A stretch of DNA of 64,000 bases from Methanohalophilus mahii DSM 5219 (GTDB lineage: Archaea; Halobacteriota; Methanosarcinia; Methanosarcinales; Methanosarcinaceae), in contig NC_014002.1 of NCBI RefSeq assembly GCF_000025865.1, forward strand, positions 930,001-994,000. Reading direction: 5' to 3'. Position numbers and translations under genes: made by a program. Under the pieces are notes generated by a model. That model searched no databases, had not been told where the DNA came from, and saw only the letters and a program-made list of their open reading frames with translations. Positions 1-64,000 of this stretch are shown piece by piece. The first letter of the stretch is position 1. Every line of letters starts with the position of its first letter.

Positions 1-169
1 TGCAATCCTGCAAAGAAAACTTTTTGCCTTTCTCACCATATTTTGAATATAATTCAGACTGTCTGGAATATTGTATTTCTACAGTTTTTTCTGCAAGCAT
101 GCTGCAATTGTTATAGAGGAATTGACCGATTGCTGTACATTTTAATGGAATGTTATTGTTTTGTGGCAT
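1..169 (-). CDS. Partial protein, N-terminal 56 residues, unknown function
   Basis: An open frame runs on the minus strand from an ATG at 169 to the window edge without a stop. A ribosome binding site (GGAG) sits four bases before the ATG, which decides this start. The visible peptide begins MPQNNNIPLKC and is polar, with several Cys and Tyr residues. I do not recognise the family from so short a piece. It diverges from the histidine kinase gene that starts at 511, and the AT-rich 340-base gap between them would carry both promoters. Confidence 0.5.
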   Translation of the reverse strand, partial: MPQNNNIPLKCTAIGQFLYNNCSMLAEKTVEIQYSRQSELYSKYGEKGKKFSLQDC

Positions 170-510
170 ATTTCTCCATATGAATTAGTCATTCAGGTGT
201 TTAATTGGAATAACCATTCAATTTAGCATTTTTAGCAAGTATCCCATATAAATATGAACAGCCAAATTATTTTATCTATTTTGTCTTTTATAAGAATTAA
301 TTCATATATTAGACTTGTGATTAGCAAGATGAACATTTTCCATATCGTATTACTATACAGCAAGTTGCTTTTTGTGAACCTTTCTGACCCTTGTTTATAA
401 TATAATAATCTCAGTGTTAAATTTATAAATTAGTTAGAAAGGAAAAGTTTAATATAGTTAATCTAATATAATATTTTTAAGTAGTTGATTTTTGTTTTTT
501 CATAAGATAT
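170..510. other. AT-rich intergenic region, divergent promoters
   Basis: No coding frame is supported here. The stretch is very AT-rich and lies between two divergent genes. A TATA-like element on the minus strand near 240-256 could serve the partial gene at 1-169. Several AT-rich boxes near 400-480 could serve the kinase gene. I see no ribosome binding site, repeat or RNA fold worth naming. Confidence 0.5.
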
Positions 511-3500
511 GTGGAGTGGAAATTGATTTTATTTAAAAAACCTTCGATTGATACTGCATTATTTGATCTGTGGGAAGATAATATTGCAATTATCTCTCCC
601 GATGGCATAATTATTTACACGAATAAAAGCTGGAAACAGTTTGCTCAAGACAATGGTCTGGATCCATTAGAATGTAGTGAGGGTACCAATTACCTGCAAA
701 TATGTGATAAAGCAATCGGGGAATTTTCAAGTGAATCATCCATTGCAGGTGAAGGTATAAGGGACATAATATCTGGAAAAAAACATATTTTTAAGCTTGA
801 GTATCCCTGTCACAGTCCGGATGAAAAACGCTGGTTTTTACTAAAAGTAACCCCACTCTCAAAAACATATCCTACGGATGTTTTTATACAGCATATCGAC
901 ATCACTGAGAGGAAAGAAGCTGAATTGCTGGCAAAGAAAGAACAAAGGCAGTTAAAAAAGGCACAATCTATCGGGAATATGGGAAGCTGGCAATTTAATC
1001 TCAATACCGGTACTATAACTATTTCAGAAGAAGCTTGCAGAATATATGGACTCGAGATTGGTAAAATTTATACCATCACAGAAGTGCAAAAAATTCCTCT
1101 TCCTGAATACAGACCAATGTTAGATGATGCACTGGAGAAACTTGTTAAAGGGGAACGGGAATACGATGTTGAATTCAAAATAAAAAGGCCCAGTGATGGT
1201 CGTATTGTCGATATACATTCAGTTGCCGAATATGATTCACAAAATAATACTGTTACAGGTATTATTAAGGACATAACAGATAGCAAGAAATCTGAAGCAC
1301 AAATCCTGAAAAATGAACAAGAACTTGATGCGATCTACCAAAACGCTCCCGTTATAATGATGCTGGTGGATAAAGAAAGACGAGTTCGCAAAATAAATGA
1401 TTCGGGAGCTAAGTTTGCAGGCGAATATCCAGATGAACTTATTGGAATGCGAGGTGGTGAAGCTTTAAGGTGTATTCATTATCTTGATGATCCAAAAGGT
1501 TGTGGATTTGGACCTTTCTGTGATGAATGTACTGTTCGAAACACAGTAATGGATACTTTTGCTACGGGTCAATCCCATGAAATGGTAGAAGCTACACTCC
1601 CTTTTTTACTGGATGGTAAAAATAAAGAATTGACATTTCTTCTTTCGACATCCCTCATTCATTTTGAGAAAGAACCGATGGTTCTGGTTAGCATTCTGGA
1701 TATTACTGCACGTAAAGAAAGTGAAGCTAAATTCAAAAGTTACATTAACAACGCTCCGGATGGCATTTTTATAACTGACAAAAATGGTTATTATGTAGAT
1801 GTCAACCCTGCTGCCTGCGAAATTACAGGTTATTCAGAGGATGAATTACTTGGAATGAATCTGCTGGACCTACTGCCTCATGATATCCATGAATATGTAA
1901 TTAATAAGTTTGAAGATGTAAAAAATAAAGGAAAAGCAGACATTGAAATCCCATATTTGACTAAAGAGGGAGACAGAAGGTGATGGAGGGTTACAGCTGC
2001 TGCTTTGTCCGAAAATAGGGTAATTGGGTTTGTAAAAGATATAACCAAACAAAAAAGCACAGAATCAGATCTTTCTGAAGCACTAAATCGTTCCCAACAA
2101 AAAGAAAAAGAAATCACTGAACTTTTGAATTCTACCACTGCCATTCTGGAAATTGACGATTTCGAGGTGGTGGCAAGAAAGATACTTGATGCGTGTTCAA
2201 GGCTCATAAGTGCACAAGCAGGTTATGTGGCTCTGTTCTCAGATTCAGGGAAAGAAACTGAATACCTTTTCCTAGAAGATATAGATATACCTTGCTCTTT
2301 GGATCCAAATACACCCATTCCACTTAGAGGTCTGCGAGCAAAAGTATATGAGACAGGTGAAGTGGTTTATGAGAATAACTTCATGGCAAGTGAATGGGTC
2401 AAATATATGCCTGAGGGTCATATGGTTTTACCAAACGTTCTTTTCTCTCCATTAAACATAGAGGGTAAAACAGTAGGGTTACTGGGTTTTGGCTATAAAG
2501 ACGGTGATTTCACAGAACATGACGCCAGGCTTGCAAAAACATTTGGTGAGCATGCTGCTATTGCCCTGCGAAATAGCAGGAATTTTGAATTATTGAAGAA
2601 AAGTGAGCAGCGTTACAGATCCATCTTTGAGACGGCTGCAAACCTGATAACGTCTGTAGATTCAAAGGGCATAATTGTGGATTGCAATAACCAGATCAAA
2701 AACTTCCTTGGTTATGAGAAAGATGAGATAATCGGACATCCAATGTCAAAAATACTCCATCCTGATTATCACGACAAAGCTTTTGGATCTCTTCAAAGAA
2801 TCATTGTAACTGGATATTCTAAGGATAAAGAGTACAAGATGGTCAAAAAGAACGGTGAACTTATTGATGCAATTATAAATTCATCAGGTATCAATAAAAG
2901 TGCTGAAGGATATGAAAGAATAAACTGTATCATTAGTGATATAACTGAACGTAATCAAAATTTGCAAAGGATAAATTTTCTTACCGACACACTACGCTGT
3001 ATACGTGATGTCAACCAGACAATTGTAAAAGAATCAAATCCAGATGATTTGTTACAGGGAATTTGTGATAGTCTGGTTAGATATAACACTTATACTAATG
3101 TTTGGTTATGTCTTTTTGACGAAAACAAAAAAATAAATATAATCAAAGAAAGTGGCTTCAGCGATAAATTTGAAGAATTTGTTCATAGTCTCAAGAATGT
3201 TGGTTTACCATATTGTGTCCAACGTGTTTTGAAAGAGCGTGACTATATCATTTTAGATAATCCTGTTAATGAATGTATAGATTGTCCGCTTAAAGATGAA
3301 AAAAATGGTACAGCTATTTTTGTATCGAAATTACAATATGGCCCTAAAGAATATGGAATAATTTCATTATCTATACCTGAAAAACATGCAAATGATGAAG
3401 AGATAATTTCTTTATCTAAAGAAGTAGTTGGTGACATTTCCTTTTCTCTTTACAATTTAGAACTGGAGGCAACGAGACAAAAAGGGGAAGAATCATTAAT

Positions 3501-4215
3501 TGAAGGAAGGATTGTGGCTGAAGAAGCCAATCGTACTAAATCCGAATTTCTTGCCAACATGAGCCATGAATTGCGCACTCCTCTAAACTCGGTCATTGGT
3601 TTTTCTCAGGTACTGGAGACGAACTCATCTAATCATCTTGACGATAAAGAACAGAAATATGTAAAAAATATTTATGAAAGTGGAAGCCATTTGTTAGAAT
3701 TGATTAATAATATCCTTGACATTTCAAAAGTTGAATCTGGCAAAATGGATTATCTGCCCGAAACAGTGAATCTTACAGAAATAATTGATGATACAATAGT
3801 CCTTGTCGAGCCTATGGCAAAAAAGAAATCAGTAGATTTACACTTAAATATAAAATCTGAAGATCTGGAAATACATGTTGATAGATTGAAATTTAAAGAA
3901 ATAATGTATAATTTGTTGAGTAATGCCATTAAATTTACACCTGAAAAAGGTACGGTCTCTGTTAATTCTAAATGTGTGAATAAAAATTTTCAAATCTCGG
4001 TTTCAGATACCGGAATTGGTGTGCCCAAAGAGAAATTTGAAAGTATATTTGATCCTTTCAAACAGGTAGATTCGACTTCTTCCCGTTCTTTTGGCGGAAC
4101 TGGTCTTGGACTTGCTCTTGTGAGAAAATATGTGGAGATGCATGGTGGAGAAATCTGGGTTGAAAGTGAAGTTGGAGTTGGCAGTACTTTTACTTTCACA
4201 CTACCATTTGCTTGA
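511..4215 (+). pseudogene. Multi-PAS/GAF sensor histidine kinase interrupted by an in-frame TGA
   Basis: A soluble sensor histidine kinase of about 1,234 codons, read from GTG 511. About four PAS domains come first (roughly residues 15-520). The third carries a Cys-rich insert around residues 325-345. GAF, PAS and GAF domains follow (about 555-980), then HisKA with the H-box histidine at about residue 1019, and a HATPase_c domain with its N-box near 1134 and a DTGIG motif. I see no transmembrane segments. Codon 491 (1981-1983) is TGA, in the middle of the fourth PAS domain, and the next codons continue the same PAS domain in the same frame. A Trp codon changed by one base is the simplest reading. 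Either the gene is inactivated, or the two parts are made separately: a TTG at 2005 lies 14 bases after a GGAGGG. No regulator gene is adjacent. Confidence 0.8.
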
Positions 4216-4227
4216 TAAAAAGATATT

Positions 4228-4419
4228 TTATCTGGCAACAATTGCTATATTTAGCGCTTTGCCGAATACCATGATACAAAAAAGTAATACCATGGATGAC
4301 ATAAATAAAAGGCAAATCAAACCCATTATTTGATAATTTACACCCCGGTTCGAGTTATTATTCGTTGAATTTGATTTGTTTTTTTGAATAATAAACTCCT
4401 TTTCTCCCATACTATACAT
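4228..4419 (-). CDS. Possible small single-span membrane protein, 63 aa
   Basis: A 63-residue frame with a polar, Asn-rich first half and a strongly hydrophobic segment at about residues 32-50 (GLICLLFMSSMVLLF), followed by a basic C-terminus. This resembles a small one-helix membrane protein. A GGAG lies inside the N-terminal coding part, so the true start may be further in. It lies downstream of another small hydrophobic ORF on the same strand. The function is unknown and the AT-rich setting makes a chance ORF quite possible. Confidence 0.3.
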   Translation of the reverse strand: MYSMGEKEFIIQKNKSNSTNNNSNRGVNYQIMGLICLLFMSSMVLLFCIMVFGKALNIAIVAR

Positions 4420-4477
4420 AATAATGTTGGTAATTGTGATTTTATTAAATGAGTTTACGATTATTTACAATTATATC

Positions 4478-4582
4478 TTAGTTATTTTTGAAGGTTAGTG
4501 TTTTCAATATTTTGTTCTCAATATCTATGATTGAAAGAGAACTTACTATAATTGCTGTAACTACAATTATTGTAACAATCAT
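4478..4582 (-). CDS. Possible 34-aa membrane peptide
   Basis: A 34-codon frame starting at ATG 4582 and ending in TAA. The first 18 residues (MIVTIIVVTAIIVSSLSI) form a hydrophobic helix, followed by a Lys/Asn-rich tail. The bases GAGGGATGAT just before the ATG resemble an archaeal ribosome binding site. An upstream in-frame ATG at 4597 would add five residues. A TATA-like box lies about 70 bases upstream. This is a small ORF call without family support. Confidence 0.3.
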   Translation of the reverse strand: MIVTIIVVTAIIVSSLSIIDIENKILKTLTFKNN

Positions 4583-4828
4583 AAAATCATCCCTCATTTT
4601 ATATTTGATCTGATAGCTGAGAATATGTTATAAAAAATTTATACATATTTATATAAGTATACACATCCAAAACAATATACTCTGGCATCAAAAGTAAGTG
4701 AAGCAATTGACGTTAAGGTCCAGGTATAAAAAGTTGAAAATACAAGTCCTGCCATACAAACCTGTCGCTATGTTTAATTGTAATAAATTAGAATATCAAA
4801 TTGTGGTTGGAATTGGAGGGGAACAAAG

Positions 4829-5113
4829 ATGAGACAAGGGGAATTCTATAAGAATAATGAAACTGGCAAGATTGGGAAAATTGTAGAAACAAGCCCACTG
4901 GCAATTTTTTTAAAAATAGATGGTAATTTTGTCGAATTTGAGAGGGATATATTTTTGGATTATTGGTCCAGAGTCAAGGACGAATCGGAATACGAATTGG
5001 AACTTACTCTGTTATATGATGAAATATGCCAGATCGCAGACAAGCAGAATGTGGACACCAAAAAATTAATAACCTATCTAAATAATCTGTCCGAAAAGCA
5101 AAGTAATTCTTAA
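4829..5113 (+). CDS. Hypothetical protein, 94 aa
   Basis: A small soluble acidic protein with a strong ribosome binding site (GGAGGGG) eight bases before the ATG, which makes the gene credible. The N-terminal half looks like a beta-rich small-barrel fold (a GKIGKIVE turn, then alternating hydrophobics up to about residue 45). The C-terminal half looks helical and charged. I do not recognise a family. It stands alone between the kinase region and a minus-strand acetyltransferase. Confidence 0.65.
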   Translation: MRQGEFYKNNETGKIGKIVETSPLAIFLKIDGNFVEFERDIFLDYWSRVKDESEYELELTLLYDEICQIADKQNVDTKKLITYLNNLSEKQSNS

Positions 5114-5173
5114 CTTTTTGGAATCAATAGTTAGTCAATTTTTTGATGGAAAAGGTAGATTGAATGTTCCTAT

Positions 5174-5722
5174 TCAATCTTCACAATTGTCCATTGTATA
5201 ACACAGGGGTCTATGTTTAACCCCTTTTACCCGTGTAGGTCCTTCATTTTTCATACCGATTTTTATTGCAACTTTCCTCGAAGCAATGTTGTCCTTATGT
5301 GAAAAAGCGATGAACTGTTTGCAATCCAGTTTGCGGCAAGCGTGATGCAAGAATATTTGGATAGCTTCGGTTGCAAATCCCTGGTTCCAGTGTTTTGGTA
5401 AAATGGACCAGTAAACCTGCTATGCTCCCTTGTCAGGGTCAGGAAGCATTCCAACAGAACCGACAAATTCATCACTGCTCTTTTTTGCAACAGTATAGGC
5501 ATAGACCTCATCTGGTTCATCGTAATTTTCCATTGTTTTATGGAAAAACCTGCGGGTATCTTTATAGGATACCGGTTTTTTACTGAAGAAAAAATATTTT
5601 GTAGCTTTATCATTTGAGATAAACCTGTAGAAACCAGCAAAATCTTTCTCCTCCAGCGGCCTTATGACAAGCCTTTTGGATTCTATGATTTCATGTATTC
5701 TTGCTGGCATGGGCATACACAT
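5174..5722 (-). CDS. GNAT acetyltransferase (RimJ/RimL-like) with in-frame TAG, possible pyrrolysine protein
   Basis: An N-acetyltransferase of the GNAT superfamily, which would transfer acetyl from acetyl-CoA to an amine. The N-terminus (SKRLVIRPLEEKDF, about residues 15-28) is the usual RimJ/RimL opening. Codon 101 (5420-5422) is TAG. Directly after it the same frame continues with the conserved core: YWSILPKHWNQGFATEAI, then the strand/helix with HKDNIASRKVAIKIGM typical of the acetyl-CoA-binding half, to a TGA at 5174-5176. Total length is 182 residues, normal for the family. Without readthrough the protein would lose the whole acetyl-CoA-binding half. In Methanosarcinaceae UAG can encode pyrrolysine. 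The alternatives are a recent nonsense mutation or a sequence error. In-frame ATGs at 5716 and 5710 are alternative starts. It diverges from the methyltransferase gene at 5829. Confidence 0.75.
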
Positions 5723-5828
5723 GGGTCAAAGACTTATGTGTTTTACTGTTGCTGATATCAAATGCAATTATATTGCAATGTGTAAAATATGGCGAAAAAC
5801 TAATGAAATAGATTATTGATTATATCAC

Positions 5829-6392
5829 ATGAGCTTTGATAACCCTGGTTTTTTCGAAAAGTTGCGAATGGAAGTGCTCTGGAACCGTCTGGGAAGTTTC
5901 CGCTATAAGCAATATATTCAGGGTCTACAGTTGAAGGGTGATGAAAATATTCTGGATTTTGGATGCGGAGGAGGCGCGGCTTCCAAGCATATAGCAGAAG
6001 CCCTTTCAGACAGCGGCAATCTGGTTTGCATTGACACCTCAGCCTTTTGGATGGAGAAAGCAAAAAAAAGAATGAAGGATTTTTCAAATGTTGAATTTAT
6101 CTGTGAAAGGATCGAGGATGCAAATCTGCCTGATGATTATTTTGATTCTGTTTTTATCCATTTTGTCCTCCATGACATTGATGAAAATGACAGGCAGGAA
6201 ATATTAAACTCCCTTGCATTCAAACTTAAGAAAAACGGTCTTATTTACATCAGGGAACCAACAAAAAATGATCATGGTATGTCCCCTGTAGAAATAGTAG
6301 AACACATGAAAAAAGCAGGCCTTGCAGAACTTTCCGGCATGCATGGGGAGTATTTCAGGTGGCCCCATTATACCGGAGTTTTCCGTAAGTAA
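5829..6392 (+). CDS. Class I SAM-dependent methyltransferase
   Basis: A 187-residue protein with the Rossmann-fold methyltransferase motif I (ILDFGCGGG, residues 41-49), a motif II-like acidic turn (LVCIDTSAFWMEKA) and a post-motif region (FDSVFIHFVLHDI) as in Methyltransf_11 proteins. It should bind S-adenosylmethionine. The substrate cannot be told from the sequence. It stands alone, divergent from the GNAT gene and convergent with the flavoprotein at 6446. Confidence 0.8.
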   Translation: MSFDNPGFFEKLRMEVLWNRLGSFRYKQYIQGLQLKGDENILDFGCGGGAASKHIAEALSDSGNLVCIDTSAFWMEKAKKRMKDFSNVEFICERIEDANLPDDYFDSVFIHFVLHDIDENDRQEILNSLAFKLKKNGLIYIREPTKNDHGMSPVEIVEHMKKAGLAELSGMHGEYFRWPHYTGVFRK

Positions 6393-6445
6393 AAAGTAAA
6401 TTTATGCCTGTGATATGAAAATACACAGGCAGAAATCTTCGGGAA

Positions 6446-7003
6446 TTAGTCGAGCAGTTCTTTTCCGGCAGTTTTTGCCTCATCCATTAATTCCGTGTTA
6501 TCTTTAACTGCTCCGGGCTCGTAGTAACCGGCACCAAGCAATGTATTCCTGATTTCCATCCCGAAAAACTGGTTCATCAGTCCCCCGAACTCGTCAAATA
6601 CCGGTTTGTACTGGTTCTTTTCAGGGAACCCCTGGGAACCCACCAGTACAAGTTTCTTTCCGGCATTGATACGGGGAGAGAAATCCGGGTTAATCAGGGA
6701 ATAGAACCTGTCTATGAATGAACGTGCCTGACCCGTGAACTGGCCGAAATAGATGGGTGAGCCAAAAACAATACCATCAGCATCTATGATTGCATCCAGG
6801 GCTTTTTCCATGTCGTCTTCAAGTTTGCATCTTTCGTGGACCTTACAGTAGCCACATGCCTGACATCCGGTGAAATCCATCTCATTTATATTGAACTTCC
6901 TGACATCAGCCCCGTTCTCGGAGGCACCATCAAGAACTTGCTGTACGAGTACATCTGTATTCCCATCTTTACGTGGGCTTCCTACAAAACCTACAACTTT
7001 CAT
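6446..7003 (-). CDS. Iron-sulfur flavoprotein (NADPH-dependent FMN reductase family)
   Basis: A flavodoxin-like protein of 185 residues. The N-terminal FMN-phosphate loop is GSPRKDGNT (residues 8-16). Four cysteines at 47, 50, 53 and 59 form the compact CxxCxxCx5C motif known to bind a [4Fe-4S] cluster in archaeal iron-sulfur flavoproteins (Isf), and GSPIYFGQ near residue 99 is the second flavin loop. Isf proteins accept electrons from ferredoxin and are linked to oxygen and peroxide defence in methanogens. A long inverted repeat overlies the predicted promoter about 70 bases upstream and suggests regulation. Confidence 0.85.
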   Translation of the reverse strand: MKVVGFVGSPRKDGNTDVLVQQVLDGASENGADVRKFNINEMDFTGCQACGYCKVHERCKLEDDMEKALDAIIDADGIVFGSPIYFGQFTGQARSFIDRFYSLINPDFSPRINAGKKLVLVGSQGFPEKNQYKPVFDEFGGLMNQFFGMEIRNTLLGAGYYEPGAVKDNTELMDEAKTAGKELLD

Positions 7004-7068
7004 TGTTCCACATCCATCTGGCTTTAATAATTATTTTCAGTTTCCTTTAGAAACATTATGTGGTGTGT

Positions 7069-7112
7069 AAGTATGTGCTCATATACTTAAGTGTTTATTC
7101 ATGCACATACTT
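7069..7112 (-). promoter_or_regulatory. Inverted-repeat operator candidate upstream of the flavoprotein gene
   Basis: Two perfect 10-base arms, AAGTATGTGC (7069-7078) and GCACATACTT (7103-7112), enclose a further half-site and the palindrome ACTTAAGT. A minus-strand TATA-like box lies at about 7118-7128, which would place the start of transcription near 7098, between the arms. This is the geometry of a repressor site controlling the gene that starts at 7003. The regulator is unknown. Confidence 0.45.
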
Positions 7113-7227
7113 CTGTTTGATATAAACTATCAGTTTTTTATTTTCAGAAAACGCTGGATTATCTTTTTAAATAACAGTACTCATCTTATTATATCAATAA
7201 AACTATCGAATATAAGGGAGTGTCAAT

Positions 7228-7638
7228 ATGGGAGTAGAAGATGTAATGAAAGAGGTCTCTGAGGAACTTGAGAGACTTGTCAGCACTAAAACCGTTGTAG
7301 GCGAAGCGATGGAAGCAGGTGGAAAAACTATCATACCCATCAGCAAAGTGTCCTTTGGCTTTGGTAGCGGCGGTGGTGAAGGTAAGAAAAGTGCAACCGA
7401 ATCGAGCTTTGGTGGTGGCGGCGGTGCAGGTGCAAAAATAGAGCCTGTTGCATTTCTTGTTATATCTGAAGAAGATGTCAGGTTGCTGAAATTGTCCAGT
7501 AAGGGGGACATAGATAAACTAATTGAATCCGTACCGGAAATTATCGGAAAGATAAAAGACATGAAGGGTAAGATGAAATCTTCCGATAAACCCAGTGAAA
7601 CACAAGAAGAAAGTTCGACAGAAGAGGAAAAGAACTGA
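7228..7638 (+). CDS. GerW/YtfJ family protein
   Basis: A 136-residue protein with the GerW (YtfJ) layout: an N-terminal helix (VEDVMKEVSEELERL), a segment VGEAMEAGGKTIIPISKVSFGFG, a Gly-rich loop (about residues 45-70) and a strand pair ending in VAFLVISEEDVRLLKL. A charged Ser/Glu/Lys tail follows. In Bacillus this family is tied to sporulation, but it is also found in non-sporing archaea, where its role is unknown. A good ribosome binding site (GGGAGTG) precedes the ATG. The DUF2953 gene follows after 35 bases, the same pair as ytfJ-ytfI in Bacillus. Confidence 0.85.
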   Translation: MGVEDVMKEVSEELERLVSTKTVVGEAMEAGGKTIIPISKVSFGFGSGGGEGKKSATESSFGGGGGAGAKIEPVAFLVISEEDVRLLKLSSKGDIDKLIESVPEIIGKIKDMKGKMKSSDKPSETQEESSTEEEKN

Positions 7639-7673
7639 TCTTCTCCTGTCGATAAATAAGGGTTTACAGGTCT

Positions 7674-8282
7674 ATGTGGCCTACAATTCTTTTTTTTGTT
7701 TTATTATTACTGCTGTTAGTGATATTTGTAATATTTTTTGCAGCGTTTGATCTGGTATTCAGTTTCAAAATCGACAAAAACGGATATAGAGGCAATTTAA
7801 GGGTAAGTTTCTTACGCTTATCCAGAGTCATCAGTATCGAGGATTCCAAAAAGGAAGAAGTAACAGAGTCCTTTGCTGTTGCAGGTAGGGCCGACAAATC
7901 TAATAGCGCAACAGTTAAGAAAGTTTCATCGTTTATATCGGTATTTCATGATATTAAGTTTCCTCTTCTAAGGTTGATGAATGATACCTTAAGAGCTATC
8001 CGGTTTCGCAGTTTTTCCTTTAACCTTAAATGGGGTTTTTCTGATCCTGCAGCTACGGGTATTACTTGCGGGTTTTTGTATGCAATACTCTCGATAATCA
8101 ATACCAGAGCTATCCATTGTGATTATCAAATCTTGCCCCTGTTCGATGAAGAAAAACTCGAAATGGATTCAAAGGCATCTTTGCGTTTTCGGTTTTACAG
8201 ATTTGTTCCAGGAATTATTCGTTTTACCACAAAAAAAACAGTCCTCAAAAATCTTTGGATTTTGCTAAGAAAGAATTATTGA
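7674..8282 (+). CDS. DUF2953 family membrane-anchored protein
   Basis: A 202-residue protein with one N-terminal transmembrane helix (about residues 4-28, almost all Leu/Ile/Val/Phe) followed by a beta-rich domain and a C-terminal basic, aromatic region. The arrangement FSFNLKWGFSDPAATG near residues 117-132 and the gene order directly behind a GerW/YtfJ gene fit DUF2953 (YtfI). The molecular function is unknown; co-occurrence implies that the pair acts together at the membrane. It is convergent with the cupredoxin gene. Confidence 0.75.
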   Translation: MWPTILFFVLLLLLLVIFVIFFAAFDLVFSFKIDKNGYRGNLRVSFLRLSRVISIEDSKKEEVTESFAVAGRADKSNSATVKKVSSFISVFHDIKFPLLRLMNDTLRAIRFRSFSFNLKWGFSDPAATGITCGFLYAILSIINTRAIHCDYQILPLFDEEKLEMDSKASLRFRFYRFVPGIIRFTTKKTVLKNLWILLRKNY

Positions 8283-8336
8283 ATAATTTGGACCCTAAAA
8301 TAAGATAAAGAAATTATACTCTGTTTATTGGGAGGG

Positions 8337-8356
8337 GACCTTGACAGGGCAAGGTC
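8337..8356. terminator. Hairpin between convergent genes
   Basis: A perfect 7-base-pair stem, GACCTTG / CAAGGTC, with a 6-base loop. It is flanked by GGAG and CTCC runs that could extend the pairing with mismatches. It lies between two convergent genes (ends at 8282 and 8408), where a bidirectional terminator would be expected. No clear T-run follows directly, so the terminator role is inferred. Confidence 0.4.
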
Positions 8357-8407
8357 ACACTTCCTCTCCAAATGGGATTTAACAGGGTCGGATTTAATTT
8401 AATTACT

Positions 8408-8812
8408 TTAGTACCCACCGGTATTTTCATCATCCTCAGTACCGGAATCTGTAGTATTCTCCCCTACAATAACTGTACCTGTCATTGAGGGATGTATGGT
8501 ACATTCATAATCATAGGTTCCGGCTTCATCAAATGTATAAGTGAAAATTTCCCCCTGGCCCAGGTTACCGGAATCAAAATCCTGGCCTGTTACTGTATGT
8601 GTGGCTGAATCTTCATTGGTCCATGTAACAGTATCCCCAACTGATACCTGTATGGTAGCTGGTTTGAACTGGATATCTTCCATAATCACATTGGTCGTTT
8701 CTACAGCTTCGCCGCTTTCTTCTGCTTCGTTACCGGATTGCTGATACCCAGCACATCCTATAGCTAGAAATACAGCTATTAGCACTACTAAAATCATAGA
8801 TACTTTCTTCAT
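8408..8812 (-). CDS. Cupredoxin (plastocyanin/halocyanin-like) lipoprotein
   Basis: A 134-residue exported blue-copper protein. The signal peptide ends in a lipobox (LAIGC, Cys20), so the protein is probably lipid-anchored outside the membrane. A Thr/Glu-rich linker leads to one cupredoxin domain. The type 1 copper ligands are visible: His72 in THTV, and Cys104, His107 and Met110 in CTIHPSM. It may carry electrons at the cell surface. The partner is not evident from the neighbours, which are unrelated in orientation. Confidence 0.85.
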   Translation of the reverse strand: MKKVSMILVVLIAVFLAIGCAGYQQSGNEAEESGEAVETTNVIMEDIQFKPATIQVSVGDTVTWTNEDSATHTVTGQDFDSGNLGQGEIFTYTFDEAGTYDYECTIHPSMTGTVIVGENTTDSGTEDDENTGGY

Positions 8813-8972
8813 TACACTACCCCTGAAATATTAATTTAAAAATCAATGTTGATAAGTCTTTTTCTTGATTTTGCGGAAAATCTGTTTTTGTACAATTTTA
8901 ACATAATTAAATCAGTACTTATTTATTGATACTGAATCACAGTAAAAGACAGTTGGTATTCAGAGGCAAATT

Positions 8973-10049
8973 ATGAAAAGTTACCAAGAACTTGCAGATT
9001 CATGTATTGAATGTAACAAATGTCTTGATGTATGTCCTGTTACAAAAGTTACGGGCAATGACTCTTTTACACCCCGGGCTAAAATATCCCTTCTTAACCG
9101 TATTGAGGAAGGAAAAGAACTTACAGAAGACGAAATGAACAATGTGTATCTTTCGACACGCTGTGGTGCCTGCGATGATGTCTGTCCCGTGGACATTCCA
9201 ATCACGGATATCATACAGAGGGAAAGACAACTGCTCGCAGAGCAGGGCAGGGAACCGGAGAAAACCGGAAAGATCTGTCAGAACATTCTGGTAAATAATG
9301 TGCCGGGACACATGGACGATGCTCATCGTTTTGACTGGATAACCAATAATCTGGAAATCGCTGAAAAGGCAGAAATTGCTTATATGGGTGGCTGCTGGGT
9401 ATCCTTTGCTCAGCCGGAGATTGCACGTTCAACGATACAATTACTGAATGCTGCAGATATCAGGCCTATGTTACTTGAAGAGGAAAAATGCTGTGGTCTT
9501 TTCCTGATTGACAATGGCCATCTGGATGAAGCTGCAGGACATGCACGTAAATATGTGGATTACATCGAATCACAGGGAGTAAAAAAACTGGTGGTCTCCT
9601 GCCCGGGATGTTATGAGGTCATCGGGAAAGAGTATGCAAAATTAGGCCGAAAACCGGAATTTGAAGTGGTATTTTCTCTTGACCTCTTCAGTGAGCTTGT
9701 CAGGGAAGGCAGATTGCAGCCACGTAAGACCACGGGTACGGTTTCTCTGAGGGATGCATGTCCCATGAGGAAAGAAAAGAATGTTCCCAGACAGTTGATT
9801 TCATCGATGGGATATTCCATAGAAGAACTGTTTGAAGGTACGGTTTGTTGTGGTGCACCTGCAGGTGTCAAACCCAATTTCCCGGAAATATCAGGTAAAA
9901 TAGCAAATCTAACCCTTGAAAACCTTCAGGAAGGCAACACACTGGTAAGTTACTGTCCCTTTTGCCAGTATCATCTGGACGGTGTTTCCGGAAAGCCAAA
10001 ACCAGTGATAAAAGATATCTCTACGTTGCTTGCAGAACAAACACTTTGA
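8973..10049 (+). CDS. HdrD-like (Fe-S) oxidoreductase with two CCG domains
   Basis: A 358-residue protein with the layout of HdrD and related succinate/lactate/glycerol dehydrogenase subunits. Two N-terminal ferredoxin motifs come first, followed by two Cys-rich CCG domains (CC near residues 174-175 with CPGC; CC near 290 with CPFC), which in Hdr hold the catalytic non-cubane clusters. The first ferredoxin motif is complete (Cys11, 14, 17, 21). The second has Ser61 where the first Cys is expected (then Cys64, 67, 71). It is probably cytoplasmic and may reduce a disulfide. No membrane HdrE is adjacent, so it is a paralogue rather than the main HdrDE. It is convergent with pyk. Confidence 0.75.
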   Translation: MKSYQELADSCIECNKCLDVCPVTKVTGNDSFTPRAKISLLNRIEEGKELTEDEMNNVYLSTRCGACDDVCPVDIPITDIIQRERQLLAEQGREPEKTGKICQNILVNNVPGHMDDAHRFDWITNNLEIAEKAEIAYMGGCWVSFAQPEIARSTIQLLNAADIRPMLLEEEKCCGLFLIDNGHLDEAAGHARKYVDYIESQGVKKLVVSCPGCYEVIGKEYAKLGRKPEFEVVFSLDLFSELVREGRLQPRKTTGTVSLRDACPMRKEKNVPRQLISSMGYSIEELFEGTVCCGAPAGVKPNFPEISGKIANLTLENLQEGNTLVSYCPFCQYHLDGVSGKPKPVIKDISTLLAEQTL

Positions 10050-10051
10050 AA

Positions 10052-11485
10052 TCATTCGATCTGCAAAATTTTCAGCATATTGGTACCTCCCGGTTTACCG
10101 GGAGACTGGCCTTCTGTGAAGACTATAAGATCGCCCTCTGATGCGATCTGATTTTCTTTCAGTAACCTGTTTGCGGTTTGTTCCCAGCTACCGCCTTTAT
10201 TCGGGGAATATATAGGATAAACCCCGTATGAAAGGGTAAGCGTTTCACATATTTCCTGCCTTCTGCTCATAGCGAATATCCAGCAATCGGGTTTAAGCCG
10301 GGAAATCCTGCGTGGAGTCTGGCCGGAAATGGTGGGTGTTACAGTGTGGTCTACTTTCAAACGCTTGATGGCCTGATAAACCTGCAGGGCAATAACATCA
10401 CTTACTGACATGGTAAGTTCATCGATGCCCTTTGTAAGCAACTCGGTCCCCCAGCCGGTTTCATTCCTCCATTTTTCGGTCCTTGAAGCGATTCCAGTCA
10501 TCATCAATACAGTTTCAATCGGGTATCTTCCTACTGCCGTTTCCCCGGAAAGCATCAGGGCATCTGTACCGTCAAGTATTGCATTTGACACATCAGTTGC
10601 CTCTGCACGTGTTGGGCGAATATTTTCTGTCATTGATTCAAGCATATGTGTTGCAGTAATGACAGGTTTGCCCCGCAGATTTGCCTTATGTATAATCTCT
10701 TTTTGCAAAACCGGCACTTGCTGGATCGGGGTTTCCACTCCCAGATCACCTCTTGCAAGCATTATGGCATCGGTATGATCAAGAATATCATCTATGTTTT
10801 TTACAGCTTCTTCCCTTTCTATTTTTGCCACGACATAAATGGACTCACCATGCTGCTGGGCAAATTGTCGCAGTTTTTCAATATCAGATGAATTTTCTAC
10901 AAACGAGAGACTGAATATGTTTATTCCTTCCTCAAGGGCAAACTTCATGAACCTCAGGTCGTCATCTGTCACAGCATCCAGAAATATCTTGGACCCTGGC
11001 AAATTTACCCCTTTGTGGGATGTGAGATAACCCCCGATTTCAACCTTGCATTCCACTCCTTTATCTGTATTTCCCAGGCATCGAAGCTGGATAAAACCGT
11101 CATTAAGAAATACATTGCTTCCCGGGCTCACACTTTCATAAAGCCTTTTGTAATTAACAGGTATGATGTTTTTCCCACCTTCTATATCCAGAGGAGTGAG
11201 ATAAACAGTATCTCCTTTTTCAAGGGTTAAAGGTTCATTTTCCAGATCGCCAACCCTTATTCTGGGACCTGGCAGATCGGCAAGTATGGCCACAGTTACT
11301 CCCAATTCAGTTGATAAACTACGGATCCTGTGAATAACTTCCCTGTGTTTTTCCAGATCACCATGAGAAAAATTAATCCTGGCTACATTCATCCCCTTAA
11401 GTATCAATTGCCTGAGTACGGGTTCGGGACTGGAGGCCGGTCCAATCGTGCATACAATTTTGGTACGGTGATCTGGTAGTTCCAT
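10052..11485 (-). CDS. pyk: Pyruvate kinase
   Basis: Pyruvate kinase, converting phosphoenolpyruvate and ADP to pyruvate and ATP. The 477-residue length is normal. Recognisable parts are the N-terminal TKIVCTIGPAS, NFSHG for substrate binding, the inserted B domain (about residues 70-165), the active-site helix MLARGDLGVE near residue 242 and TATHMLESM near 280, and a C-terminal allosteric domain. It is last in a minus-strand operon after the small W-C protein (34 bases) and the two-PP-loop fusion gene. Confidence 0.95.
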   Translation of the reverse strand: MELPDHRTKIVCTIGPASSPEPVLRQLILKGMNVARINFSHGDLEKHREVIHRIRSLSTELGVTVAILADLPGPRIRVGDLENEPLTLEKGDTVYLTPLDIEGGKNIIPVNYKRLYESVSPGSNVFLNDGFIQLRCLGNTDKGVECKVEIGGYLTSHKGVNLPGSKIFLDAVTDDDLRFMKFALEEGINIFSLSFVENSSDIEKLRQFAQQHGESIYVVAKIEREEAVKNIDDILDHTDAIMLARGDLGVETPIQQVPVLQKEIIHKANLRGKPVITATHMLESMTENIRPTRAEATDVSNAILDGTDALMLSGETAVGRYPIETVLMMTGIASRTEKWRNETGWGTELLTKGIDELTMSVSDVIALQVYQAIKRLKVDHTVTPTISGQTPRRISRLKPDCWIFAMSRRQEICETLTLSYGVYPIYSPNKGGSWEQTANRLLKENQIASEGDLIVFTEGQSPGKPGGTNMLKILQIE

Positions 11486-11519
11486 ATTTATACTCTTGTG
11501 TTTGTAAGAAGGTCAACTA

Positions 11520-11705
11520 TTACTCTTCTTTCTTTTTGGATGTGGTGGCCTTGCACCATTCTTTCATCTCGCGGTCAGCTTCTGTTGTTTCTTCTTCATT
11601 ACTGCTTACAAGTTCACACCAGTCATCTATTTCCTCTTCAGCAGTTTCCCCGGGCTCTTCTTCCTTTTTCTTAATAGGTTTTGGTTCATTTGATGGTGTA
11701 GGCAT
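11520..11705 (-). CDS. Small charged protein with two Trp-Cys repeats
   Basis: A 61-residue, highly charged protein rich in Glu and Lys. The start at ATG 11705 is chosen because GGGAGTGATT stands directly before it; an upstream TTG-type start would overlap the preceding gene. Two similar segments are visible, IDDWCELVSS and MKEWCKATTS, about 24 residues apart, each with an acidic lead and a Trp-Cys pair. The spacing could allow metal binding or disulfide bonding. It starts 4 bases after the asparagine synthase/Dph6 fusion gene and precedes pyk, so the three are probably co-transcribed. The family is not recognised. Confidence 0.6.
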   Translation of the reverse strand: MPTPSNEPKPIKKKEEEPGETAEEEIDDWCELVSSNEEETTEADREMKEWCKATTSKKKEE

Positions 11706-11709
11706 ATAA

Positions 11710-13782
11710 TCACTCCCTTTGCGGCTTGTCCTTTTGTACAAGTATAGTATCCTCTATATTAAGGCGTGCAGTATACTCATCGATATCTATGACAGTGCTC
11801 TTTTTTATTTCTATTCTTTTGGAGTATAAGGGACAGTCAAGAACGAAACTTTCAAATTCTCCACCTTCTCCGGCGATGTTCAGTCCGATTTTTTCATTCA
11901 GTTTTACCAGTTCATAGATCTCGTTTTTGGTAATTTCCTTGCCCAGCCACTTGCTGCTTAAACCATAGGCTGCAATGCTACTGAATAGAAAATGAAAATT
12001 TTCTTCCATTAATTTGTACATTTCTTCTTCCTGATCCATGTGCCAGAGGGGTGAATATACATGCATCCCAAGTTCTGAGCAGATATTTTCGATTCGCTCT
12101 TTCTGGTAAGTTGAATACAGGGCACCGGTTACAACTCCTTCGATCCCGTATTCTTTTTTTGCCCTTTCGATTGCTTTTTTCAAGTCGCCAAGCTCAACTT
12201 CCTTTTCACCTGCGGTTTCCTGTTCCAGAAGGGGGATTCCCATGGCCTGGGATTGCAGGGATGCCATATTGATATTGGGCGTATGGAACATATAGGAATC
12301 CGGATTCTTGCTTTTAACTGTGATCAGGCATTCGATCGGATAACCTGCCTCTTTCATTTTGTACATTGCGAAGTGACAATCTTTTCCTGAACTGAACAGT
12401 ACTCCCAGTTTGGGTTTGTAGTTTTTTTCCATGCTCTTCAGATAATCCGTTTTATTTTTATAACCAGCTCGTTTTGCCAGTTTTTCAATAGCCCTGTCAA
12501 ACTTACTCCCATACTGGGCCGCCTTTTTACCCCTGAATGCAAACTGTGCAGGAATTCCAGATATTTCAGCCACCTGGCGCAGTATCATCTTATTGCCCTT
12601 TTCATTAAGCTTAAGGGTAGCAGGAATCCCCAGGGCATATTCTGCAACATGCCTGTTCAGGAAGGGGGAGCGTAAGTCCAGTTGCAATTCGGATACAATC
12701 AGCCCGTCCCTGTACGTATCTTCCAGATGGATATTTAAGGCATCCTTCAGGCATTCATTGTTCAGGTCAGTTGCTCTTTTGTGCCTGTTATAGCCACCGA
12801 AAATTTCATCTGCCCCGCTACCTGTAAAAAGAACGTTGATCCCGTCCTCTTTTGCTGCCCTGGATGCTATATAAGTCGGCAGGGCAACCCCAACCATGGG
12901 TACGCTTGTAGTTTCTATCAGAGGAATGAGTTTTCTAAGTATTTCTTCTGTATCTTCAAGGGATGTTTCAATAACTTTCAGAGGTAACTCCAGCTCTTTT
13001 GCTATTTTTAGGGCATGCTGCACATCGGCTGCTTGTACCTCACTTTCAAGTCCTGCTACATAGCAACAAATATCTTGCTTGCTATATTTTTTACACAGCA
13101 TGCTTACAAGTGTGGAATCCACACCTCCTGAAAACAAAATTCCTATCTTGGAAGAAGGAAGACACCTGTTGACAGAATCCCCAAGCAGACGATATAACTG
13201 GTCTATGATTTCATCAGGTTGTTTTGTTGCAGGTTCAGCTGATGGTTTCAGTTTACAGTCAATGTATGTATCTAATTTCCCTTCTTCTGTATCATAGCTA
13301 AGGGTACTTCGGGGGTCAACCTTCTCAATATTATAGTAACCAGCCATTTCAAGATATTTCTTTTCGGATGCAACAGCAAAGCCATCTTCTGTGGAATACC
13401 AGAGAGATTTCACTCCTAACAGATCAGTTCCACAGGTAATCCACCTGTTGTTTCTTGTTATAAAAGCAAAACCACCAATTAAGTTTTCCTTAAAATCTTC
13501 GAGAAACGCTGTATCTTGCAGTCTCCCTTTTTTATCTCTCAGGAGAGTATTCAGTTTTTCTGCAAAATCATGAGATTTGATTTCACATAAACCGCTATCT
13601 ATAATTGTTGTAGTTGATTTCTTATTTCCGTTGGTATTGGATTTTCCATTTATTTCCATTAATAAATGATTTGCAGTGGAAATTATAATTTCAGTTTGCC
13701 CTTTCCCAATTTTTTCAATGATGTTATTTTTTGTTGCAATACTCATATGAGGATTGAATATTGAAATTAGCTTTTGCATCAT
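11710..13782 (-). CDS. Fusion of asparagine synthase-like and diphthine-ammonia ligase (Dph6)-like domains
   Basis: A 690-residue protein with two ATP-pyrophosphatase PP-loops. Residues 1-180 resemble the Ntn glutaminase half of AsnB but lack Cys at position 2, so glutamine hydrolysis is unlikely. Residues 190-440 are the synthetase half, with SGGVDS at 218-223 and GSGADEIFGGY near 321. Residues 457-690 match the Dph6/MJ0570 family, with SSGKDC at 464-469 and the family motif GEGGEFES near 650. Dph6 makes the final amide of diphthamide on elongation factor 2 from ammonium. The first half could supply or use an amide, but its substrate is unknown. It leads an operon with the W-C protein and pyk. 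Confidence 0.8.
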   Translation of the reverse strand: MMQKLISIFNPHMSIATKNNIIEKIGKGQTEIIISTANHLLMEINGKSNTNGNKKSTTTIIDSGLCEIKSHDFAEKLNTLLRDKKGRLQDTAFLEDFKENLIGGFAFITRNNRWITCGTDLLGVKSLWYSTEDGFAVASEKKYLEMAGYYNIEKVDPRSTLSYDTEEGKLDTYIDCKLKPSAEPATKQPDEIIDQLYRLLGDSVNRCLPSSKIGILFSGGVDSTLVSMLCKKYSKQDICCYVAGLESEVQAADVQHALKIAKELELPLKVIETSLEDTEEILRKLIPLIETTSVPMVGVALPTYIASRAAKEDGINVLFTGSGADEIFGGYNRHKRATDLNNECLKDALNIHLEDTYRDGLIVSELQLDLRSPFLNRHVAEYALGIPATLKLNEKGNKMILRQVAEISGIPAQFAFRGKKAAQYGSKFDRAIEKLAKRAGYKNKTDYLKSMEKNYKPKLGVLFSSGKDCHFAMYKMKEAGYPIECLITVKSKNPDSYMFHTPNINMASLQSQAMGIPLLEQETAGEKEVELGDLKKAIERAKKEYGIEGVVTGALYSTYQKERIENICSELGMHVYSPLWHMDQEEEMYKLMEENFHFLFSSIAAYGLSSKWLGKEITKNEIYELVKLNEKIGLNIAGEGGEFESFVLDCPLYSKRIEIKKSTVIDIDEYTARLNIEDTILVQKDKPQRE

Positions 13783-14012
13783 GTGAATTAATACCTGCCA
13801 CTTATTATTTCTTGTCCATCCAGTTGGTAAACATTGTCATTGTTTATCGTGGACTTTGTTTTGTATTTTGTTACAGGTCCAAACAGTTTCTTCTCCAATT
13901 ATTTATATACTTCTTCTAACAAATGAAATCTACAGAGACAATAAACCGCAATCAAATATGTTTGCAGAATTTTGAGACTCTAAATGTGATACCTGTATGG
14001 GAGTGTTCAAAA

Positions 14013-14837
14013 ATGGAATATATTATTTTTACTGATCTTGACGGCACTTTAATCGATCGTGATAGCTATTCATATGAAGCTGCCCTTCCTGCAATAAAAT
14101 TGATTGATCAGAAGAATATCCCTCTGATTTTCTGTACCAGTAAGACCCGCGCTGAAATAGAAGTTTATGTCAAAGAATTAAATATTCATCATCCCTTTAT
14201 TTCTGAGAATGGTGGGGCTATTTTTATCCCTCGTGGTTATTTCAATGTGGACTTTGAGTATACAAGAGAAAACGGGGATTATGAAATAATTGAACTTGGA
14301 ACCCGCTATGAAGAGCTTCGCAGGGTACTTTCAATTATTCGGGATCGTACCTCTCTTCCTATTACTGGTTTTGGTGATATGAACGCTGAAGAGGTAAGTA
14401 AGGATACGGGTCTTGACATAGAATCCGCAACCCTTGCCAAAAGCAGGGAATATGATGAAGCGTTTAAAATGGAAGACGATGCAGGAACAGAACTGCTCAA
14501 AGAGCACATTCTTGCACAGGGGTTGAATTTCACCAGAGGCGGAAGATACTGGCATTTGATGGGAGATAATGATAAAGGAATGGCAGTTTCGATCCTGACT
14601 GAATTATACAGGAAAATTCATCCCTCTGTGGTAAGTGTGGGACTGGGGGATAGCCAGAACGACCTGCCCATGTTACAGACAGTGGATGTGGCTTTCCTTG
14701 TCCAGAAACCTGGCGAAAGGCATGATCCAACTATTGAAGATGATGATATAAACAGGGTTGACGGCATAGGACCCGAGGGATGGAACCGTGCAATTCTTAA
14801 ATTAATCGGATCTAATGAGAGCAGAGATACAGTTTGA
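14013..14837 (+). CDS. HAD-family mannosyl/glucosyl-3-phosphoglycerate phosphatase
   Basis: A 274-residue HAD-IIB phosphatase. Catalytic aspartates are in DLDGTLID (Asp8, Asp10). Motif II is FCTSKTRAEI and motif IV is GLGDSQNDLPML near residue 210. The strings SENGGAIFIP and TSKTR are typical of MpgP, which dephosphorylates mannosyl-3-phosphoglycerate. The related GpgP of Methanococcoides burtonii acts on the glucosyl compound to make the compatible solute glucosylglycerate. The start at 14013 is chosen for GGGAGTG upstream; the frame is open 30 codons further back. It leads a three-gene plus-strand cluster. No synthase gene is adjacent. Confidence 0.8.
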   Translation: MEYIIFTDLDGTLIDRDSYSYEAALPAIKLIDQKNIPLIFCTSKTRAEIEVYVKELNIHHPFISENGGAIFIPRGYFNVDFEYTRENGDYEIIELGTRYEELRRVLSIIRDRTSLPITGFGDMNAEEVSKDTGLDIESATLAKSREYDEAFKMEDDAGTELLKEHILAQGLNFTRGGRYWHLMGDNDKGMAVSILTELYRKIHPSVVSVGLGDSQNDLPMLQTVDVAFLVQKPGERHDPTIEDDDINRVDGIGPEGWNRAILKLIGSNESRDTV

Positions 14838-14860
14838 TCTTAAAATAAGGGGGAATTATT

Positions 14861-15391
14861 GTGATACGACTTGAAAATATGCTACCCAAGGCTTTTCTTG
14901 TAGGCATAATCGAAATGGTGGATATGGTAGGGCCGGAAAAGACTTACCACTGGATTGAATCCATTGGTTATAGGCTTGCTGAGATTGAAGGTCCCGGATT
15001 TGAGGGCGCAAGGGATGACAATATAAACTATTTACCTGTATGTCCGTTTGGCAATGATCTTGTCGAGTTTATAGAAATATATGGGGAAAGGCCAGAAGAA
15101 TACCAGCAACTAATTGATTATGTAAAGGATCAGAAACAACAATCTGAAGAGGGATGGAACTATCCTGCGCTTTCCAGTGCCCTGGGGATATTGCATTACA
15201 GCTACAGTAGAAAACGTGCGGAGCTGGCAGGTGCCAAACTCCTTAATCTGGGTAGTAAATCACCTGTAAGTAAAGCAAAAGAATATAATGAACAGGCCAT
15301 TGAAAGGTCCGGTATCTCAAAGGATGAAGTTTCCGGCTATCTTGATAAATCATTTTCCGTATTTAAAATCGAATATCCTGAAGAGGAGTGA
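14861..15391 (+). CDS. Conserved-looking hypothetical protein, 176 aa
   Basis: A soluble acidic 176-residue protein that I do not recognise. It starts at GTG 14861 behind a strong AAGGGGG. The body is rich in helix-forming residues, with aromatic and Pro-containing turns (YLPVCPFGND near residue 53). It sits between the HAD phosphatase (23 bases) and the glycosidase-like gene, its stop directly before the next ribosome binding site, so the three are almost surely one transcript and probably share a carbohydrate-related task. Confidence 0.7.
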   Translation: MIRLENMLPKAFLVGIIEMVDMVGPEKTYHWIESIGYRLAEIEGPGFEGARDDNINYLPVCPFGNDLVEFIEIYGERPEEYQQLIDYVKDQKQQSEEGWNYPALSSALGILHYSYSRKRAELAGAKLLNLGSKSPVSKAKEYNEQAIERSGISKDEVSGYLDKSFSVFKIEYPEEE

Positions 15392-15396
15392 TCCTA

Positions 15397-16620
15397 TTGA
15401 ATTATCTGGAAGCCCACAGGCTTTATGAAAACAGTGTCAAGATTCTACGTAAAAATCAGCATGAAAAGGGTGGATTCTATGCAAGTCCTCCCGGTACAAG
15501 ATATCCTTTCATCTATCCCAGGGATCATTCGATGGATATCCTTGGTGCAATAGATGCTGATCTTATGGACCAGGCCCGCAAAGGGCTCGAATTTATGTTG
15601 AATGCCCAAAAACCTCTGGGTGAATTTTCCCAGAGGTATGATATAGACGGTAATGATGCAAGTTATAAGGATTTGCAGATAGACGGAAACGGTCTTGTCC
15701 TTTATGCGCTTGGGAAGTATTTTGAGGCCACAGGTGGCTCATTTTTTGATAAGATGGCTGATAAGAAGTTCATCGAAGAATACTGGCATGTTGTAGAAAA
15801 AGCAGTCGGTTTTATCCTGATGAATAAAAACGAAGAAGTTGATCTTATCCATACAGTTAACAGCATTCATGAATATCCGGCTTATGAGCATGGTTTTGAG
15901 ATTTATGCCAATTGTGCATGCTGTGCAGGTGTACTGGAAGCCGTGAAGATGGGTGAGGCTCTGGGCAAGGACGTCTCAAATTGGAAGGAAGAAGGAGGAA
16001 AGATCAGGAACGCCATCATGACACGTCTCTACACTCCCCGCAGGCGTTCCTTTATAAAATGTATCCGTGTGAAGGATAAGAGCAGTAACCCAATAGGTTA
16101 TGATGCATTTGCCTCCAGTGTTATTGATGTGGATGCTGTGGAATATGCACCTGCCTATTTCGGCCTCCTCCCGGATTCGGATATTAAGATAAAATCTACA
16201 GTAAAAAGAATTCATGATAATTTATGGGACAAGGAAATCGGCGGCCTGAACCGTTACCCCGAACACTGGGACCGGAATAATGGTGGCTATGGTCCGTGGT
16301 GCCATTTTACCTGTGAACTTGCAAATCATTTCATCAACATTGATCAGAAAGAAATGGCGGAAATGTACCTGGGATGGGTAGTTGATATGGCTCATGAGTA
16401 CCAGTTACCTGAACATATTTCAACCATAGAACGGTTTGAGATGTGGCTGGAGGATTATACCAATGCCAAAATTCTCAGGGACAGCAAGATGAAGATGATA
16501 GAACATGTCCGTGCCCATCCCAAGTGGAATGATGGACTTGCGTATGTCACTATTCCGCTGATATGGCCTCATGCCGAATATATCCGGGCCTATAAAAATT
16601 ACATGAATAAGTACGGCTGA
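15397..16620 (+). CDS. Six-hairpin glycosidase-like protein (GH15-like)
   Basis: A 407-residue protein with the (alpha/alpha)6-barrel look of glucoamylase-type glycosidases: PFIYPRDHSMD near residue 36, QRYDIDGND and QIDGNGL near 75-95, and PEHWDRNNGGYGPWCHF near 285. Acidic residues in such motifs are candidates for the catalytic pair, but I cannot assign them. The start is TTG 15397, because GGAGTGATCC lies just before it; GTG 15388 is the alternative. In the context of an MpgP/GpgP-like phosphatase it may process a glycosylglycerate or a storage sugar. No signal peptide, so it is cytoplasmic. Confidence 0.65.
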   Translation: MNYLEAHRLYENSVKILRKNQHEKGGFYASPPGTRYPFIYPRDHSMDILGAIDADLMDQARKGLEFMLNAQKPLGEFSQRYDIDGNDASYKDLQIDGNGLVLYALGKYFEATGGSFFDKMADKKFIEEYWHVVEKAVGFILMNKNEEVDLIHTVNSIHEYPAYEHGFEIYANCACCAGVLEAVKMGEALGKDVSNWKEEGGKIRNAIMTRLYTPRRRSFIKCIRVKDKSSNPIGYDAFASSVIDVDAVEYAPAYFGLLPDSDIKIKSTVKRIHDNLWDKEIGGLNRYPEHWDRNNGGYGPWCHFTCELANHFINIDQKEMAEMYLGWVVDMAHEYQLPEHISTIERFEMWLEDYTNAKILRDSKMKMIEHVRAHPKWNDGLAYVTIPLIWPHAEYIRAYKNYMNKYG

Positions 16621-16635
16621 TCTTTTTTATTTCTG

Positions 16636-16679
16636 GCAATTTGCTGCGAAGCCGCAATTTATCGGCCCGCAGCAATTGC
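16636..16679. terminator. Long hairpin between convergent genes
   Basis: Arms GCAATTTGCTGCG (16636-16648) and CGCAGCAATTGC (16668-16679) pair over 12 base pairs with a single bulged T, and a short inner GCCG/CGGC stem lies in the loop. It falls between the ends of the glycosidase-like gene and rbcL, which converge. T-rich runs flank it on both sides, fitting a bidirectional terminator. Confidence 0.5.
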
Positions 16680-16711
16680 ACGCACAGGAAGCACTTTTCA
16701 ATTACATGATG

Positions 16712-18136
16712 TTATTTTTCCGGGAAGAATTCAATAGCCTGCTCGAGTTCCCTGTGATTTTTGGCATAATCCTTGATATCAATTCCCTGCAGATAGGCAT
16801 CACATGCCTGTATCAGTGCTTTGGCTCCTGATCGGGTTCCTTCCGGATGGGCATGTACTCCCGATCCCATGGTCGTGATGAAATCAACGTTGCCCATCAC
16901 ATCGATGAAGGGCTTCAGCCTTACGGGGTTCAATCCTCCGGAAACAATGGGACAACATTTTTTCATACCTCTCCAGCTGTCTTTTTCCAGGATCACATGG
17001 TGGGCTATGTCTTCATTCACAAGTTCTATGGCATCCTTGTCCGTTTCCATGATCTTGGCCCAGCTCTGGTCGAAGAAATGGCCATGTGAACTCAGGTACT
17101 GGATACCGTGGGCCGCAACAACATCTTCCTCGGGAGTTCCTTTCATTTTTCCGACTCCAGCGGTACCTGTGTGGATTCCGGAGGCGCCTGCCAGGCGTGC
17201 GAATTTAGACAGTACCAGCACGGAAAAACCAATTGGGTTCTCCGGACGTGTGAAGGCACCGTGGGCAGCCCTGTGGAAATGCAGGAAAACATCGGGATAC
17301 CTTCTCCTGATGGTCTGGACAGCCATCCATCCGGCGGTAATACCGTCGATAAGGAAAGCGTAACTTCCCGGTTCAAACCCTGCATTCCTGATCATTTCGC
17401 AGCGCTCGATCATGGTGTCAAAGTCCGGTGCCGAGACGTTGAATGAATGCACTTTTTTCTTCCCGGTTTCCTTTACTGCTTTGTCCATGGCTTCCTTAAC
17501 GTGCTTTACCATCTTGTCGTAGGGGCAGAAGTCCTGATTGGCCTGTGGCTCATCATTTTTGACAAAATCTCCCCCACCTGCCCAGAAGTCATAACAGACT
17601 TCGGCATATTCGGCAGATGTCAATCCCATCTTGGGTTTCACGATGGTACCGAGGATAGGCCTGTCGTAAACTCCGAGATAACTGCGCATGTCATCGACTG
17701 TGAAACCGGGTCCGTCATATTGTTCAAGCATTGAGGGGGGAAACCAGACATCCAGCAGTTTGAGGGCTGATATCTCTTTCATGCCCAGGACGTTTCCCAC
17801 GATGTAGGTCAGGATATTCTGTACATTGCCTCCCCTGTCAAACAATCTCCATGGATAGGCTATCCATACAAGTTCTCTTTCCAGGTCCATCTGGTAGACC
17901 AGGGCATTCATGACCTTTGAGAACTTTGTCTCGGTATTTACCCTGAAATTAGTACCCGTTGATGATTCCGCTGCGATTTCAGCAGCTGCCTGTAACATAT
18001 TCATTTCCCCGCCGGGAACGAGCCTGAAAACCGTAAGCAGGTATTCACCGTTGGTAGGGTCGGGCAACTCAAGGTTCACATAACCTTGCTGTTTGGGATT
18101 CAATGACTGGACTAACTCTTCAATTTTTGAGCTCAT
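16712..18136 (-). CDS. rbcL: RuBisCO large subunit, form II/III
   Basis: Ribulose-1,5-bisphosphate carboxylase, 474 residues. Active-site residues are visible: KPKMG (Lys167, Lys169), the carbamylated Lys193 with Asp195 and Glu196 in DFVKNDE, HFHRA near 286, and the loop 6 Lys330 in GVGKMKG. Between FFDQSW and WRGMKK there are 29 extra residues (about 360-388). Such an insertion is known from the form II/III enzyme of Methanococcoides burtonii, where it supports decamer assembly. In archaea the enzyme works with AMP phosphorylase and ribose-bisphosphate isomerase in nucleotide salvage, giving 3-phosphoglycerate. It follows lhr on the same strand. No partner genes are in the window. Confidence 0.95.
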   Translation of the reverse strand: MSSKIEELVQSLNPKQQGYVNLELPDPTNGEYLLTVFRLVPGGEMNMLQAAAEIAAESSTGTNFRVNTETKFSKVMNALVYQMDLERELVWIAYPWRLFDRGGNVQNILTYIVGNVLGMKEISALKLLDVWFPPSMLEQYDGPGFTVDDMRSYLGVYDRPILGTIVKPKMGLTSAEYAEVCYDFWAGGGDFVKNDEPQANQDFCPYDKMVKHVKEAMDKAVKETGKKKVHSFNVSAPDFDTMIERCEMIRNAGFEPGSYAFLIDGITAGWMAVQTIRRRYPDVFLHFHRAAHGAFTRPENPIGFSVLVLSKFARLAGASGIHTGTAGVGKMKGTPEEDVVAAHGIQYLSSHGHFFDQSWAKIMETDKDAIELVNEDIAHHVILEKDSWRGMKKCCPIVSGGLNPVRLKPFIDVMGNVDFITTMGSGVHAHPEGTRSGAKALIQACDAYLQGIDIKDYAKNHRELEQAIEFFPEK

Positions 18137-18197
18137 GATAAGAATAACAGTTTGTAATGTATTTTAGTTTTTGGAAGGAAACAAAATGCAGACTTCA

Positions 18198-21859
<3,662 letters not shown>

Positions 21860-21872
21860 TTATTCCTTTCCT

Positions 21873-22274
21873 TTAACGCTGGTGTTTTTCAAGTTCATCA
21901 AGTCTGTTTGATAGGTCCTGTAATTTACTGTCAATGCCTTTGAGGTCTTCATGTACTTCTATCAGACGGTTGTACATCGGGCTGCGTGCGTCCTTTACTG
22001 CCTGCTCTTGGGAGAATTTCTGCTTACTGGGAACTATATAAACATAGGCAAACCACATACCTGTGAAAGCCACGAGAAACAGGGCTATTACAAAGAATAA
22101 ATAATGAGGAAACAGGGTGCGTATGAAAGAATCCCCTTCGCTATAATATTGCAATCTGGTGATCATCAGGAAGTTCATCAAGGAGAAAAGGAACATTGTT
22201 TCTCCTACAAGTACAAGTAGTCCTCCCAATTTTGTGGACATGCTTTTTTGCCGGGGTAATATCTTATCGAACAT
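21873..22274 (-). CDS. Two-span membrane protein with C-terminal coiled coil
   Basis: A 133-residue protein with hydrophobic helices at about residues 17-40 and 56-80 and a cytoplasmic-looking heptad-rich tail (about 98-131: VHEDLKGIDSKLQDLSNRL). I recognise no family. It leads the minus-strand run of phosphoesterase, lhr and perhaps rbcL, with only 13 bases to the next gene, so co-transcription with the Lhr pair is likely. It might tether that pair to the membrane, which is speculation. Confidence 0.7.
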   Translation of the reverse strand: MFDKILPRQKSMSTKLGGLLVLVGETMFLFSLMNFLMITRLQYYSEGDSFIRTLFPHYLFFVIALFLVAFTGMWFAYVYIVPSKQKFSQEQAVKDARSPMYNRLIEVHEDLKGIDSKLQDLSNRLDELEKHQR

Positions 22275-22429
22275 AATTCATTTCTCCCTGTGGAATAATG
22301 ACACCTGTTATATGATTATTTTTTCAGAAGGTAGAAATCTGACTATTATCATTTTTCCTAATTGTATATTTGATTGTCGCGCATAATATTCATGCACTTT
22401 TATATATTTATAACTTGAATATAGAAATA

Positions 22430-22438
22430 AATATATAA
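22430..22438 (+). promoter_or_regulatory. TATA box of the solute-binding protein gene
   Basis: A strong TATATAAA element lies 36-44 bases before the ATG at 22474. Transcription would start near 22460, giving a short leader. On the opposite strand an AT-rich box at about 22397-22412 could serve the membrane protein gene that starts at 22274. Confidence 0.5.
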
Positions 22439-22473
22439 ACAAGCTTTATGTTATCTTGTCTGGCGATTATTTT

Positions 22474-23709
22474 ATGAAGCGAATAACAGGTTTTTTAATA
22501 GCTATTTTAATTTTGTCAACTCTGGGAATGGGTTGTACCGAATCGACAGAAGAACCTGCCACCGAATCGGCAGATATCACCATAGGTGCTCTTTTACCAG
22601 TAACAGGTGACCTTGATTCTATCGGTGTGGCAAGCCAGACAGCTCTTGAGTTATCCAGTAAAGACATTAATGATTATTTCTCAGGACTTGGTTCAGATAA
22701 GCATGTGGAAGTGGTAATTAAGGATACTGAGGACAATCCGGCTAAAGCGCTGGAACAACTCAAAGCACTTGATGAGATGGGTATAAAGATTGTTATTGGT
22801 CCCCAGTCAAGTAACAATGCAGAAGCAGTTTTGGAGTATGCTGAAAACAATGGTATAGTTCTCTTGAGTACTGCCTCCACAGCTCCTTCTCTGGCTGTAG
22901 CTGATGATAACCTCTTCAGGCTTGTGCCTGATGACAGTAATCAGGGAATGGTTCTCGCTACAATGATGAAAGAAGAAAAAGTCGATACTGTAATTCCAAT
23001 TTACAGGAACGATACATGGGGTAATGGTCTGAGTGAAGAAACTGCAAAGCACTTTGATGGAACAGTAATGGAAGGAATCAGCTATGACTCTGCAACTGAG
23101 GATTTTTCCGCAGAAGTTAAAGCCTTGAATGAAAAGGTAATTTCTGCAACATCCGATTCCAATGAGGATTCAGTGGCAGTTCTCCTGTGTTCTTATGAAG
23201 AGGTTATGGAAATCTTCTCACTGGCCGAAGAATATCCTGCACTATCAAATGTCAAGTGGTATGGTAGTGATGGTGTAGCCCTAAATGAAAAGTTACTTGA
23301 AGAGGAAGTTGCCGGTTTTGCTGTGAAAACCAACCTCAGAGCACCAATCTATGGCTATGAGGAAGAAAACGACCGCTACCAAGTAATCGAATCCAGAATT
23401 GAGGAAGAACTCGGCAGGGCTCCTGAAACTTATGCACTGGCTGCATATGATGCTCTTTGGCTAACCACATTTGTGGACCTCGATGCATTGCCTGAGAATG
23501 ATGAAAGCACAAAACTGGCAATGAATACCCTTTCAGATACTTACTTCGGTGTCACCGGCTGGACAAAGCTGGATGAAAATGGTGACAGGGTACACTGGGA
23601 TTACGACATCTGGGCAATCAATGAGAATGATGGGAATTACGAATGGAAACTTGATGCCAGGTATCAGGTCGACCCAGGAGAAGAAGGTAAATTGATGTAC
23701 GTTGAATAA
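22474..23709 (+). CDS. ABC transporter substrate-binding lipoprotein, branched-chain amino acid type
   Basis: A 411-residue periplasmic-binding-protein type I (Peripla_BP_6, LivJ-like). The signal peptide ends in a lipobox (LGMGC, Cys21), followed by a Thr/Glu linker. ITIGALLPVTGDL, VVIKDTEDNPAKAL and VIGPQSSNNAEAVLEYA are standard for the family. It would capture an amino acid or a similar small ligand outside the membrane. ATG 22474 is taken as the start because the signal peptide begins there. The permease and ATPase genes are not adjacent, so it may be an orphan receptor. Confidence 0.85.
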   Translation: MKRITGFLIAILILSTLGMGCTESTEEPATESADITIGALLPVTGDLDSIGVASQTALELSSKDINDYFSGLGSDKHVEVVIKDTEDNPAKALEQLKALDEMGIKIVIGPQSSNNAEAVLEYAENNGIVLLSTASTAPSLAVADDNLFRLVPDDSNQGMVLATMMKEEKVDTVIPIYRNDTWGNGLSEETAKHFDGTVMEGISYDSATEDFSAEVKALNEKVISATSDSNEDSVAVLLCSYEEVMEIFSLAEEYPALSNVKWYGSDGVALNEKLLEEEVAGFAVKTNLRAPIYGYEEENDRYQVIESRIEEELGRAPETYALAAYDALWLTTFVDLDALPENDESTKLAMNTLSDTYFGVTGWTKLDENGDRVHWDYDIWAINENDGNYEWKLDARYQVDPGEEGKLMYVE

Positions 23710-23789
23710 AAGTGGTGTCTGTCACCACACGTTTTCTTTTTTGTCTTCCTATAAAGTCACCGATTCCCATTTTTAATTTGTCGAAAACC

Positions 23790-23797
23790 TTATATTT
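23790..23797 (+). promoter_or_regulatory. Box A of the tRNA-Val promoter
   Basis: TTATATTT lies about 33-40 bases before the tRNA 5' end, the expected distance for an archaeal stable-RNA promoter. Confidence 0.6.
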
Positions 23798-23829
23798 TAT
23801 TGTGGTTCACTTGGGTGAATATCTTTTAT

Positions 23830-23903
23830 GGGCCCGTAGTCTAGCCGGTTATGACGTCGCCTTCACACGGCGGAGATCCTGGATTCGAATTCCAGTGGGC
23901 CCA
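23830..23903 (+). tRNA. tRNA-Val (anticodon CAC)
   Basis: A complete cloverleaf: acceptor GGGCCCG / TGGGCCC with discriminator A, a D arm with GG in the loop, anticodon stem TCGCC / GGCGG around the loop TTCACAC (anticodon CAC, reading GTG), variable loop AGATC, and T arm CTGGA-TTCGAAT-TCCAG. No 3' CCA is encoded and no intron is present. The YggS-type gene ends a few bases downstream on the other strand. Confidence 0.95.
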
Positions 23904-23911
23904 TTGAATTC

Positions 23912-24562
23912 TCAATACTTCCTTTCCCCGAATATAGCCGAACCCACACGCACCATCGTAGCCCCTTCCTCTATGGCTACCATGTAGTCATTGGACATAC
24001 CCATTGATAATTCCTGAATATCGATGTTGCCCCCGTTTTCCTGCTTCATTTCATCAAAAAGGGCTTTCATCTTTTGGAAATAGGGACGGGTTTGTTCGGC
24101 AGGGACAAAAGGAGGGATGCACATCAGCCCTTCCACACGGATATTTTGAAGGGAGCGAATTTCGTTTATCACTTCTTTGATCCTGTCCAGCCTGAAACCA
24201 TGTTTCTGTGGCTCATTGCCTATGTTTACCTGAAGGAAGACCCTTTGCACCTTATCGATATCCCCGGCTCTAGTGTCAATATTATTTATTACTTTCAGGG
24301 AGTCGACTGACTGGATAACATCAAAATACTCCACGGCCCTTTTGACTTTGTTAGTCTGCAGATGGCCTATCAGATGTGTTTCACAGGGCAGGATTTTCTC
24401 ACTTTTATCTTCATATTCCTGAACCCGGTTCTCTCCGATTATGGTAGCTCCGGCCCGGATGGCTTCGTTGATCCTTTCAGGTTCAATAGTCTTGGTGACA
24501 CAAACAAGTGTCTTGTCCCCGATTTCCTCGAGAATCCTCTTGATATTTTCATCGACTGGCAT
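23912..24562 (-). CDS. YggS/PLPBP family pyridoxal-phosphate homeostasis protein
   Basis: A 216-residue alanine-racemase-fold protein that binds pyridoxal 5'-phosphate and helps keep its level steady. VCVTKT near residue 21 holds the PLP lysine. GATIIGENRVQEY, HLIGHLQTNKVKRAV, FLQVNIGNEPQKHGF, LSMGMSNDY and RVGSAIFGER are all standard for the family. The length is normal. It is monocistronic, between the tRNA gene and a divergent region before the rubredoxin fusion gene. Confidence 0.9.
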   Translation of the reverse strand: MPVDENIKRILEEIGDKTLVCVTKTIEPERINEAIRAGATIIGENRVQEYEDKSEKILPCETHLIGHLQTNKVKRAVEYFDVIQSVDSLKVINNIDTRAGDIDKVQRVFLQVNIGNEPQKHGFRLDRIKEVINEIRSLQNIRVEGLMCIPPFVPAEQTRPYFQKMKALFDEMKQENGGNIDIQELSMGMSNDYMVAIEEGATMVRVGSAIFGERKY

Positions 24563-24880
24563 TGATGTCCCCGTGATGCTTTATTCAAAATCTGGTATAT
24601 TTAAATCATTCTGATTGTGAATTTTATTCTGGTATCTGCCGGCAAGATGGGAAGTGATAGGAATACTTTTTCAAAGCATTTTATTAAAACCACAGGAAAA
24701 ATTATCATTCATTAGTATCAACATAGTTTCGGTATATAATTGTTAGACTTGCAGCTATTGACAAATCTCAGGGGTAGATGTTTGTGTTAAGGGAAATTCA
24801 TTGTTTGGAGTTCCCTGCATTTGATAAACAATCCTGTCACATGAATGCTACATATAATAGGGGAATTTTGGAGGAAATGC
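24563..24880. other. Divergent intergenic region
   Basis: 318 bases with no supported gene. It should carry the promoter of the YggS-type gene (TATATTTAA near 24595-24603) and that of the rubredoxin-TPP gene (GTATATAATTG near 24732-24742 is the best candidate). A short GGGAA/TTCCC inverted repeat at about 24790-24816 lies in the leader of the latter. Confidence 0.4.
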
Positions 24881-26659
24881 ATGGCAAAATACAGATGTTC
24901 GGTTTGTAACTGGGTTTATGATGAGGAGGCTGAAGGACAGGATTTTGATTCACTGCCTGATGACTATACATGTCCGGTATGCGGGGCTCCCAAATCCGCT
25001 TTTGTTCCTGAAGGCGGGGAAAAGGAAGATGAATCGGTAGAAACGACTGTTGCCGATAAGATCGTCGAACAACTGGAAGCATTCGGTGTCAGGTTTGTCT
25101 ATGGGATTCCCGGGGATTCCAACCTGCCCCTGATAGACTCCATCCGCAGGAGTGATAAAATAAAATTCATTCTCACAAGACACGAAGAGACCGCTGCTTT
25201 CATGGCTTCTGCGCATGGAAAAATCACCGGCGGGCTGGGGGTCTGTATCTCCATAGCGGGTCCCGGCTCTACAAACCTTATCACCGGCTTAATGGACGCT
25301 GCAACTGATAGAAGTCCGGTACTTGCCTTTGCCGGTCAGGTGGCAGAGGTCTATCTTGGTAGTGAGGCCTTTCAGGAGATCGACCAGATAGAACTGTTCT
25401 CCCCCTTTGCTGAATTTACAGAAACCATTGCCCGGGAGAATCAGGCGCTCGGTCTGGTCACAAGGGCTACTAAATATGCCTTCAAAAAACCCGGTGTTGC
25501 GGTACTCAGCACACCCACTGATATCCTTGCCGGCAAACTTAACGGGGATGTATATTCCGCAGAAAAGAGGTTGTTTTCAAACCAGACTGCTCCCAGGTCT
25601 GAAGATGTAAAAAAGGCTGCAGAATTGATAAACAATCACGGGAAAGTCACTCTCTTTGCAGGTTGGGGCTGTCGCCACAGTGGTGAATTGCTAACACAAC
25701 TTTCACAAAAAATCAAAGCCCCAATTGCCACCACTTCTAGGGCCAAGGGTGTGGTACACGAAACCGATCGTTATAGTCTGGGTGTACTTGGTTCAATAGG
25801 GTCAAAACATGCAGCAAAAGCTGTACAAAATAGTGACCTTCTAGTTATCATAGGTTCGGGTTTCAGACAGGCCAACCTTGTTCCTTCAGGAATCAAAATT
25901 GTCCAGATAGATATCGATCCGACCAAAACCGGAAAGACCTTTGATGTAGATGCAGCTATTGTCGCAGATGCGGATCTTGTACTAAGGGATCTTCTCCCCC
26001 TTGTTGATGAAAAGGAAGAAAACACTGGGTTTTTAGAACACATCGACCGGATGAAAAAGGAGCATTATGAGGAACTGGAGGCTGATGCAAAGGACCTCTC
26101 CATCCCTGTAAATCCCGGTTATGTGATACAGGCCATTAAACGCCATGCAGCCACTGATGCTATAATTTGTTTAGATGTGGGCGACCATACATACTGGTTC
26201 TACAAGAAATTCATGTGTGAAGGGCAGAAGACTTTCATGTGTGCTAATATTGCCAGTATGGGATTCGGACTGCCGGCGGCCCTTTCGGCAAAACTTGATA
26301 ATCCTGACAGGCAGGTAATTTGTGTCACAGGAGATGGCGGGTTTGGAATGCTTATGGCTGATTTCACCACTGCTGTGCGTGAAGAGCTTGGGATCAATGT
26401 CATTGTCTTTAATGACGGCAAACTCAAGAACATAAAAAAAGAAGAACTAAGGTCCAGTTATCCTGAATTTGGTGTTAGTTTCCCCAATCCCAATTTTGCG
26501 GAATATGCAAACACTACCGGAGGCGAAGGTTACAGGATAGAGGATCCGGCAAAACTGGATGAAGCTCTTGAAGAAGCATTCAAATCCACCAGACCTACTC
26601 TTATCGATGTGGTTGTAGATCCTGATAAGACTGCTGCAAGTACCAAAAGAGCGGATTGA
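24881..26659 (+). CDS. Rubredoxin domain fused to a TPP-dependent pyruvate oxidase/acetolactate synthase-like enzyme
   Basis: A 592-residue protein. Residues 1-42 are a rubredoxin-like iron domain (Cys6, Cys9, Cys31, Cys34). Residues 55-590 are a full thiamine-diphosphate enzyme of the acetolactate synthase/pyruvate oxidase family: catalytic Glu102 in RHEETAA, a central domain at about 240-380, and the TPP/Mg motif GDGGFGML near 487 ending in FND. It would decarboxylate a 2-oxo acid. The rubredoxin part suggests that electrons leave through, or enter from, a one-electron carrier rather than oxygen. The start at 24881 is set by GGAGG eight bases upstream. A terminator hairpin follows, so it is monocistronic. 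Confidence 0.85.
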   Translation: MAKYRCSVCNWVYDEEAEGQDFDSLPDDYTCPVCGAPKSAFVPEGGEKEDESVETTVADKIVEQLEAFGVRFVYGIPGDSNLPLIDSIRRSDKIKFILTRHEETAAFMASAHGKITGGLGVCISIAGPGSTNLITGLMDAATDRSPVLAFAGQVAEVYLGSEAFQEIDQIELFSPFAEFTETIARENQALGLVTRATKYAFKKPGVAVLSTPTDILAGKLNGDVYSAEKRLFSNQTAPRSEDVKKAAELINNHGKVTLFAGWGCRHSGELLTQLSQKIKAPIATTSRAKGVVHETDRYSLGVLGSIGSKHAAKAVQNSDLLVIIGSGFRQANLVPSGIKIVQIDIDPTKTGKTFDVDAAIVADADLVLRDLLPLVDEKEENTGFLEHIDRMKKEHYEELEADAKDLSIPVNPGYVIQAIKRHAATDAIICLDVGDHTYWFYKKFMCEGQKTFMCANIASMGFGLPAALSAKLDNPDRQVICVTGDGGFGMLMADFTTAVREELGINVIVFNDGKLKNIKKEELRSSYPEFGVSFPNPNFAEYANTTGGEGYRIEDPAKLDEALEEAFKSTRPTLIDVVVDPDKTAASTKRAD

Positions 26660-26675
26660 ATATAACAGTGATATA

Positions 26676-26717
26676 TGCCGGCTATATGATGTCCTGCCGG
26701 CAAAATTCATTTTTTTG
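26676..26717 (+). terminator. Hairpin terminator after the rubredoxin-TPP gene
   Basis: Perfect 7-base arms, TGCCGGC (26676-26682) and GCCGGCA (26696-26702), are followed by a T-run at about 26710-26717. It lies 16 bases after the stop codon. Confidence 0.6.
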
Positions 26718-26767
26718 GTTTGGGTAAAACGCAACTTTTTAACCAATAATTCCCAAAATAGAAGTAT

Positions 26768-27112
26768 ATGGCACGTAAACTAGATGAAAAAGACATAAAT
26801 TTACTGAAAAAGCTTGCACCTGAGTGCAGTGATCTGGAATGTAGCAGTTCAGGTGTCAATTTCAAGTCAATCCTGCCACCTGTTGCAAATCATTTCTCCA
26901 AGGATATATCTGATTTCTCCCATCGTCTGGAGTCACTCTCAGAAAAGGAACTGGAATATCTGCTGGATCTGATAAAAGATGGCAGAGAAAGTCTTGGTTG
27001 CTTGAGACCGGATTATGTCATGGCTTTTCAGGAAATAATTGCCAGTAGGGTGGGAGGAAAACAGGCTGGTGAAATTATCAGGATTTATACTGCTAATGAT
27101 ATCTGTGAATAA
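26768..27112 (+). CDS. Hypothetical protein, 114 aa
   Basis: A soluble, mostly helical protein of 114 residues with an N-terminal basic segment and a Cys pair in APECSDLECSSS (about residues 17-28). The helix SEKELEYLLDLIKDGRESL in the middle is amphipathic. No family is recognised and no clear ribosome binding site precedes the ATG, so the transcript may be leaderless. It lies between the TPP enzyme and the thiamine operon but is separated from both by more than 100 bases. Confidence 0.6.
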   Translation: MARKLDEKDINLLKKLAPECSDLECSSSGVNFKSILPPVANHFSKDISDFSHRLESLSEKELEYLLDLIKDGRESLGCLRPDYVMAFQEIIASRVGGKQAGEIIRIYTANDICE

Positions 27113-27260
27113 ATTGTAGAAAGGCAATAAACCTGTAAATCCTAGCATTCTATCTTAATTCTCTTTTTACCATCTGGCTGACGTAAGGTTTATTAGATAT
27201 TATGCAACATCTATTCACGATTGTGAAAAACCAATAATGGAAATTTTACGGAGGAAGGCA

Positions 27261-28052
27261 ATGAAGGATGCATTAAAAACACTGAGAGAAACAAAACCAT
27301 TGGTCCATCATATCACCAACTGGGTTACAATTTATGACTGTGCAAATATAACAAGGGCTTTTGGCGCTCTTCCCGTAATGGCTCATGCTGTAGAAGAATG
27401 TGCTGATATGACTAAAATTTCCTCTGCTCTTGTACTTAACATCGGAACCCTGACGTCTGAACTTATTGAATCCATGATAATTTCCGCAAAGGCTGCAAAC
27501 AAAAAACAAATTCCTGTTGTACTCGATATAGTAGGAGTAGGGGCAACCCAATTCAGAAACCAAATGGCTGCAAAGATCCTTGACAGTGCTCATGTTGATA
27601 TCATTAAAGGCAACTATTCTGAGATTGCAAAACTGGCAGGTGAAAATGCCCGCACAAAAGGAGTTGAAGCAACTTCTATCAATGCTGATCCCGGCCGGCT
27701 TGCAAAGAATTTGGCCATCTCAAGATCATGTACTGTTGTGATGACCGGCAAAGAAGATATAGTCAGTGATGGTTCAAGGATATTTTCCATAAAAAATGGC
27801 CATGCAGAAATGGGTTCAATTGTGGGCACCGGTTGCATGGCTGCTTCAATAATTGGTTCATTTGCAGCTCTGAACGATGATTTCTGTGATGCAGCAATAG
27901 ATGCTTTATCTTTCTTTGGGGTTGCCGGGGAATTTGCGGCTGCTAAGTCAACCGGCAGCGGCAGTTTCAAGATGCATTTATATGATGAAGTATCCGGGCT
28001 TACTGATGAAAAAGCAGGACCTATGACTAATGTTGAGAGTATTGAAGGCTGA
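27261..28052 (+). CDS. thiM: Hydroxyethylthiazole kinase
   Basis: ThiM, 263 residues, phosphorylates 4-methyl-5-hydroxyethylthiazole with ATP for thiamine salvage. The family motifs are present: VHHITNWVT near residue 16, ALVLNIGTL near 60, DIVGVGAT near 92, IIKGNYSEI near 113 and GTGCMAASI near 193 with the catalytic Cys. The start is ATG 27261 behind GGAGG; an ATG 24 bases earlier lacks a ribosome binding site. It leads an operon with thiE, a ThiS-like carrier and a tRNA thiolase. Confidence 0.95.
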
Positions 28053-28079
28053 ATTATAGATTTATGAGGGTCTACATTT

Positions 28080-28742
28080 ATGGCATTCTGGAAATCTTTG
28101 CTTAAAGATATTGATTTCTACCTTGTGACAGATTCCGGCCTATCCAGGAAAGGTACATTGTCCGATGTAAAATGTGCAGTAGCGGCCGGGTGTAAGATTG
28201 TTCAGTATCGGGAGAAAGACAAGACCACAAAAGAGATGATTGAAGAGGCGATCTTGATCAGGAAAATATGTGGCGAAAATGCTATCTTTCTGGTAAATGA
28301 CCGTATCGATGTAGCCCTGGCTGCAGGAGCTGATGGGGTACATATCGGACAGGACGATATGCCGATTGATTCTGCGAGAAGGATTCTAGGTGAAAATAAG
28401 ATAATCGGACTTACAGTCCATGATACAGATGAAGCAATCGAGGCAGAAAGAAAAGGAGCTGATTACGTAGGTTTCAGTCCGGTATTTGATACTACTACTA
28501 AAAAGGATGCGGGTATGGGTGTTGGGCCGGAAAGAATTCAGGCTGTGAGAAAGACAATTAATATTCCGATCGTTGCTATAGGGGGTATCAATAAAGACAA
28601 CTGTATTTCAGTTATTGAAAAAGGAGTCGATAGTTTGGTTGCTATTTCCGCAATCGTTTGTAGTGATGATGTCAGGAGAGAAACAGAGTATTTCATTGAA
28701 ACTATACGCAAAACAAAACAAAAATATATCCAGCAAAGTTAA
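28080..28742 (+). CDS. thiE: Thiamine-phosphate synthase
   Basis: ThiE, 220 residues, joins hydroxymethylpyrimidine diphosphate to thiazole phosphate to give thiamine phosphate. TIM-barrel motifs: [57 protein letters not shown] and IVAIGGIN. It lies 27 bases after thiM, with GAGGG upstream. The two genes together allow thiamine salvage from exogenous or recycled thiazole. Confidence 0.95.
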
Positions 28743-28756
28743 TGTAAAGTGATAAA

Positions 28757-28948
28757 ATGATTCTGCATTTATCAGATAATTCTATAGAAATCCGGGCTGA
28801 TAGTATACCGTTGAAAGATGTACTGGAAATGGCAGGTATAAATCCTTTATCTGTTATTGTAGCAAGGGAAGGGACCGTAATACCAGCAGAAGCAACTGTA
28901 CATTCTGAAGATACCCTTAAAGTATATACGATATCCCATGGTGGCTGA
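28757..28948 (+). CDS. ThiS/MoaD-like ubiquitin-fold sulfur carrier
   Basis: A 63-residue beta-grasp protein ending in Gly-Gly (SHGG), the mark of sulfur carriers such as ThiS, MoaD and archaeal SAMPs. An E1-like enzyme would adenylate the C-terminus, which then receives sulfur. IPLKDVLEMAGINP and VIVAREGTVIP match the helix and turn of ThiS-type folds. Its last codons overlap the start of the thiolase gene by 11 bases, so it most likely donates sulfur to that enzyme. A link to thiazole formation is the alternative, given thiM and thiE upstream. Confidence 0.8.
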   Translation: MILHLSDNSIEIRADSIPLKDVLEMAGINPLSVIVAREGTVIPAEATVHSEDTLKVYTISHGG

Positions 28949-29852
28949 AACCCCCCTTCTATGCAAAATCTGTGGAGCAAACGCAGTATCAGGAAGGGGC
29001 AACTTCCTTTGTGAAATTCATTTCTGTGAAATGGTAGAAAAGAAAGTTAGGGCACATATCGAAGATCAAAACCTTATTCTGAATAATGAGCATATAGCAG
29101 TTGCATTATCAGGGGGTAAGGACAGTAGTGTTCTTTTGTACATCCTGGCTAAAATACTTCCAGAATTTGAGGGAGTGAAACTTACTGCTATTACTGTTGA
29201 TGAGGGTATACCGAATTACAGGGAAGAAACCCTTACTTATGCACAAGAACTTGCAACTTTTTTGAATATTGAGCACAGGATAGTATCTTTCAGAGAAAAC
29301 TTTGGTGCACCCCTTCCCGACCTTTTGAAAAAAAGAAATGTTTCAGCTTGCACTCTTTGCGGTGTTCTCAGGAGAAAGATACTGGAACAGGAAACCTTTA
29401 GCATGGATGTCCCAAAACTTGCGACAGGACACTCTTTAGATGATGAGGCGGAAACCGCCATGATGAACATACTTACCGCAAATATAGATGCAATAATTAA
29501 TACCGCATCCCCAAATTCCGGTAAGGAATCATTGAGGATAAAGCCCCTTTCAGTCTTAAATGAGCATGAAATTGCATTATATGGAATCCTCAAAGGCATA
29601 TTTCATGAGTTTCCCGAATGTCCCTACGCAGGCCCTTCGCTTCGTGCAGAAGTCAGACAAATATTTTTGGATCTCGAAACAAAATATCCAAAAATCACCG
29701 GGTAGTTTGCGAATAATTATAGCTCCTTAATATCCTCGATAGCAAACGTAGAGAAACCTTTTGCCAAAAGTAAAAAAGAATGCAATATATGTGGTGGGCC
29801 CACATCAGGTGAGATATGTCGTGCCTGCCTCCTGGTCGGCACAAAAAAGTAA
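28938..29852 (+). CDS. TtuA/Ncs6-family tRNA 2-thiolation enzyme with in-frame TAG, possible pyrrolysine protein
   Basis: A tRNA thiolase of the TtcA/TtuA/Ncs6 group, which activates a tRNA uridine with ATP and adds sulfur. N-terminal zinc ligands are Cys9, Cys12, Cys25 and His28. The PP-loop is SGGKDS (58-63), the Fe-S/active-site cysteines Cys138, Cys141 and Cys228, and GPSLRAEVR (232-240) is a family signature. Codon 256 (29703-29705) is TAG. The same frame then runs 48 more codons to TAA and contains the second zinc ribbon expected of this family (Cys282, 285, 294, 297). The total of 304 residues is normal for TtuA; stopping at TAG would remove the zinc ribbon. This fits UAG read as pyrrolysine. 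It overlaps the ThiS-like carrier gene. Confidence 0.85.
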
Positions 29853-29896
29853 TTTTTTAAACCAGCCAGTTCCAGGGAATCAGTATAGTACTTTAT

Positions 29897-30382
29897 TCAT
29901 CTATCCAGTAACATCCTTCTTTCAATTGGATAATGGGCTGTAGCGGCGTTAATAAGTTCTTCGGCTGTACTTTCTTTAAAGGAGTGAACTTCAACCCGTA
30001 CGCCAATAGCTTTTAGGTGGTTTATCAGATCGACAAAATCGCCATCTCCACTTACAAGCACAATGGTATCTACTTTGGGTGCAATGGAAATCGCATCAAT
30101 TGCTATCCCCATATCCCAATCTCCCTTGGTGGAACCATCAGGTCTGACCTTCAGGGCCTTGCTTTTTACTTCCCATCCAATTGAACCAATAAAACTCTTA
30201 AAACCTGACTGGTCGATATCCGGGGTTTCTACAAGATATGCTATTGCTCTTGTCAATTTTCTTTCCATAACGACAGCACGTAAAAGTTTTTCGTAATCAA
30301 GTCTTCCGTAATGGATATTTCTGGCAGAATAGAACATATTCTGCACGTCTACAAAAACCGCTAATTTTTGGCTGCTAAACAT
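29897..30382 (-). CDS. NYN domain (LabA/DUF88-like) protein, putative nuclease
   Basis: A 161-residue PIN-like NYN domain protein. Conserved acidic residues are visible in VFVDVQNMF (Asp12), KGDWDMGIAIDAI near residue 96 and VLVSGDGDFVDLI near 112, the set that binds metal in NYN/LabA proteins. Such proteins are probably RNases. Ribosome binding site AGGTAATCC precedes the ATG. It is convergent with the TtuA-like gene and has no operon partner. Confidence 0.85.
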   Translation of the reverse strand: MFSSQKLAVFVDVQNMFYSARNIHYGRLDYEKLLRAVVMERKLTRAIAYLVETPDIDQSGFKSFIGSIGWEVKSKALKVRPDGSTKGDWDMGIAIDAISIAPKVDTIVLVSGDGDFVDLINHLKAIGVRVEVHSFKESTAEELINAATAHYPIERRMLLDR

Positions 30383-30611
30383 GGATTACCTATAATATTT
30401 TGTGTTTAATTATTTATTATCTTTCTTTCTCTTTTGGAGTAATGTTTTGACTGTTTTTTATGTTTCATAATATAAAAAATAAAGGTTCAAATTTATTTGT
30501 TGCGTACTATTGGTTAGTACCTGTGGTTCTCAAGTTTTATACATATAGACGACTGTATAATACATCAAGGATAAAACATGTTGGATATAAGTCTCAATTG
30601 GGGGTAAAGGT

Positions 30612-31796
30612 ATGCAAATCAAACTTTTGCTGGTCAGCGTGATAGCACTGGCATTACTTTCATCAGCTGCAATGGCGGTTGAAATTACTGTGGATGACAG
30701 TGGCAATGGCAATTATACAACAATTCAGGATGCTGTAAATGCGGCAAATGATAGTGATACGATTATTGTCTATCCAGGGGCATATAATGAAAATGTGGAT
30801 GTGAACAAATCAGTAATCATTATCTCACAGTCCGGTAATCCGGATAATACCAAAGTTCAGGCGGCTTCTTCAGCAGATTATGTTTTCAATGTGACCAGAG
30901 ATAACGTGACAATCAGTGGTTTTAATATAACAAATGCTGCAGGAACTTCTAAGGCTGGAATATTTCTTGATGGTGTCCAGCACAGCATAATAAGTGACAA
31001 TAAATTCTCTGAAAATTATTATAACATCTTCCTCAATGATTCCAGAAACAACGAGCTGACCGGCAACATCGTATCCAGCAGCAGTTCATCAGGTATTCAA
31101 TTGGTAGATAGTGGTAGTAATGTTATTTATAACAACTATTTCAACAATACAATTAACATTCAGATGTCCGATAGTGCAGGTAACTCCTGGAATATCGCAA
31201 AAATGGCAGGTCCAAACATTGTAGGCGGGCCTTCAATTGGTGGTAACTATTGGGCACATCCTGATGGTACAGGACATAGTCAGATATGGACAGATGCAAA
31301 CAATGATGGCTTCTGTGATTCACCATTTTATATCACTGACATTGATATTGATTATCTTCCCCTTACGACCAATGCAGCCATTGATATTGAAAAACATACC
31401 AATGGTGAAGATGCTGATGAGAGATACGGTCCATACATAAGGTGGAATTATGAGGTCAGATGGGATTTTTATGTCAGCAATACCGGCAATGTCAACCTGA
31501 CAAACATTGTGGTAGAAGACAATAAATGTGGTATTGTGGGTACCATACCCATACTTATGCCAGGGGAAACTGTGCAATTCACAGAGACTACTTCTTCGTT
31601 GCTGGGCCTGCAAAAGACCAAAGCAACAGCCACTGGGACACCAACGGTAGGTCCAGATGTAATGGACTATGACCGCAGTTACTATTTCGGGCATGATTCA
31701 CAGCCGGCTTTCGATATCCCGACTGCCCAACCGTTATTGACTGTGGGCTTCCTTGGTATAGCAGTTGTACTGTTTATGAGAAGAAAAACCAAATAA
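30612..31796 (+). CDS. Secreted surface protein with NosD/PbH1-type beta-helix repeats
   Basis: A 394-residue exported protein. It has a signal peptide (about residues 1-22), then the NosD-type opening GNGNYTTIQDAVNAAN, right-handed beta-helix repeats with N- and S-rich turns (about 60-210), a DUF11-like segment (VSNTGNVNLTNIVVEDN, about 290-345) and a C-terminal hydrophobic helix followed by RRK. The final Pro-Thr, helix, Arg tripartite tail resembles archaeal sorting or anchoring signals, but I cannot assign the type. It probably sits in the S-layer or on the surface. Ribosome binding site GGGGGTAAAGGT is present. Confidence 0.75.
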   Translation: MQIKLLLVSVIALALLSSAAMAVEITVDDSGNGNYTTIQDAVNAANDSDTIIVYPGAYNENVDVNKSVIIISQSGNPDNTKVQAASSADYVFNVTRDNVTISGFNITNAAGTSKAGIFLDGVQHSIISDNKFSENYYNIFLNDSRNNELTGNIVSSSSSSGIQLVDSGSNVIYNNYFNNTINIQMSDSAGNSWNIAKMAGPNIVGGPSIGGNYWAHPDGTGHSQIWTDANNDGFCDSPFYITDIDIDYLPLTTNAAIDIEKHTNGEDADERYGPYIRWNYEVRWDFYVSNTGNVNLTNIVVEDNKCGIVGTIPILMPGETVQFTETTSSLLGLQKTKATATGTPTVGPDVMDYDRSYYFGHDSQPAFDIPTAQPLLTVGFLGIAVVLFMRRKTK

Positions 31797-31926
31797 GCAG
31801 GTAACTCAACTTTATATTTTTAAATACTCCCGATTTATGTTTGAATAGTAAATTAAAAAATTCAATCATGTCTAGTATGTCTGGTGTATGAAAAAAAGAA
31901 AGGGGTATATTTTCCTCTTTTATTGT

Positions 31927-32580
31927 TTATCCTCGCATGAAGAATGAGAAAATCCTATCTATCATTCTCTGTCCAACACCTTTTCCATTGTTCCCCGGAT
32001 TTTTATCCGGTTTGTCTTTTTCATCACCAGCATCTGTATTTTCTTCAAAAGTCTGCTCGCCACCACAATCAATACAGCAGGGTGTATAATTGAAGTAGGT
32101 TGCCCAGTTGTTGCCATCAAAGGCTTCACCGTCTGCCCAGGCAGTTTCACTTACGTCCCAAACATTTTTCTTATCATCACTTGACGGACTTACAACTACT
32201 GCATGGGCTGCAATGAAGATCTCATTACATGATTCCAGGGGCACTTCGTATGTTACCTTTTCCCGGTAACTCTCCCATTCATCCTTATATGTGAACTGAC
32301 CAGGTATCGGATTCCCGTTTTTTTGTGGCAGTTCATCAGGATCATCGGCTATATCCAGATGGGTTTCTGCTATTCTCCAGGGTTCATCCACTTCGTAGGT
32401 TATTTTGAGTGTCGGCTGGTTATCCACACATATTTCCGACAGGTTTACTATTCCTACGTCTATATGTTGACCTGCATAAAGTGTAACCGTTTTCTGACAG
32501 TCATCTTCAGCAAGAGCACCAGTTACGGACATTGTCATAAGGACAATGAAAACCAGAACTAATTGAATTTTGAGTTTCAT
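31927..32580 (-). CDS. Secreted hypothetical protein, 217 aa
   Basis: A signal peptide (about residues 1-24, ending ALA) precedes an acidic domain of about 150 residues with several Cys pairs (near 28, 51, 118 and CCIDC at about 168-172). A low-complexity Asp/Lys/Asn-rich stretch and a short C-terminal aromatic helix follow. The core (VTYEVPLESCNEIFIAAHAVV) is beta-rich. I do not recognise a named family. A promoter with a 13-base palindrome lies upstream, listed separately. Confidence 0.65.
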   Translation of the reverse strand: MKLKIQLVLVFIVLMTMSVTGALAEDDCQKTVTLYAGQHIDVGIVNLSEICVDNQPTLKITYEVDEPWRIAETHLDIADDPDELPQKNGNPIPGQFTYKDEWESYREKVTYEVPLESCNEIFIAAHAVVVSPSSDDKKNVWDVSETAWADGEAFDGNNWATYFNYTPCCIDCGGEQTFEENTDAGDEKDKPDKNPGNNGKGVGQRMIDRIFSFFMRG

Positions 32581-32650
32581 AATCTCATACCACCTTTAGA
32601 TATTGAACTGTAGAAGGCAACCCATCACTGAATGGATTCAGCTCCTATCG

Positions 32651-32684
32651 TACCATAATGGTATAAGCTGACCATGTATAAATA
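32651..32684 (-). promoter_or_regulatory. Promoter with operator-like palindrome for the secreted protein
   Basis: On the minus strand a TATA box (TATTTATA, at 32677-32684) is followed 14 bases downstream by the palindrome TACCAT-A-ATGGTA (32651-32663). The predicted start of transcription, near 32655, falls inside the palindrome, so a bound protein would block transcription of the gene that starts at 32580. Confidence 0.4.
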
Positions 32685-32804
32685 AATATATAGATATAAA
32701 TAGAATTATATTTACTAACTTCTCAATAAAACAGATTTACAGTTGAAATTATCTTTTGGACATAGGAGAACGACCTATATACATCAGGAAACAATTTGGT
32801 ATTA

Positions 32805-33650
32805 ATGAAAGCACTACCCGGACTTTTTAGGGAAACACTGTCACATTGGAATGAAGATGATGGTATGACCAGCAGTGCGGCTCTTTCATTCTATCTTATC
32901 GTAAGCCTGCCTGCCATACTTTTGTTCTCGGTGTCTGTAGGGAGTTATTTCTTGAAGGCACGTCATCTGGAGTCTGCCATAATCGGCTACATCGATCTGA
33001 TGGCAGGAGATACGTTAATACATATGGTGGAGATCCTCCTTAACCAGATACCCGACATTGCATCCCTCACCGCCGGGGCAACTATAAGTTTCCTTCTCCT
33101 TGTATGGGCCGGCGGGAACCTTTTCAGGCAGTTCAAGAAAATAATTGATAATATGTGGGGAGTCTCCAGTACTGAATCAGACTGGTTGCATAATTTCCTG
33201 AAAAAAAGCTTTGCGTCTGTGATAGGAGTATTTGTGGTCGGTTTTTTGCTGGTATTGAACACATTAGTTGAAGCATTTTTCCTGATGGGATATGGTTTAT
33301 TGAGTGAGTTGCTGCCCTTTAACCTGAGAATCCTGCAATATGCCAGTTCGTTTTCGAATTTCCTCATTCTACTGATGCTATTCATATATGTTTACAGAGT
33401 GCTGCCTGAGGCCAGAATAGACATGAGATATGTTTTAGAGGGCTCATTTTTCACAGTATCGCTGATTACAATAGCCAAGTATTTTTTCGCCTTTTACCTG
33501 TCTCATGGCAATATAACCACAGTTTACGGAGCCATAGGTTCCATCATTGGATTTTTACTCTGGGTATATTTTTCATTCATAGCAGTGACCTTTGCGGCGG
33601 AGATGATCAATGTACGCTCAAAAAATGTCAGCAGGGAAAAACCTGCTTGA
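32805..33650 (+). CDS. YihY/virulence factor BrkB family membrane protein
   Basis: A 281-residue integral membrane protein with about six helices. The N-terminal DDGMTSSAALSFYLIVSLPAI signature (shortened here) is typical of YihY/BrkB proteins, as is IGSIIGFLLWVYFSFIAVTF near the end with its conserved GS/W segment. The family was once called RNase BN, but its real function is unknown; transport has been proposed. ATG 32805 is used; a TTG at 32796 is an alternative. It is monocistronic. Confidence 0.85.
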   Translation: MKALPGLFRETLSHWNEDDGMTSSAALSFYLIVSLPAILLFSVSVGSYFLKARHLESAIIGYIDLMAGDTLIHMVEILLNQIPDIASLTAGATISFLLLVWAGGNLFRQFKKIIDNMWGVSSTESDWLHNFLKKSFASVIGVFVVGFLLVLNTLVEAFFLMGYGLLSELLPFNLRILQYASSFSNFLILLMLFIYVYRVLPEARIDMRYVLEGSFFTVSLITIAKYFFAFYLSHGNITTVYGAIGSIIGFLLWVYFSFIAVTFAAEMINVRSKNVSREKPA

Positions 33651-33684
33651 GAAAAGAGATGACAAGATGATTTCCATCTGAAAA

Positions 33685-34005
33685 TCAGATATAATCGTAC
33701 TTTTTCAGGATATTTTGCAAATCCATTATCAGGTCACCACTATTTTTAGCATCTTCTATCTCATGTAGTAACAGCTGTATCAAATCATCTGCATGCTGGC
33801 ATTTTTTGTAGTACTCGGGATCCAGAAGGACATCTTCCGGGATTTTTTTGCTTTTAACTACCCTGTGCAAATCATTTGTATATATTATTGTCTGGTCACA
33901 ATAAATTCTCAAGAATCGTGCATTGCTTCCTTCTACTTTTTTATATATTGTACTGATCTTGTCAGAAGCCAGGTATTTACCCTCTTTTACTTTTATCCAT
34001 ACCAT
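33685..34005 (-). CDS. Hypothetical protein, 106 aa
   Basis: A soluble basic protein with an apparent beta-rich N-terminal half (WIKVKEGKYLASDKISTIYKK) and a helical acidic C-terminal half. I recognise no family. ATG 34005 begins right before the probable domain; ATG 34029 would add eight residues. It is followed by YihY in convergent orientation, and the small PLDc_N-like gene lies upstream on the same strand. Confidence 0.6.
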   Translation of the reverse strand: MVWIKVKEGKYLASDKISTIYKKVEGSNARFLRIYCDQTIIYTNDLHRVVKSKKIPEDVLLDPEYYKKCQHADDLIQLLLHEIEDAKNSGDLIMDLQNILKKYDYI

Positions 34006-34111
34006 ATTGATGAGCCCTGAACCGTACACATCGTTTCAACTAAATATAGTTTTTTAAGAATAATTAATAATGGAAAATAAGTTTTAGCCAGTAAGTGATT
34101 CAATCTGCTAA

Positions 34112-34291
34112 TCATCTCTTTTTGCCAATGAAATAGTAAGCTATAGCTCCAAGTACACCAAACAACAATGCAGCTAATACCCATATGATTTTCATAATGG
34201 TACTAAGTCTTCGATTATTGGTAAATACATCGTATATTACCCATATGGTAGCCAGTAAGGTTACAATTCCCCATATTTCTTCTAATACCAT
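34112..34291 (-). CDS. Small two-span membrane protein (PLDc_N-like), 59 aa
   Basis: A 59-residue frame from ATG 34291 to TGA, with a strong ribosome binding site (GGAGGAG) before the start. Two hydrophobic helices (about residues 5-22 and 32-54) are joined by a polar NNRRLST loop and end in GKKR. The WVIYDVF then KIIWVLAALLFGVLGAIAYY (20 residues) pattern matches small proteins with a phospholipase D-nuclease N-terminal (PLDc_N) domain, whose function is unknown. The next gene upstream on the same strand is the MFS transporter, 76 bases away. Confidence 0.7.
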   Translation of the reverse strand: MVLEEIWGIVTLLATIWVIYDVFTNNRRLSTIMKIIWVLAALLFGVLGAIAYYFIGKKR

Positions 34292-34367
34292 TTAGTTCTC
34301 CTCCGGTCTATTAGATATATCTATAACTTTGTTTGTCGGATTATATAAGACTATGTAGAAAATTAGT

Positions 34368-35570
34368 TTATTGTGGCGCCCATTCTCGAATGCTTTCTCT
34401 ATGGATCCCTTTCATTATTAACAACCCTGAAGCCAATATCAATATCGCACATATATGGAATGGTGTCTCGAATGAGACATAGCCGGCCAGTATCCCCCCA
34501 AAAAGGGGTCCGGTTGCCATACCTGCTGCTTGAGCACTTGTAATTATGCTTATCCGACTGCCTGTTGAATGCCCGCCTGTCATGTCCACTGCCAATGCCA
34601 TCAAAGGTGTTTCAACTGCCGCCATTGATATTCCCTGCATGATTCGCAGTATTATTAGCTCTTCAATATGTATTACATGTCCCAATCCGATAACAATCAC
34701 GGCATTTACTGCAACACCTGAGATAATTATCCATTTGCGTTCTATGCGATCGGACAGAATTCCCATTGGTGTCTGGAAAAGAATACGGGATATTACATAG
34801 GCTGAAACTGCCAGGCTGAGGAGAAACTCACCGGTCTGAAGCCTCTGCTGGTAGGCCGGTAGAAGGGAGAGGACAATGGTGATCCCTACCATCATCATGA
34901 ATATTGCAACTGCAAGGACATAGTACTCCTTCTGGTTTGCATGATCCACGATTCCGGACTCTTCTGGTGGTGGTGGAGGTGCTGTTTCTTTTACGAAAAA
35001 TTGCACCAATAACAAAGTTGCCAGTACAAGAGATCCACATATATAGAAGCCAATTTCAAAGTTTGATATCGCCAGTATTCCCCCGGCGATGACAGAACCT
35101 ATCCCAAAAGCAAAACCCCTCAGGCTTGAGTATATTCCGATTGCCTGGCCCCTTACAGATGAAGTGGAAAGATGGGTAACCATTGCTACAATCGCAGGAA
35201 CTGTGGCTCCAATGGCAATTCCCTGTATAATACGCAGCAAGGTCAGACTCTCAAGGGAGGAAGTATATGGATAGGATAAACAGAGAAGGGTGTAAATGAC
35301 ATATCCCACAACAAGAAAATCCTTTCTTCTGTTGAGATGGTCACTCAAGCGTCCCATAAGAGGCTGGGATAGTGAGTTTGCAATTCCAAAAGCTGCAGTT
35401 GCAATTCCCGCTTTCAGTACTGCAGGCATCTCTGCTATTATTCCTGCATCAAGCTTGGCAGCATACAGTGGTATAAAAAACAGTAGCATACCTGTTGCCA
35501 GATCTTTGAATATCTTGGAAAAAGACAGGATGTAGAGCTGCCTGTTTATGGAATTATGCTCGTTTCTCAT
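34368..35570 (-). CDS. Major facilitator superfamily transporter
   Basis: A 400-residue permease with 12 predicted helices. The MFS loop 2-3 motif appears as GRLSDHLNRRKD near residue 74 and its second-half copy as GILSDRIERKW near 270. A central cytoplasmic loop (KETAPPPPPEES, about 200) joins the halves. Proton-driven export or uptake of a small molecule is expected; the substrate cannot be told. UbiA lies upstream on the same strand but 75 bases away. Confidence 0.85.
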   Translation of the reverse strand: MRNEHNSINRQLYILSFSKIFKDLATGMLLFFIPLYAAKLDAGIIAEMPAVLKAGIATAAFGIANSLSQPLMGRLSDHLNRRKDFLVVGYVIYTLLCLSYPYTSSLESLTLLRIIQGIAIGATVPAIVAMVTHLSTSSVRGQAIGIYSSLRGFAFGIGSVIAGGILAISNFEIGFYICGSLVLATLLLVQFFVKETAPPPPPEESGIVDHANQKEYYVLAVAIFMMMVGITIVLSLLPAYQQRLQTGEFLLSLAVSAYVISRILFQTPMGILSDRIERKWIIISGVAVNAVIVIGLGHVIHIEELIILRIMQGISMAAVETPLMALAVDMTGGHSTGSRISIITSAQAAGMATGPLFGGILAGYVSFETPFHICAILILASGLLIMKGIHRESIREWAPQ

Positions 35571-35645
35571 ATTTGTTTCCGGTTATCTATAGGATAATCA
35601 TAGTAGTTAATTTACGTTTAAAGATTTCCGGAAAAACTTGCTGGT

Positions 35646-36578
35646 TTATATGAGATTAAATGATGTATCCAGAAGTTGTATGCATATATTACCCGATTGC
35701 ATAAGGCCTGCCCATAGAATGGGTTCTCCTGCTGCTAGCAGGTAGTGCGAGGTTACATTTTTCTCTGCTTTTATGTCTTTTATGTAACTATGTCCATAAA
35801 AAAACACAAGTAATATCATCATCGAAGCTGCCGGGATGATATCGGTAAGTATTCCATATGCAATTACAATTATCGTTAAAAGGTTCAGTACATTCAGCAT
35901 ATTGAGAAGTTTTTCGGAATTTCCTTTCATACATACCGGAATTGTCAACAAACCTTTTTTCTTATCCCCTTCTGTATCTCTCAGATCAAATAGGATCTGT
36001 ATCTTAAGCATTCTCAGGAAAATAAAGACGGAAAGCAAAATTGCAGCGCTTGTTATTGGTTGGGAATAATAAGCCAGAAGAAGAAAAACCAGTAATGCCC
36101 AGACAGCTGAAACAAAAAAATTCTTAAATGCGGGAATGAACCGTGTCAGATTCTTGAAATATGAGTGATATAGCAATCCTAAAACGAGGATGGAAAATCC
36201 GATAACCATGTTTGTGAGATCGCTCCATATGATATATATGATACTCATGCCAAGCGCAGCGCCACAAACGATTAGTTTAATCTTTTTTTGATTGTGATCT
36301 GCATCTATATAGACCGATCTTTCTGAGTTTGTTTCCTTATCTTCTTCTGCTCCAGTTGTGTAATCATAGAAATATATTGCATAAAACATAAGATAGATAG
36401 CAGCCAGGAAATCCAAGCTTATAAATATGTTACAAAAGACTGAAGCCATGTAGACAACCCCGACGGCTCCAGCTGCAAATAAATGTCCTCCATATATGAA
36501 CTCCTTCCAGAGGTTTTTTTCGATCTTTGAAAATAGTATATCCTGAAAGTTCCAATTTCTTCTTACTATTTGCTCCAT
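35646..36578 (-). CDS. UbiA-family prenyltransferase
   Basis: A 310-residue membrane protein with about eight helices. The second Asp-rich motif DLRDTEGDKKKG near residue 196 is canonical for UbiA enzymes. The first motif is seen as YDYTTGAEEDK near 71, without the usual NxxxDxxxD. The enzyme would attach a prenyl chain to a ring or lipid acceptor. In this setting methanophenazine or archaeal lipid formation is possible but not shown. No ribosome binding site precedes the ATG, so the transcript may be leaderless; a minus-strand TATA-like box is near 36610. Confidence 0.75.
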   Translation of the reverse strand: MEQIVRRNWNFQDILFSKIEKNLWKEFIYGGHLFAAGAVGVVYMASVFCNIFISLDFLAAIYLMFYAIYFYDYTTGAEEDKETNSERSVYIDADHNQKKIKLIVCGAALGMSIIYIIWSDLTNMVIGFSILVLGLLYHSYFKNLTRFIPAFKNFFVSAVWALLVFLLLAYYSQPITSAAILLSVFIFLRMLKIQILFDLRDTEGDKKKGLLTIPVCMKGNSEKLLNMLNVLNLLTIIVIAYGILTDIIPAASMMILLVFFYGHSYIKDIKAEKNVTSHYLLAAGEPILWAGLMQSGNICIQLLDTSFNLI

Positions 36579-36633
36579 ACTGAGGTATAGTTATGTGCAT
36601 TAATGTAAATTATATGGTTAAAAATAATTTAAT

Positions 36634-36695
36634 TATGTTCATAATACCAGTATAAGATCATATTTATGAATCCTATATTATTAATTATGAACATA
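36634..36695. repeat. 12-base inverted repeat between divergent genes
   Basis: TATGTTCATAAT (36634-36645) and ATTATGAACATA (36684-36695) are perfect inverted copies 38 bases apart. They lie between the UbiA (minus) and PaaK-like (plus) genes, upstream of both predicted TATA boxes (about 36612 and 36758-36766). This suggests a shared activator or regulator site. Confidence 0.45.
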
Positions 36696-36801
36696 GAAAT
36701 ACAAGAGATGCCATATCTGAATGACCTTTCGCCGGTTAAATTTCACATGGTAAATCTTTATAAATATTGAATCCAATCAAAAACGAAAGGGTGATCCTCC
36801 G

Positions 36802-38103
36802 ATGAAATACTGGCAGCCAGAATATGAAACCATGCAAAAAGATGAAATGCGCCAATTACAGTTAAAACGACTGAAAAAAACGGCTGCAAACGTCTATGAA
36901 AACGTTCCTTTTTACAATGAAAAATTTAAATCCCTTGGTATCTCCCCGGAAGATATCAATTCAATTGATGATATTTCACATCTCCCTCTAACAAGAAAAC
37001 CGGACCTCCGTGCCAATTATCCTTTCGGACTTTTCGCGACTTCAAAAAAAGATATTGTCCGTATTCATGCATCCTCGGGAACCAGTGGAAAACCCACGGT
37101 CGTCGGATATACAGAAAATGATATTCGTACATGGGCAGACATGATGGCCCGTGATCTTAAAATGGCAGGAGTTGGATCGGATGATATTTTCCAGAATTCT
37201 TTGAATTATGGACTTTTCACCGGTGGGCTTGGCTTCCATAACGGTGCTGAAAGACTTGGTGCAATGACCGTTCCCGCGGGCACCGGCAACACTGCCAGGC
37301 AACTTGAAATGATGCAGGACTTTGGAGTAACTGTAATTAATTGCACTCCTTCTTATGCCCTCTATCTTGCTGAAACTGCAGAAGAGATGGATATTCTGGA
37401 TAAACTTTCATTACGTATAGGCACCTTCGGAGGAGAACCCTGGTCATCCAATACACGAAAAGATATTGAGAATGTCTTTGGAATGAAGGCTTATGATTCC
37501 TATGGTTTATCTGAACTTATCGGTCCCGGGGTTGCTTTTGAGTGTGAGGAGCAGGACGGGTTGCATATATGGGATGATCATTTCCTTGTAGAGGTTCTGG
37601 ATTCTAATGGGGAACAGGTCGCAGAAGGAGAAAAAGGTGAACTTGTCCTGACATCCCTCACCAAAGAAGCCTTCCCTGTAATACGCTATCATACAGGTGA
37701 TATTACCCGATTGCTTGAATCCGAATGTGCATGCGGAAGAACAAGCACTCGAATTTCCCGTATAATGGGCCGGGCAGATGATATGTTAATCGTACGCGGG
37801 ATCAATGTATTCCCATCCCAGATTGAGGATGTACTTGTGGGTATCAATGAGATTACTGATCAGTTCCAGATACTACTCAAACGTAATGAGCATAAAATGG
37901 ATGAAATTACTGTCAGGGTGGAGCTTTCCGATAATGCTTTTACAGGGGAATTGAAAGATCTGGCTGCTGTTAAAAAACATGTCGAAAATGAACTTAAAAG
38001 TGTACTGAATATACGCACCAATGTTGATCTTGTGGAAAAAGGTACTATTCCTCGCACCACCGGAAAAGCAAAACGTGTAATCGATCATCGTGAAGCACTC
38101 TAA
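36802..38103 (+). CDS. Phenylacetate-CoA ligase-like adenylate-forming enzyme (PaaK family)
   Basis: A 433-residue ANL-superfamily ligase that would activate an aryl acid to its CoA thioester through an acyl-AMP. The ATP motif is SSGTSGKPTVVGYTE near residue 92, then SYGLSEL near 233 and YHTGDITRLL near 293, with a C-terminal lid including RADDMLIVRGINVFPSQIE near 322. Methanogens carry several such paralogues without aromatic degradation, so the substrate may be an indole- or arylacetate used in amino-acid synthesis. Ribosome binding site GGGTGATCC is strong. It forms an operon with marker 8. Confidence 0.9.
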   Translation: MKYWQPEYETMQKDEMRQLQLKRLKKTAANVYENVPFYNEKFKSLGISPEDINSIDDISHLPLTRKPDLRANYPFGLFATSKKDIVRIHASSGTSGKPTVVGYTENDIRTWADMMARDLKMAGVGSDDIFQNSLNYGLFTGGLGFHNGAERLGAMTVPAGTGNTARQLEMMQDFGVTVINCTPSYALYLAETAEEMDILDKLSLRIGTFGGEPWSSNTRKDIENVFGMKAYDSYGLSELIGPGVAFECEEQDGLHIWDDHFLVEVLDSNGEQVAEGEKGELVLTSLTKEAFPVIRYHTGDITRLLESECACGRTSTRISRIMGRADDMLIVRGINVFPSQIEDVLVGINEITDQFQILLKRNEHKMDEITVRVELSDNAFTGELKDLAAVKKHVENELKSVLNIRTNVDLVEKGTIPRTTGKAKRVIDHREAL

Positions 38104-38119
38104 ATGGAAGTTTAAATAT

Positions 38120-38968
38120 ATGCCACATGTAATGGAATTATTGGGAAAAACCCGTATTGTTGTACGGGATGGCAAAGTCATCGAGGTTGGGGAACCTGCC
38201 GTAAAATGGTGTCCCCTTTTTGATAAGTTGCGTGGAATCAAGGAAATTACTCCAGAAGCTGCCCGGGAAAATATGGAATTTCGGATAAAGGATTTTGGTC
38301 TTTTCACATCCGAAAGGAAACTGGAGCAGGATGTTTTCGTAGGATTCGGTGCTTCTGAAGTCATGATGACCGGTCTGAATCGGGATATGCTTGATACGAC
38401 TGTCACCGTGTGTGATGGAGCAGGCACTGTGATCACAAACAATCCCAAACTTGTACAGGGAATGGGTGCCCGGATCTCAGGACTGATTGAAACAGAACCC
38501 ATAGATGCTGTAATTAATGGTATCGCAGAAAAGGGCGGAATTGTACTTGATCCAGCCACTGCTGAAATAAACCCCGAGGGTGGCGTATTGAAAGCAGCTA
38601 AACTGGGATACAGGAGAATTGCAGTCACCGTGGTCCATTCCGAAAATGCAGCACGTCTGAGGCAACTTGAAGCTGAAGATGACCTGGACCTGCTTATCAT
38701 TGCAGCACATACCACAGGTCTGGGAAAAGAGGAAGCAATGGAACTTTTCCAGCATGTGGATATTACGACAGGATGTGCTTCCCGCCAAATACGTGAATTA
38801 ATAAAACCCCTTGCACAGGTAGGTACGGCAGTACCGCTTTTTGCATTGACACAAAAGGGTAAGGAAATGCTGCTCGAAAGGGCAAAGGAAGTGGAATCCC
38901 CTGTCCTCATAAATACAATGTCCCTGCCGGTGTTACCGGAACATAAACAGCCCCGGGAACTTGTCTGA
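38120..38968 (+). CDS. Putative methanogenesis marker protein 8 (DUF2099)
   Basis: A 282-residue soluble protein matching what I know of DUF2099/methanogenesis marker 8, which is found in nearly all methanogens but whose function is undefined. Visible landmarks are VKWCPLFDKLRGI near residue 31, VGFGASEVMMTGL near 74, DGAGTVIT near 98, and TGCASRQIRE near 218 with a conserved Cys. The start at 38120 follows the PaaK stop by 16 bases; an earlier in-frame GTG would overlap it. Co-transcription with a CoA-ligase-like gene is noteworthy. Confidence 0.75.
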   Translation: MPHVMELLGKTRIVVRDGKVIEVGEPAVKWCPLFDKLRGIKEITPEAARENMEFRIKDFGLFTSERKLEQDVFVGFGASEVMMTGLNRDMLDTTVTVCDGAGTVITNNPKLVQGMGARISGLIETEPIDAVINGIAEKGGIVLDPATAEINPEGGVLKAAKLGYRRIAVTVVHSENAARLRQLEAEDDLDLLIIAAHTTGLGKEEAMELFQHVDITTGCASRQIRELIKPLAQVGTAVPLFALTQKGKEMLLERAKEVESPVLINTMSLPVLPEHKQPRELV

Positions 38969-38969
38969 A

Positions 38970-39368
38970 TTATTCAAAGGAAGTAATTGAACTCTCCTTT
39001 GATCTTTCCATTTTTGCTTCTATATACTTGAACGCAGGCACTCCCGTACCGCTTGTTTCAGCAGATACAAGTGCATTTACCCAGGGTCCATTTACCATAT
39101 AAGCGGTACCGGAATGTGGTTCTTCATAAGTAGATTGTAGGGCTTTTACAACTACTTTCCCTGAATTGTTTTTAATCGCTACAAGATCTCCTTCCTTTAT
39201 TCCAGCCTTTTTCATATCCTGTTTATCAAGTCGTATGATTGCTGTGAGATTTGCATAATCATCTGAGAAACGGCTATCACTATTTGCTGCACTCTGGAAG
39301 ATATCACGATGAGTGATAATGAGAATCTCCATTTCAGGAGATGACAGGAACTGATCAAAACCCATCAT
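38970..39368 (-). CDS. fwdD: Formylmethanofuran dehydrogenase subunit D
   Basis: A 132-residue molybdopterin-dinucleotide-binding domain protein, subunit D of the enzyme that reduces CO2 to formylmethanofuran (or runs in reverse in methylotrophy). Typical parts are the N-terminal MEILIITHRDIFQ and the barrel segment DLVAIKNNSGKVVVKA. Start and fwdB stop overlap (ATGA), so the two are translationally coupled. It is the last gene of the minus-strand operon. Confidence 0.9.
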   Translation of the reverse strand: MMGFDQFLSSPEMEILIITHRDIFQSAANSDSRFSDDYANLTAIIRLDKQDMKKAGIKEGDLVAIKNNSGKVVVKALQSTYEEPHSGTAYMVNGPWVNALVSAETSGTGVPAFKYIEAKMERSKESSITSFE

Positions 39369-40612
39369 ATGGCCTCCATTATTTTTTTGAGGATGTCCGC
39401 ATCGGCCATTTTGTCCGATTTTTCCATCTGTTTTAGTTCAATCTCTACCCCATCCATACGGATTGCTTCCCCTTTGCATTCCACACCAGTAACAGCTGCC
39501 GGGATTGTCACATTTGCAATTTGGGATGTGAAGGTCTTGCAGGGGTCAATTACAATGGTTGGGATTTCTTTGAGATTTGCAGCTATACTTCCGGGCAGGC
39601 TTGAAAGGGGATCTGAACCTATTATTAGGGCAGCGTCTGTTCTTTTTTCTTTCAAGACCTCCACAACTGAATATTGGGGGCCATGATCTGTGTTTTCCCC
39701 CTCAAAACTTACCCTGTTAATAAAACCTGTCTGGTCAAACAGAAGGTGGTTGAAGCCACGCATATTATACTGCCCGACCATGGGCATCAAATGGAAGTCC
39801 GTCTTCTTGTTCAGGGCTTCCAGGAGATTTTCCATGGGTGATAGGTCAGGCATGGAATAGACCAGTCCCAATCCTGCAAATATCACACCGAATTCTGCCT
39901 TTTTCAGTACATTTGCAAGTTCGAGAATTTCTTTTGGTTTCATGCCAAAAGTTACCTTCGGTACCTTTCCTGAAAGGGCTTCAGTCAGGGCCCCGACAAA
40001 TTCTGCGTCTGCTTTTGGCGGAATACGGTAAAAATTATCTTCACAGATTATCGCTGTATCCGATTTACGTACATCAATTACTATTGCCGTCCTGTCTTCT
40101 TCCCACCCTCTCTGGCGCATTTTTCCCCTGGGGAAATAAGAATATTTAGAAAGATGTCTAGGATGGGAATTTGAAGGATCACATCCCCAGAATACAATTA
40201 CATCAGCCTTGTTCCTTACCTCATCCAGGGTACAACTTTTGATTGTATCGTTGAGAATTGCTTCAACAATAGGACCCTGGCAGAATGACGAGGTATCATC
40301 AATGAAGGCATTGGTTTTCTTTGCCAGTTCAATGGCTTTTTCCTGGGCTTTAAGACTTGAATTTCCCATACCAAATATGAGAGGATTTTTGGCATTTGTC
40401 AGAATTTCAGCTGCCCTTTTAATTGCATCCTGAGGTGTGGCATTTTTTGCATCCACAGTACACTCCAGAGGCTGCTGGCAATTTTTTATCCAGGCAACCC
40501 CTTTGCGGCAGGCGCTATCTATAGTGGTCTTATTTTCTTCTTCTTCTTCTCTGAGTTCTATATCATCACACAGAAGAGCGCATCCTGTACAAACATGGTA
40601 TTCTCTTTCCAA
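39365..40612 (-). CDS. fwdB: Formylmethanofuran dehydrogenase subunit B (catalytic)
   Basis: The Mo/W pterin catalytic subunit, 415 residues. The N-terminal [4Fe-4S] site is CTGCALLC (Cys8, 11, 15) with Cys35. SSFCQGPIV places Cys111 at the position of the metal ligand, so this is a Cys, not a selenocysteine, form. GCDPSNSHPRH near 144 is a family signature. The start is TTG 40612, since GGAGG stands six bases before it; the open frame extends ten codons upstream. Subunits A and C are not here. A ferredoxin-type subunit lies just upstream, and further up are thioredoxin and its reductase. Confidence 0.92.
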   Translation of the reverse strand: MEREYHVCTGCALLCDDIELREEEEENKTTIDSACRKGVAWIKNCQQPLECTVDAKNATPQDAIKRAAEILTNAKNPLIFGMGNSSLKAQEKAIELAKKTNAFIDDTSSFCQGPIVEAILNDTIKSCTLDEVRNKADVIVFWGCDPSNSHPRHLSKYSYFPRGKMRQRGWEEDRTAIVIDVRKSDTAIICEDNFYRIPPKADAEFVGALTEALSGKVPKVTFGMKPKEILELANVLKKAEFGVIFAGLGLVYSMPDLSPMENLLEALNKKTDFHLMPMVGQYNMRGFNHLLFDQTGFINRVSFEGENTDHGPQYSVVEVLKEKRTDAALIIGSDPLSSLPGSIAANLKEIPTIVIDPCKTFTSQIANVTIPAAVTGVECKGEAIRMDGVEIELKQMEKSDKMADADILKKIMEAI

Positions 40613-40628
40613 AGGCTCCCTCCTAAAA

Positions 40629-41090
40629 TCAGACAAATTCAATTGCTTTTGTTGGGCAGGTAACTATGCAACCGCTGCAAAGTATTTTATTCTCTCCGAA
40701 TCGGCGGCAGTCTTCCACATTGGAAAGACGTACTACACCGTCTTCAACTCTCAGGATGACCCTTTCGTTAGTAGGCGCGTTTCCACTACCTGCACCTTTA
40801 GAATCTTCTGCAACATTTACGGGACAGGCGACGACACAATTTCCACAACCTGTACATCTATCCTCATGTACGATCATCCCGGTTTCTGATGCTTGTTCTG
40901 CAGGTGAAACCAGGCTTTTAATTTTTGTGTAATTTTCACTGTATTTATCCTCTTCCAGCATCGGAGTACATTCGTCGAGGTTTTTCTCCCTGGAAAGTAA
41001 GGCTGCAGCAAAGGCCATACATGAGGATTTTCCGCATTTCTTGCAGTTGGTCTTTGGTAGAAGCTGATATATCTCCATCACACTGGCCAT
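40629..41090 (-). CDS. Iron-sulfur protein with FeS (PF04060-like) and ferredoxin domains, fwd operon
   Basis: A 153-residue cytoplasmic electron carrier. The N-terminus (LPKTNCKKCGKSSCMAFA) is the 4Fe-4S domain found in CODH/ACS corrinoid proteins. A ferredoxin motif, CTGCGNCVVACP, follows near residue 80, and a C-terminal set, CSGCIVTCP, with an earlier Cys completes a second cluster. It probably feeds electrons to FwdB and resembles FwdG-type subunits. ATG 41090 is chosen because GTGGTGA lies just upstream. It ends 16 bases before fwdB. Confidence 0.8.
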   Translation of the reverse strand: MASVMEIYQLLPKTNCKKCGKSSCMAFAAALLSREKNLDECTPMLEEDKYSENYTKIKSLVSPAEQASETGMIVHEDRCTGCGNCVVACPVNVAEDSKGAGSGNAPTNERVILRVEDGVVRLSNVEDCRRFGENKILCSGCIVTCPTKAIEFV

Positions 41091-41120
41091 TGTTTCACCA
41101 CTGACGGACAAAAGGAAATC

Positions 41121-41441
41121 TTAGTCTTCTGAATCATTTTGTTGCTCTTCTTTTTTCTCATCGTCTACCTTTTGGAAGAACAGATCACAATGACATGAAC
41201 CATCTGTGGCAATCTCATCCTCATGGTAGATGCAGGGGCAGATTATTTTCCGGTCTTCCTTTTCATCCCCTGAAGGTATTCTGCAGGGACAGTAACCTTT
41301 GCCGTATTTTATTTTGTTGTTCGCCAGCCCCTCAATTACCAGATCCAGCATTTCAGGATCGGGATTTAGTTTGTATCCTTTCTTTTGAGCATATTTAGTA
41401 ACCCAGTTTTTTGTTTTTACTTTGTCTTCTTGACTGACCAT
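41121..41441 (-). CDS. Ferredoxin:thioredoxin reductase catalytic subunit
   Basis: A 106-residue FTR beta-type protein. Six conserved cysteines are in place: CPC (51, 53), CPC (68, 70) and CHC (83, 85). They hold the [4Fe-4S] cluster next to a redox disulfide. It reduces thioredoxin with electrons from ferredoxin, as shown for such an enzyme in Methanosarcina acetivorans. The C-terminus is acidic. It sits 16 bases behind the thioredoxin gene, its probable substrate, and before the Fwd iron-sulfur gene. Confidence 0.92.
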   Translation of the reverse strand: MVSQEDKVKTKNWVTKYAQKKGYKLNPDPEMLDLVIEGLANNKIKYGKGYCPCRIPSGDEKEDRKIICPCIYHEDEIATDGSCHCDLFFQKVDDEKKEEQQNDSED

Positions 41442-41457
41442 AGCTTTTTCACCTTAA

Positions 41458-41883
41458 TCATTCAGATTTAATTCCTAATACCTCTTCGATTGATGCTTTA
41501 AGTTTATCTTTTGTGGTATTGCCTACCAGTTTTTCTTTTACTTCACCCTTTTCAAAAAGCAAAAGTGTTGGAATCCCTACTACATTGTATTGTTTAGCAA
41601 TATCCTTTGATTTATCTAGGTCAATTATTACAAATTTGACCTTGCCCTCATATTCAGCAGCTACCTCTTCAAACATAGGGGCCATTTTCTTACAGGGAGC
41701 GCACCATTTTGCAAAACAATCGACAATTACAGGAGTTTCTGCTTTCACAACTTCCTGTTCAAATGCCAGGGAATTGACTTTATAGAGATTTGTACTTATG
41801 GTTTCTGTAACAGGTTCAGACGTTGACATTGCAGGTTCGCCTTTGCCGAAAAGTCCTTTGATAAAATTTCCCAGTCCCATCAT
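41458..41883 (-). CDS. Thioredoxin with N-terminal extension
   Basis: A 141-residue thioredoxin. The active site is WCAPCKKM (Cys61, Cys64) and the cis-Pro loop is VGIPTLLLF. About 35 residues precede the fold, starting MMGLGNFIKGLFGKG, an amphipathic basic segment rather than a clear signal peptide. It is the first gene of the minus-strand operon thioredoxin, reductase, Fe-S subunit, fwdB, fwdD, so it may keep this methanogenic enzyme reduced or signal redox state to it. Confidence 0.9.
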   Translation of the reverse strand: MMGLGNFIKGLFGKGEPAMSTSEPVTETISTNLYKVNSLAFEQEVVKAETPVIVDCFAKWCAPCKKMAPMFEEVAAEYEGKVKFVIIDLDKSKDIAKQYNVVGIPTLLLFEKGEVKEKLVGNTTKDKLKASIEEVLGIKSE

Positions 41884-42025
41884 TGATCACCTTCAATGAA
41901 TTAGTTATATCTTCCTTCTATATTATTTCTTTTGTGCACAGTGTTCACACAATTCACACGACCGTCATTTATCCAAAGGTATATCATGTCTAAGATGAAA
42001 TCAGAGAGCCACGAAGGGACATTTT

Positions 42026-44380
42026 ATGAGAATAGGAGTATACATTTGTCACTGCGGGCTAAATATTGCGGGTGTAGTCGATATTGAAACTCTTTTAAAA
42101 CAGGTAGAATCCCTGGATGATGTTGTGGTCGCATCAGATATCCAGTTCATGTGTTCGGATTCCGGACAGGAAAAAATTACAAAGGATATTGAAGAACATG
42201 ATGTAGAACGTGTGCTTGTTGCAGCCTGTACTCCTAAACTTCATGAGACTACTTTCCGCAATGTTCTGGAAAAATCAGGCATCAATCCGTTTCTTCTTGA
42301 GATTGTTAACATCAGGGAACAGTGTTCCTGGGTGCATATGGAAAACCCAAGGATGGCCACCCAGAAAGCGTTTGATCTTATCAAGATGGGTGTGGCAAAA
42401 CTAAGGTTTCTAAAACCCCTCAAGATCCAGAGTACACCTGTTAGCAAGGAGGTGCTTGTAATTGGAGGTGGTGTGGCAGGTATTGAAGCAGCTCTGAATC
42501 TTGCAGATACGGGCTATAAAGTCCATATGATTGAAAAAGAGCCCACTATTGGGGGAAAGATGGCTCTTTTGAATGAAGTATTTCCTACTAATGATTGTTC
42601 TATTTGTGTCCTCGCCCCGAAGATGACCGAAGTTGTGAATCACCCTGACATCGAGCTTCACACCCTTTCCGAAATTACCGCAATTGAAGGTTCGGTCGGT
42701 AATTTTGAAGTTACAGGTATCACTCAGCCCCGCTATGTATCCGAAGAAAAATGCAAGGGTTGTGTGGATGAATGTTCAAGGGTATGTCCCGTAGAAATTC
42801 CTTCCCGATTTGATAGTGGACTCGGTAAAAGCCGGGCAATCAATATCCCTATTCCTCAAGCTGTTCCACAGGTTGCATATATCGATGGTGATTATTGTGT
42901 TGGCTGCGGTCTCTGTGCGCAGGCATGTCCTGCAGATGCAGTGGAATTTGAACAGCAGACCACTCAATTCCAGCTGAATGTGGGAGCAATAATTATTGCC
43001 ACAGGATATCGTTTGTTTGATGCATCCAGGAAAGAGGAGTATGGATATGGCATATATCCCGATGTCATGACAAATATGGAACTTGAGCGGCTACTGAATG
43101 CTTCCGGACCCACCAGAGGCAGGGTAACCTGTCCTTCAACAGGCGAGGTTGCAGAGGAAGTGGCATTTATACAATGTGTGGGTTCGCGGGACGAATCTGT
43201 GGGAAATCCCTATTGTTCACGGGTTTGTTGCATGTCAGCAATGAAAAATGCCCAGTTGCTAAAAGAGCGCTATCCGGATATTCGAATAACGATTCACTAT
43301 ATTGACATACGTGCCTCGGGAGAGATGTATGAAGAATATTACACCAAAACCCAGGCCATGGGGGTGGATTTTGTAAGAGGGCGAGTAGCTGAGATTGTGC
43401 AGGAGCACGATGCTTCCCTTTCCCTGCGTTATGAGAACACCTTAGAATCCAGAATAGAGGAAAAACAGTACGATCTTGTCATATTATCCACCGGCATGGA
43501 AGCTGACCCGTCCGCAAAACCAATTGGGAGTATGCTGAAAATGGCAAAACGGCCTGACAGGTTCTTTGCTGTTTCCCATCCCAAGATGAAACCAGTGGAT
43601 TCACATATCAATGGTGTTTTCCTTGCAGGCTGTGCCTCTGGTCCCAAAGAAATCCAGGTTTCCATTGCACAGGGCAGTGCGGCTGCATCCCGAGCCATAA
43701 GACTGCTTCATCCTGGTGAGCTTCGTACCGATCCCTTAAGCGCTCATGTGGATTATGATACCTGTATCGGATGCGGTGTCTGTACTGATGTTTGCGATTA
43801 CGGTACCATTAAAATCGAAAATGGCAAGGCCTTTGTTGATGAAGTTTCCTGCCATGGTTGTGGTACCTGCAGTGCAGCCTGCCCGGTTGATGCTATTTCA
43901 ATGCATAACCATACCGATGAACAGGTAAGGGCACAGATAAAGGCAGCTCTGGAAGTAAAAGATGAGTTTCCTCTTATTGTTGCATTCCTGTGCAACTGGT
44001 GCAGTTATGCTTCAGCAGACCTTGCCGGAACATCCCGTATCCAGTATCCTACCAATGTAAGAATCATAAAGGTAATGTGTGCGGGCCGTGTAGATCCTGA
44101 TTTTGTGATGGAGGCCTTCGAAATGGGTGCAGATGGCATATTTGTTGCCGGTTGCCGCCTCGGGGAATGTCATTATGTTCATGGTAATTATCATGCCCAG
44201 ACCCGTATGGAAAATCTGGGAGAGACCCTATCAAAAGAAGGCTTTGATTCTGGCAGGTTGCGCGTTGAATGGATATCAGCTGCAGAAGGGGAAAAATTTG
44301 CCAGTACGATTGAAGATTTTGTTGATTATCTGAAAGCAATCGGTCCAATCGGCTCTGAACTTGAGGAGGCTGACAGATGA
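42026..44380 (+). CDS. hdrA: Heterodisulfide reductase subunit A fused to an MvhD domain (HdrA2-type)
   Basis: A 784-residue soluble flavoprotein. The N-terminal domain begins with CHCG. The FAD site is IGGGVAG (146-152). Ferredoxin motifs follow: CKGCVDECSRVC near 246, CVGCGLCAQACP near 291, then CIGCGVC and CHGCGTC near 580-615. Residues of about 640-770 are an MvhD domain (FLCNWCSYASADLAG, CAGRVDPDFV, GCRLGECHY). This matches HdrA2 of M. acetivorans, which bifurcates electrons between ferredoxin, heterodisulfide and F420. HdrB and HdrC are not adjacent. It overlaps the polyferredoxin start by four bases. Confidence 0.93.
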   Translation: MRIGVYICHCGLNIAGVVDIETLLKQVESLDDVVVASDIQFMCSDSGQEKITKDIEEHDVERVLVAACTPKLHETTFRNVLEKSGINPFLLEIVNIREQCSWVHMENPRMATQKAFDLIKMGVAKLRFLKPLKIQSTPVSKEVLVIGGGVAGIEAALNLADTGYKVHMIEKEPTIGGKMALLNEVFPTNDCSICVLAPKMTEVVNHPDIELHTLSEITAIEGSVGNFEVTGITQPRYVSEEKCKGCVDECSRVCPVEIPSRFDSGLGKSRAINIPIPQAVPQVAYIDGDYCVGCGLCAQACPADAVEFEQQTTQFQLNVGAIIIATGYRLFDASRKEEYGYGIYPDVMTNMELERLLNASGPTRGRVTCPSTGEVAEEVAFIQCVGSRDESVGNPYCSRVCCMSAMKNAQLLKERYPDIRITIHYIDIRASGEMYEEYYTKTQAMGVDFVRGRVAEIVQEHDASLSLRYENTLESRIEEKQYDLVILSTGMEADPSAKPIGSMLKMAKRPDRFFAVSHPKMKPVDSHINGVFLAGCASGPKEIQVSIAQGSAAASRAIRLLHPGELRTDPLSAHVDYDTCIGCGVCTDVCDYGTIKIENGKAFVDEVSCHGCGTCSAACPVDAISMHNHTDEQVRAQIKAALEVKDEFPLIVAFLCNWCSYASADLAGTSRIQYPTNVRIIKVMCAGRVDPDFVMEAFEMGADGIFVAGCRLGECHYVHGNYHAQTRMENLGETLSKEGFDSGRLRVEWISAAEGEKFASTIEDFVDYLKAIGPIGSELEEADR

Positions 44381-45690
44381 GTGAGGAGCTGGAAGAAAAA
44401 TGTGCTGTAGAACATTCCCTTTCCGTGGAAAAGGAAATGGATGTGGAAGGCAGTCACATTATGTATCGGCAAAGAACCGATAAGGGTACAAGAACACTTG
44501 ATTACGATTACAAAAGGTGTATTGGTTGTGGCCTTTGTGTCCGGATATGTCCCACTGAGGCCCTTGAAGCCGGTCCCATACATGAGATCGCCACTGGAAT
44601 GGATGCCCCTCCTGTAATGCTGGATCTTGATAAATGCACATTCTGCTCCATGTGTGCCAATTTCTGTCCTGTAAATGCATTTCGGATGTCTGCAGAAGGT
44701 GATTTGCCGGAAGATGACCTGTTCCCTGTTTTGGAAGGACGGGCAATGATAAATGAAAAATGTCTTCCATGTCTGCTTTGTGAGGCAACCTGTCCCGAGG
44801 ATGCAATTGACCTTGAGCTTGAAATGCAGACCAAGGAGGAACTTGCCCCATTTAAGGAAGGCGAAGAAGGCGTGATAACCATTGATGAGGATAAGTGCAC
44901 ACTTTGTGGTCTTTGTGCACGTTTTTGTGATGCTTTCATGCTGCTTGAAAAGGAACCGGGCCCGTTGGATCCCACGCCTTTTGAACAGCTACTTGTGGAT
45001 GAGGACCAGTGTGATTACTGTGTTTTGTGTGCAGACATCTGTCCGGAAGATGCTATCGAGGTGAAGGGGACAAGACGTGGGGAAGCACCCGTAATAGAGG
45101 GTGGTGCCCGGATTGATCCGGAGAAATGCACGGTATGCGGTTGGTGCGATATTGTTTGTCCCTATGATGCAGTGGATATTACCAAACCTTTTGAGGGTGA
45201 GTTAAAGCTTATCGATGCAAACATAAACAAATGTGACCCTACAGGTTGTCATGCCTGCTTCAATGTCTGCCCTTCCCATCTCTGGTATATTCCCGAAAGC
45301 GGGCAAAAAATAGCCGCCAGGGATGATCTCTGTACTTACTGTGGGGCCTGTGAAAACGCCTGTCCTGATAATGTAATGGAAGTGAAGAGGGATAGTGTGC
45401 GCCATTCCCCGATACCCTATACCCCATGGTCAAAACAATGGGAAGATGCTATTGATGCACTGGTAAGTGGCGATCGTAAAAGGCCGGATACCTCAAGAGT
45501 CCTGGAAATGCCTGAAGAAAAAGCAAAGGAGCACATTGATATCGAATTCCCGGAAATTGATGAAAATTTACAGGAAAAAGTAAAGGAGAAAATGGAAAAG
45601 CTGCGCCCTGCTCTTAAAGATGTAAAATTAAGGCGTAAATGGGAAAAAAGAAAAGAAGGTACAGAGCAAATTTCAGATATCGAAAAATAA
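44377..45690 (+). CDS. Polyferredoxin with eight [4Fe-4S] motifs
   Basis: A 437-residue acidic electron-transfer protein. I count eight cluster motifs: seven canonical CxxCxxCxxxC sets, starting with CIGCGLCVRICP near residue 49, and one variant with CDPTGC near 288. A Lys/Glu-rich helical tail (about 370-437) follows. It overlaps hdrA (ATGA), so it is translationally coupled and very likely shuttles electrons to or from HdrA, as MvhB-type polyferredoxins do. Ribosome binding site GGAGG lies in the end of hdrA. Confidence 0.9.
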   Translation: MSEELEEKCAVEHSLSVEKEMDVEGSHIMYRQRTDKGTRTLDYDYKRCIGCGLCVRICPTEALEAGPIHEIATGMDAPPVMLDLDKCTFCSMCANFCPVNAFRMSAEGDLPEDDLFPVLEGRAMINEKCLPCLLCEATCPEDAIDLELEMQTKEELAPFKEGEEGVITIDEDKCTLCGLCARFCDAFMLLEKEPGPLDPTPFEQLLVDEDQCDYCVLCADICPEDAIEVKGTRRGEAPVIEGGARIDPEKCTVCGWCDIVCPYDAVDITKPFEGELKLIDANINKCDPTGCHACFNVCPSHLWYIPESGQKIAARDDLCTYCGACENACPDNVMEVKRDSVRHSPIPYTPWSKQWEDAIDALVSGDRKRPDTSRVLEMPEEKAKEHIDIEFPEIDENLQEKVKEKMEKLRPALKDVKLRRKWEKRKEGTEQISDIEK

Positions 45691-45741
45691 CTATTTTATA
45701 TCTTTACATGTTCTTGTTTAGCAGATATTGGTGATATCCAT

Positions 45742-47643
45742 ATGAACAATGATGATTATTACAGGGAACTTGGCCTAAAGTGCGGACTGGAGATCCACCA
45801 GCAGCTTGATTCAAAAGAAAAACTGTTTTGCAGGTGCCCGACTACTTTGCGTGAAACTGAAGAATCCAATGTGGAATTTTTCAGGTATTTAAGGGCAACT
45901 GAAAGTGAAATGGGTGAAAAGGACCGTGCGGCTGTGGAACAGACCAGGGTCAATCGTAAGTATGTTTACAAAGGCTATGATACTACCTGTCTTGTGGAAT
46001 ATGATGAAGAACCACCCCGGAAACTGAATACCGAGGCCCTGGACATTGCCCTAGTGGTTGCAAAACTGATGAACATGCGGCCAGTAGAGCAACTTCATGT
46101 AATGCGTAAGATAGTTGTTGATGGTTCCAACACAACCGGTTTTCAGCGCACTGCTTTTCTTGCAAATGATGGAACGATACCCACAAGTTTGAATGAGGTG
46201 GGTGTTGATGTACTGTGTATCGAAGAAGAAGCGGCCCAGAAGATCGAGGATAAAAAGAATAGTATTGTTTATTCCCTTGACAGATTGGGAATCCCTCTTG
46301 TGGAGATTGGAACTGCTCCCGATATAATAACCCCTGCCCATGCCAGGGAAACAGCCCGGATCATAGGTATGCTGTTGCGTTCTACCGGTAAGGTTAAAAG
46401 GGGACTGGGGACCATCCGCCAGGATGTGAATATCTCTATTGCTGAAGGTGCAAGGGTGGAGGTTAAGGGTGTGCAGGCCCTGGATATGATCGAAACCATT
46501 GTTGAACTTGAAGTTGAAAGACAGGTTAACCTGTTACGTCTCCGTGAAATGTTGCAACAGAGGGGTGCGGGAGTACATAATGAAATATTTGATGTAACTG
46601 ATGTTTTCAGGGATACCGAATCCAAGGTTATCAAACGTGCACTTAAAAAAGGAAAGGTCCTTGCTATCAGATTGATCGGCTTTGATGGTATTATAGGAGA
46701 AGAAGTGCAGCCGGGAAGAAGGCTTGGCACGGAGTTTTCAGACAGGGCCAAACCTTCCGGTGTGGGTGGAATATTCCATACCGACGAGCTCCCTAAATAC
46801 GGCATCACTGCAGATGAAGTGGAATCCCTTAAAAGGACTGTCGGAGCAGTTGAGGGGGATACAGTTGTACTTGTTGCCGATTCTTACAAAAAGGCACACG
46901 GTGCCATGGAAAGTGTACTTACAAGAGCACAGGAAGCCCTGGAATTTGTACCCGAGGAAACCAGACGGGCTCTGCCTGATGGAAATACTGCATACATGAG
47001 ACCACTACCCGGGGCCTCACGTATGTATCCCGAGACTGACGTACCCGTAACTGATATATCTCCTTCTTACTTTGAATCCATTGAAACCCCTGAACTTCTT
47101 ATCGATAAAAGCAAACGGTTCACAGAAGAATACAATTTAAATGATGAACTTGCCGAAAAAATTGTTTATTCCAGATACCTGCCTCTTTTTGAGAAAATTA
47201 TGGATCGATTTGCTTTAAATGATTCAATAGGTGCTACTCTGGTTGCACGTACTTTTACAGGCAGGTTGCCTGAACTTCGCAGGGACGGGATTGATGTCGA
47301 AAAACTACAGGAAGACCACTTTATTGCTTTGTTTGATGCCATAGGAGAAGGTAAAGCTGCCAAGGAAGGTATTGATGAATTACTGCGCCTGCTTGCTGAA
47401 AACCCGGCTTTAAGTGTAGATGAAGCCCTGAAGGAACTTGGTTTTTCAGGTATAGACATTTCTGAAATAGAATCTTTTGCAGCCAATCTTGTCAGGGAAA
47501 GAGCCGATTTTGTCAATGAGAAGGGATTGGGAGCTGTTGGCCCCCTTATGGGAATTGTCATGGGCCAGTTCCGTGGAAAAGTTGATGGTAAGGTTGTAAG
47601 TGATATCCTGAAACAAAAGATTGAAAAACATATAAATAGTTAA
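45742..47643 (+). CDS. gatE: Glutamyl-tRNA(Gln) amidotransferase subunit E
   Basis: Archaeal GatE, 633 residues, the subunit that, with GatD, converts Glu-tRNA(Gln) to Gln-tRNA(Gln). The GatB-like core starts [17 protein letters not shown] and includes [16 protein letters not shown] and [13 protein letters not shown]. An AspRS-like insertion (about 290-410) and the YqeY-like tail (about 480-633) complete the archaeal form. Ribosome binding site GGTGATATCC is present. GatD is not in the window. Confidence 0.95.
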
Positions 47644-47657
47644 TAAGAGTGATGAAA

Positions 47658-48740
47658 ATGCTGAAAACGGGACCGATGGCATTTTTTTGCCTGGTCCTTA
47701 TCATTTGTTCCGCAACACCGGTACTGGCTGGAGTAGAAGTTGCGAATATATATCCTCTTACTGATGACTTTAGCAGTGATTATCATTATCCTGCATGGAG
47801 TCCGGATGGAACGCAAATCACCTATATGAATGATAAGGCAATCTGGATAATGGATGCAGACGGAAGTAATCCCCATGTCATTTATGATGGAATGAAATGG
47901 GACGGAGATCCCTGTTTTTCTGCAGATGGGAAGGATATTTATTTTGCCTCAGAATCCCGAAAGCCCTATTCTTCTACATACCTCAATCTTTTTAAGATGA
48001 ATGTTGACGGGTCCAATATCACACAATTAACCGATGGTGCAGACCGCCGCTCACCTTCAATCAGTCCTGATGGGTCAATGCTTGCATATTTATCCAATAT
48101 CGCGGGTAATTATGACATATGGGTAATGGATATAACAAACAAATCACATAGGCAGTTGACCTTTACATCAGAAGATGAAGGCAAACCGTCATGGTCTCCT
48201 GATGGGGATGAAGTAATTTACTCTTTTAAGGATAATTTATGGTTGACAGATGTAGAATTTGATAAATCCAGGCAACTTACCCATGGTACTTCCAATGATG
48301 TCGATCCTTTTTTCCTGCCATCAGGGGAAAAGATAGTGTTTATTTCTGATCGTGGAGGAGAAACCAATCTCTGGTTGATTGATACTGAAGATGATGAGAG
48401 ACAATTGCTTACCGATGACAGGAAAGTTGAATATTCTCCTGCAGCAGGTCCTGATGGTAAAAAAATAGTGTTTGGAGCCAGAGCAAATGAAACCTTTGAT
48501 CTCTGGATGCTGGAAATGGAAAATCCTGAAGCCAATGATGGTTTTTCCGATATCAATGTAGAAGACACTAATGTGGAAGCAACGGAGGGTGAGGATATTT
48601 CGTTAACCTCTGAAAACAATCAGAATATGGATGAAGGCTCCGGTGGATTGATAGGTAATAATCTTGCTTTGTTTGCCGGAGGGCTTGTACTTGGCATAAT
48701 TTTATTCCTGGTAGCCAGATTAATTTTCAGGAAAATATAA
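47658..48740 (+). CDS. Exported TolB-like beta-propeller protein with C-terminal anchor
   Basis: A 360-residue protein. The signal peptide (about 1-24) ends in VLA. Several PD40/WD40-like blades follow, with the recurrent pattern PAWSPDGTQI, PCFSADGKDI, PSISPDGSML, PSWSPDGDEV. An acidic linker and a single C-terminal helix (about 335-357) ending in RKI anchor it outside the cell membrane. The ligand or partner is unknown. In-frame starts at 47649 and 47652 are possible; ATG 47658 has GAGTGATG in front. It is 14 bases from gatE but functionally unrelated. Confidence 0.75.
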   Translation: MLKTGPMAFFCLVLIICSATPVLAGVEVANIYPLTDDFSSDYHYPAWSPDGTQITYMNDKAIWIMDADGSNPHVIYDGMKWDGDPCFSADGKDIYFASESRKPYSSTYLNLFKMNVDGSNITQLTDGADRRSPSISPDGSMLAYLSNIAGNYDIWVMDITNKSHRQLTFTSEDEGKPSWSPDGDEVIYSFKDNLWLTDVEFDKSRQLTHGTSNDVDPFFLPSGEKIVFISDRGGETNLWLIDTEDDERQLLTDDRKVEYSPAAGPDGKKIVFGARANETFDLWMLEMENPEANDGFSDINVEDTNVEATEGEDISLTSENNQNMDEGSGGLIGNNLALFAGGLVLGIILFLVARLIFRKI

Positions 48741-48813
48741 TTGTGTATTTACAACTAATTGCACTTTGAATTAATCTTTTATTCTTCCCATCGAAATACT
48801 TATAGCCTACTTT

Positions 48814-48833
48814 GAACCTGTATAGGCAGGTTC
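48814..48833 (+). promoter_or_regulatory. Inverted repeat at the predicted carA transcription start
   Basis: A perfect 7-base inverted repeat, GAACCTG-N6-CAGGTTC. A TATA-like element (ACTTATAG, about 48798-48804) lies about 25 bases before its centre, so the start of transcription would fall in the repeat. The carA ATG follows only two bases later. It may be an operator for the carA-carB operon, or a hairpin near the ribosome binding site. Confidence 0.45.
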
Positions 48834-48835
48834 CG

Positions 48836-49933
48836 ATGATGAGTGCAGTAATAGGTTTGGAAGATGGGACAATTGTCACAGGCACCGGTTTTGGTGCCGA
48901 AGGTACAGTTTGCGGAGAACTCGTTTTTACTACTCAATATACCGGTTATGAGGAGGCACTAAGTGACCCTTCCTATAAGGGCCAGATCCTTATGTTCACT
49001 TATCCCCTTATTGGTAATTATGGTGTCAGCGATGAATGTTTTGAATCAGATGGTGTAAAGGCCGAAGGCCTTGTAGTCAGGGAAGCATGTCCTGACCCTT
49101 TTCATCACAGTTCAAAACGCACCATTTACAAACTCATGGAAGATGAGGGAAAACCCGGTATTGCCGGGGTTGACACCCGGATGCTCACCCTGAATAACAG
49201 GGAGCATGGTACAATGAGAGCTGCCCTTATTAATGGAAGTGATGACGGCGAGGCAGCTGTGCAGCTTGCAAGGGAGCAACCCAAAATATCTGATATTGAC
49301 TTAATTTCCAAAGTTACATGTAAAGAAGCATATACTGTAAAGAGTAAGGTTAATACTGCTGATAAAAAACACGTTGTACTTATTGATCTGGGTATGAAAG
49401 CCCATATTATGGATAGCCTGCTTGCAAGAGGGATGGATGTAACAGTAGTTCCTGCATCAACACCTGCTCCAGCAATAAGTGATTACGAACCTGATCTTCT
49501 TTTCCTTTCCAATGGTCCCGGAGATCCACAGAATGCGATGGATGCCACAAAGGCTGTCAACTATTTTGCATCGGAATTGCCCATTGCAGGTATATGTCTG
49601 GGTCATCAGGTTATTTCAAGGGCTATGGGCGCGGATACATACAAGCTTAAATTCGGACACAGAGGGGCCAATCAGCCGGTAAAGGACCTTTCAAGTTCAA
49701 TTGTACATATTACTTCCCAGAACCATGGATTTGCCGTTGATAACGATTCTCTTGAGGCAACTGATCTATACACTACAGAGCTCAATACCAATGATAATAC
49801 AATAGAAGGTGTGTCACACCGGGATCTCGATATCCTGAGTGTACAATACCATCCGGATGCACACCCTGGACCAATGGATACTGAAAAACGATTCTTTGAT
49901 AGAATTTATAAAATGACAGGGGGCGATAAATGA
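48836..49933 (+). CDS. carA: Carbamoyl-phosphate synthase small subunit (glutaminase)
   Basis: CarA, 365 residues, hydrolyses glutamine and passes ammonia to CarB for arginine and pyrimidine synthesis. The N-terminal domain is VIGLEDGTIVTGTGFG through GVDTRML. The class I glutaminase triad is visible: Cys in GICLGHQVISRA near residue 255, and His in VQYHPDAHPGP near 340 with a nearby acidic residue. ATG 48836 or 48839 is the start; an earlier in-frame start lies inside the palindrome. It is coupled to carB by an ATGA overlap. Confidence 0.95.
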   Translation: MMSAVIGLEDGTIVTGTGFGAEGTVCGELVFTTQYTGYEEALSDPSYKGQILMFTYPLIGNYGVSDECFESDGVKAEGLVVREACPDPFHHSSKRTIYKLMEDEGKPGIAGVDTRMLTLNNREHGTMRAALINGSDDGEAAVQLAREQPKISDIDLISKVTCKEAYTVKSKVNTADKKHVVLIDLGMKAHIMDSLLARGMDVTVVPASTPAPAISDYEPDLLFLSNGPGDPQNAMDATKAVNYFASELPIAGICLGHQVISRAMGADTYKLKFGHRGANQPVKDLSSSIVHITSQNHGFAVDNDSLEATDLYTTELNTNDNTIEGVSHRDLDILSVQYHPDAHPGPMDTEKRFFDRIYKMTGGDK

Positions 49934-52900
49934 TGCCAATAAGGACTGACATTAAAAAGATAATGCTCATAGGTTCCGGTCCAATTATGATCGGGCAGGC
50001 CGCAGAATTTGATTTCTCGGGAAGTCAGGCCTGCCGCTCCCTGCGTGAAGAAGGATTTGAAGTCGTACTTGTAAACTCCAATCCGGCAACTATCATGACA
50101 GATCCGGAGATGGCGGATGCTGTTTACATTGAACCTCTGGAAGCCCCGCTAATCGGTGAAATCATTGAAAAAGAGCGGCCCGACGGTATAATTGCCGGAT
50201 TGGGTGGACAGACGGGCCTTAATGTTACAAGTGAACTTGCAGAGCTGGGTATACTTGAAAAATACGGCGTAGAGATGCTGGGTACACCTCTTGATGCAAT
50301 CACAAATACCGAGGACCGGGAACTTTTCAAGCAGACCATGGAAAACATCGGGGAAAAAGTTCCCCGCAGCAAGGCTATTTCCTCTTTGCAGGAAGCAGAA
50401 GAAGTGATAGATGAACTTGGTCTTCCCATTATTGTCCGCCCGGCCTATACCCTGGGAGGTGCAGGCGGGGGAATTGCCCATACAAAGGAAGAACTATTGC
50501 AGATCGTGGATAGGGGAATCCGGCTGAGCCGCATAAATCAGGTGCTTGTCGAGGAAAGTGTCCTGGGCTGGAAAGAATTTGAGTATGAAGTAATGCGTGA
50601 TTCAAATGATACCTGCATTGTTATCTGTAATATGGAAAACATTGACCCTATGGGTGTCCATACAGGTGAATCAATAGTAGTTACCCCTTCCCAGACACTT
50701 AATGATGAAGAGCACCAGATGCTCAGGACCGCAGCTATCAAGATAATCCGGGAATTGGGTATTGAAGGTGGATGTAATATTCAGTTTGCAACAAAGGACG
50801 GCGAATATCGTGTAGTGGAGGTCAATCCTCGTGTGTCCCGTTCTTCAGCTCTTGCCTCCAAGGCGACCGGTTATCCGATTGCCCGGGTAACCGCCAAGAT
50901 TGTTGTGGGAATGGCACTTGATGAAATCCTCAATGATGTTACAAAGAAAACCCCTGCATCCTTTGAACCAACCATTGACTATGTGGTTACAAAGATACCC
51001 AGGTGGCCTTTTGACAAGTTTGTAACCGCAGACAAGACACTTACCACGGCCATGAAGAGTACCGGTGAGGTTATGGCTATCGGAAGAACTATCGAAGAGT
51101 CCATGCTAAAAGCCATCCGTTCTCTGGACAACGATATGGATTTTGATGTCAAAGGCAGGGATGATCCGGAGATTGTCACATTACTCAAAACGCCGACAAG
51201 TGAACGGCTTTTTGTAATCTATGAGGCCCTGAAGAAAGGTTATTCCATAGAACAAATTTCTGAATATACGGGCATAGACCATTTTTTCCTGCAAAAAATG
51301 GCCAATATTGCAAATATGGAGTCCCGGGTTGCAGAACAACTTTTCCAGAACGGAGAAGCAAACATCGATCTTCTTCTCAAGGCCAAGAGAATGGGATTTA
51401 CCGACAGCAGGATAGCCAAATGTTGTTCAAAGACCCGGGAAGAAATAAATGATATACGCAGGGATGCGGCTATCACTTCCACTTACAAGATGGTTGATAC
51501 ATGTGCGGCAGAATTTGCTGCAGCGACCCCTTATTATTATTCATGTTACGAAACCATGTGCGAATGTGAGCCCACAGACAGAAAGAAGATCCTGATTCTG
51601 GGTGCCGGTCCCATACGTATCGGGCAGGGAATAGAATTTGATTACTGTACGGTGCATGCAGTTCATGCTATCCGTGAGGAAGATATAGAAGCCCATATCA
51701 TCAATAACAATCCTGAAACGGTTTCTACTGACTATGATACTTCGGATAAGTTGTTCTTCGAACCCCTTACTCTTGAAGATGTAATGAATGTCATTGACAG
51801 GGAAAATCCTGACGGGGTACTCGTACAATTTGGAGGCCAGACCTCGGTCAACCTTGCAATCCCCCTGCAGAAGGAACTTGCCAGGCGCACAGACCTGAAG
51901 ACGAAGATCATGGGAACTTCTCCTGAAAATATGGATGTGGCAGAAGACAGGGAAAAATTCAACCAGCGTCTTGCAAAAATGAATATCAATCAGCCGGATG
52001 CAGGCTATGCAACCTCTGAAAAGGAAGCCCTTGAGGTTGCAGATGATATTGGTTATCCGGTCCTTGTACGTCCCTCCTATGTACTTGGGGGAAGGGCAAT
52101 GGAGATTGTTTATGATTCCGCAGATCTGGAGCGTTACATGATAGAAGCTGTCAGGGTATCACCCGAACATCCCATCCTGATTGATGATTTCCTTGAGGGC
52201 GCGGTGGAGATCGATGTGGATGCTGTCAGTGATGGTAAGGATGTCCTGATCGGTGCTATCATGGAACACATCGAAGAAGCGGGAGTACATTCCGGTGATT
52301 CTGCATGTGTGATTCCTCCCTATGACCTCTCTGAGGAAATCCTTGAAACGGTTCGGGATTATACCAGAAAGATTGCTATGGCACTTGAGGTAAAGGGTCT
52401 TATAAACATCCAGATGGCAACCAAGGATGGAGAAGTTTATGTACTGGAAGCAAATCCCAGGTCCAGCCGTACTATCCCCTTTGTATCAAAGTCTTCGGGG
52501 ATTCCCCTGGCAAAGATCGCTGCACAGGTTATCATCGGTCACAGTCTCAAGGATCTTGGTTACCTGCAGGACAGGGAACCTCTCCTGAAGCATTATTCTG
52601 TCAAGGAAGTCCTCCTTCCGTTTGACAAATTGCCAGGTGCAGATCCGGTGCTTGGCCCTGAAATGAAGAGTACGGGTGAAGTAATGGGTATTGATTATGA
52701 CTTTGGAAGAGCATTTTTCAAGGCCCAGCTAAGTGCTGATAATCTCCTTCCGCTGAATGGAAAAGTATTCCTGTCCATCAGGGAGCGGGATAAGGAAGCA
52801 ATTGTGGAAATTGCCCGCAATTTGCAGGAAATGGGACTTGAACTCATGGGTACAAAAGGTACCGCGCGCTATCTTTCCGATAAAGGTATCAGTATGGAGG

Positions 52901-53169
52901 CTGTCATGAAAGTTCATGAAGGTAGCCCCAATGTGATTGATATGTTAAGGAGGGGCGATGTTGCCTTTATCATAAATACTCCCACATCCCGCCAATCCAG
53001 GAAAGACGGATATCATATACGCAGGGCAGCGGTGGATTTCAAGGTTCCATACATTACAACCATACAGGCTGCGCGTGCTTCAGTTGAAGCCATTAAAGCA
53101 ATGGCTGAGGGCAGCAGCACGATTAAATCAATTAACGAATATCATGAAGAAATCCGCCGTAACAATTAA
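49930..53169 (+). CDS. carB: Carbamoyl-phosphate synthase large subunit
   Basis: CarB, 1,079 residues, full length. Two homologous ATP-grasp halves are present (about 1-400 and 550-935): the first opens KIMLIGSGPIMIGQAAEFD, the second KILILGAGPIRIGQG. A connecting oligomerisation domain lies between, and a C-terminal MGS-like allosteric domain at about 940-1079. It makes carbamoyl phosphate from bicarbonate, ammonia and two ATP. Ribosome binding site GGGGGCGAT lies in the end of carA. argG follows after 51 bases. Confidence 0.97.
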   Translation: MMPIRTDIKKIMLIGSGPIMIGQAAEFDFSGSQACRSLREEGFEVVLVNSNPATIMTDPEMADAVYIEPLEAPLIGEIIEKERPDGIIAGLGGQTGLNVTSELAELGILEKYGVEMLGTPLDAITNTEDRELFKQTMENIGEKVPRSKAISSLQEAEEVIDELGLPIIVRPAYTLGGAGGGIAHTKEELLQIVDRGIRLSRINQVLVEESVLGWKEFEYEVMRDSNDTCIVICNMENIDPMGVHTGESIVVTPSQTLNDEEHQMLRTAAIKIIRELGIEGGCNIQFATKDGEYRVVEVNPRVSRSSALASKATGYPIARVTAKIVVGMALDEILNDVTKKTPASFEPTIDYVVTKIPRWPFDKFVTADKTLTTAMKSTGEVMAIGRTIEESMLKAIRSLDNDMDFDVKGRDDPEIVTLLKTPTSERLFVIYEALKKGYSIEQISEYTGIDHFFLQKMANIANMESRVAEQLFQNGEANIDLLLKAKRMGFTDSRIAKCCSKTREEINDIRRDAAITSTYKMVDTCAAEFAAATPYYYSCYETMCECEPTDRKKILILGAGPIRIGQGIEFDYCTVHAVHAIREEDIEAHIINNNPETVSTDYDTSDKLFFEPLTLEDVMNVIDRENPDGVLVQFGGQTSVNLAIPLQKELARRTDLKTKIMGTSPENMDVAEDREKFNQRLAKMNINQPDAGYATSEKEALEVADDIGYPVLVRPSYVLGGRAMEIVYDSADLERYMIEAVRVSPEHPILIDDFLEGAVEIDVDAVSDGKDVLIGAIMEHIEEAGVHSGDSACVIPPYDLSEEILETVRDYTRKIAMALEVKGLINIQMATKDGEVYVLEANPRSSRTIPFVSKSSGIPLAKIAAQVIIGHSLKDLGYLQDREPLLKHYSVKEVLLPFDKLPGADPVLGPEMKSTGEVMGIDYDFGRAFFKAQLSADNLLPLNGKVFLSIRERDKEAIVEIARNLQEMGLELMGTKGTARYLSDKGISMEAVMKVHEGSPNVIDMLRRGDVAFIINTPTSRQSRKDGYHIRRAAVDFKVPYITTIQAARASVEAIKAMAEGSSTIKSINEYHEEIRRNN

Positions 53170-53220
53170 GTTTACGGCTGATTTCATTCCTTTTTTATTG
53201 TTTAGGTTGAGGTATTAATA

Positions 53221-54405
53221 ATGGTCAAAAAGGCAGTACTGGCTTATTCAGGTGGTCTGGACACTTCAATATGTGTTCCCCTGCTTAAGGAAAAATACGA
53301 TTGTGATGAAGTAATAACAGTGGCAGTGGACGTAGGACAGCCCCGCGAAGATGTCGAGGAGGCTACCAAAAAAGCCCAGGACATCAGTGATCTGCATTTC
53401 ACTCTTGATGTGAGGGAAGAATTTGTAAAGGATTATATTTTCCCTCTCATAAAGGCCAACGGGGATTATGAAGGGTATGTAATGGGAACATCCATTGCCC
53501 GTCCCCTCATTGCTAAAAAGGTCGTGGAGATCGCAGAAAAGGAAGGGGCTTCGATGCTTGCCCATGGCTGTACAGGTAAAGGCAATGACCAGCTGAGATT
53601 CGAGGCTGTATTCAGACTTACCGATATGGAAGTTGTGGCTCCGATGCGTGACATGAACCTGACACGTGAATGGGAGATAGAGTATGCAAAGCAGCATGGC
53701 ATTCCTGTCTCTGTGACATCTTCCAAACCCTGGAGTATCGATGAGAATATCTGGAGTCGCAGTATCGAGGGCGGCAAACTGGAAGATCCGGGTTATATCC
53801 CGCCCGAAGAGATCTACAACTGGACAGTGGACCCAACCCTGGCTCCGGATGCACAGACCATAGAAATAGGTTTTGAAAGAGGCGTTCCTGTGTCCCTTGA
53901 TGGCAAAACCATGGATGGTGTAACTCTTATCGAAAAGATGAACAGGATTGCCGGATCCCATGGAGTCGGAAGGACTGACATGATAGAGGATCGTGTGCTG
54001 GGATTGAAAGCCAGGGAGAATTATGAGCACCCTGCTGCTACCGTTTTATTGACTGCCCACAGGGATCTGGAAAAACTCGTGCTTACCCGATCTGAACTCA
54101 AGTTCAAGGCTATGGTGGATGCCGAGTGGTCCGAACTTGCCTACCTGGGGCTTGTGGATGAACCCCTGTATGAAGACCTGAATGCCTTCATAGACTCCAC
54201 ACAGCAGCGTGTTACAGGCACTGTGACTGTGAAGTTGTACAAAGGTAACGTCTACATCATGGCCAGGACTTCACCCAATGGTTTGTATTCAGAGGACCTT
54301 GTATCCTTTGACAGCAAGGTCATAGATCAGCAGGATGCTGAAGGTTTTTCCAAGTACCATGGCTTCCAGGCACGCCTGTATCGCAGGTTTGTTGCCAATA
54401 AATAA
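53221..54405 (+). CDS. argG: Argininosuccinate synthase
   Basis: ArgG, 394 residues, condenses citrulline and aspartate with ATP. The P-loop-like [11 protein letters not shown] (about 8-18), [13 protein letters not shown] near 117, [15 protein letters not shown] near 160 and YRRFVANK at the C-terminus are standard. It uses the citrulline made from carbamoyl phosphate, which fits its place behind carA-carB on the same strand. Ribosome binding site GAGGT is present. It is convergent with the SMR gene 14 bases away. Confidence 0.97.
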
Positions 54406-54419
54406 TTTTAGTGGGGGAC

Positions 54420-54743
54420 TTAATGTCCTCCCAAATTTAGATTGAGGCCTACCACTCCAATTACTACAAAAAGTATAGATACCATTTTTACTGCCGTGGC
54501 AGGCTCTTTGAACCAGAATATCCCGATAGCTGTGATCATTGCAGTTCCCATTCCAGCCCATATTGCATAAGCTATGCTTACGTCTATTCCTTTCAGGGCA
54601 ATCGTAAACAGGGCAAAGCTGATACCGTAAAACAGGAATATCCCGATAGAGGGCAATATATTGGAAAAACCATCAGATAATTTCATGCAGGTGGTGCCAA
54701 ACACTTCAAAAATAATGGCTCCTATCAGATAGATATAACTCAT
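54420..54743 (-). CDS. Small multidrug resistance (SMR) family efflux protein
   Basis: A 107-residue, four-helix membrane protein. The essential Glu13 in IIFEVFGTTCMKLSDGF and the AYAIWAGMG motif near residue 58 place it with the EmrE/QacE quaternary-compound subgroup rather than the SugE/Gdx guanidinium exporters. It works as a proton-coupled antiparallel dimer. A possible promoter lies near 54942-54950, which would give a leader of about 180 bases holding three hairpins, listed separately. Confidence 0.9.
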   Translation of the reverse strand: MSYIYLIGAIIFEVFGTTCMKLSDGFSNILPSIGIFLFYGISFALFTIALKGIDVSIAYAIWAGMGTAMITAIGIFWFKEPATAVKMVSILFVVIGVVGLNLNLGGH

Positions 54744-54809
54744 GATTCTTTTTGGAGTTATATCGTATAAATAGATTCATTCCTCTAGGTGCATAAGGAT
54801 TAATAGAGA

Positions 54810-54883
54810 AGGCATAGGTATCCTTTCCTATGCCTCCATTATCGTACCCCACCGATAATTAACCCGCTCGGGTCCCACCCCGA
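54810..54883. ncRNA. Three-hairpin structured element (leader or small RNA candidate)
   Basis: Stems in plus-strand order: AGGCATAGG/CCTATGCCT (54810-54835, 9 base pairs), ATTATCG/CGATAAT with loop TACCCCAC (54838-54859), and TCGGG/CCCGA with loop TCCCAC (54868-54883). CCTCC, complementary to ribosome binding sites, sits between the first two stems. A plus-strand TATA box (TATAAATAG, 54766-54774) could start a small RNA near 54798. On the minus strand the same structure would lie in the leader of the SMR gene. The strand and role are unresolved. Confidence 0.35.
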
Positions 54884-55174
54884 CAGGTTATGTTGAGAGA
54901 AGTTTTCTCCCAATCACCACATAATCTAATAGTTTGGTTTTGTATATAACATAATCTCTCTTGATTTTTTGATATCAATATAATATTATAGTCCCATTGA
55001 AAATTACAAAGAGATATTAAATTCACCGTATGAAATACTTATTCGAAAATAGCTTGCAGGCAATTTTGATATTGTATATACAGCAACATATCTGTGATAC
55101 TTAAATGTTTTGAATTTTTGAGAAGTTGGATTTGAATATAGTTGGTATTTAGCCTGTAACAATCAAAAGTATAT

Positions 55175-55253
55175 TGAGAACATGGATGCCCAACCATGTT
55201 CTCATTTAGTCCTCCACTCCAAGTATCAGCCGTAGTCCCCCAACTCGGCTGAT
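55175..55253. ncRNA. Two-hairpin structured element (small RNA candidate)
   Basis: An 11-base-pair perfect hairpin, TGAGAACATGG/CCATGTTCTCA (55175-55204, loop ATGCCCAA), is followed by CCTCC (55211-55215) and an 8-base-pair hairpin, ATCAGCCG/CGGCTGAT (55225-55253), whose loop contains CCCCC. The order of long hairpin, CCTCC and C-rich-loop hairpin repeats that of the element at 54810. On the minus strand the spacer reads GGAGG, five bases before an ATG of an 18-codon ORF. Confidence 0.35.
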
Positions 55254-55396
55254 CCAGCCCGGAAAAATGCTGCACAAATCCCGGACAATTCCTACATTCT
55301 CATGGACAAATATAACACAACCGCCTTAAAATCCGATAATGGCTTCGTATATTTGTAAAGGGTTAAAAATTTTCAAAGCCGTATTAAGAATCAAGA

Positions 55397-57832
55397 TCAT
55401 TCCTGCTTCTTTCTGGATTCGATAATCTCCAGACCGCGACGAAGCATCACTTCTCCCAGGAAAAGCAACAGGGCAACCAGAATGAAATACATCTTCCAGC
55501 TGACAGGTTCCATACGACTCTGGAGAGAGTTCTGCCGGGCGTCTGTGAGGAGGTTTGCTCTGGCTTCCTTTTGGCTATAAACCTTACCGCCATTTCCGGC
55601 AATAAGGGAAGGTAAGTCTTCATTCAACCCAACATCCCTGTACTCAATGGCATAGTTTACAGCAATTGGATAACCACTCACATAATGCATCCCGACTGTT
55701 TTCGGGAAAATCTGGGCTTCATAGGTGTTTTCCCCTACAAAAGCCAGTTCAAGTTCATCGCCCCTGTATGTAAGTTCCGGAACCTTCTCATCATACATTG
55801 TAAGAGTGAGTGTGGCAGGTAACCCGAACCATGTGTCTGGTGCCTCCACAACTGCTCCCTCTTCGGGTTGTGGATTGGCTACAGCCCAATTTACAGTTGC
55901 TGATATCAACTGTGAATTGTTACCGGAATACATCTGTGAACTCCAGCCTCCAGCCTTGCCACTATCTGTGGTGATCGAAGCAACTCTTCCAAGTCCATAT
56001 CTCCATGTGGTTACAATAGGTTTCCCATTTGAGGCAACGACAAGCCTGTTTGCTCCGGGTTTTGGAGTAACATCATTGTAGCCGGTTATGTTTGCTTTCA
56101 CATTTGAATTCTGAGTTATGAAATGTGAGGGATTGAATTCGAAAAGCTGGTAAGATGAAGTTGATTCATTTTCATTTAATGGTGGTTCAACCGATTCATC
56201 TGGAATAATATTGGCCCGTTGTCCTGCATCCAATTTGAAGTAATTATTGGTTGTACCTTCTATGTTCTCAACAAGTTTTTCAGCATATGCATTACCCGAC
56301 CCATCTTGCTGGGAAGGAGCTGAAGACCTAATATGAACAAAATAGAAATTCACATTATCTTGCTTCAGGTCTTTGGCTATGTTTAGGCTTTCTTCATAGG
56401 AATCTTCTATACCCCCATCAGAGATTATTACCAGGTCCAATGTCTCTGTTTCTGTATTAAGCCATTCTTGTGCAACTTCAAGACCCTCGTGAAGCAATGT
56501 TTCACTTGTGGTGCTTGGTCGCAATTGACGCATTTCTTTTTCCAGAAATTCTCTGTTGCCTGCATTACCAAGATACTTCAATCCATCAGAAACATCATGT
56601 CCTTCCTTGCCAAAAGCGATGACTCCCATATAGGCTCCTCTTAGTTCCTCCTTCTGGACTAGGTATATCGCATTACCCAGTACTTCTGAAAGTGTGCCAT
56701 GTTTTTCAGTACTAGGAGATATATCAAGTACGAGGACAATATCCCTGCCTCCTTTCCATTGTGTCGGAGTGGAAGTTACCGGTAATATATCCTCAATTGA
56801 AGAATTCAGGTAATCCCCATATTCGTAAGAACGCTCTCCTCCAGTAACAACAACTCCTCCTCCATTGGATACATATTGCTTCAAAGCTGCCACATCAGAT
56901 TCGGATATTCTGTTGCCGGGCATATTATCGATTACCACAGCTTTTTTGGAATCAAGATCAGATATGTTGGAAGTAGTAGAGGTATCATAAAGGTTGTATA
57001 GGATATTGGAGAGCGGTGAGTCCGGTTCATCAGTTATGTACTGTACTTTGGGTTTCGGTACCACGTATACCGATTTAGTGAAATAGTTATTGATAGCCTC
57101 AGCTTCATCTGCCTGTCTGCTCAGTTCAACTTTGATTTCATTTGCACCCAGATCATTGAATTTATAAGGAATCTGATAACTTCGTTGCTTGCTGCTCTGT
57201 GTGAAGGTGCCGCTACGTATCAATTTATCATCTGCATAGGCCTTGAATGTATATTCCACAGGTACTTCTTCTGCCTGTGAAACAATTATTTCAAACTGGT
57301 ATTCATTCCCTTTGACTGCGGTCTTGTCACCTTTTATCTGAATACTGAGATCGTTTGATTCAAGTTCCGGTGTAACTGCATATACAGTGGACCCTACATT
57401 TTGTGCAAAATCCAGCCCTTCTTCAAGGTCCTTACCATAGTTATTGTTCCCATCAGTCACCAGCACTACCTGATTATCACTGCTGGCATACTGCGCCACA
57501 GCATCCCCCAGCGCTGTCTTATCACCGGTCAGCCTGACGAGACTGGTCGGTGTTTTGGTGGCAAGGCTTTCGTAGAGTTCATCGGCCACTCCTTCCTCGA
57601 AGAGCTGCATGCTGTTGGTTTCATCCGAAATAATCACAAGATTCGGGTTTTCCTGCTCTGTAACCTGGCTTACCAAGGTAAAGGGAGAGGCTAGGGCTAC
57701 TATCAACAGGGACAGAACAATTGCCCTGGAAATAAGCAGTTTTTTGTTACCACCCTTAAGCATAAAGTATAGAGCACCTGCAATAACAGGTAATATAAGT
57801 GCAAGGACAATGGGTTGTTCAAAGGAAAGCAT
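55397..57832 (-). CDS. Membrane-anchored VWA-domain protein, large
   Basis: An 811-residue membrane protein. N-terminal helices (about 8-25 and 33-53) are followed by a Rossmann-like region, a CARDB-like beta domain (about 165-245), a glutamine-amidotransferase-like segment (AVVIDNMPGNRISESDVAAL, near 300), and a von Willebrand A domain with MIDAS DISPS near residue 368 and IISDGG near 465. A C-terminal helix at about 785-803 completes it. It resembles the large proteins at the end of MoxR/DUF58/VWA operons, thought to act in envelope protein or metal-cofactor maturation. It is last in the operon, in TGATG overlap with the upstream VWA gene. Confidence 0.8.
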   Translation of the reverse strand: MLSFEQPIVLALILPVIAGALYFMLKGGNKKLLISRAIVLSLLIVALASPFTLVSQVTEQENPNLVIISDETNSMQLFEEGVADELYESLATKTPTSLVRLTGDKTALGDAVAQYASSDNQVVLVTDGNNNYGKDLEEGLDFAQNVGSTVYAVTPELESNDLSIQIKGDKTAVKGNEYQFEIIVSQAEEVPVEYTFKAYADDKLIRSGTFTQSSKQRSYQIPYKFNDLGANEIKVELSRQADEAEAINNYFTKSVYVVPKPKVQYITDEPDSPLSNILYNLYDTSTTSNISDLDSKKAVVIDNMPGNRISESDVAALKQYVSNGGGVVVTGGERSYEYGDYLNSSIEDILPVTSTPTQWKGGRDIVLVLDISPSTEKHGTLSEVLGNAIYLVQKEELRGAYMGVIAFGKEGHDVSDGLKYLGNAGNREFLEKEMRQLRPSTTSETLLHEGLEVAQEWLNTETETLDLVIISDGGIEDSYEESLNIAKDLKQDNVNFYFVHIRSSAPSQQDGSGNAYAEKLVENIEGTTNNYFKLDAGQRANIIPDESVEPPLNENESTSSYQLFEFNPSHFITQNSNVKANITGYNDVTPKPGANRLVVASNGKPIVTTWRYGLGRVASITTDSGKAGGWSSQMYSGNNSQLISATVNWAVANPQPEEGAVVEAPDTWFGLPATLTLTMYDEKVPELTYRGDELELAFVGENTYEAQIFPKTVGMHYVSGYPIAVNYAIEYRDVGLNEDLPSLIAGNGGKVYSQKEARANLLTDARQNSLQSRMEPVSWKMYFILVALLLFLGEVMLRRGLEIIESRKKQE

Positions 57833-59706
57833 CAGAGTTCACCCCGGTTGCGTATAATCAGAATCTCAAGTATGGCCAGGAGTATGGCCAGTATAATCAG
57901 GTAATTGTCCAGATAGTTCTTTGCTTCATAACTATCCTGACGGACAATATCAGGGCTGTCCCTCTTCTTGTCAGAAACACGTTCCATTACTTCCGATCCT
58001 TGCCTGGTAGTGTCCGATTCCCGGTCACTGTACAGGTTGACCGCCACGGTACGTCCTCCTATCTTATAAGTCCCCACTTCTTCGAAAACTACCTTCTGTG
58101 TAGTCATTGTACTCGTGGGTGTCTGTACAGTCATTTCACGGGCAAGGGATGTGACGTCTCCTGTCTCCAGGTTATAGTCACTTATATCCCCGCTGCCACC
58201 GAGCCAGGCTGTAAGCTTTGCCCAGAGCACTGGATATTCGGGCAGGTTGTGGAAATTGTTCCAGGGCTTGCCCAATTCGTCATTGAAGCCGAAATATACC
58301 AGTGTGCCATCTCCCACAGACCAGTGGGCAAGTAAAGGATCTCCCTGCTCAGTTGCAACCAGCACGTTTGCATCATTGCGCGGTGTGGCATTGAGGTATT
58401 TATGTATGGCAATCTCGTTGAATTTCACATCATCGGTCAAGCTTGAGGATTGGACAACTTCCAGATCGATACCCAGAACACCCTGCGATTCAGCCACATT
58501 ATCGGGTATAACAGGAAGCATATTCTGGAATTGGTCTGTGGCATTGCCACTTTCAAGCATCTGGCTGGCCACAACCACAACCCGGCCGCCATTGTTCAGG
58601 AAACTGTCAAGCCTTTCCACCTCGTTGGATGTAAGGGAGCGGTTTTTCAGCCCGATGACCATTATCTTGTAATCATCGGTGGAAGAAGGAATCCCTTCAG
58701 ACGTAGAAATATTCACAGAAGCCAGGGTAGAAAGGGCAATCTTTGATGGTAACTTTTCTTCATCCGAAACAAACAGGGTTTTCGTATCCGATTGGGTTGG
58801 AACCATGACATATGCATTATTGTCCGCAGGAAGGTTATCCTCATCTGCTATTGATATTGATGTAACTCCGGTGGACAGGGGATTCACACGAAACTGGGCA
58901 GTATCGGAAGGGCCCACATTGAGAGAGCGCTTTACCGAACCGGCCGGGTTTTCAATTTCTATATCAACCCTTTCGGTAAAGTCATTATAATTCTTGACAA
59001 CACAGGTATACACATAATTTCCATCTTCAATATCTATCCAGCCGTCTATTATTCCCACATTGCCCACTGCTGAGCCTACATCAACAAAGGCAGTATCAAT
59101 TCCATAGGACTGGGCAAGTTGTTTTGTAGATACCGGATCTTCTCCTTCCCAGCTGGCAAAATCGGATACTACCACAATCTTACCCCCTCTCTGAGAAAGC
59201 AGTCTCATCCCTTCAGACATTGCCCCGGAAAGGTCAGCTATCGTGTCGCTAGGCTCGATACTGGCAAGCGCATCGGATGCTTGCGAAGAACCTGTGTTCT
59301 CAACAATGATTTCCGGACTGCTTTTGGCCAGTATTACACTGTTCTTCTTGCTGAGATATCCTGCAGCCAGGCGTGTTGCATCATCAAGCCGATTGCCTGC
59401 CTGCATACTTGCAGAAGCGTCAATGACAATTACAGTATGTTCATCGCTCAGGTCCTCCTGAGAGGTGTAAAAAGGCGCTGCTGCAGCGGTGGAAAGCAGT
59501 ATTAGTACAAGCAGCTGGATAAGAAATAGCGGATCCTTCAGCAGTTTCCTTATCGATGAAAAACGTTTTTTCTGCTTTTCCACCTGCATTAAAAACATCA
59601 GGGAAGGTATACTTAGCTGGACGGGTTTGGGCCTGAGAAGATAAATTATTATTAAAGGGATCACACTTGCAAGAGCGGCCAGGGCCATTATGTTATCAAA
59701 GGGCAT
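57832..59706 (-). CDS. BatA-like VWA-domain membrane protein
   Basis: A 624-residue protein with the N-terminal double-transmembrane (BatA) region: helices at about 5-22 and 55-75 around YLLRPKPVQLSIPSLMFLMQ. The VWA domain follows, with MIDAS DASASMQAG near residue 95 and VVVSDFAS near 170. Later come a CARDB-like segment, a GATase-like domain (NNGGRVVVVASQML near 385) and a C-terminal helix before IRNRGEL. ATG 59706 is chosen because AGGAGG lies eight bases upstream. It overlaps the DUF58 stop codon. Confidence 0.85.
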   Translation of the reverse strand: MPFDNIMALAALASVIPLIIIYLLRPKPVQLSIPSLMFLMQVEKQKKRFSSIRKLLKDPLFLIQLLVLILLSTAAAAPFYTSQEDLSDEHTVIVIDASASMQAGNRLDDATRLAAGYLSKKNSVILAKSSPEIIVENTGSSQASDALASIEPSDTIADLSGAMSEGMRLLSQRGGKIVVVSDFASWEGEDPVSTKQLAQSYGIDTAFVDVGSAVGNVGIIDGWIDIEDGNYVYTCVVKNYNDFTERVDIEIENPAGSVKRSLNVGPSDTAQFRVNPLSTGVTSISIADEDNLPADNNAYVMVPTQSDTKTLFVSDEEKLPSKIALSTLASVNISTSEGIPSSTDDYKIMVIGLKNRSLTSNEVERLDSFLNNGGRVVVVASQMLESGNATDQFQNMLPVIPDNVAESQGVLGIDLEVVQSSSLTDDVKFNEIAIHKYLNATPRNDANVLVATEQGDPLLAHWSVGDGTLVYFGFNDELGKPWNNFHNLPEYPVLWAKLTAWLGGSGDISDYNLETGDVTSLAREMTVQTPTSTMTTQKVVFEEVGTYKIGGRTVAVNLYSDRESDTTRQGSEVMERVSDKKRDSPDIVRQDSYEAKNYLDNYLIILAILLAILEILIIRNRGEL

Positions 59707-60590
59707 TACCATCGCCTCCTGTTGCTCAGTGTTTCAAGGAAAGCCTCAAAGATTGGTTTCTCGGTTGAAAACTGGTAAAAGTCCGCTCCTGCATGGTCAC
59801 AGGCTTCCTGTATCCTGTAGACATGCTCATTGAGCAATTCCTGATAATTCTTTTGGAAATTCTTGCTGACATAGGTTTGCAATTCTTCACCACTTTCCAT
59901 ATCAGTCAATTTTGCCAGACCATCGATTTGCAGATCCGTTTCAGTTTTATCCATTACCTGTATCACAATGAGTTCATGGACTGAAAGCCTGTATATAGCG
60001 GATTCAATGGATTTTGGGTCATCCAGAAAGTCAGAAATTATTATTACAAGCGAGCGTGAATGTATTGCTTTTTCGTATTGTTTCACGCATTCTTCAATGG
60101 ATGTCTTGCCCCCGGTTTCTGCTTCTGCCAGCCTGTCGATAGCCCTGAGCAGGTATTTCCTGCCACGTTTTGGCTGGCTGAAACTCACATCGGTGGCAAA
60201 TGTGGAAATTGCAAACTTGTCATTATCTTTTGTTACAAGATAGGCAAACCCGATAGCAAGCATCGCCCCATATTCAAATTTGGTAGGCCCATCCGATGAA
60301 AATTCCATGCTGTTGCTTGCATCCAGCAGGATATGGTTAGTAAGGGATTTACTTTCCTCAAATTCCCTGACATAGAGTTTTTCGGTACGTGCATAGGCAT
60401 TCCAGTCAATAGTCCTTGGTTCATCGCCCCAGTGATACTCCCTGTATCCACGGGTATCCAGTCCCTTCCCACTGTGGATTGAGCGACGGCTACCGGCGTA
60501 CACACTGGATACTCGCTTGCGTACCATAAAAGAGAACCTGTCAAGTTCCTTCAGGAAACTAACATCAATGCTATGTCTTTTTTCAGTCAT
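59706..60590 (-). CDS. DUF58 domain protein
   Basis: A 294-residue cytoplasmic protein of the DUF58 family, a VWA-like fold. The signature DTRGYREYHWGDEPRTIDW (about residues 45-63) and ILLDASNSM near 87 are visible. Its genes almost always stand next to MoxR ATPases, as here. It probably acts as an adaptor between the ATPase and membrane VWA proteins. The spacing to moxR is 32 bases. Confidence 0.92.
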   Translation of the reverse strand: MTEKRHSIDVSFLKELDRFSFMVRKRVSSVYAGSRRSIHSGKGLDTRGYREYHWGDEPRTIDWNAYARTEKLYVREFEESKSLTNHILLDASNSMEFSSDGPTKFEYGAMLAIGFAYLVTKDNDKFAISTFATDVSFSQPKRGRKYLLRAIDRLAEAETGGKTSIEECVKQYEKAIHSRSLVIIISDFLDDPKSIESAIYRLSVHELIVIQVMDKTETDLQIDGLAKLTDMESGEELQTYVSKNFQKNYQELLNEHVYRIQEACDHAGADFYQFSTEKPIFEAFLETLSNRRRW

Positions 60591-60622
60591 TGAAAGGGCC
60601 CTTTGTTAGTTGTGGGAAAAGA

Positions 60623-61591
60623 TCATTCAGTTCTTTTGATAATTTCACCAACAACCTTATCCGGAGTGATTCCCCTGCGCTCAGATTCGAACGTCAGCAT
60701 TATGCGATGCCGCAGAATTGGATAAGCCATTGTATCCACATCTTCCTTGCTTACATAATTACGCCCGTGAATAAGTGCGCGGGCCTTGGCTGCAAGTACC
60801 AATCCAATAGAGGCTCGTGGGGAAGCACCGTATTCCAGATGTTCTTTCCAGTTACGTGTTGTCATAACTACCCTGATGGCATAGGCCTTTATGTCCTCGG
60901 CAATAGGTACTTCCCGGGTCAGGCGTTGCAGTTCCAGCACCGAACTTTTCTTGAGAACCCTGTTTACTTCAGGTATATCCACCATGGTGTAACGTCGCAC
61001 GATTTCTTTTTCCTCATCAAAAGAGGGATAATCAAGCAGGACCTTGAGCAAGAACCTGTCCAACTGGGCCTCGGGCAGAGGGAATGTACCTTCCATCTCT
61101 ATAGGATTCTGGGTTGCCAGAAGGAAGAAGGGTTTGTCCAGGATAAATGTATCATTTCCTACAGTCACCTGTTTTTCCTGCATTGCTTCAAGCAGGGCAG
61201 ACTGGGTTTTAGGGGATGCCCTGTTTATTTCGTCTGCAAGCACGATGTTGGCAAAAACAGGTCCTGCTTCGAATTTAAATTCCTTGTGCCCGCCGCTTTC
61301 CTCTATAATATGAGTGCCTGTGATATCCGCAGGCATCAGGTCCGGAGTACACTGGATTCTACTGAATGTCAGGTCCATGACCTTTGCAATGGTGGATATT
61401 GTAAGGGTTTTTCCCAGACCCGGATTGCTTTCCACAAGTGTATGCCCATTACACAGGATAGAAACAATAATCTGCTCCACTGTTTCCTTCTGTCCCACAA
61501 TTACCTTTGAAATCTCATTGAAAAGATTGGTAAAAATATCACTGGTATTACGGTAGATATCCGCTTCACCTGATTGAGAACTTTTGTCCAT
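60623..61591 (-). CDS. MoxR-family AAA+ ATPase
   Basis: A 322-residue AAA+ chaperone-like ATPase. Walker A is ESNPGLGKT near residue 55, Walker B is VLADEINRASPKTQSALLEAM near 117, sensor 1 is LATQNPIEMEGTFPLPEAQLDRF near 159, and sensor 2 is ASPRASIGLVLAAKARA near 259 (each shortened in meaning to its core). MoxR proteins remodel partners encoded beside them, here the DUF58 and VWA proteins. Ribosome binding site GCAGGAG precedes the ATG. Confidence 0.95.
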   Translation of the reverse strand: MDKSSQSGEADIYRNTSDIFTNLFNEISKVIVGQKETVEQIIVSILCNGHTLVESNPGLGKTLTISTIAKVMDLTFSRIQCTPDLMPADITGTHIIEESGGHKEFKFEAGPVFANIVLADEINRASPKTQSALLEAMQEKQVTVGNDTFILDKPFFLLATQNPIEMEGTFPLPEAQLDRFLLKVLLDYPSFDEEKEIVRRYTMVDIPEVNRVLKKSSVLELQRLTREVPIAEDIKAYAIRVVMTTRNWKEHLEYGASPRASIGLVLAAKARALIHGRNYVSKEDVDTMAYPILRHRIMLTFESERRGITPDKVVGEIIKRTE

Positions 61592-61609
61592 ATAATTACT
61601 CCTGCTACA

Positions 61610-62506
61610 TTATCTGGTTAATTCTTCAAAATATGATTTTATGATTGATTCATACCCCTTTGGTAATTCTTCACGATAAGCCGGAGCTGTCATCTGTCCG
61701 ACTTCATATGATGAAGAAGGTTTAAATTCCGGCTGGTTTCCATCTTCTTCACCGGTAGGTGTAAAACCGGATTCTGATCCCGGCGGTATACTCAGGTCCA
61801 CCTCTTCGCCTTCCACCACGACTACCACCGGTTCACCTGTAATATTCTCTCTTCCATCCTCGTTTCCTTCTCCATCAGAAGGGAAATAGTCTTCAGGCGT
61901 ATCACCATTACCGGGAATCCCGGGGATGTTGTCGATTATTTCTTTCATTCCTTCGGGAGTTATGTCTGTGCGAAAATCCGAATATATAACTATGCCAAGG
62001 GCTGAGGTAGTGAAAATTAAAAGGATAAGTGTAACCTTGAGTTTCTTCCTGTCAAGAAAAGCAGATGAATGGATTTCCTTTGTACCTTCCAGTACTGAAT
62101 GAATCAAATCCTTAACTATAACATTGTTCAGATTACGGTTATCATAGGCTGTCCTGAGCCTTTCTTTCAGGGCCGGATATTTCTCTTCTGCCAGTAAGAT
62201 AACTGAAGTGCTCTTTTCTCTTCTATAGAGCAGCAGAGTTACTGTCAGGGAAATTCCAATGGAAATAAGAAGAAGGGCAATAGTTGAAAATGAAATTGTC
62301 AGTGAAGCAATATCATAACTTTTCCCGGCATATAATTCCAGAGCTCTTACAAGTCCAAAGACATTTTCCATATTTATTAAAAGCAGGACAGTATAAATGG
62401 CAAGGGTCAGGATGACAAATTCTGCCAGTTTGAACAACCGCTGGTATTTGCGAACAGCCCTTTCCTGCCGATTGATGAATTGTTCTAGATCCTCTGCCCC
62501 GGTCAT
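61610..62506 (-). CDS. Membrane protein of the MoxR operon, unknown family
   Basis: A 298-residue protein with hydrophobic helices at about 26-46, 72-92 and 156-174. An amphipathic cytoplasmic stretch lies between the second and third, and a long acidic, Pro/Gly-rich extracellular tail (about 195-290) follows. The start is set by GGAAGAGTGA in the end of pheA. It lies between pheA and moxR, where similar operons encode DUF4129- or BatB-like partners. It may be the membrane element of the complex. Confidence 0.75.
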   Translation of the reverse strand: MTGAEDLEQFINRQERAVRKYQRLFKLAEFVILTLAIYTVLLLINMENVFGLVRALELYAGKSYDIASLTISFSTIALLLISIGISLTVTLLLYRREKSTSVILLAEEKYPALKERLRTAYDNRNLNNVIVKDLIHSVLEGTKEIHSSAFLDRKKLKVTLILLIFTTSALGIVIYSDFRTDITPEGMKEIIDNIPGIPGNGDTPEDYFPSDGEGNEDGRENITGEPVVVVVEGEEVDLSIPPGSESGFTPTGEEDGNQPEFKPSSSYEVGQMTAPAYREELPKGYESIIKSYFEELTR

Positions 62507-62512
62507 CGAATT

Positions 62513-63349
62513 TCACTCTTCCATATAACTTTGGTAGGAACCCAGATTCTTTAACATATAAACGTTCTGCTTCAGGTTGTCAAGCGCTTCTTTTACGTTG
62601 GGATCATTGATACTGCCATTCATATCGATATAGAATACATAGTCTCCCAAGGACATTTTGGAAGGACGTGATTCAATCCTTGTCAGGTTGATGCCTCTTG
62701 TAGCAAGTTCCCCCAGCATCTCATAAAGGGCACCCGGGTGGTCCCTATTAAGATAAACGATAATTGAGGTTTTGCAGTCATGTGTACAGGTTTGAATTCT
62801 TGGATCTTGCTTTCTGGCAATTACTACAAACCGGGTGAGATCAGGTTTCCAATCCTGTATATCTTCTGCAAGAATGTCAAGCCCAAAACTTTCAGACGCC
62901 TTTCTGGATGCAATAGCAGCCATTTCCGAAAACTCCGTTGCCAGTTTGGCGGCATGCGAAGTACTTCCTGTAGTCCTGATTTCCACATCCGTGTAATTCT
63001 TCCGGATGAAATGGCGACATTGTGCCAGTGCCTGGGGATGGGAAAGAATTATTCTTATATCCTCTTTCCTCCCCCTTGAAAGCAGACAGTGATGGATATG
63101 AACCACAACTTCCCCAATGATTGAAAATTCATGCTCCAGCAGCAGGTCAAGGGTAACACCGACAGAACCCTCTATAGAATTTTCTATTGGTACAACACCA
63201 TAGTCTATGGAATTTTCCTGAAGGACTTCAAATACTTCTGAAATATCCTTCAGATATGAAATATCCGGATTTGTTTCAAGGTGTGCTTTCCATATATTTG
63301 CAGCTTTTTCTGAATATGAACTTTCAGGCCCCAATATGCCGATTTTCAT
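62513..63349 (-). CDS. pheA: Prephenate dehydratase
   Basis: A 278-residue prephenate dehydratase that makes phenylpyruvate for phenylalanine synthesis. The catalytic PDT domain (about 1-180) shows LGPESSYSEKAA, VVPIENSIEGSVG and the DLTRFVVIAR segment with its essential Thr-Arg-Phe. A C-terminal ACT domain (about 192-275) with LTRIESRPSK would bind phenylalanine for feedback control. No chorismate mutase domain is fused. No ribosome binding site precedes the ATG, and a TATA-like box lies about 30 bases upstream, so the mRNA may be leaderless. It is the first gene of the MoxR operon. Confidence 0.95.
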   Translation of the reverse strand: MKIGILGPESSYSEKAANIWKAHLETNPDISYLKDISEVFEVLQENSIDYGVVPIENSIEGSVGVTLDLLLEHEFSIIGEVVVHIHHCLLSRGRKEDIRIILSHPQALAQCRHFIRKNYTDVEIRTTGSTSHAAKLATEFSEMAAIASRKASESFGLDILAEDIQDWKPDLTRFVVIARKQDPRIQTCTHDCKTSIIVYLNRDHPGALYEMLGELATRGINLTRIESRPSKMSLGDYVFYIDMNGSINDPNVKEALDNLKQNVYMLKNLGSYQSYMEE

Positions 63350-63431
63350 TGGTTTTTATAAATGACTGATATTTAAAATAATTTGTGATAAAATAGCATA
63401 TAGATAGGTCTGCAACTCCCGTAAAAACCTA

Positions 63432-64000
63432 TCAATTGCGCATTATCCTGAAAATCATTGTCAGGCCTGTGAGATTAATAACTCCTATCAAAATTCCTCC
63501 CACAAGGTGCATGTTGTTTTCCGGGGAAGTAGTAGAGTCCTGATTTTCATCTTTTTCCTTTATTTCAATTACCCTCTCGTTTTCAATGGATAGCGTCTCT
63601 TTGTATGTCTTACCACTGCTATCAATCACTGTTTCCAGAGTGTATTGTTTATTTTTCTCCAGACCGGTTATGTAGTACACGGAATCATTGCTTCCAGAAC
63701 AAACTTCTTCGCCACTGCTGCTAAGTTTCATACTGGTAATGCTAGGTGACATGACCTTTATCGCTGCAGATTCTTTCAGGTTTTTTTCCTTTCCCTCACA
63801 AAAGGAAGGCCTTTCTGGAATGCCAAGTGTACTCAACAGAATTGGTGCTACATCTTCCTGGCCAATAGTTTCCTGAATTCGTTGTTGTTTAATGTTGGGG
63901 GACAAAATTATCAATGGCACATTGCGAACCTCATTTGCAGAGGCATATTTGTCTGATTTTGCCCCACCTCTTGCTTCAGCATCAGGAAATGCCATACCAT
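63432..64000 (-). CDS. Alkaline phosphatase/sulfatase-like protein, C-terminal part
   Basis: A partial gene that enters from the window edge. The visible 189 residues start within the alkaline-phosphatase superfamily fold: HGM-like GMAFPD, then NVPLIILSPNI and DVAPILLSTLGIPERPSF, typical of the C-terminal end of phosphodiesterase/sulfatase domains. A beta-rich extracellular segment (about 75-150) and one transmembrane helix near the end (GGILIGVINLTGLTMIF) follow. It is probably a surface-anchored hydrolase. The catalytic Thr/Ser lies outside the window. Confidence 0.7.
   Translation of the reverse strand, partial: GMAFPDAEARGGAKSDKYASANEVRNVPLIILSPNIKQQRIQETIGQEDVAPILLSTLGIPERPSFCEGKEKNLKESAAIKVMSPSITSMKLSSSGEEVCSGSNDSVYYITGLEKNKQYTLETVIDSSGKTYKETLSIENERVIEIKEKDENQDSTTSPENNMHLVGGILIGVINLTGLTMIFRIMRN

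Follow-up and report, generated by a model that had tools for sequence, protein, structure and literature searches.

The described systems closest to the gene analyzed here are the tRNA thiolases NcsA and TtuA, of which M. maripaludis NcsA (6SCY) and P. horikoshii TtuA (PH0300; 5MKO, 3VRH) have two zinc fingers, a PP-loop and three [4Fe-4S] cysteines, and which in T. thermophilus (TtuA/TtuB) and H. volcanii (NcsA/SAMP2) are paired with a ubiquitin-like sulfur carrier. Pyrrolysine is known from the methylamine methyltransferases, having been detected by mass spectrometry in M. portucalensis MttB (PMC4928046), and its insertion does not need a cis element (PMC9499178, PMC8211752). It has also been described in the tRNA-His guanylyltransferase Thg1 of M. 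acetivorans, where it is held to have arisen through neutral evolution and to be dispensable for activity (Heinemann et al. 2009, in PMC2933860). In Methanohalophilus mahii itself, an amber codon in the citrate synthase gene has been noted before and proposed to encode pyrrolysine (PMC3017947).

The gene considered here, an NcsA/TtuA-like paralogue of M. mahii DSM 5219, lies in the 64,000-nucleotide stretch that was analyzed (positions 930,001 to 994,000 of NC_014002.1), referred to below as the window. As far as Thg1 is portrayed in the source cited above, the two cases are alike: both concern tRNA processing, both fall outside methylamine metabolism, and in both an amber codon in one species corresponds to sense codons in relatives. 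They differ in that the pyrrolysine of Thg1 was physically observed whereas we infer decoding in M. mahii, and in that the M. mahii gene is a dispensable-looking paralogue.

A candidate carrier-paired thiolase gene with one in-frame TAG

The frame (28938-29852, plus strand) runs for 255 codons to a TAG, the only one in frame, which forms codon 256 of 304, and then for a further 48 codons to TAA at 29850-29852 (Table 1). Rereading of the sequence confirmed this layout, as given by the first-pass annotation together with the CxxC...CxxC ribbon in the tail, and the assignment to the TtuA/Ncs6 type, TtcA group II of the tRNA 2-thiolases, was likewise borne out, with all of the expected motifs present. 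A profile search placed the TIGR00269 match across the TAG (residues 200-300, 75.2 bits against a curated cut-off of 62.75), and the alignment with PH0300 covers query residues 8-304 (E = 5e-41); because both alignments continue through the TAG, the parts before and after it belong to one protein.

Table 1. Features of the carrier-thiolase locus (window positions).
Feature	Position	Strand	Evidence or remark
thiM, hydroxyethylthiazole kinase, upstream neighbor, same direction	27237..28052	+	NF006830 334.8 bits, above cut-off
thiE, thiamine phosphate synthase, upstream neighbor	28080..28742	+	TIGR00693 198.4 bits, above cut-off
Candidate ubiquitin-like sulfur carrier (SAMP/ThiS/TtuB-like), 63 aa, ends ...SHGG	28757..28948	+	Weak SAMP2 match, E = 0.0097, below cut-off
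NcsA/TtuA-like sulfurtransferase paralogue, codons 1-255	28938..29702	+	N-terminal zinc finger, PP-loop, [4Fe-4S] cysteines
In-frame TAG, codon 256	29703..29705	+	RSK and M. euhalobius orthologues have CAG (Gln)
Codons 257-304 and TAA, C-terminal zinc ribbon	29706..29852	+	CNIC 282-285, CRAC 294-297

The N-terminal zinc finger comprises CKIC (residues 9-12) and CEIH (25-28), and is followed by the PP-loop SGGKDS (58-63), which is invariant across the alignment, and by C138, C141 and C228, equivalents of the three [4Fe-4S] cysteines named in PMC10067955 and invariant in nine subfamily members. The catalytic motifs all lie N-terminal to the TAG. What follows it is one separate zinc ribbon, which the protein possesses only given read-through of UAG. 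As the 48-codon tail contains no in-frame ATG, GTG or TTG, it would be made solely via read-through, and separate translation of the zinc ribbon is ruled out. An AlphaFold model built from a seven-row alignment had a mean pLDDT of 58, too low to locate residue 256.

In motif content and in full-length alignment the paralogue matches M. maripaludis NcsA and P. horikoshii TtuA, yet it scores far under the equivalog cut-offs, with 204.9 bits against the curated 500 for NcsA (NF047749) and 155.8 bits against the curated 450 for the Pyrococcus-type TtuA (NF049949). Canonical M. mahii NcsA reaches 276.7 bits against NF047749, likewise below 500, so this cut-off leaves out the canonical Methanohalophilus enzyme too. 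In a maximum-likelihood tree, the three Methanohalophilus genes group with NcsA-like proteins of other Halobacteriota (support 96/99) in a carrier-paired clade on a long branch, apart from canonical Methanosarcinaceae NcsA.

The candidate carrier gene shares 11 bases with the thiolase gene, an adjacent, overlapping arrangement by which M. mahii differs from TtuA/TtuB and NcsA/SAMP2, and two ThiF-like E1 genes in the genome could charge such a carrier. A ubiquitin-like frame ending in ...HGG stands just upstream in 9 of the 10 other subfamily members examined, with a length of 64-75 aa where the start is clear, and in the tenth (L161) a match lies downstream instead. The natural reading of these gene arrangements is that the paralogue is a putative carrier-paired sulfurtransferase.

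Several further observations concern the surroundings of such pairs. A unit of ...HGG carrier and NcsA-like thiolase is conserved in several Halobacteriota families (L160, L162-L169), and some of the genomes checked have a second, separate NcsA. Upstream of thiM in the window, a 114-aa protein (26768-27112, plus strand) resembles by eye the end of the frame that immediately precedes the carrier-thiolase pair in L164, and a 604-aa frame (24845-26659, plus strand) appears, by eye, to have a rubredoxin-like N-terminus fused to a thiamine-pyrophosphate enzyme. The thiE gene of another Methanohalophilus genome (G035, L065, 1501-2148) has an in-frame TAG where M. mahii and G032 have Lys.

Pyrrolysine machinery and UAG usage

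The M. mahii chromosome is a closed single contig of 2,012,424 bases, and a search for pylT, pylS and pylBCD recovered the complete set, with tRNA-Pyl (pylT, anticodon CUA), pylS, pylB, pylC and pylD in one cluster and the four protein genes above the curated NCBIfam cut-offs. The two PYLIS elements in the genome are both elsewhere and belong to mtmB genes. No match to PYLIS (RF01982) or to any other Rfam family was found in 28700-30000, and no RNA structure was found downstream of the UAG, where predicted folding was weaker than in shuffled sequences (z = +2.0); a PYLIS or RNA structure signal after the UAG was rejected.

UAG usage was assessed on genes called crudely by codon usage over the whole chromosome apart from 2,424 bases. 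The 1,722 crude calls end in TGA (873), TAA (826) or TAG (23), and an in-frame continuation of at least 30 codons follows 17 of the 23 TAG ORFs, compared with 435 of the 1,699 others (Fisher p = 2e-6). Six TAG ORFs have short extensions, and these, together with pylB, may be true TAG ends. In seventeen frames, the sequence both before and after a single TAG looks coding; the thiolase gene falls outside this group, since the codon-usage score of its short tail is close to zero. The same crude filter was passed by 30 TAA and 27 TGA frames from pools about 35 times larger, most of which are expected to be neighboring genes sharing one frame.

All classes of methylamine methyltransferase are represented among these seventeen frames (two mtmB, two mtbB and mttB), as are KsgA, an acyl-CoA synthetase, several sensor kinases and a DUF255 protein. 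The seventeen also include the genome's sole citrate synthase gene (C1:499583-500647, minus strand) and its sole coaD, encoding pantetheine-phosphate adenylyltransferase (C1:270753-271217, minus strand), each with one in-frame TAG. CoaD is needed for coenzyme A synthesis, and UAG must therefore be decoded beyond the methyltransferases, unless the assembly is wrong there. Citrate synthase resembles the thiolase paralogue in being a non-methyltransferase gene of the same genome with an in-frame TAG; unlike the paralogue, it is a sole copy argued to be indispensable, for which the need for read-through is stronger. Within the window, a GNAT acetyltransferase frame (5177-5722, minus strand) also has a single in-frame TAG (5420-5422, after codon 100), which is crossed by a Pfam Acetyltransf_3 match to residues 17-158.

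Taken together, these counts suggest that UAG in M. mahii is in practice a sense codon almost exclusively, a base rate that makes decoding at codon 256 the default expectation, and with the complete pyl genes it makes read-through there the likeliest outcome. The proposal of the first-pass annotation that a full-length protein is made through UAG decoding thus gains support from the pylTSBCD set, from the TIGR00269 match across the TAG and from genome-wide UAG usage, and the decoding step itself is likely.

Codon 256 in relatives and the competing readings

Alignment with TtuA/Ncs6 homologues, carried out as the first-pass annotation had suggested, gave a full-length match and two uninterrupted orthologues, in Methanohalophilus sp. 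RSK (G036, 87%) and M. euhalobius (G031, 85%), both with CAG (Gln) at codon 256. This suggests that CAG is the ancestral codon, in which case a single C-to-T transition accounts for the TAG. Homologues in the wider family have Q, R, N, S or A at the aligned position, which indicates that the site is tolerant, and this variability, combined with Gln in the closest orthologues, speaks against pyrrolysine being required for function. The comparison of M. mahii with RSK gave a dN/dS of 0.198 before the TAG and 0.199 after it, and that with M. euhalobius 0.293 and 0.369; both comparisons take in branches with an intact gene, cannot be polarized and have low power. Constraint on the tail thus looks similar to that on the rest of the gene, with which recent loss would also be compatible.

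An intact canonical NcsA gene without TAG is present elsewhere in the M. mahii genome (C1:1385357-1386271), as one is in RSK and M. euhalobius. In four congeners the carrier-thiolase pair has been lost or has decayed: G032 retains a 3' remnant, G034 and G035 have about 16 codons left between thiE and the next gene, and G037 has a broken carrier gene with no thiolase match after it. These losses in sister genomes indicate that the pair is dispensable in the genus. A TAG in the NcsA gene of G069, considered as a second case, was rejected: it is only the terminal stop of that gene, and G069 gave no pylS match.

We consider it probable, from sequence comparisons, that the UAG is read through as pyrrolysine by neutral drift and that the full protein is made. 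A C-to-T transition would have changed CAG (Gln) to TAG at the variable, non-catalytic position 256 in M. mahii, and ribosomes would insert pyrrolysine at this UAG without a special signal, yielding the full 304-residue protein and some 255-residue truncated form. Pyrrolysine would here be a tolerated neutral substitute, neither catalytic nor regulatory, and housekeeping wobble thiolation would be carried by the separate intact NcsA.

The main rival to this explanation is that the gene is an incipient pseudogene, in which a recent nonsense mutation struck a dispensable paralogue and read-through of the UAG is incidental. Because the pair is dispensable, M. mahii would tolerate a genuine nonsense mutation, and the remnants in G032, G034 and G035, the broken carrier gene of G037, the intact canonical NcsA and the long branch of the subfamily all speak for this possibility. 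Nevertheless, the sole lesion is the one stop codon that M. mahii decodes, and TAG makes up 32 of the 119 nonsense point mutations possible from the RSK orthologue; the carrier gene is intact (dN/dS 0.17), constraint continues past the TAG, and TAG occurs also in the sole citrate synthase and the sole coaD. On this evidence we regard pseudogene formation as rather unlikely. A sequencing or assembly error at 29703 is extremely improbable, for even though one assembly of the species was compared, the genome is closed in a single contig and many other genes carry an interrupting TAG, among them every methylamine methyltransferase class, in which such codons are established as genuine.

The position of the TAG, after all of the catalytic motifs and before a separate zinc ribbon, would also suit two products by design, a 255-residue form without the C-terminal zinc finger and the full form, whose proportions would follow pyrrolysine supply and make thiolation by this enzyme responsive to growth on methylamines. 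Both orthologues lack the TAG, however, no conserved signal surrounds it and the housekeeping NcsA is unaffected, which leaves this design very unlikely; a narrower link, in which Pyl256 would tie the full-length carrier-paired thiolase to pyrrolysine supply so that specific tRNA thiolation tracks methylamine growth, is highly improbable. More generally, a regulatory or catalytic role for pyrrolysine at position 256 is unlikely. The suggestion of the first-pass annotation that the capacity for tRNA thiolation might hinge on pyrrolysine supply did not hold, given the intact canonical NcsA, the loss of the TAG-containing paralogue in sister species, and a codon 256 that is Gln in the closest orthologues and otherwise variable; the idea that every tRNA thiolation would require pyrrolysine was rejected in view of that same canonical NcsA.

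Probable pyrrolysine beyond methylamine metabolism in M. mahii

Our literature search did not find a published genome-wide reading of all archaeal TAG codons as pyrrolysine. A 2025 report in Science is said to describe all TAG codons as read as pyrrolysine genome-wide in archaea, which would lessen the novelty of the present case. The gene, a paralogue of a tRNA-modifying enzyme, extends the short list of proteins outside methylamine metabolism that are candidates for containing pyrrolysine. Together with citrate synthase, CoaD, KsgA and others, it makes M. mahii well suited to testing the status of UAG as a sense codon across a whole genome. For the thiolase gene itself, the TAG looks like the outcome of neutral drift and not like a regulatory connection.
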